A stretch of 22,394 bases of DNA. It comes from an uncultured Kineosporia sp. (GTDB lineage Bacteria; Actinomycetota; Actinomycetes; Actinomycetales; Kineosporiaceae). A program made the translations under genes and the position numbers. The stretch covers positions 1-22,394 of the forward strand of contig CALMAR010000457.1 of NCBI GenBank assembly GCA_937859855.1. Reading direction: 5' to 3'. How positions within the stretch are numbered: position 1 is the stretch's first letter; every line of letters begins with the position of its first letter. Below, in pieces: positions 1-22,394 of this stretch. The notes below the pieces were generated by a model, which saw only the letters and a program-made list of their open reading frames with translations, had not been told where the DNA came from and ran no database searches.

Positions 1-2
1 CC

Positions 3-101
3 CTGTGGCCGCCCAGCCGGTTCGGCTCGTCGTTCCATCCCAATGCCGCCGGCATGCACGCGGTATCGCAGGCCGTTCTGACACGACTCGCGGAGGTGTG
101 A
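3..101 (+). CDS. C-terminal end of a probable SGNH/GDSL-type hydrolase (partial)
   Basis: Only the last 32 codons and a TGA stop are in the window; the gene begins upstream. The peptide contains SFHPNAAGMHAVSQAVL. This resembles block V at the C-terminus of SGNH/GDSL esterases, where the His of a HPN(A)xG segment is the catalytic base and a short helix ends the fold. That assignment rests on one motif, so it is tentative. The gene is convergent with the SDR gene whose stop lies at 130, leaving under 30 bp between them and no clear terminator hairpin. Confidence 0.5.
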   Translation: MWPPSRFGSSFHPNAAGMHAVSQAVLTRLAEV

Positions 102-129
102 GACCGTGAAACCGCCCGGGTTCCTTCGA

Positions 130-876
130 TCAGCGGCCGGGCAGGTTCTTCAGCGCACCCGACCGGCGTTCGACCAGTTGGGCGTAGGTGCCGTCGCGCT
201 CGGCCCAGCGGTGCTCACGGACCGCCTGGACGAGGATTTCGTCGGGCGTCGGCGTCGTGGCCAGCAGTTCGAGCGTCTCGTCGAGGTAGGCGTCCAGGTC
301 GAGTGCCGCGGGGTTGAGCTGCTTGTGCTCGGGCGTGGTCGCGACGGCGGGCGGGACGATCTCGGTGACCTCGACACCGGTGCCGGCCAGTTGTGCACGC
401 AGCGATTCGGTGTAGGCGTGCACGGCCGCTTTTGACGCGCCGTAGCTGGGCATCAGCGGGAACGGCAGGAAGGCGATGCCCGAGCTCACGGTCACGATCG
501 TCCCGCCGCCACGGTTGATCAGGTGCGGGGTGAACGCGTCGATCACGCGGATCGTCCCGAGCAGGTTCGTTGCGATGGTGGCTTCGGCGTCGCCGATGTG
601 TGCGGGGTCGCGCAGGTCTTCCGGCAGCATCACCCCGGACATGGTGACGACTGTGTCCAGGTCGGGATGTTGGGCGAGCACCTTGTCGCGGGCGGTGAGG
701 ATCGAGGCCGGGTCGGTGACGTCGATCGTGACCGTGTCGATGCCGCCGTCCGACGGCCGGGCACCGCGACCGCCGACGATGACGGAGTTGCCGGAGCCGA
801 CCAGGCGTCGGGCCAGGCCCCGGCCGATGCCGGAAGTGCCGCCCGCGATGAACACGATTCGGTCGGTCAGTTTCAT
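130..876 (-). CDS. SDR family NAD(P)-dependent oxidoreductase
   Basis: This is a 248-residue classical short-chain dehydrogenase/reductase. The Rossmann glycine motif GGTSGIG is at residues 12-18, catalytic Ser near 131-132, and the YxxxK pair at Tyr145/Lys149 (SYGASKAAV). The usual NAG motif reads MSG at 79-81. Arg37 after strand 2 suggests NADP(H), which is inference. I chose ATG 876 because a strong GGAGGAAGG ribosome-binding site lies just upstream and the next residues are the canonical MKLTDRIVFIAGG; an upstream in-frame start at 948 would run through the promoter region. The overall look is that of DltE-like SDRs. It is divergent from an MmyB-type XRE regulator at 1005, a common actinobacterial pairing in which the regulator controls the SDR. 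The substrate cannot be read from the sequence. Confidence 0.9.
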   Translation of the reverse strand: MKLTDRIVFIAGGTSGIGRGLARRLVGSGNSVIVGGRGARPSDGGIDTVTIDVTDPASILTARDKVLAQHPDLDTVVTMSGVMLPEDLRDPAHIGDAEATIATNLLGTIRVIDAFTPHLINRGGGTIVTVSSGIAFLPFPLMPSYGASKAAVHAYTESLRAQLAGTGVEVTEIVPPAVATTPEHKQLNPAALDLDAYLDETLELLATTPTPDEILVQAVREHRWAERDGTYAQLVERRSGALKNLPGR

Positions 877-936
877 GTCGTCCTTCCTCCCAGTTGTCGG
901 TGCCGCCAGCGTGAGGTTTCCCGGACGCCCGAAGTA

Positions 937-968
937 GGGCCCTGCCAAGCCTTGGAGTGCCAGGGCCC
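937..968. promoter_or_regulatory. Nested inverted repeat between SDR and XRE regulator, candidate operator
   Basis: The arms GGGCCCTG (937-944) and CAGGGCCC (961-968) are perfect 8-bp inverted repeats. They enclose a second small palindrome, CCAAGCCTTGG (945-955). The element lies between the divergent starts at 876 and 1005, where both promoters must sit. I infer that it is the binding site of the adjacent MmyB-type regulator. No other feature explains it. Confidence 0.55.
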
Positions 969-991
969 CCTTTGCTGACGACGAGCGCCGT

Positions 992-997
992 TACTGT
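992..997 (+). promoter_or_regulatory. Candidate -10 box for a leaderless transcript of the XRE regulator
   Basis: TACTGT fits the actinobacterial TANNNT -10 consensus and ends seven bases before the ATG at 1005. No Shine-Dalgarno sequence precedes that ATG. The spacing is what is expected when transcription starts at the A of the start codon, so a leaderless mRNA is likely. Confidence 0.45.
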
Positions 998-1004
998 TTG
1001 ACCG

Positions 1005-1877
1005 ATGAGCGGCGACGCAGCGGCCAGCAACGCGCTGGGGGAGTACCTGCGTGCTCGGCGAGCCCTGGTGACGCCTGAGCAGGCCGGCATCCCGGTGGGT
1101 GCGAACCGGCGGGTCTCGGGCTTGCGTCGGGAGGAAGTCGCTCTGCTGGCGGGCATCAGCGCCGACTACTATTTGCGCCTGGAGCGAGGCCGGGACAGGA
1201 ATCCATCGGCTCAGGTCCTTCAGGCGCTGGCTCGCGTTCTTCGCTTGGACGACGTCGAGGCCGACTATCTGCTGGCCGTGGCCACGCCGAAACCCCGCCC
1301 GCGCCGACGAGTTCGCGCCGAACGCGTACCCGCCCGCCTGCACGATCTGCTCGCCGCGGTGAACGTCCCGGCTTTCGTCGAAGGCCGCTACTTCGACGTG
1401 CTGGGCGCCAATGCCCTCGCCCAGGCGCTTTCACCCAGGCTCGTCGTCGGCCACAACCGGCTGCGAGATCTGGTGCTGGACCCGGAGGAACGCGAGTTCC
1501 AGCATGACTGGGAACGAGCCGTCGACGATTTCATTGCGGCGTTCCGCTTGTCCATCGGCTACGACGAGCACGATGTTCGGGCAATCGAACTCGTGGGTCA
1601 GCTGTCACTGGCCAGTGAACGATTCCGCTCGCGGTGGGCACGCCACGACATTCGACAGCTGCGTGGTGACACCGCGGTCTTCACCCACCCCGTGGTGGGC
1701 CGGCTGACGCTGCACCGCGACAAGCTGCCCGTCGAGGGGGTGACTCTGGTGCTCTACTACGCCGAGCCCCGCAGCGCCTCCGCCGACAAGCTGAGCCTAC
1801 TTGCCTCCCTCCACGCCGATGTCGCCTCGGGCGACGCAGCCAGCGCCGACGGAGCGGCCGACCGCCAACTGTCGTGA
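1005..1877 (+). CDS. XRE-family regulator with MmyB-like ligand-binding domain
   Basis: This is a 290-residue regulator. An N-terminal helix-turn-helix lies at about residues 35-66 and contains GLRREEVALLAGISADYYLR and LERGRDRNPS, the signature of the MmyB/XRE group. Residues about 105-275 match the MmyB-like ligand-binding domain in length and pattern (VPAFVEGRYFDVLGANALA near its start, LTLHRDKLPVEG near its end). The family binds small hydrophobic ligands, and its members usually repress a neighbouring redox enzyme. The gene is divergent from the SDR at 876 with a palindrome between them, so autoregulation plus control of the SDR is the natural inference. The last 20 residues are Ala/Asp-rich and probably disordered. 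Confidence 0.9.
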   Translation: MSGDAAASNALGEYLRARRALVTPEQAGIPVGANRRVSGLRREEVALLAGISADYYLRLERGRDRNPSAQVLQALARVLRLDDVEADYLLAVATPKPRPRRRVRAERVPARLHDLLAAVNVPAFVEGRYFDVLGANALAQALSPRLVVGHNRLRDLVLDPEEREFQHDWERAVDDFIAAFRLSIGYDEHDVRAIELVGQLSLASERFRSRWARHDIRQLRGDTAVFTHPVVGRLTLHRDKLPVEGVTLVLYYAEPRSASADKLSLLASLHADVASGDAASADGAADRQLS

Positions 1878-2016
1878 GCGCTCGGCGCAGTGTCGAAGGC
1901 ACGGTCGACGCACGAAGCGGACCCGATCCGACATGCGTTGCCGACGGCTGACCGGTCTGCCCTATGAGCCCCCCGGCGCCCTGTGGTTCGGTGGCAGTTG
2001 CCGAGGTCCGGGTTGA

Positions 2017-4041
2017 TCAGGTCTGCTCGTCGTGGTGGTGGACGGCGTTGCGCCCGGCGGTGCGTTCCAGGGTGATCCGATCGATCTCGGCGTAGGGCTT
2101 GCCGGTCCCGGGCAGTGCGTCGGCGAGGGTGCGGATGGTGAAGGTGGTGGCGGCGCCGTGCCGAGCGGGGACGACGTCGACGGCGATGAAGGCGTAGTCG
2201 TCGTAGCGGACCTGGGACCACTCCACCTCCTCGGGGACCTTGGTCCCGGCGGGGTACCCGGCGGCGGTGACCGCAGTACCGTCTTTCGACCAGACGTAAC
2301 TGTTGACGACGTTCTCGGTGTTGTTCTCGATCGTGTTGGCACCGCCGGGCGGGGGGTAGCCGCGGTAGCGCTGGCCTTCGGGCAGCAGCTGCGGCCCGGT
2401 CGGGACGGTCCCGGGTGGCGCGGGGGCGCTGGCGCTGGGAGCGGGTCGGAACGGGTAGCGGGGGCGGCCGCCGGATCCGACACAGAGGTAGGTGACGCCG
2501 TCCTCGGCCGGGTGGATGGTGGAGCCGTCAGGTGCGGTACGGGTGGGCTTGCCGTTCTTGATCGGGTCGGTCCGCTCCAGGAGGTGGTTGTGCCCCTGGA
2601 CGACCAGGTCGACCTGGTATTTCGTGAACAGCGGGTCCAGGGCGTCGCGCAGTCCGCCGTCGGAGGCGTGGTTGTTCGTGGTGGAGTAGGCACAGTGGTG
2701 GAAGAAGGTCACGACGAAGTCGATCCCGGCGGCCTCGCCCGGATGAGTGCGCCAATGCCTGAGAGTGCGCTCCAGCCAGGCCAGTTGAGCGCCGTCGGAG
2801 TATCCGGTGTTGGTCTGGATCTCCGCAGACAGGTCGTTGGCGTCCACGGAGATCACGCCCACGTTGGCGTAGACGAAGCTGTACACCGACGGGCAGGTCT
2901 TCGGCCCGTTCCCCGGCAGGTCGAGACGCTTGGCGTGCCCCCCGTATCCGTGGCTGGGGCTGTCGCCGAGGAACTCCGTGTTCCCGTAGAGCGGTTCCAT
3001 GTCGTGGTTGCCGGTGGCGAACATCCACGGTGAGAACGCCGCCTGGGGCTCGATCTGATTCAGGAACACGTCCCACACGTAGGGGTTGTACAGGTTCTTC
3101 GCGGGTGCCGCGCCGGCGGTCAACGCCGTCGAGTCGTCCGCAGGCAGGCCGGTGCCGCTGGGGTCGGCGTAGCAGATGTCACCGGCCAGCAGTGTGAAGA
3201 CCGGCCGCTGGGTGGCCATCAGCGCGGTCTGGGTCGCGGCCGGCGTCGGATCGGTCCCGCCGGTCCCGGCGACCGGGTCGGTCGGGGAGTAGTAGTTGTC
3301 GTCGAAGACACCTTTCGGCCACGTACCCCCGGCAGCCGTGACGGCAGCCGGGTCCTGGCCCCAGGCGTAGCGCGGGTCGGTCGGCGCGGCGTTGGTGCCG
3401 ACGTCGGCGAACGCGGTGAAGGTGAACGGCTCCGGCACCCGCCCCAGCAGGATGTGTCGGCGCTCCGGGGCGGTGGTGAAGTAGGCGTCCCCGGTCAGGG
3501 TGCCGTCGCTGAGCCGCACCCGGTAGTGGTAGACGGTGCTGGGTCGCAGGTGGTTCAACCGGGCCTTGAGGTAGAACTGGCTGCCGACCGGGCCGCCCGG
3601 GATGGCGTACTGACCGACCAGGTGCTGGATGTCGGCCTCGTACCGGTGGCCGTACTGGCCCGGGCTCTGACCGACCTCCACGTGCGCGCGCAGCCGCTTC
3701 GGCAGCACTCCGGTCCGGCTGACCAACTGCGCGGTCACCGCCATCGCCGTCGAGCTGGCACCGTCCCCGTCGGGCACGAACGACAGGTGCCTTCCCGACA
3801 CCACGACCCCGGCCGGACCGACCGTCCCACCACCGGCCGCGAACGCGGCGTCGGCCAGTCGGAACTCGGCGGCGGCTATGCCGGCCATGCCGGCAGCGAC
3901 ACCCTTCAATGCCCAGCGTCTGCTGACCGGCTGGCGGGCCAACAGGCCAGCGTTCCACTCGGTGTACTCGTCGACGGTCAACGGGTGTGAGGCGTTCCGA
4001 ACGCGGCTGGTGGGCACGACGTAAGGACGCCATTCCGACAT
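2017..4041 (-). CDS. Tat-exported purple-acid-phosphatase-like metallophosphoesterase
   Basis: This secreted phosphoesterase has 674 residues. A twin-arginine motif (SRRWALKG, Arg41-Arg42) precedes an Ala-rich hydrophobic stretch, so Tat export is likely. Residues about 75-190 form the fibronectin-like N-terminal domain of purple acid phosphatases (STVYHYRVRLSDG, DAYFTT). The metallophosphoesterase core follows, with metal ligands in order: ADVGT near 213, AGDICYAD near 288, ATGNHD at 342-347, HH at 448-449 and QGHNH at 482-486. It likely hydrolyses phosphomonoesters or diesters outside the cell. I prefer ATG 4041; a TTG at 4080 would add 13 residues, and neither has a strong ribosome-binding site. 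The protein is longer than simple PAPs because of a Pro/Ala-rich insertion near 535-575. It is divergent from a membrane-protein gene, with about 256 bp between starts. Confidence 0.88.
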   Translation of the reverse strand: MSEWRPYVVPTSRVRNASHPLTVDEYTEWNAGLLARQPVSRRWALKGVAAGMAGIAAAEFRLADAAFAAGGGTVGPAGVVVSGRHLSFVPDGDGASSTAMAVTAQLVSRTGVLPKRLRAHVEVGQSPGQYGHRYEADIQHLVGQYAIPGGPVGSQFYLKARLNHLRPSTVYHYRVRLSDGTLTGDAYFTTAPERRHILLGRVPEPFTFTAFADVGTNAAPTDPRYAWGQDPAAVTAAGGTWPKGVFDDNYYSPTDPVAGTGGTDPTPAATQTALMATQRPVFTLLAGDICYADPSGTGLPADDSTALTAGAAPAKNLYNPYVWDVFLNQIEPQAAFSPWMFATGNHDMEPLYGNTEFLGDSPSHGYGGHAKRLDLPGNGPKTCPSVYSFVYANVGVISVDANDLSAEIQTNTGYSDGAQLAWLERTLRHWRTHPGEAAGIDFVVTFFHHCAYSTTNNHASDGGLRDALDPLFTKYQVDLVVQGHNHLLERTDPIKNGKPTRTAPDGSTIHPAEDGVTYLCVGSGGRPRYPFRPAPSASAPAPPGTVPTGPQLLPEGQRYRGYPPPGGANTIENNTENVVNSYVWSKDGTAVTAAGYPAGTKVPEEVEWSQVRYDDYAFIAVDVVPARHGAATTFTIRTLADALPGTGKPYAEIDRITLERTAGRNAVHHHDEQT

Positions 4042-4297
4042 GTCCGTCAGGTAACGGACAGCGATCCAAACCCCGAACAATCGGAATGAGAGTCCTCGAC
4101 GATCGATCAGGAAACCAGCATCTCGTCAGCGAGCGTCATCCAGTCGTCGACCCGCACGACGTCGGGATCGCACCACGGGCCGGGGGCCTGGATGGGTGTG
4201 GGCACCCACATGGAACCCGGGGTGCACTCCGATGTCGGAGGACCTCGCCGTTCCTATCGTCGGATCACGTTCAGTACCGACGATTTGGGGAGTCACG

Positions 4298-4945
4298 ATG
4301 AGAACAACTTCCGTCCGCGCCGGCGGGTTCAGCCTGCTCCTCGGCGCCCTGCTCGCCCTCTCGCCGCTGTCGCCCGGCAAGGACGCGACCCTGGCCCTCG
4401 ACCGAACCTGGGCTCTCGGGCACTACATCGATCTGGCGTCCTACCTCTTCCTGCTTCTCGGCCTGCCCGCCGTGCTGGCCTCGATGACGGGAAACCGCGA
4501 GTCGGCGTCCTGGGTCACCAGGTGCGGCCTGATCGGTTACGCCGCCTTCAGCACGCGGCTCGCCCTGTCCGTGGGCAGCCATCTCTACGAGGCCCGGGTA
4601 GTGCCGCTGCTGGCCGCCAGGCCCGGGACGGCGTCGGCACTGAGCCCCGACGGCGCCCTCTACTCGCTGTTCGGCTCCAGGCCCACCAACATCGTGTGGG
4701 TGGGCGCGCTGACGCTCGGATGCCTGCCCTTCGCTGCTGCCCTGTGGCTCGCGGCGCGGACGACCCGGTGGGCCGCAGCCTTGGTCGCCCTGGGACTCGT
4801 GATCGCCGTGGTGATCCCCCCGGTCGGTATCGTGATCTTCAGTCTCACCCTGGGATGGCTCGGCGCCAGGCTGGTGGTCCACGCCGACGTCGCGGCACCG
4901 ATCCGGCGCCGCGCCGGTGACGTCCCGATGGCGAGCCGGGCCTGA
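4298..4945 (+). CDS. Small integral membrane protein of unknown function
   Basis: I do not recognise this 215-residue protein. ATG 4298 is preferred because GGGGAG (4287-4292) sits at good spacing and the peptide then starts with a typical membrane N-terminus (MRTTSVRAGG). Hydrophobic segments lie at about 10-26, 40-62, 78-95, 132-153 and 157-190, the last probably two helices. That gives five or six TM segments with a short Arg-rich cytoplasmic tail (PIRRRAG). A polar loop at about 97-130 separates the halves. No catalytic or transport signature is visible. It converges with the GGDEF-EAL gene ending at 5025. Confidence 0.75.
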   Translation: MRTTSVRAGGFSLLLGALLALSPLSPGKDATLALDRTWALGHYIDLASYLFLLLGLPAVLASMTGNRESASWVTRCGLIGYAAFSTRLALSVGSHLYEARVVPLLAARPGTASALSPDGALYSLFGSRPTNIVWVGALTLGCLPFAAALWLAARTTRWAAALVALGLVIAVVIPPVGIVIFSLTLGWLGARLVVHADVAAPIRRRAGDVPMASRA

Positions 4946-4974
4946 TACCAGCGACCGAGGGCGTGCCACCCGTC

Positions 4975-4996
4975 GTGCCGGTGGCCTCGACGGCAC
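4975..4996. terminator. Weak hairpin between convergent genes
   Basis: GTGCCG (4975-4980) pairs with CGGCAC (4991-4996) across a 10-base loop. It lies between the stop of the membrane protein at 4945 and the stop of the GGDEF-EAL gene at 5025. There is no T-tract, so a terminator role is only suggested by position. Confidence 0.25.
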
Positions 4997-5024
4997 CAGT
5001 CCGTCCCACGAACGGCTGCACGGT

Positions 5025-7277
5025 CTATTCGGCAGACACGATCGTTTTTCGGGTGGTTCGGGGTGAGGGGAGCGCGTCCGTGGTGGTGACTGGGGCCGTG
5101 TCGTCGGACCCGAGGTAACTGTCTGCGTAGGTGTCCCCCGGCAGCGGGCGGGAGAACAGATAGCCCTGGCCCCGTCCGATTCCCAGTTCGAGCAGGCGGT
5201 CGCGCTGGTGAGTGGTCTCCACGCCTTCGGCCAGGATCTCAAGGTCGAGAGCGACGGCCATTGCTTTCACCCCGGCCAGCAACTGGCCTCCTCCGTCGTC
5301 GAGTGAGGTCACCACCGAGCGGTCGAGTTTGATGACCTGGATGGGGAAGCGGTGAAGGTATTCCAGGGAGGTGTACCCGGTCCCGTAGTCGTCGAGGTAG
5401 ACGCCGACGCCGGCAGCGTGGAGCTGATGAAGGGTGTGTTGAGCCGGGCTGTCTCGGGATACGTGGTGGTGCTCGGTTATCTCGACGTGAAGTTGAGAGG
5501 TGGGTAGTCCAGCGATGGAAAGAGCGGTCAGGATGCGCTGCGCCAACTGGGGGTCTTCCAGGCTGTCGCGGGTGAGGTTGACGCTGACCGGCAGCGCACG
5601 GCGGTCCTCTTCTCGCCACCGGACCAACTGCTCGATGACGCTGCTCAGCACGGCCCAGTCCAGGTCCGAGTCGAGGTTGTTGTTGCTGACCAATGCCAGG
5701 AACGAGTCGGGAGCCAGCAACCCCAACCGTGGGTGGCGCCATCGGACGAGGGCCTCGGCGCCGATCACCTGGGCGGAGCGCAGGTCGACGAGGGGCTGGT
5801 AATGGATCTCCAGGTGTCCGACGTCGCGGTTGTCGCTACCCAGCAGTTGCCTGATTTCGCTGCTGAGGGTGAACCGGCGGGCGACCTCCACCCGCATGGC
5901 CGGGTCGAAGTCCAGGGCTCTGGTGCCGCCGGCTGCCTTCGCCGCGTACATCGCCACGTCTGCCTGCGTGAGCAGGTCCGTCAGCGACGTCCCGTCTCGC
6001 GAGTGCGCGATGCCGATGCTCGCGCCGGCCTTCAGCGCGAGGCCGTCGACCAGGAACGGCGCCTGCAGCGAGTGCAGAAACCGGTCGGCCAGGCCGTGCG
6101 CATCGCTGCCTTCGGTGAGGACGACGAACTCGTCACCACCGAGGCGTGCGACCAGACCGGACTCACCGATGGTGCCGAGCAGCCGGTCACGCAGCAGGAG
6201 AAGCACGGCGTCACCGATGTCGTGACCGTGGGTGTCGTTGATCTGCTTGAACTCGTCCACGTCGATGAGCAGCAGACTTCGCTCCGCGGCCGGTGAGAGA
6301 TCGTCGAACGCCCTGGCCAGGCCGCGCCGGTTGGCCAGGTCCGTCAACGGGTCGTGCTCGGCCAGGTGTTCGCTGGAACGCAGGGCCGCGCTGGCTCGAA
6401 GCAAACACAGGGCGGCCACGATCGCACCCGCCGACGGTACTGCCCATGCCGGCAGGGGCGGGGCCCCGCTGAGGGCAGCCACCCAGCTGACGGCGGAAGG
6501 AACGAGCACCAGCGGCAGCAGGCCGAGTAGAGCAGTCGAAGCGGGGCGCCGCTGGGAGAACGTCTTGATGCTGAATGCTTCGGTCATGGACGGGTGCAGC
6601 GCGGCGACGGCGAACAGCAACATGCCGGCCACGCCCAGGCTCTCGCTCGGATCGCCCGGCAAACCCAGCCGCCTGCCGTGAACCGCTGAGTTCAGGTCAT
6701 AGGCGATGGCCACGAAAGCCGCCACGAGCACCAGAACAGAACTGGGGCCGAGCCTGCGACGGGAGACCGCGTATCGGACCAGCATCCCCAGCAGCGCCAC
6801 ATCCACACTGGCCACGATGATCGCTGTGGGGCCGGCACTGTCGGCGCTCTTGGCCGTGACGATCTGAACCCCGACGACGGCGAGCACGGTGCTGATGATG
6901 ATGAAGTCCAGAACCGTGGCCAGCGATCGCGCAGTCGATGGAGTCGTCGACCTGGGCCCGGAGAGCACGGCATGGACCAGGACACCTGCGGCGATCGACT
7001 GACCCGCCCAGACACCCGCCACCGCGACCGGTGAGATGTAGCCCTGCAGCGACACGAGGCAGACGCTGCCCGACCAGATGCACAGCATCAACGCCAGGGA
7101 CGGCCACGACGCCGTACCGGGACGATGGACCATGACCCCGACGAGGACCAGCACGGCGGCGGCGACCGAGGAGGCGGCGGTTATCGGTGATCGCAGATCG
7201 CGGTCAACCGCCATCACCCCGACCAGAACGACGATCCCCGCAAGCAAAATCCAGGCCGACCGCGCGCTGTTCACCAT
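5025..7277 (-). CDS. Membrane-anchored GGDEF-EAL c-di-GMP turnover protein
   Basis: This protein has 750 residues from ATG 7277. Residues about 5-300 hold around ten hydrophobic segments, a MASE-like membrane sensor. The diguanylate cyclase domain follows (HDPLTDLANRRG near 308; intact GGDEF at 380-384). The phosphodiesterase domain has an intact EALVRW at 508-513, NLTRDS near 567, EITE near 599, DDYGTGY at 629-635, KLDRS near 650, AEGVET at 683-688 and GQGYLFSRP near 703. All metal-binding and catalytic signatures of an active EAL domain are present. The inhibitory RxxD site expected nine residues before GGDEF reads GESG, so product inhibition of the cyclase is probably absent. The start is uncertain: no strong ribosome-binding site precedes 7277, and an upstream in-frame start at 7391 would add 38 non-hydrophobic residues. 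It has no operon partners. Confidence 0.9.
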   Translation of the reverse strand: MVNSARSAWILLAGIVVLVGVMAVDRDLRSPITAASSVAAAVLVLVGVMVHRPGTASWPSLALMLCIWSGSVCLVSLQGYISPVAVAGVWAGQSIAAGVLVHAVLSGPRSTTPSTARSLATVLDFIIISTVLAVVGVQIVTAKSADSAGPTAIIVASVDVALLGMLVRYAVSRRRLGPSSVLVLVAAFVAIAYDLNSAVHGRRLGLPGDPSESLGVAGMLLFAVAALHPSMTEAFSIKTFSQRRPASTALLGLLPLVLVPSAVSWVAALSGAPPLPAWAVPSAGAIVAALCLLRASAALRSSEHLAEHDPLTDLANRRGLARAFDDLSPAAERSLLLIDVDEFKQINDTHGHDIGDAVLLLLRDRLLGTIGESGLVARLGGDEFVVLTEGSDAHGLADRFLHSLQAPFLVDGLALKAGASIGIAHSRDGTSLTDLLTQADVAMYAAKAAGGTRALDFDPAMRVEVARRFTLSSEIRQLLGSDNRDVGHLEIHYQPLVDLRSAQVIGAEALVRWRHPRLGLLAPDSFLALVSNNNLDSDLDWAVLSSVIEQLVRWREEDRRALPVSVNLTRDSLEDPQLAQRILTALSIAGLPTSQLHVEITEHHHVSRDSPAQHTLHQLHAAGVGVYLDDYGTGYTSLEYLHRFPIQVIKLDRSVVTSLDDGGGQLLAGVKAMAVALDLEILAEGVETTHQRDRLLELGIGRGQGYLFSRPLPGDTYADSYLGSDDTAPVTTTDALPSPRTTRKTIVSAE

Positions 7278-7550
7278 GCGGCCGTGGGACACGTCTTCGC
7301 TTCGGTGCCTGCGGCAGCGGACTTGAAGGGACTGCCAGGAACTTTGTGGGTCGGCGCTGGCGTGATCTCCACGGCTGGCGGCCGCTCCCACGTCGCCGCA
7401 GACTGCTGGCCGGCTGCGACGCCTGCCCGGATACGGGAATTGCGGGCATTGTCAACTGATTTAGTCTAGAACTCGGCGCTATGCCCATCCGAGCACTATT
7501 TCGACCGCTGGCAAGTGACTGGTGGAGGAGCGCGGCCTACGGTCTGAGGC

Positions 7551-7847
7551 ATGGCAGGTTTCGCGGTTCGCAGGCTTCACGGTCCGAGCTGGGATGCCAC
7601 CCGCGGTGTCCGCGAGCAGCGAGATTGGGATGCACATGCCACGTTCATGGACGGGCTCGTCGAGAACGGCTTCGTCGTCCTCGGTGGTCCTGTCCCTGAC
7701 GGGGCCTTGCTGTTGGTCGAGGCGCGAGACGAGCGGGAGATCCGTAGCCGCCTGAGCCACGACCCGTGGGTTCGGTCCGGGCTGCTCACGACGGGGAGAA
7801 TCGAGGCGTGGCAGATCTGGCTGGACGCCCGACGGATGGACACATGA
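7551..7847 (+). CDS. YciI-like (YCII domain) protein
   Basis: This is a 98-residue protein with the YciI pattern. It has an N-terminal strand, then a helix carrying WDAHATFMDGLVENG. The strand VLGGPVPDGALLLVEA follows, then DERE and the DPW segment (SHDPWVRSGLL), whose Asp lines the putative active site in the family. A GRIEAWQIW strand ends the fold. YciI-like proteins are ferredoxin-fold enzymes or binding proteins, mostly of unknown substrate. The ATG is preceded only by a weak CTGAGG. The gene stands alone between the divergent GGDEF-EAL gene and an SDR. Confidence 0.8.
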   Translation: MAGFAVRRLHGPSWDATRGVREQRDWDAHATFMDGLVENGFVVLGGPVPDGALLLVEARDEREIRSRLSHDPWVRSGLLTTGRIEAWQIWLDARRMDT

Positions 7848-7878
7848 CGGTGCTCGGTGCGACGCAGTCCTCTGCAAC

Positions 7879-7899
7879 GGGCAGCTGACGTGCCTGCCC
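7879..7899. terminator. Short hairpin after the YciI-like gene
   Basis: GGGCAG (7879-7884) pairs with CTGCCC (7894-7899) across nine bases, about 30 bp after the stop at 7847. No T-tract follows. The rest of the gap up to 8121 shows no convincing gene. Confidence 0.3.
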
Positions 7900-8121
7900 C
7901 GACGCGGCAGTAGCGTGCGAATGCACGCCCAGCGGCAGATCCGATCCCGGGAGCCCGGGCTTCTGCGGGCGGGTGAGGTGACCGTCGACGAGGCGCCGGC
8001 GGTGTCGACCCACAAGGGCACGCGATGGCGAAGGCAGGAAGCAGCGACCCGAGCGTGAAGGGCGGTCTCAGGTGGTGAATTCGAAGCGGCGCTGTCAGAG
8101 GTAGGCGGCATGATCCGCTGA

Positions 8122-8832
8122 ATGCGCATGAACGTTGCCGTCACCGGTGGTGCTTCGGGGCTCGGCCGTGTGGTCGCGGGCACCTTGCTCGACCGCGGAC
8201 GATCCGTGGTCCTCCTCGATCGAGACGAGGAACAAGCACGCGAAGCGGCCGGAGAGCTCGCCGGCCGGCACGGTGAGCACGTAAGCGTGATCGTCGCGGA
8301 TCTCGGCATCCTCGAGGGAATCAACGACGCAGCCGACCAATTGACCGAACAGGGTCAGGTGGGCGCGCTGGTGAACAATGCCGGTGGCTGGCTTTCAGGT
8401 AACCAGTACCCCGAAGCTCGACCGGAGACGTGGCTGTCGGCCGTCACGCTCAACCTTCTCGCGCCGATGCTCCTGACGCAGCGACTGTGGCCGATCCTGA
8501 GCGCCGCGTCCGGTGCGGTCGTGAACATCGGGTCCAGCGGAGGTCTCGGTGACGCCGCCTATGGATCGCCGGAGTACGGCGCTGCCAAGGCCGGGATCCG
8601 GCGCTTCACGGCCAGCCTCGGCTCGCGCTCGGATGTCCGCGTGATGGCTGTCATCCCTGGCTGGATCGGCCTGGATCGCGCCCACGACGAGTGGGATGCA
8701 CTCACACCCGATCAGCAGCGGGACGTCGGGCCCTTGATTCCGCCGCAGGAGGTCGCGGACGTGGTCGCGACACTGCTTGATCACGGGCGCCCCGGCGAAA
8801 TCGTCGAGGTCCTGGGTAAGGGCCGGCAGTGA
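8122..8832 (+). CDS. SDR family oxidoreductase
   Basis: This is a 236-residue classical SDR. TGGASGLG is at 8-15, an Asp at the end of strand 2 (LLDRD, Asp33) suggests NAD(H) over NADP(H), and Asp60 sits in VADLG. NNAG is at 85-88, the catalytic serine is near 138-139 (NIGSSGG), and Tyr152/Lys156 form the YxxxK pair (EYGAAKAG). PGWIG at 179-183 occupies the substrate-loop start. It is slightly short for the family (usually about 250) because the substrate loop is small. ATG 8122 and ATG 8128 are both possible; neither has a clear ribosome-binding site. The substrate is unknown. A hairpin overlaps its stop codon. Confidence 0.88.
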   Translation: MRMNVAVTGGASGLGRVVAGTLLDRGRSVVLLDRDEEQAREAAGELAGRHGEHVSVIVADLGILEGINDAADQLTEQGQVGALVNNAGGWLSGNQYPEARPETWLSAVTLNLLAPMLLTQRLWPILSAASGAVVNIGSSGGLGDAAYGSPEYGAAKAGIRRFTASLGSRSDVRVMAVIPGWIGLDRAHDEWDALTPDQQRDVGPLIPPQEVADVVATLLDHGRPGEIVEVLGKGRQ

Positions 8833-8841
8833 AGCACTGCC
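8825..8841. terminator. Perfect 7-bp hairpin overlapping the SDR stop codon
   Basis: GGCAGTG (8825-8831), loop AAG, CACTGCC (8835-8841). The stem includes the TGA stop of the SDR gene. It is a compact GC-rich stem without a T-tract, as many actinobacterial terminators are, and lies between convergent genes ending at 8832 and 8974. Confidence 0.45.
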
Positions 8842-8973
8842 TCCCTGGTCGAACCGCCCCGCCGAGCGCACCATGGAGCCGCCATCGTCCCTGGCCTGGC
8901 GTCGAAGATGAGCTCACGAGAAGGCCGCAGCGCACGCGGCGCGCCATGTTCGGACGGTTCTAGCGAACGAGGG

Positions 8974-9981
8974 TCAGTCCATGCTGTCGACGGCTCGGTC
9001 AGGGCCTGGTTCAGCCAGTTTTCCGGCTGACTGACTGGCTGCTCGAAGGTACCTTTCCCCGACGGTGCGGATCTGTCTGACCAGTTCGGGCGGCTGGGTG
9101 AGGGTGAAGTCCAGATTGAGCATCCCGACATAGGCCGCGATGATCTCGACGCTGTCCGCGCCGGTGACCAGCACGCAGTGCCGCTCGTCGATCGCCTCGA
9201 CCACGCCGACCGTGGGGTTGATCTGGGCCAGCACCTGCTCTGCTGGGGCGTGGACGGTGATCCGGGCGTGCACCGCCCATCCCGAGAATGAGACCTCTCG
9301 CAGGACGAAGGCGGTGTAGTCGCCGCCGGGCAGTTCGGCCGGGGTGAACCGGGGGCCGCCTGGCGTGCGCAGCTGCATCCAGTCCAGCCGGTACGGGGAC
9401 CAGGTCCCGGTGCGGGCGATGCGGCCCACCAGATACCAGCGGCGCTGCCAGTTGACCAGTCGGTACGGCTCGGCCTGGACCGGCTCGTCGTCGCGGTAGA
9501 AGAAGCGGATCTCCTCCCGATCGCGAATGGCCGCGGTCAGGGCCGCCACCAGGCCCACGCTGATGTCCGGGTCCGTGACGTTGGCGCCGGTGTTCTCTGG
9601 TCCAGCGCTGATCGAGTCGCGGACTGCCTCGACCTGCCGGCGCAGGCGGTGCGGCAAGATCGCCTGAAGCTTGGCCAGCGCGCCGGCACTCGTCTCCTCG
9701 ATCCCGCTGATGCCGGCGGCCACCGCCAGCGCCACGGTGATCGCCACCGCTTCCTCGTCGTCGAGCAGCAGCGGCGGCAGCTTGGCCCCGACCCCGAGCC
9801 GGTAGTAGCCCTCCCGGCCGCGGACGCCGTCCACGGGGTAGTCCAACCGGCGCAGCCGCTCGATGTCGTGGCGGACCGTGCGGGCGCTGACGCCGAGGCG
9901 TTCGCCCAGCTGGGGGCCGGTCCAGTGCTGGCGGCCCTGGAGCAACCCGAGCAGCGCCAGCAACCGTGTAGAGGTCTCCAT
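8974..9981 (-). CDS. WYL-domain transcriptional regulator (YafY type)
   Basis: This is a 335-residue DeoR-like regulator. An HTH_11 winged helix spans residues 4-62 (LLALLGLLQGRQHWTGPQL, VSARTVRHDIERLRRLDYPV). The family's linker follows (KLPPLLLDDEEAVAITVAL at about 67-85). The WYL domain starts near 143, with RRWYLVGRIARTGTW carrying the triad at 182-184 and YRLDWM after it. The WYL C-terminal extension covers about 225-315. WYL domains sense nucleotides or other small ligands. The gene is divergent from the epoxide hydrolase with only 47 bp between starts, so the two promoters overlap and the regulator probably controls the hydrolase. A TATCGT -10 box lies 11 bases before the ATG, implying a very short leader. 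Confidence 0.9.
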   Translation of the reverse strand: METSTRLLALLGLLQGRQHWTGPQLGERLGVSARTVRHDIERLRRLDYPVDGVRGREGYYRLGVGAKLPPLLLDDEEAVAITVALAVAAGISGIEETSAGALAKLQAILPHRLRRQVEAVRDSISAGPENTGANVTDPDISVGLVAALTAAIRDREEIRFFYRDDEPVQAEPYRLVNWQRRWYLVGRIARTGTWSPYRLDWMQLRTPGGPRFTPAELPGGDYTAFVLREVSFSGWAVHARITVHAPAEQVLAQINPTVGVVEAIDERHCVLVTGADSVEIIAAYVGMLNLDFTLTQPPELVRQIRTVGERYLRAASQSAGKLAEPGPDRAVDSMD

Positions 9982-10028
9982 GGTAAACAGGAACGATACC
10001 TGCCTGATTGATCCGTAGCGTCTCTGGC
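9982..10028. promoter_or_regulatory. Compact divergent promoter region, WYL regulator / epoxide hydrolase
   Basis: Only 47 bp separate the two start codons. On the minus strand TATCGT (9998-9993) fits a -10 box close to the regulator ATG. On the plus strand TAGCGT (10016-10021) lies seven bases before ATG 10029, the leaderless spacing. GGTA (9982-9985) and TACC (9997-10000) form a short interrupted inverted repeat over the regulator promoter. These are candidates by pattern only. Confidence 0.4.
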
Positions 10029-11159
10029 ATGACGAACAACGAAGTGACCCCGTTCACGATCCACCTCGACCAGTCCGTCCTGGACGACCTGCACCGCAGA
10101 CTGGCGGCGACCCGCTTCCCGGTGCCGGCGCCGGGCGACAGCTGGGAGTACGGAACCCCCGTCTCCTACCTGCAGGAGATGGTCGCTGCCTGGCGCGAGT
10201 TCGACTGGCGCGCACAGGAGGTCCGGATGAACGCGTTCCCCAATTTCATGACCGAGATCGACGGGCAGCCGGTTCATTTCGTCCATGTGCGCTCGACCGA
10301 ACCCGACGCTACGCCGCTGCTCCTGCTGCACACCTATCCCGGCTCGTTCGCCGAGTTCCTCGACGTCGTCGGACCGCTGACCGACCCGGTGGCCTTCGGC
10401 GGCCGGAGCGAGGACGCCTTCGACGTCGTCATCCCGTCGATGCCCGGCTTCGGATTCTCCACGCCCATGGTGGGTGAGGGCTGGACCATGGCCCGGGTCG
10501 CCGGGGTGGACGACGCACTCATGCGCCGCCTGGGATACGAGTCCTACGGCACTCACGGCAGCGACGGCGGAGCGATGGTCTCGCGCGAGCTCGCGGTGTT
10601 GAATCCGCCCGGCTTCCTCGGGGCGCACGTGCTGCAGCTGTTCTCCTTCCCGTCCGGGGCCGAAGGCGAGATGGACGACTTCGGCCCCAAGGAATACGCG
10701 GCGCTGGAGTTCGCCGGCTGGTTCGCCTCGGTGGCCGGCTACAACCAGATGAACGGCACCCGACCCCAGACCATCGCCGCGGCCCTGTCCGACTCCCCGG
10801 TCGGGCAGCTGGCCTACAACGAGCTGTTCAACAACTTCGGCAACGGCACCAGCCTGGTGTCGCCGGAGCAGGTCCTGACCCAGATCTCGCTCTACTGGCT
10901 GACGAACACCGCTGCGACCAGCGTGCGCTACCACTACGCGGAGGCCCATTCCGACCAGAAGCCGCAGGTCAGCCGGGGGCGGATGGGGGTCGCGCTATTC
11001 GCCAACGACTTCCAGACCATCCGGCCACTAGCCGAGCGGGACAACGCCAGTATCGTGCACTGGTCGGAATTCGACCGCGGCGGCCACTACGCCGTCCTCG
11101 AAGTCCCCGAACTGATCGTCGCCGACCTCCGGACCTTCTTCACCAGTGCACGCGCCTAA
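10029..11159 (+). CDS. Epoxide hydrolase family alpha/beta hydrolase
   Basis: This is a 376-residue protein. Residues about 5-100 match the epoxide hydrolase N-terminal domain (PFTIHLDQSVLDDLHRRL, DSWEYGTPVSYLQEMVAAW). The alpha/beta hydrolase fold follows. The oxyanion region is HTYPGS at 101-106, where the family usually has HGWPGS. The nucleophile elbow is THGSDGGAM with Asp179, where GGDWG is usual. The catalytic His353 sits in RGGHYAVLEVPE. The family opens epoxides to diols through an aspartyl ester. The altered oxyanion and elbow residues could shift the substrate, so the name is family-level only. ATG 10029 is chosen over 10008 because a TAGCGT box seven bases upstream fits a leaderless start. 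It is likely under the adjacent WYL regulator. Confidence 0.88.
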   Translation: MTNNEVTPFTIHLDQSVLDDLHRRLAATRFPVPAPGDSWEYGTPVSYLQEMVAAWREFDWRAQEVRMNAFPNFMTEIDGQPVHFVHVRSTEPDATPLLLLHTYPGSFAEFLDVVGPLTDPVAFGGRSEDAFDVVIPSMPGFGFSTPMVGEGWTMARVAGVDDALMRRLGYESYGTHGSDGGAMVSRELAVLNPPGFLGAHVLQLFSFPSGAEGEMDDFGPKEYAALEFAGWFASVAGYNQMNGTRPQTIAAALSDSPVGQLAYNELFNNFGNGTSLVSPEQVLTQISLYWLTNTAATSVRYHYAEAHSDQKPQVSRGRMGVALFANDFQTIRPLAERDNASIVHWSEFDRGGHYAVLEVPELIVADLRTFFTSARA

Positions 11160-11285
11160 CCTGCGGCTCTGCCAGTGGTAGATGCTTGAGGACAGGACAG
11201 GCCTGGGCATGCCCTGAACCCGGTGGAGACGCGGACGTTCCCGGCGGCGTCGTGCTGACCAGCTATGAGACGAGGCGCTGAGCAG

Positions 11286-12395
11286 ATGCCGCCGGACCCG
11301 GAGATGAACCCCAGCGACGGTGTCGAGTGGGGTCTGATGTGGTCGGATGAGGTCATGATCGGATTTCGTGACTACCTGCGGTTGGTGCCGAAGGTCGAGT
11401 TGCACTGCCACGTGGTGTCGACCATCCGGGCGCAGCGGCTGGTGCAGTGGGCTGGCGAACGGGGAGTCCGGCTGCCCTCGACCGACCCGGTGACGCTGTT
11501 CAGTTATGACAACATCGTCGATTTCCTCGCCGTATTCAATGCCGCGCACGACGTATTCCGTACGGCAGACGACTTCGCCGTGCTTGCATACGAGGGCGTG
11601 CAGGATGCTGTCCGGGACGCCAATCTTCGCTATCGCGAGTACTTCGTGAACCCTGACAACTTTTCGCATCTCGGCATCGCCTATGCCGATGTGGTGGACG
11701 GCCTGATCAGCGGCCTGCGCAGGGCCGAGGCTGATTTCGGGGTCGGGTTCGGGCTCGTGCCGGCGATCAACCGGTCGATGTCCATGGCGACCGCGACAGC
11801 GTTGGTGCAGACCATGATCGACCAGCCTCGACGCGAAGTGGTCGGACTCGGCCAGGACGACCTGCGCGCCGACGCTCAGGAATCCCCGCTGGACTGGGTC
11901 GAGCTCTACCGGGAAGCCCGTGCAGCTGGGCTGCGGCTGACGGCCCACGTGGGGGAGATCCCCGGAGCGACTGCACATTCGGTCATCGACGCCTTCGACA
12001 CCCTCGGTCTGGACCGGGTCGACCACGGCTACCACGTGATCGACGACGCATCCTGCATCAGGCGGGCCCGCGAGCGCGGCATCCACTTCACCGCCACCCC
12101 ACGCTCGACCCAGTTCCTGTCCGGTTGGCCTCTGGACGCCGAGCACCCGATCGCGACCATGATCCGAGCCGGGCTGCCGGTGACGCTGTCCACCGACGAT
12201 CAGGTGTTCTTCCAGACCTCGCTGACGCAGGAATACGAGCACGTCGGCCTCGGCATGGGCTTCGGCCCCCAGATCATCGAACAGATCGTGCTGGACTCGG
12301 TCGAGGCCAGCTGGCTGGATCCAGAACGCAAGGCCCAACTACGCTCCGAATGCCACGGCCAACTGCTCGCGCTGCGAGCAGCCCTCCACCCATGA
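11286..12395 (+). CDS. Adenosine deaminase family amidohydrolase
   Basis: This is a 369-residue TIM-barrel deaminase. VPKVELHCHVV at 34-44 carries the HxH zinc ligands. AHVGE at 220-224 holds the third zinc His and catalytic Glu. RVDHGYHV near 244-251 has the catalytic His, and LSTDDQ at 301-306 gives the fourth ligand Asp. Three spots differ from adenosine deaminases: the GxDLAGDE region reads GLGQDD, CPxSN reads TPRST, and DDP reads DDQ. The substrate may therefore not be adenosine; a related aminopurine or nucleoside is equally possible. ATG 11286 is chosen for the GAGG at 11272-11275; ATG 11265 and 11337 are alternatives. It may be transcribed alone, with 126 bp separating it from the epoxide hydrolase. 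Confidence 0.82.
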   Translation: MPPDPEMNPSDGVEWGLMWSDEVMIGFRDYLRLVPKVELHCHVVSTIRAQRLVQWAGERGVRLPSTDPVTLFSYDNIVDFLAVFNAAHDVFRTADDFAVLAYEGVQDAVRDANLRYREYFVNPDNFSHLGIAYADVVDGLISGLRRAEADFGVGFGLVPAINRSMSMATATALVQTMIDQPRREVVGLGQDDLRADAQESPLDWVELYREARAAGLRLTAHVGEIPGATAHSVIDAFDTLGLDRVDHGYHVIDDASCIRRARERGIHFTATPRSTQFLSGWPLDAEHPIATMIRAGLPVTLSTDDQVFFQTSLTQEYEHVGLGMGFGPQIIEQIVLDSVEASWLDPERKAQLRSECHGQLLALRAALHP

Positions 12396-12406
12396 GCCGC
12401 CAACAT

Positions 12407-12434
12407 GGGCATCACCGGCCACACGGCCATGCCC
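12407..12434. terminator. GC-rich hairpin after the deaminase gene
   Basis: GGGCAT (12407-12412) pairs with ATGCCC (12429-12434), and GGCC (12417-12420) pairs with GGCC (12425-12428), leaving a four-base bulge on one side. It sits 11 bp after the TGA at 12395, between convergent genes. There is no T-tract. Confidence 0.4.
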
Positions 12435-12493
12435 GATCGGCGGCATGACCGGTCACGGTGTGCCGAGCGCGATGCGGCATGAGCGGATGCTGA

Positions 12494-12850
12494 TCACTGG
12501 CCGTATGAGAAGCGCAGATCGGCGAAGAGGATCTGGTTCATGCGCCGACGTATGTGGCCCGCTTTGCTGTCGTCAGGCGCTTCGTCCGGCGTGAGCAGAG
12601 TGAACTCGAGCAGAGTCCCAGGGCGTAGGTCGGCTAGTTCGAGATTGATCTGATCGCGGGGCCGGCTGGGCCACAGCGACGCCCAGACGACGGACGTCGG
12701 TCTGGACGCGCGAAGGATCCTGGGCTCGACCTCGTCACCGAGGAGTGCCAGCCATGGTCGTGTTCCGGTTTCATGGGGGTGCACCAAGGATTCCCACACG
12801 ACGTGCGGTGGCGGCGGCAGCCGGCGAGCCCTCGCCCCGAACTCGATCAC
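12494..12850 (-). CDS. Small SRPBCC-like conserved hypothetical protein
   Basis: This 118-residue protein starts at GTG 12850. The pattern PPPHVVWESLVHPHETG at the N-terminus, then strands VVWASLWPSRP, INLELADLRPGTLLEFTLLT, and a C-terminal helix (RRMNQILFADLRFSYGQ), resembles a short SRPBCC/START-type cavity protein. It is shorter than usual (140-160). I recognise the layout but know no function. It ends near the convergent deaminase gene. No catalytic residues can be named. Confidence 0.6.
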   Translation of the reverse strand: MIEFGARARRLPPPPHVVWESLVHPHETGTRPWLALLGDEVEPRILRASRPTSVVWASLWPSRPRDQINLELADLRPGTLLEFTLLTPDEAPDDSKAGHIRRRMNQILFADLRFSYGQ

Positions 12851-13308
12851 AGGTTCAGCCTATGGTCCACACGGCCGCGCCTCTGTGCGCGCGTCGTCCT
12901 CGCCGGTCAGATGTCGTGCCCCGACCATCAGGAGCGGTACAGCGCCTCGACCAGTCCGGGCGCCACCGAATAGCTGATCAGCAGGCCGACTCAGATTCGC
13001 AGCCGCGCAACCGGTCTCGCGGCCCGCTGGCAACATGCCGCCCGTCTCGGCGTTGCTCGGCGCGCCCGCAGACCCGAGGCGTGACCAGTCAGGACTCGGC
13101 TGAAGTGAAGCGGCTGCGGCACGGTGAACGCCGAGCGCTCATCTCGCCACACCTCGATGCACTGGGCTGCCTGAAGCTAGCAAACGCGATCTTGAAGGCT
13201 GCGTTGAGTTTCTTCGCGTCCACAACGACAGTTCGAGCTGCGATCCTTCCCGGGCCGCCACCGGCTGGGACGGCGGCTCGGAGACTGGTCACCCGGGCCG
13301 GCTACAAG
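12851..13308. other. 458-bp gap without a confident gene
   Basis: Open frames exist on both strands, including a long plus-strand frame through 12745-14058. That frame covers two oppositely oriented genes, and its composition is Arg/Ala/Pro-rich shadow sequence. A 67-codon minus frame at 13089-13292 has no recognisable motif. I see no RNA gene or terminator here. Confidence 0.5.
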
Positions 13309-13914
13309 TCAGGCCCGACAACCGGGGGTCTCGTAGACCGGGCTCTGGACCGACGCGCCACTGACCGTGACCGTCGAGGTGATGGCAATCGACGCTCGGG
13401 AGACCGAGTAGTAGCGCTGGCAGGGGCCGCTCAACACGCCACCGCTGTTGTAGTTGGTCTCGTTGTCGGTGGTGGAGCAGCTGGCGGTGTGCTGGATGCC
13501 GCCGGTGATGGAGCCGCAGCTGTAGTTGTCGCTGTGAACGATCTTCGACCAGGAACCGTTGGCGTTCTGTCGCCAGATGTCGACGCCCTGGATCACACCG
13601 CTGCAGCGCACGTCGGCGTACGGCGGGGTGCTGTGCTGACAGAACACCAGCCCCTCACCGAAGGCGTAGTAGCCGGCGAACTCCACCATGTTGGCGCAGA
13701 GCCCGGCCCGGATGCCATTGACGACCCGTGGCGGGTTCATGCAGCGGTGAGTCTTCACGACCCAGACCGGCGCCGTGGCGGCGCTCGCCGACGAGGCACC
13801 CGAGACCCCGGGCACCAGCAGGCAGGTGAACACCACGGCCAGCAACGTGATCACTTTTCGCCACCGACTCGCGCGGTGTCCGGTGCCTGTCGCCCGTATG
13901 CGCAGCGGAATCAT
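13309..13914 (-). CDS. Secreted cysteine-rich hypothetical protein
   Basis: This is a 201-residue protein from ATG 13914, chosen for the AGGGAGGGC ribosome-binding site (rc of 13921-13929) directly upstream. A Sec signal peptide is clear: basic n-region (RIRATGTGHRASRWRK), hydrophobic core ITLLAVVFTCLLVPG, and likely cleavage after SSASA. The mature part is about 155 residues with exactly eight Cys, consistent with four disulfides. It is rich in Ser, Thr, Asn and Tyr and ends in PGCRA. Short beta-strand-like stretches (VWVVKTHRC, IAITSTVTVSG) suggest an all-beta extracellular fold. I do not recognise a family. It has no operon neighbours. Confidence 0.75.
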   Translation of the reverse strand: MIPLRIRATGTGHRASRWRKVITLLAVVFTCLLVPGVSGASSASAATAPVWVVKTHRCMNPPRVVNGIRAGLCANMVEFAGYYAFGEGLVFCQHSTPPYADVRCSGVIQGVDIWRQNANGSWSKIVHSDNYSCGSITGGIQHTASCSTTDNETNYNSGGVLSGPCQRYYSVSRASIAITSTVTVSGASVQSPVYETPGCRA

Positions 13915-14082
13915 TCGGCTGCCCTCCCTGGTCGAGGGACAAACCGTAGCAACTGCGACACGGCAGGCACCAGGCAACAACCGGCATCAGAAGGCAACTG
14001 CAAGTACGAGTGGCAGGAGGACCCGGCAACCGCGCGGTCGACAACGAGCGCGTTGTAGAGGCGCCAGGAGAGCCGGCGCGGT

Positions 14083-14262
14083 GCGCGTCCGGACGGCGGG
14101 CACGTCGTCCAGGCGCTCGTCGACCTCCATCAGGACAGGCTGTCCGAGCAGGTCGGGCAGCGACACGCGCAGCGCCCGGGCAACCTCGGTGAGGACGTCG
14201 AGGCGGCGTGCCAGCCGTCGCGCCCGCGCCTCGCATCTACCTGGCTCAAGACCCACTCCTAG
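14083..14262 (-). pseudogene. Frameshifted remnant of an XRE-type helix-turn-helix regulator
   Basis: One minus frame reads LSQVDARRGRDGWH. The next frame continues with RRLDVLTEVARALRVSLPDL, LGQPVLMEVDER and LDDVPAVRT. Together these mimic the second half of an XRE HTH domain (the SxVExG turn, then the LxxLAxALxV helix and the DLLGQP hinge) seen in many actinobacterial XRE proteins. A one-base frameshift separates the two halves, and the recognition helix start and the effector domain are missing. It lies between two intact genes and is probably a relic of a larger regulator gene. Confidence 0.5.
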
Positions 14263-14452
14263 CGACCTGGGTGTTGAGCCGCACCAAAGGGTGTCTGGTA
14301 CCGGTCGGTCAAGACAGACAGCGCTAACCGCAGTAATGCTGACAAGCATGCCCGGGTGTGCGTGCGTCGCTCAGAGCGTGCCTAGAGCCGGTTTCGAATG
14401 TCGAGGCGACGTCGCATCTGTCCGGCAGCGGCAGGCTGGACTTGCTCGCCGA

Positions 14453-15139
14453 TCAGGGCACGCGGTCGGTGGGTCGATCGGGGGCGAACCAGGTGGCCCA
14501 CATGGTGACGGCGGGGTCGATGAGGGACAGGTAACGGCTGTTGTCGGCGGTGGCGTGCGGGTCGTTGGCCAGGTGCATGACGGCGAGGCCGGCGGTGGCG
14601 CTGATGAACATGGCGATGCCGGGGTCGGTGGCGGCTGCGGGGTGCAGGTCGCCCTGATCGATGGCGGCGGTCAACGCGGCGGAGACGTGGTGTTGGACGT
14701 TAAGGCTGGGTTCGTAGGCGTGAGGTGAGGGTTCGAATCCGGGGATGGCCGGCATGAAGATGAGTTGCGCCAGGGCTGGATTCTCAGCGGCGAAGCGGCC
14801 AGTGCCCACGGCTATGGCCCGCAGGGCGGGTAGACCAAGCGGGTTGTGGGACATGGCCTCCATCACGATGCGCAGGTGGTGACGCATTCCGCGTTCGAAG
14901 AGGCCGTCGTAGATGGCCAGCCTCGAGTCGAAGTACTGGTAGAGCGAGGGCTGGCGCAGGCCGATTCGGCGGGCGACTTCTGACATGTTCAGCGCGGCGG
15001 CGCCATGCTCGGTGATCACGTCGAGAGCTGCGTCGAGGATTTCCTCGCGAGTCTGCTGCCGGCGCCGTTCTCGCAGGCCGGGTCGAGCGAGGTCGTTCAT
15101 GGCGGTGCTGGGGAAGGAATCTGCAGTGGCCACCTCCAC
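14453..15139 (-). CDS. TetR/AcrR family transcriptional regulator
   Basis: This is a 228-residue TetR regulator. The N-terminal HTH covers about 27-72 (REEILDAALDVITEHGAAAL, NMSEVARRIGLRQPSLYQYF). The C-terminal ligand domain runs from about 75 to 215 and resembles the TetR_C group with WAT..A ending (MWATWFAP). The GTG start at 15139 leaves room for a short leader; ATG 15100 is an alternative, and neither has a strong ribosome-binding site. It is divergent from an SRPBCC gene, and an 18-bp perfect palindrome lies between them, so autorepression and control of the SRPBCC gene are likely. The inducing ligand is unknown. Confidence 0.9.
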   Translation of the reverse strand: MEVATADSFPSTAMNDLARPGLRERRRQQTREEILDAALDVITEHGAAALNMSEVARRIGLRQPSLYQYFDSRLAIYDGLFERGMRHHLRIVMEAMSHNPLGLPALRAIAVGTGRFAAENPALAQLIFMPAIPGFEPSPHAYEPSLNVQHHVSAALTAAIDQGDLHPAAATDPGIAMFISATAGLAVMHLANDPHATADNSRYLSLIDPAVTMWATWFAPDRPTDRVP

Positions 15140-15159
15140 ACTCTAGACTTTGCTAGCTG

Positions 15160-15177
15160 CTATAGGTAGACCTATAG
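15160..15177. promoter_or_regulatory. 18-bp perfect palindrome, TetR operator
   Basis: CTATAGGTAGACCTATAG is a perfect inverted repeat with 8-bp arms and a 2-bp centre. It sits between the divergent TetR and SRPBCC starts. On the plus strand TTGCTA (15150-15155) and TATAGA (15173-15178) are 17 bp apart, and the palindrome fills the spacer and overlaps the -10. On the minus strand TATAGC (15164-15159) is a candidate -10 overlapping its other end. A bound TetR dimer would block both promoters. Confidence 0.75.
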
Positions 15178-15207
15178 ACTATCGGCAGATGAGAGTGGAG
15201 GGTGATC

Positions 15208-15741
15208 ATGCAGCGGCTGGACCACGATCGCGTCACCAGGTACGTCGAAGCTGACCCGCACAAGGTGTACGACCTCGTCTCCGACGTCACCCGCACACCG
15301 GAATGGAGCCCGGAAGTCATCGAGTCCCGGTGGCTGGACGGCGCAACCCACGCCGTAGCAGGAGCCCGGTTCCGCTCACGCAACCGCCGGCGGTGGTTCA
15401 CCTGGAGCAACACTCCCGTCGTGGATACCGCTGACCCGGGGCGCGAGTTCGCGATCACACGCACCGAACCTGGCGGAGGATCCATTCGCTGGGCCTACCA
15501 ACTGCAGGCCAGCGGAACAGGCACCACGGTGGTGCAGACCTACGACGTGTTGAAGCCGGTACCCCTCGGACTACACATCATCCTGCGGATCCTTCTCGGC
15601 GTCCGAGAGCTCAAAGAGGATCTGCACGCCAACATCCAGATCAGCCTTGCGCGCATCGCGCACATCGTAGAAGACCAGTCCCAGCTCCCACCAACAGCCA
15701 AGACCGGCACAGACGTCGAGTCGATGCCAACGGGCGAGTAA
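15208..15741 (+). CDS. SRPBCC family (polyketide cyclase/dehydrase-like) protein
   Basis: This is a 177-residue protein from ATG 15208, with GGAGG at 15197-15201 six bases upstream; an in-frame GTG at 15202 is less well placed. RYVEADPHKVYDLVSDVTRT followed by PEWSP is the classic N-terminal strand and helix of SRPBCC cavity proteins. RWAYQLQASGTGTTVVQTYDV near 93-115 is the beta-hairpin core, and a long C-terminal helix follows (LRELKEDLHANIQISL region). Such proteins bind hydrophobic ligands or act as cyclases. The divergent TetR gene and operator suggest induction by a small lipophilic molecule, which is inference. The last 20 residues are polar and probably unstructured. Confidence 0.88.
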   Translation: MQRLDHDRVTRYVEADPHKVYDLVSDVTRTPEWSPEVIESRWLDGATHAVAGARFRSRNRRRWFTWSNTPVVDTADPGREFAITRTEPGGGSIRWAYQLQASGTGTTVVQTYDVLKPVPLGLHIILRILLGVRELKEDLHANIQISLARIAHIVEDQSQLPPTAKTGTDVESMPTGE

Positions 15742-16349
15742 ACCGACGGGCGACACTCAACAACGAAAAGTTGGGCCGATGCTGTCATCCTCGACGGACG
15801 TTCAACAGCGCCTCTGAGCTGGATGCTAGCCAAGCGGAGGCCTCACGTCGTCTCACGTCGTCTCACGTCGTCTCACGTCGTTGACTCTTGCTCGCCAGCC
15901 ATTGGCCCGCGTGGAGCACCCGCTAGTCGCCCCGTCGTAGCGCGCACGCCGGTGAAGGCCCACCGAGCGAGAGCGGTGCCGTTTCGGGCCAGGAACGTGC
16001 GCGTCCGAAGGCTCCACGTAACCCATCGGATCGAGATAGGTCAACGCCACCCACCCCGCTGGGGCCTGCGTCCGACGTGAGTCCAGGGTGCCGGAGGTGC
16101 GATGTTGCACAGGACCCGTTTTGTCCGTCTGACTTTCGGAGCTCAGCCGTTGCCGCGAGATCGTCGGTTGCCCACTCGATCCGCTCCCTGCGTGGCATGT
16201 GACTAGCAGCGGACCAGCTGGCGATGTCGAAGAGGCCGGGTACGCGGTCGGTCGGTCTTCGTGCGCTAATCCCGATTGCTCCATTGTGTTCGCGTGTTCC
16301 CTGCAGTCCCCTGACGTCATGCTCGGGCCGACGTGACGTCCCTGATTTC
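15742..16349. other. 608-bp gap with a short tandem repeat and no confident gene
   Basis: Several open frames occur on the minus strand (about 15853-16402), but none has a ribosome-binding site, a recognisable motif or consistent codon use. Fragments such as WVALTYLDPMGYVEPSDAHV look protein-like but match nothing I know. The gap contains the 10-bp tandem repeat listed separately. Confidence 0.5.
15842..15881. repeat. Four perfect tandem copies of a 10-bp unit
   Basis: The unit CTCACGTCGT is repeated four times without mismatch. It is in noncoding sequence 100 bp after the SRPBCC stop codon. The 10-bp period is close to one helical turn, so all copies face the same side of DNA. Replication slippage is the simplest origin; a protein-binding array is possible. 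Confidence 0.9.
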
Positions 16350-17399
16350 TCACGTACTCGCCAGCGGGTCTGCCCAGGCGTCTCTGAAGCGGCGGTAAAC
16401 ATCGGGGTGCAGGAGCGCGTCAGAGGTGTCTACGGCCTGGTCGATGGCTCCGATGGGCGGCAGCGTGGCCAGGGCCGGATCGTCAACTGAGGCCAAGCAC
16501 GGGTCGGCGAACCGGTAGGCGATCAGCACGCGAGCCGGACGGTCGTGAAACAGCCGCAGGTCCGGGTCGACCGGGTCAATAAGAGCGAGCTGGTTGAAGC
16601 GGCGCGCGACCGCCTGATAAGCCTGCCCGAGGGCAGCCTCACGAGTGTCCAGGTCCGGTGCACGGACCGCAGCGCTCAGCATCAGGTCGAGTCCGTCCGG
16701 GTGGTCCAGGCTCGCAAACGCGGTTCCTAGCCACTTGGAGTACGGGGCGTAGCGGCGCTTGATCAGCAGCGCGAGCCGCATCACGTCACGCGCTAGACGT
16801 GCGGCAATCACCGCGGAGCCCAGCTCGTCACCTACTTCTGCGGTGCGCTGGACGAATGGCTCCTCCTGCGCGAGCCGGCGCCACTGACAGCCCAGCATCC
16901 ATCGCCACAACGGATCGGGGTACCAGGCGAGGTGGGAGCGGACCCTTCCAAGCGCACCGGTGTCATCACGGAAGACGGTGCCTGCCACTACCCCAAGAAG
17001 GAGCTGCTGCGGCGTCACCAGCCAGTCCATAGTTGAAAGCGGCTGAGTGGCGTCTACGCCGAGGTGCGATGTCAGCCATTCGGGCAGAGTTGTGACGGTC
17101 ACGTGGTGTTGCACCGGAACTGGGCCCCAGCCGTACCACACCGGCCAACCCCGGAACGTCGCAGGTAGCCCGGTATCGATCCTGCCCGCGACCGCCGCGA
17201 CGTCTGAGCGGTCGACGAACAGCTGCAGCCGCGGGCCCCAGCCATGATCGGTCGAGCGCGGCGTGTCGAACCCCAACGCGTCAGATCCGGTCCCGATTAA
17301 CGCCGCCGAATGTGTCACGTCACCAAGCAACGGGCCGACAACCTCGCGGTACAGGCCACCCGCCAGCTCGAGCCCGGGAACGAATGCAGGACCCGACAT
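16350..17399 (-). CDS. DUF4037 nucleotidyltransferase-like protein
   Basis: This is a 349-residue protein from ATG 17399, chosen for GAGGAG about ten bases upstream; the frame continues upstream to 17552 without a good start. IGTGSDALGFDTPRSTDHGW near 35-54 and GPRLQLFVDRSD at 55-66 form the DUF4037 signature, with GxGSD resembling the nucleotidyltransferase GSxxD motif and a DH..WGPR segment. The middle and C-terminal helical part (LVTPQQLLLGVVAGTVFRDD, YPDPLWRWMLGCQWRRLAQE, KWLGTAFASL) matches the family, which often has a kanamycin-nucleotidyltransferase-like fold. The substrate is unknown and antibiotic modification is unproven. It sits beside decayed sequence. Confidence 0.85.
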   Translation of the reverse strand: MSGPAFVPGLELAGGLYREVVGPLLGDVTHSAALIGTGSDALGFDTPRSTDHGWGPRLQLFVDRSDVAAVAGRIDTGLPATFRGWPVWYGWGPVPVQHHVTVTTLPEWLTSHLGVDATQPLSTMDWLVTPQQLLLGVVAGTVFRDDTGALGRVRSHLAWYPDPLWRWMLGCQWRRLAQEEPFVQRTAEVGDELGSAVIAARLARDVMRLALLIKRRYAPYSKWLGTAFASLDHPDGLDLMLSAAVRAPDLDTREAALGQAYQAVARRFNQLALIDPVDPDLRLFHDRPARVLIAYRFADPCLASVDDPALATLPPIGAIDQAVDTSDALLHPDVYRRFRDAWADPLAST

Positions 17400-17538
17400 T
17401 ACGCCGCGCTCCTCTGCTTCCAGGGGCTCAGCCACGCGCTTATGGCGGTCGCCAATCGCATCGCAGTAGGCAAGCAGGCACTTCGAGCCGGACAGCTGCT
17501 GGTCCCCAGCTGCCACTGCGGGCAGATGATCGCTCCCT

Positions 17539-18120
17539 TCATGCCAGCGCATCCTTCGCTCGCTGAGACCAGCCGAACGTCGGCCTGTTCATGAGTATGA
17601 GGCCTTGTCCAGCACGCCCCTGCTCGTCTTCGTCCCGGTCATCGACCTCCGTCACCCTCATCACCAGGACCGGGCCAACCAGGCGGAAGTACACGGCGCC
17701 CAAAGCCATTGCGCTGCGCTTCAAGTCAGGCAGGATGACCACTTCCTCGGTCGCTCCGCCTGACTTGTCCAAGCGCGGGCGGGTGATGATCTAATCGCGG
17801 ACATCTTTCGAACACCGTGTCTGGATCGGCGGCGATCACAGCCTGGTCGTGGATGCCCCGGTTGCGATCCGTGTTGGCGGCTTCGACTTCGTCGAGGACC
17901 GCTTTCCACCATCTGGCGTTAGGGCTGCATGCGAGCGAGGGCAGTCAGTTCCTGGCGCAGGCCCTGGACCAGCCGGCCCGTGGTCAGCGGAGTCCGCGCG
18001 GGTGATCGGCGCCGCGCAGTCCAAACAGGATGGCTCGAACCCCACGTCCATCTGCGTGTGCAGCCGCACGATCATCGCGACCTCCTCAGTGAAGGCCCGG
18101 TCGTAGGCGATCGGTACTTC
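17539..18120 (-). pseudogene. Probable gene broken by several frameshifts, family unknown
   Basis: Read from 18120 downward, protein-like segments occur in successive frames. They are VPIAYDRAFTEEVAMIVRLH with TQMDVGFEPS, then RLVQGLRQELTALARMQP, then NARWWKAVLDEVEAANTDRN with RGIHDQAVIAADPDTVFE. The last is DKSGGATEEVVILPDLKRSA running to FGWSQRAKDALA (open 17772-17539). The segments meet end to end with little overlap, as expected if one or two genes took indels. The last segment alone could be an intact 77-codon ORF. I do not recognise the family. Sequencing error is another explanation. Confidence 0.35.
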
Positions 18121-18302
18121 ATGCCCGGGTTTATCTGAGAAGTCGAACTCCGGGAATTAGCCCTGCTCGAAGTCACCAATGGCCTCGGCCGGTCTTCCGG
18201 GGTCTTCATCGCTCATAGCGGAGAATTCTGCACATGGCTGGCGACCGGAGCCTCCTGAGCGGTTCCTACGAATCGGAGCTTGATCATGTTCAGGCTGTCG
18301 CC

Positions 18303-18318
18303 TATGCCTTGAGGCATA
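18303..18318. repeat. CTTGAG-centred palindrome next to the tRNA remnant
   Basis: TATGCCTTGAGGCATA is a perfect inverted repeat with 7-bp arms around TG. Equivalent palindromes lie at 20321-20336 and 21628-21643, where they form the right ends of IS481-type sequences. All three are followed within about 10 bp by GTGCCCCCGG. This copy may be the worn end of another IS or part of the original tRNA downstream region. Confidence 0.55.
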
Positions 18319-18327
18319 ACACAAAGT

Positions 18328-18367
18328 GCCCCCGGCAGGATTGAAACCGTCGCCACCGCCTCCGGAG
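18328..18367 (-). repeat. Degenerate copy of the 3' half of tRNA-Arg(CCG), candidate att site
   Basis: This 40-bp block matches 21652-21691, the acceptor, T-arm and anticodon-side part of the intact tRNA-Arg gene, at 36 of 40 positions. All four differences are in the T arm, where they destroy the TTCGA loop and one side of the stem, so it cannot act as a tRNA. There is no CCA. Orientation is the same as the intact gene, as expected for the far end of an element integrated at the tRNA 3' end. No integrase gene is visible between the copies. Confidence 0.65.
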
Positions 18368-18797
18368 ACAGGTCACTCACCTCGACTCTGGTGTCCTGAG
18401 TACACGCCATGGAGGCTTATCGGGCCTCTTGAACGTCATGTTTGGCCCCGGATGACGCCAGTTCGTCCCACGAACCGCTCCACGGAGGGCCCAGAGACCC
18501 GGTCTGCACGAATCTCGAGATTGGAAGCTTGGGGCCGCCCGGCGTCTAGGTACTCGGCCGTCAGGGCCAACGTGCTCGTAGCCACGGGTACGGGGCCAAA
18601 GTAAGCTGATGCATACGTACCTTTTCAACCGTTTTGACGGGGGGACTCCGAACAAATCGAGCTTGGCTAAGACTTGCAATCATCACAGCAGGTCCTTCAG
18701 TATCAAATACGAACATACCACTTAGTGGGCAGCATCTCGGGCCGACGCCCGCGAGCTACGCGTCGAAATCCTTAGCGGAAGCAGTCGGAGGCATCCA

Positions 18798-19571
18798 GTG
18801 GCCGATGAAAGCCTGCTACAGGAGAAGCCAATCAAGACATGGAGAGGTGGCAAAGACCAACTCCTGCGCCTTGGCGAGGTGATGGACCGCCAGTTCGTTG
18901 AACTATGCCATAAGGCCGAACAATCGGCTGTCCCCACCTGGAACACGCTGATTCCATGGCGGAAACGGCGATTAATTGGGGAAATTCGTAGTCGGTATCA
19001 AGTAATTCTTGAAGTTACAGACCAAGACAAGCGTATTGTCAAAGACACTTTCTCAGAAGCCCTGCGCAATAATGAACTGACCGGTATTCATAAGATTACA
19101 TTCAATTGCTCGGTCGACGATCAGAGTTGCACGCTTACTCTTACTACGAATGGCGCAAACAACAGTTCACTTACTGTGCAAGGACCACCAGCTTGGGCAA
19201 GGCAAGCCTTTGCCGAACTAAGCCGAACCCTCCGCCACAGCCGGCCATGGTGGACATGGATGTGGCTCACCTACCTGCAAACAATTGTCGGAATGACCCT
19301 TGTCGCGGCAGTGATCGCAACCAGCTTTGTCGTCGTCGATGACTCGGGGCCTTTCTGGTGGACAGAATTCATCATTCTGGGTGTAGCTGCCCTTTTGCCG
19401 TGGTTCTTGCTACTCGTACTTCACTGGCTGTTTCCCGCAATTTCTGTCAAGGAAGAAGGTGCCCCCGATACCCGCCGACAGGTGGGTCGCATCGTCGGGG
19501 GCCTGGTCGGCGCAGCAGTCACGATTCTCACCATCACCACATCAGTTATTTCCGTCATCAATCGGAAATAG
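18798..19571 (+). CDS. Three-TM membrane protein of unknown function, lower GC
   Basis: This is a 257-residue protein from GTG 18798, with GGAGG (18787-18791) six bases upstream. Residues 1-150 are soluble and mixed alpha/beta, with many charged residues and two Cys (CSVDDQSC). TM segments lie at about 157-179, 188-213 and 229-253, and the protein ends three residues later (NRK). A Trp-rich stretch (RPWWTWMWLTYL) leads into the first helix. The codon use is clearly AT-richer than its neighbours, indicating horizontal origin. I do not recognise a family. It is the only intact cargo gene between the two tRNA-Arg copies. Confidence 0.75.
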   Translation: MADESLLQEKPIKTWRGGKDQLLRLGEVMDRQFVELCHKAEQSAVPTWNTLIPWRKRRLIGEIRSRYQVILEVTDQDKRIVKDTFSEALRNNELTGIHKITFNCSVDDQSCTLTLTTNGANNSSLTVQGPPAWARQAFAELSRTLRHSRPWWTWMWLTYLQTIVGMTLVAAVIATSFVVVDDSGPFWWTEFIILGVAALLPWFLLLVLHWLFPAISVKEEGAPDTRRQVGRIVGGLVGAAVTILTITTSVISVINRK

Positions 19572-19904
19572 CAAGAGCCTTGTGGCAGTAGTGCTACGCA
19601 TAGGGGTTTCCGCACCACGTAGCAAACCCTTTGTGCAGCTCGGCAGGCTCCGCTAACAGCGGCAATCAGAGCCCCAATGGCCGTGGCCCACGAAGCTACT
19701 TGCTGCGCCATATCCATGACCGCAGTCTGCATGTGATCATCTCCGCTTGCCGTGGTCATGTCTTGGAGCTATCGAGCGGAAGTTTCCTAAGCCCAACGCC
19801 ACGCGTTGCCGAAAGCATGGTCGGGTGTGCGGCACCAGACGAGGTGAGCACCGCCCCACGGATAACGTCGCTTATGAGGGTATCAGCGCAGGTCGGACGG
19901 CGTT
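19572..19904. other. 333-bp gap between membrane protein and transposase remnant
   Basis: A 112-codon minus frame (19421-19759) overlaps the end of the membrane-protein gene. It starts with a weakly hydrophobic segment but has no ribosome-binding site, so I do not call it. No terminator, tRNA or IS end is evident here; the left part of the transposase remnant has been lost. Confidence 0.5.
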
Positions 19905-20282
19905 CAGTACGACCAGCACTGCCCGCACCGGTCTCTGCCCCACCGAGCCACCCCAGCAACGACCTACGCCGCCCGTCCGAAAGCCCACCCGTCCGCCGAC
20001 CAGATCAGCCGACGGGCCGCCGACAGCCACGACCGCCTCCGCCACGACCGGATCGACGACTCCGGGTCGATAACCCTGCGCATGGGCGGCCGCCGGAACC
20101 ACATCGGGATCGGACGAACCCACGCCCGAATACACGTGATCATGCTCATCCACGACCTGCACGTGCGCGTCGTGCACGCCGCCACCGGAGAACTCCTCCG
20201 CGAGCTGACCATCGACCCCCGGCGCGACTACCAGCCCACCGGCAAAACCGGCAAGGTCCACCGGCAACCACCCCGGACATGA
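19905..20282 (+). pseudogene. 5'-truncated IS481-type transposase, C-terminal remnant
   Basis: About 125 codons stay in one open frame to the TGA. They align with residues about 279-389 of the intact transposase at 20426: QYDQHCPHRSLPHRATPATT matches QYYNHHRPHRSLDRRTPAAA, and HIGIGRTHARIHVIMLIHDL matches HIGIGRTHARTHVLMLIQDL. The sequences are diverged, not identical, so this is a related element and not a recent duplicate. The catalytic DDE region is missing. Its hairpin and right end survive downstream. Confidence 0.85.
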
Positions 20283-20318
20283 GACTGCCTAACCCACAGA
20301 TCGTGGGTCCGGCAGTCT
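20282..20318. terminator. Two-part hairpin after the transposase remnant
   Basis: AGACTGCC (20282-20289) pairs with GGCAGTCT (20311-20318), and inside it ACCCAC (20292-20297) pairs with GTGGGT (20303-20308). It begins at the stop codon. The intact transposase has an equivalent hairpin, so it is a conserved part of these elements, probably a terminator. Confidence 0.65.
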
Positions 20319-20320
20319 CC

Positions 20321-20336
20321 GATGTCTTGAGACATC
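20321..20336. repeat. Right-end palindrome of the IS481-type remnant
   Basis: GATGTCTTGAGACATC is a perfect inverted repeat (7-bp arms, TG centre) followed by ACA, the usual last bases of IS481-family elements. Then comes TTGGTGCCCCCGG, identical to the 3' end of the tRNA-Arg gene including its CCA. Confidence 0.65.
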
Positions 20337-20425
20337 ACATTGGTGCCCCCGGTGGTGTCCTGTTTCAGGACATAGGTATGGCGCGTCTCAGGACATACGC
20401 ATAGATCAGTTGTGCAGCGTCGGGC

Positions 20426-21595
20426 ATGTCGAAAGCTCGGCTCGTCATCACTGCAGTGGCCATGGAAGGCCGCACACAGTCGGAGGTCGCAGCTTCCTAT
20501 GGGCTGTCCCAGTCGTGGGTCAGCCGGCTGGTCGCCCGCTACCAGGCCGAGGGACAGGCCGCGTTCGAACCAAGGTCGCGTCGACCGGTCCGCTCACCCA
20601 CCGCCACCGCGGCGCCGGTGGTGGAGCTAGTGCTGCGGCTGCGTAAGGAGCTGGCCGGGCAGGGCCTGGACGCCGGAGCGCACACGATCTGCTGGCACCT
20701 GGAACACCACCATCAGATCATCGTCTCGGCGGCGACGGTGTGGCGGATCCTGTCTCGGGCCGGTCAGGTCAGCCCGCAGCCGAAGAAGCGGCCGAAGAGC
20801 TCGTATCTACGGTTCGAGGCCGACCTGCCGAACCAGACCTGGCAGACCGACTTCACCCACGTCCGCCTAGCCACCGGCCGCGACGTCGAGGTGCTGAACT
20901 TCCTGGATGACCACTCCCGCTATCTTCTAGCCTGCATCGCGTTCTCGAGGGTCACCGGACCAGCCGTTGCTGCCGTCTTCCAGGAAACCGTTGCACAGCA
21001 TGGCGTTCCTGCCAGCGTCCTGTCCGACAACGGGATGGTCTTCACCACCCGATTCGCCGGCGGCAAAGGCGGCCGCAACGGGTTCGAGACCGAGCTGCGT
21101 CGCCTGCACGTGATCCAGAAGAACTCCTCCCCGAACCACCCGCAGACCTGCGGGAAAGTAGAGCGGTTCCACCAGACCTTGAAGAACTGGCTGCGAGCTC
21201 GACCAGTGCCACCGGCCACGATTCTGGCCCTGCAGGCTCGGCTGGAGGAGTTCGCGCAGTACTACAACCACCACCGTCCGCACCGCTCACTGGACCGCAG
21301 AACCCCAGCTGCTGCCTACGCCGCCCGACCCAAGGCAACCCCGACCGGGCCACGCACCGACACCCACGAACGCGTCCGCCGCGACCGCATCGACGACACC
21401 GGCGCCGTCACCCTGCACCGCAACGGCCGCCTCCACCACATCGGGATCGGGCGAACCCACGCCCGAACCCACGTCCTCATGCTCATCCAGGACCTCAGCG
21501 TCCGAGTGATCAACGAAGCCACCGGCGAACTCCTCCGCGAACTGGTCCTCGACCCCACCAAGGACTACCAGCCGAGAGGCCACACACAGCGATAG
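20426..21595 (+). CDS. IS481-family transposase (DDE, rve)
   Basis: This is a 389-residue transposase. The N-terminal HTH (residues about 8-55) contains RTQSEVAASYGLSQSWVSRL, followed by a basic linker and a second HTH (about 62-115). The integrase core (rve) spans about 133-300, with the catalytic triad Asp142 (WQTDFTH), Asp201 (LSDNGMVF) and Glu246 (KVERFHQT). The RPHRSL segment follows. A C-terminal beta-rich extension (DDTGAVTLHRNGRLHHIGIG, ATGELLRELVLDPTKDYQP) is typical of one actinobacterial IS481 group. It has no frameshift, so it may still be active. A weak promoter in the left end and a strong hairpin after the stop frame the gene. Confidence 0.93.
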   Translation: MSKARLVITAVAMEGRTQSEVAASYGLSQSWVSRLVARYQAEGQAAFEPRSRRPVRSPTATAAPVVELVLRLRKELAGQGLDAGAHTICWHLEHHHQIIVSAATVWRILSRAGQVSPQPKKRPKSSYLRFEADLPNQTWQTDFTHVRLATGRDVEVLNFLDDHSRYLLACIAFSRVTGPAVAAVFQETVAQHGVPASVLSDNGMVFTTRFAGGKGGRNGFETELRRLHVIQKNSSPNHPQTCGKVERFHQTLKNWLRARPVPPATILALQARLEEFAQYYNHHRPHRSLDRRTPAAAYAARPKATPTGPRTDTHERVRRDRIDDTGAVTLHRNGRLHHIGIGRTHARTHVLMLIQDLSVRVINEATGELLRELVLDPTKDYQPRGHTQR

Positions 21596-21624
21596 CCCAA
21601 CCCACAACCGTGGGTTCGGGCTAT
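21592..21624. terminator. Strong two-part hairpin after the intact transposase
   Basis: ATAGCCC (21592-21598) pairs with GGGCTAT (21618-21624), and AACCCAC (21599-21605) pairs with GTGGGTT (21610-21616) around a four-base loop. Fourteen base pairs are interrupted by a single bulged C. It overlaps the stop codon and parts of the right inverted repeat, and may both stop transcription and shield the IS end. Confidence 0.75.
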
Positions 21625-21647
21625 GCGTATGACTTGAGACATCACAT

Positions 21648-21722
21648 TGGTGCCCCCGGCAGGATTCGAACCTGCGCCACCGCCTCCGGAGGGCGGTGCT
21701 CTATCCCCTGAGCTACGGGGGC
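21648..21722 (-). tRNA. tRNA-Arg (anticodon CCG)
   Basis: The sequence folds into a full cloverleaf. The acceptor stem is GCCCCCG/CGGGGGC, the D stem GCTC/GAGC and the anticodon stem CCGCC/GGCGG with loop CTCCGGA (anticodon CCG, reading CGG). A four-base variable region follows, then T stem GCAGG/CCTGC with loop TTCGAAT. The discriminator A (21651) and CCA (21648-21650) are encoded. The IS481-type element ends one base from the CCA, yet the gene remains intact. Confidence 0.95.
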
Positions 21723-21760
21723 TCGGGGCGGCACAGACCTTATCAGCCGGGCGGCGGCGG

Positions 21761-22393
21761 TCACGAACGCGAGACGGGCACCCGGGCCGGCAGGGCGTCG
21801 TCCGACCGGAGCGCGCGCAGGGTCTCTCCGCACAGGTAGGCGTCGACGAGTCGCTCCAGGTACTCGTCGGTCACCGGGCCGCGGTTGACGAAGCGCCGCG
21901 AGGTGATGGGACCGGTCAGCAACGACAGGTTGGCGGGGTCGATCTGCAGGCCCGTGGGCTGCAGCCGCCGGTTCAGGTCGGCCAGGCGCCGGCCCACCAC
22001 CTCGGCCAGCCATCTCACCGCCGCCTCGTCGTCCTCGGCGGAGCGGATCAGCTCGAACAGCGCCGATGCCTGGTCCCGCTGGGCCAGCCGGTCGGCGTAA
22101 CTTCGCAGCCAGGTGATCAGGATGCGGCGGGCGCCGTCGTCCTGCGCTCGTCCGTAGTTGTCCGGACCCTCGAGCATGATGTCGCGCAGCAACTGTTCGC
22201 GCCGCGGCCAATGCCGGTACAGCGTCTGCCGGGTGACCCCGGCGCGGCGGGCGATCTCGGCGTAGCTGAACGCGTCGATGCCGTCCCGGGCGATCAGCTG
22301 GCGGGCGGCCACGAGGACGGCGGCCCGGGTCCGAGCCGCGCGGGGATTCGGTCGCATCCGCGGGGCGACCTGGGCGGGGCGGGGCCGGCTCAC
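21761..22393 (-). CDS. TetR/AcrR family transcriptional regulator (5' end may lie outside)
   Basis: This protein has at least 210 residues in the frame from GTG 22393 at the window edge; ATG 22357 is an alternative start, and the true start may be outside. The TetR HTH covers about 21-66 (RTRAAVLVAARQLIARDGID, FSYAEIARRAGVTRQTLYRH, then WPRREQLL). The C-terminal domain contains ASALFELIRSAEDDEAAVRW and NRGPVTDEYLERLVDAYLCG, resembling TetR C-terminal dimer domains. There is no visible partner gene in the window. It lies just upstream of tRNA-Arg on the same strand, 38 bp away, and is independent of the island. Confidence 0.85.
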   Translation of the reverse strand: MSRPRPAQVAPRMRPNPRAARTRAAVLVAARQLIARDGIDAFSYAEIARRAGVTRQTLYRHWPRREQLLRDIMLEGPDNYGRAQDDGARRILITWLRSYADRLAQRDQASALFELIRSAEDDEAAVRWLAEVVGRRLADLNRRLQPTGLQIDPANLSLLTGPITSRRFVNRGPVTDEYLERLVDAYLCGETLRALRSDDALPARVPVSRS

Positions 22394-22394
22394 G

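Follow-up and report, generated by a model that had tools for sequence, protein, structure and literature searches.

The 22,394-nucleotide stretch of DNA analysed here (from an uncultured Kineosporia sp., hereafter the window) contains three similar palindromes, each lying beside the same tRNA acceptor sequence, GTGCCCCCGG, which raises the question of how this arrangement arose. The palindrome core ATGNCTTGAGNCAT occurs without mismatch on the + strand at positions 18304, 20322 and 21629, and at no other exact site in the window. When up to two mismatches were allowed on both strands, 6 matches were found, all at the three palindrome sites (0.75 expected), and none of 100 shuffles gave 6 matches. 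Three exact copies of GTGCCCCCGG are present in the window (starting at 18326, 20343 and 21650), 7 or 8 bp beyond each core. The pattern noted in the preliminary description is thus real, and each palindrome marks the right end of one of three related IS481-family elements.

The element stack beside tRNA-Arg(CCG)

The intact element, IS-B (20356..21646, + strand, 1291 bp), has TGT...ACA ends that were set by comparison with relatives, with TGT at 20356 and ACA at 21646. Its left end (20356..20404, +) includes a subterminal repeat at 20385-20404, to which the right end (21621..21646, +), with its palindrome at 21628-21643, is 90% complementary, as in IS481-type inverted repeats. The transposase (20426..21595, +, 389 aa) comprises an HTH, a DDE integrase core and a C-terminal beta-barrel. 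Pfam assigned HTH and rve domains and no tyrosine recombinase, and the score against NF033577 (236 bits, cut-off 224) places the protein in the IS481 family. The ISNCY_2 model, which we take as a stand-in for the IS1202 group, gave 86.7 bits (cut-off 250) and was not the best match. The transposase is the sole + strand ORF of at least 90 aa inside the 1.29-kb element, which leaves no TnsC, TniQ/TnsD or Cas gene among such ORFs. By eye, a hairpin (21593..21623, +) spans the transposase stop codon ahead of the right end and may be terminator-like; similar hairpins were seen by eye in many relatives.

IS-B is flanked by a 16-bp target duplication, whose distal copy TTGGTGCCCCCGGTGG (20340..20355, +) and proximal copy TTGGTGCCCCCGGCAG (21647..21662, +) are identical at 14 of 16 bases; the 2 mismatches are counted against the explanation that we favour below. 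The proximal copy now forms the 3' end of the target, an intact tRNA-Arg(CCG) gene found by ARAGORN (21648..21722, - strand), and the T-loop GATTCGAAC starts immediately after it, at 21663. Both this register and the right end facing the tRNA agree with the clade proposed below.

IS-A (19905..20339, +) is a remnant with a C-terminal coding part (19905-20249) and an intact right end (20321-20339), and its protein is 61% identical to that of IS-B over query residues 280-387 (window 19908-20249). Two of the palindromes accordingly belong to diverged IS481-type copies, as first described, one intact and one reduced to its C-terminal part. Beside the palindrome at 18303 the search showed no similarity to the transposase, and the third element, IS-C (18303..18323, +), is therefore represented by its right end only, which by eye most resembles that of relative L001. 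The window thus holds, next to tRNA-Arg(CCG), a stack made up of an intact IS481-family copy, a C-terminal remnant and a bare end.

The 15 bp adjoining IS-C (18324..18338, +) are in the register of a target duplication, and an altered T-loop, GATTGAAAC, starts after them at 18339. The tRNA similarity here extends over 42 nt (18326..18367, +; 90% identity to 21650-21691), stopping at the anticodon loop and going far beyond the ~15 bp common at 20343. This segment is a displaced 3' half of tRNA-Arg. Its length requires a second event, either island integration or another rearrangement. Tyrosine integrases can cross over in the anticodon loop, and the segment may be a relic of island integration.

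Right ends and target duplications of relatives

The preliminary description had suggested scoring the right ends of relatives, with their flanks, for tRNA genes. Two samples gave 78 elements, 5 of them without a readable right end, leaving 73; the first was drawn via conserved peptides of the query, and its count includes L024, which matches in the C-terminal part only, at 30% identity. In 69 of the 73 readable copies the right end (palindrome ...ACATCACA) abuts and points toward a tRNA, comprising 51 intact genes and 18 3' fragments of many isoacceptors; the displaced 3' end remains at the left end. With neighbours truncated in 18 of 73, a full tRNA is not always present now. The same scan was positive for 570 of 20,000 random windows (2.85%) in the fetched, tRNA-rich DNA, and for 1 of 28 control elements (L124). 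In a phylum sample read by eye, in which L041 is the same element as L012 of the first sample, 10 of 11 elements faced a tRNA or fragment and the eleventh was followed by another copy.

The four right ends that failed the automatic test are L046, the inner copy of a stack; L071, with a rearranged right flank and a tRNA-Met duplication in its left flank; L023, at a tRNA-Pro fragment with an altered T-loop; and L019, with nothing of a tRNA beyond a 13-nt match. L043 and L044 were excluded from the counts, L044 likewise lying at the T-loop motif in register. Palindromes followed by random DNA, which would have spoken against targeting, did not occur in these relatives. That related IS481 elements insert site-specifically next to tRNA genes is strongly supported, over a wider range than proposed. 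The suggested specificity for tRNA-Arg is ruled out, the intact neighbours in the two samples being tRNA-Pro, Arg, Ala, Leu, Ser, Met, Tyr, Thr, Gln, His and Lys. The long C-terminal extension is likewise ruled out as a marker of tRNA targeting, since L098, a sister not at a tRNA, also matches across it.

A search that made no use of the T-loop found target duplications for 40 copies (25 of 15 bp, 14 of 16 bp and 1 of 17 bp), of which 34 are perfect, 2 have one mismatch and 4 have three. The duplication boundary lies exactly at the T-loop, between what we take to be tRNA positions 61 and 62, in 39 of 40; the 40th (L107) is off by one base because it was called as 15 bp instead of 16. L005 and L046 are not among the 40; for L005 the script chose a wrong repeat, the real duplication being 15 bp. 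For L006 it first met a chance motif within the element, the true junction motif being GGATCGAAC. These lengths, in place of the 6-bp NCTAGN duplications of canonical IS481, mark off a subgroup, not the IS481 family, in which ~15 bp is known for some members.

In one genome (G388), tRNA-Arg, Tyr, Ala and Ser each have a copy beside them. A comparison of three of these four copies across 1301 bp showed differences of 0-1 base, and all three are flanked by perfect duplications. Where both ends of a clade relative were found, it measures 1.0-1.4 kb, except for L001, whose 2690 bp cover a stack of two copies; L046/L001 is a clean stack with the identical 15 bp at all three junctions.

The transposases of the tRNA-adjacent elements form one clade in two trees, with SH-aLRT support of 95 in one and of 98 in the other, in which 2 of 16 rows labelled 'other' (L051, L056) were later placed in a second tRNA clade. 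Among the 56 elements matched in the second sample, 7 fall outside the clade and have no tRNA next to them in the expected register; the limit of the clade was set once the sequence tree and the flanks were both known. One element treated as outside, L099, was scored by chance, with a tRNA-Glu ~40 bp off and its own duplication within a palindrome. Sister elements outside the clade (L098-L100, L104, L115) are inserted mid-palindrome. The second, distant IS481 clade is found at tRNA 3' ends in 14 of 14 cases (13 intact tRNAs, one fragment), with the opposite end proximal to the tRNA and a different cut; tRNA targeting therefore probably arose at least twice.

Phage records gave 7 matches, 0 of them covering 80% of the query, and thus no close relative; 3558 plasmid records matched, 6 covering at least 80%, and five hits were examined. 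Among 190 sequences, none had tmRNA as target. For a 600-aa group with an upstream motif, no identity was found for the motif.

Mode of insertion and alternative explanations

Taken together, we consider it highly probable (roughly 0.93) that the transposase of this IS481-family clade directs insertion to one set position within tRNA genes. As read from the duplications, one strand boundary separates tRNA positions 61 and 62, immediately 3' of the universal T-loop GTTCRANNC, and the second lies 15 or 16 bp onward, just beyond the 3' end of the tRNA. T-stem, acceptor stem and discriminator are rebuilt by the 15-16 bp that are duplicated, leaving the tRNA gene whole. The target being regenerated, more elements can enter the same tRNA, giving stacks like that in the window. 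The T-loop, not the isoacceptor, is the common denominator of the targets; in the target alignment, sites were chosen by a motif requiring +1, +4, +6 and +8, and invariance there proves nothing. Two further determinants were dropped: an encoded CCA is lacking in 40 of the 58 intact tRNAs assigned to targets, and C74 is present in all 58 and also in 24 of 24 other tRNAs, although the 58 were assigned by a loose pattern, with a few from the second clade, and some of the 24 are second-clade targets. Transposition would follow the usual DDE route, with the palindromes acting as transposase-binding repeats at the element ends, and the T-loop DNA may be read by the transposase or a complex containing it.

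Near-random insertion, with selection sparing only the harmless copies beside tRNAs, is very improbable, since selection could not fix the boundary to one T-loop base or impose a single orientation, and canonical IS481 elements of the same taxonomic class are located elsewhere, not at tRNAs, with 6-bp duplications (NNTAGN in seven control elements). Hardly more credible is an element carrying tRNA 3' sequence and integrating by recombination of matching sequences. Tyrosine-integrase islands and prophages do use and restore the 3' part of a tRNA, a likeness to the clade, and the tRNA 3' end stands at both ends of duplication-bearing elements, like attL/attR; the 42-nt fragment and the truncated neighbours also suggest that islands use such tRNAs. 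Such islands carry their own tRNA tail, as a rule of one tRNA type, whereas here every target supplies the tail through its duplication: in the near-identical copies L089, L090 and L091 the 15-16 bp differ from one tRNA to the next, and the compact window element encodes a DDE transposase. It is also unlikely that the window stack was produced by duplication of existing copies, or recombination between them, instead of repeated insertion. The IS-A right end matches that of IS-B at 97% over 31 nt, and in L012 and the pair L184/L189 the flanks derive from two different tRNAs, which we read as recombination or misassembly; yet the IS-A and IS-B proteins share just 61% identity, and short end identity is expected from a common target and conserved ends.

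A more serious alternative, which we regard as possible though doubtful, is that a host factor, the transcribed or processed tRNA, or a T-arm DNA structure recruits the transposase, which would not itself recognise the T-loop. The sisters target palindrome centres, so that the signal might be DNA shape or a hairpin. To our knowledge, bacteria have no TFIIIB. In yeast, Ty3 relies on that factor (PMC5911963). Against recruitment, the T-loop is the constant reference whichever acceptor stem follows, only ordinary tRNA features stand out from the CCA and C74 comparisons, and by eye an Arthrobacter plasmid copy (L112) lies at a tRNA fragment of ~35 nt. We lean, with some reserve, towards the fuller proposal that one ~390-residue transposase, needing neither helper proteins nor a guide RNA, reads T-loop DNA and inserts at one phosphate in nearly any tRNA gene, the duplication rebuilding the gene, an ability that would have arisen at least twice in the IS481 family, the orientation being opposite and the cuts different.

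Relation to known systems and significance

Among the full-text literature matches listed, none describes an IS481 element with tRNA specificity; the sources below are cited from excerpts. Canonical IS481 elements (IS481, ISRe46/TnRErm46) share the IS481-family DDE transposase and TGT...ACA ends, and differ in their 6-bp NCTAGN duplications, against 15-16 bp and tRNA specificity here (PMC6794481). Kojima and Bao report ~15-bp duplications in some IS481 members, in a text from which the term tRNA is absent (PMC10045372). ISAjo2/IS1202 is likewise a single-transposase IS whose position and orientation are constant relative to a conserved site of the host, here dif/pdif, with 5 bp separating it from the XerC side; its transposase was modelled on TnsB (Harmer and Hall, PMC10132070). 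It differs in its dif target and 5 bp duplication; the text makes no mention of tRNA, and no target emerged there for the long-duplication group (PMC10132070). The elements described here, judged by their right ends at tRNAs, do not appear to be inserted beside dif/pdif.

Tn7-like elements and CASTs have a DDE transposase of related fold and use tRNA genes as attachment sites, but TnsD/TniQ or a CRISPR guide picks the target, in contrast to the single 389-aa gene here (PMC11406308). Dada DNA transposons are also DDE elements at fixed positions within tRNA or snRNA genes; unlike the present clade they are eukaryotic, with 6-7 bp duplications and specific RNA genes per family (PMC3706591). Ty3 and Pol III-targeting retrotransposons share position-specific tRNA-gene integration by an integrase recombinase, Ty3 differing as a retrotransposon guided by TFIIIB to 1-4 bp from the transcription start (PMC5911963).

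Site-specific DDE insertion sequences described so far are few, the dif-seekers being nearest among those found. Fixed-site insertion with a rebuilt tRNA 3' end would let the elements spread while an essential gene stays intact, and the duplication seems to have the right length for keeping the tRNA functional. The target motif is common to tRNA genes generally, giving dozens of sites per genome. The clade would be a bacterial counterpart of the tRNA-targeting retrotransposons, one gene replacing the guide complex, and may give a small multi-site safe-harbour integration tool. Its targeting explains IS stacks beside tRNAs, and there may be interplay with the phages and islands that attach at these tRNA genes. 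The two tRNA-seeking clades and the palindrome-seeking sisters offer a direct route to understanding target change in DDE transposases.

Elements stacked at the tRNA-Arg gene

The preliminary description had claimed three palindromes, each followed by the same tRNA-end sequence, and all were found: ATGNCTTGAGNCAT occurs at 18304, 20322 and 21629 with no further occurrence in the window, and GTGCCCCCGG occurs exactly three times, each 7 or 8 bp past a ATGNCTTGAGNCAT site. The rightmost GTGCCCCCGG forms part of the 3' end of tRNA-Arg(CCG), an intact gene on the minus strand (21648-21722). Between the second and third palindrome sites lies IS-B (20356-21646), the sole complete element, with one transposase gene and ends TGT...ACA; its flanks, TTGGTGCCCCCGGTGG and TTGGTGCCCCCGGCAG, are identical at 14 of 16 positions. 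The 389-aa transposase contains HTH and rve domains (Pfam) and has an IS481 match above the cut-off (NCBIfam). To the left of IS-B is IS-A, a remnant comprising a C-terminal coding part and right end (61% protein identity), while IS-C is represented by a right end alone (18303-18323), beside which lies a 42-nt copy of the tRNA-Arg 3' half (18326-18367) that breaks off at the anticodon loop. Since a break at this loop is typical of tyrosine-integrase islands, the copy is likely a tRNA end displaced by the integration of an island between the insertions of IS-C and of IS-A/IS-B.

The surroundings include a DUF4037 protein to the left of the bare IS end (16350-17552, minus strand; Pfam, 105.8 bits), and a TetR-type regulator (21761-22393) across the tRNA from the IS elements. 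Four 10-bp tandem units, GCCTCACGTC followed by three of GTCTCACGTC, occupy 15840-15879 in the spacer to the right of an ORF at 15202-15741.

Right ends of relatives and precision of the insertion site

Relatives were collected by a pattern-based scan (30 loci) and from an even draw of 394 genomes within the class of genome G001; 43 of these genomes matched at E ≤ 1e-50, giving 56 elements. Omitting seven elements of the second sample that fall outside the clade and counting L001 once, 78 elements were obtained, of which five had an unreadable right end. When the remaining 73 were scored for tRNAs at the right end, as the preliminary description had suggested, 51 abutted an intact tRNA gene, and a further 18 abutted a tRNA 3' fragment, defined as the universal T-loop motif (GTTCRANNC) in register without an intact tRNA; most of these, though not all, match known tRNAs over at least 20 nt, and they are truncated tRNAs comparable to the displaced half at 18326-18367. 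The specificity for tRNA-Arg proposed earlier proved too narrow, as the intact neighbours span Pro, Arg, Ala, Leu, Ser, Met, Tyr, Thr, Gln, His and Lys isoacceptors. Four right ends failed: L023 faces a tRNA-Pro fragment with an altered T-loop, L046 is the inner copy of a stack, L071 has a rearranged right flank with the tRNA-Met duplication in its left flank, and L019 has no tRNA at its right end.

The end-to-T-loop scan matched 570 of 20,000 random windows, which were taken from the fetched DNA and hence are tRNA-rich. In 60 control genomes of the same class, 21 had an NF033577 match; 30 loci were examined, and after removal of one lacking a tblastn match and one clade member, a single element of 28 passed (L124, by chance). 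Seven control elements have 6-bp NNTAGN duplications (CTAG in six), a type known for IS481 (PMC6794481).

In the phylum of genome G011, 9 of 246 genomes had a match, with 11 elements, 10 of which face a tRNA (five intact, five fragments, by eye; L041 being the L012 of the first sample). After the eleventh, in L184, come first a repeat of that element's 15-bp left flank and then a second element facing tRNA-Leu; the two flanks of this second element mismatch each other, and recombination or misassembly is therefore likely. L012/L041, L022 and L184/L189 are flanked by sequence of two different tRNAs (Gln and Ala for L012), which suggests recombination between copies or misassembly. The best plasmid match, L112, belongs to the clade and sits at a tRNA 3' fragment of ~35 nt, with a 15-bp duplication, on an Arthrobacter plasmid of 754 kb.

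Target duplications, called without using the T-loop, were found in 40 copies (15 bp, n = 25; 16 bp, n = 14; 17 bp, n = 1), 34 of them free of mismatch. The tRNA-side boundary is the base preceding GNNTYGAAC, the T-loop as seen on the opposite strand, in 39 of the 40, and is off by one base in the other. In tRNA numbering this boundary lies between positions 61 and 62, and the duplication covers 62 to 76 or 77. All 51 distinct targets share a C at +9 and a G at -13 (base C74); invariance of +1, +4, +6 and +8 is a product of the selection pattern. Because base 74 is also C in 24 of 24 other tRNAs at these loci (some being targets of the second clade described below), and CCA is not encoded in 40 of 58 intact tRNAs assigned as targets by a loose pattern, the constant part of the target consists of features common to tRNAs.

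Two tRNA-sited clades

A tree built from 80 transposases groups the tRNA-sited elements, together with six whose end was unreadable, in a single 64-row clade (SH-aLRT 98); the remaining 16 rows fall outside. The closest outside relatives include L098-L100, L104 and L115, sister elements with ~15-bp duplications centred, by eye, in long palindromes. One repeated palindrome family is that of genome G209, and the palindromes of L104 and L115 are terminator-like; L113 is also located in a palindrome.

Two control elements, L128 and L130, and L051 from a separate sample have a tRNA immediately before the left end. With L130 as query, 296 genomes yielded 27 matches in 20 genomes, L128 and L130 recurring as L160 and L154. 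Members of this second, distant IS481 clade are L154-L165, L173, L175, L051, L128 and L130. In the group with ~400-residue frames (two truncated), a tRNA 3' end precedes the left end in 14 of 14 (13 intact; the L161 fragment by eye), and where intact it lies 111-118 bp ahead of the start of the transposase. ARAGORN found no tRNA before the left end in the sister group (n = 13, mostly ~600-residue frames; L180 is cut at a contig end). By eye, second-clade duplications (6 of 14, and L051) start about six bases deeper into the 3' strand than those of the first clade, near position 67/68 (one base earlier in L163). In a 63-row tree each tRNA group forms a clade of its own (95 and 99) and at least two changes are required; forcing the two groups together was rejected (AU p 1.6e-10). 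As the groups were named after the data had been seen and the trees were quick searches, these sequence comparisons make two origins of tRNA targeting in IS481 probable only. Inspection by eye of 11 of the ~600-residue relatives showed a motif resembling GCCTTGAAGACGTAGAGAAAGTT upstream, next to the left end, in 8 (L167-L169, L174, L176-L179); this motif may be a specific target of a third type.

Known systems and proposed mechanism

By its transposase and its ends, IS-B belongs to the IS481 family. Long duplications are recorded for some IS481 members, with no tRNA target in the available text of that source (PMC10045372), and the nearest described behaviour found is that of ISAjo2-type elements at dif (PMC10132070). 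Use of tRNAs is described for Tn7-like elements, via TniQ/TnsD or guide RNAs (PMC11406308), and for Dada and Ty3 in eukaryotes (PMC3706591, PMC5911963). No report of an IS481 element with tRNA specificity was found among the open-access matches listed.

The structure model of the IS-B transposase (mean pLDDT 82, pTM 0.58) has N-terminal helices at the Pfam HTH positions and an integrase core, plus a six-stranded beta-barrel in its C-terminal part (315-374). Foldseek matched it to IstA of IS21, TnsB of ShCAST, retroviral integrases and MuA, the whole-query TM-scores being ~0.3-0.4. We propose ordinary DDE transposition in which target choice would be the unusual step: the transposase, perhaps with help, would engage T-loop DNA in one orientation, and strands would be joined 15-16 bp apart. 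Because the duplication restores the tRNA, insertion would be close to neutral and repeatable. The stacked copies in the window and in L046/L001, and genome G388, where four copies occupy four tRNAs and three differ by 0-1 base over 1301 bp, agree with such near-neutral, repeatable insertion.
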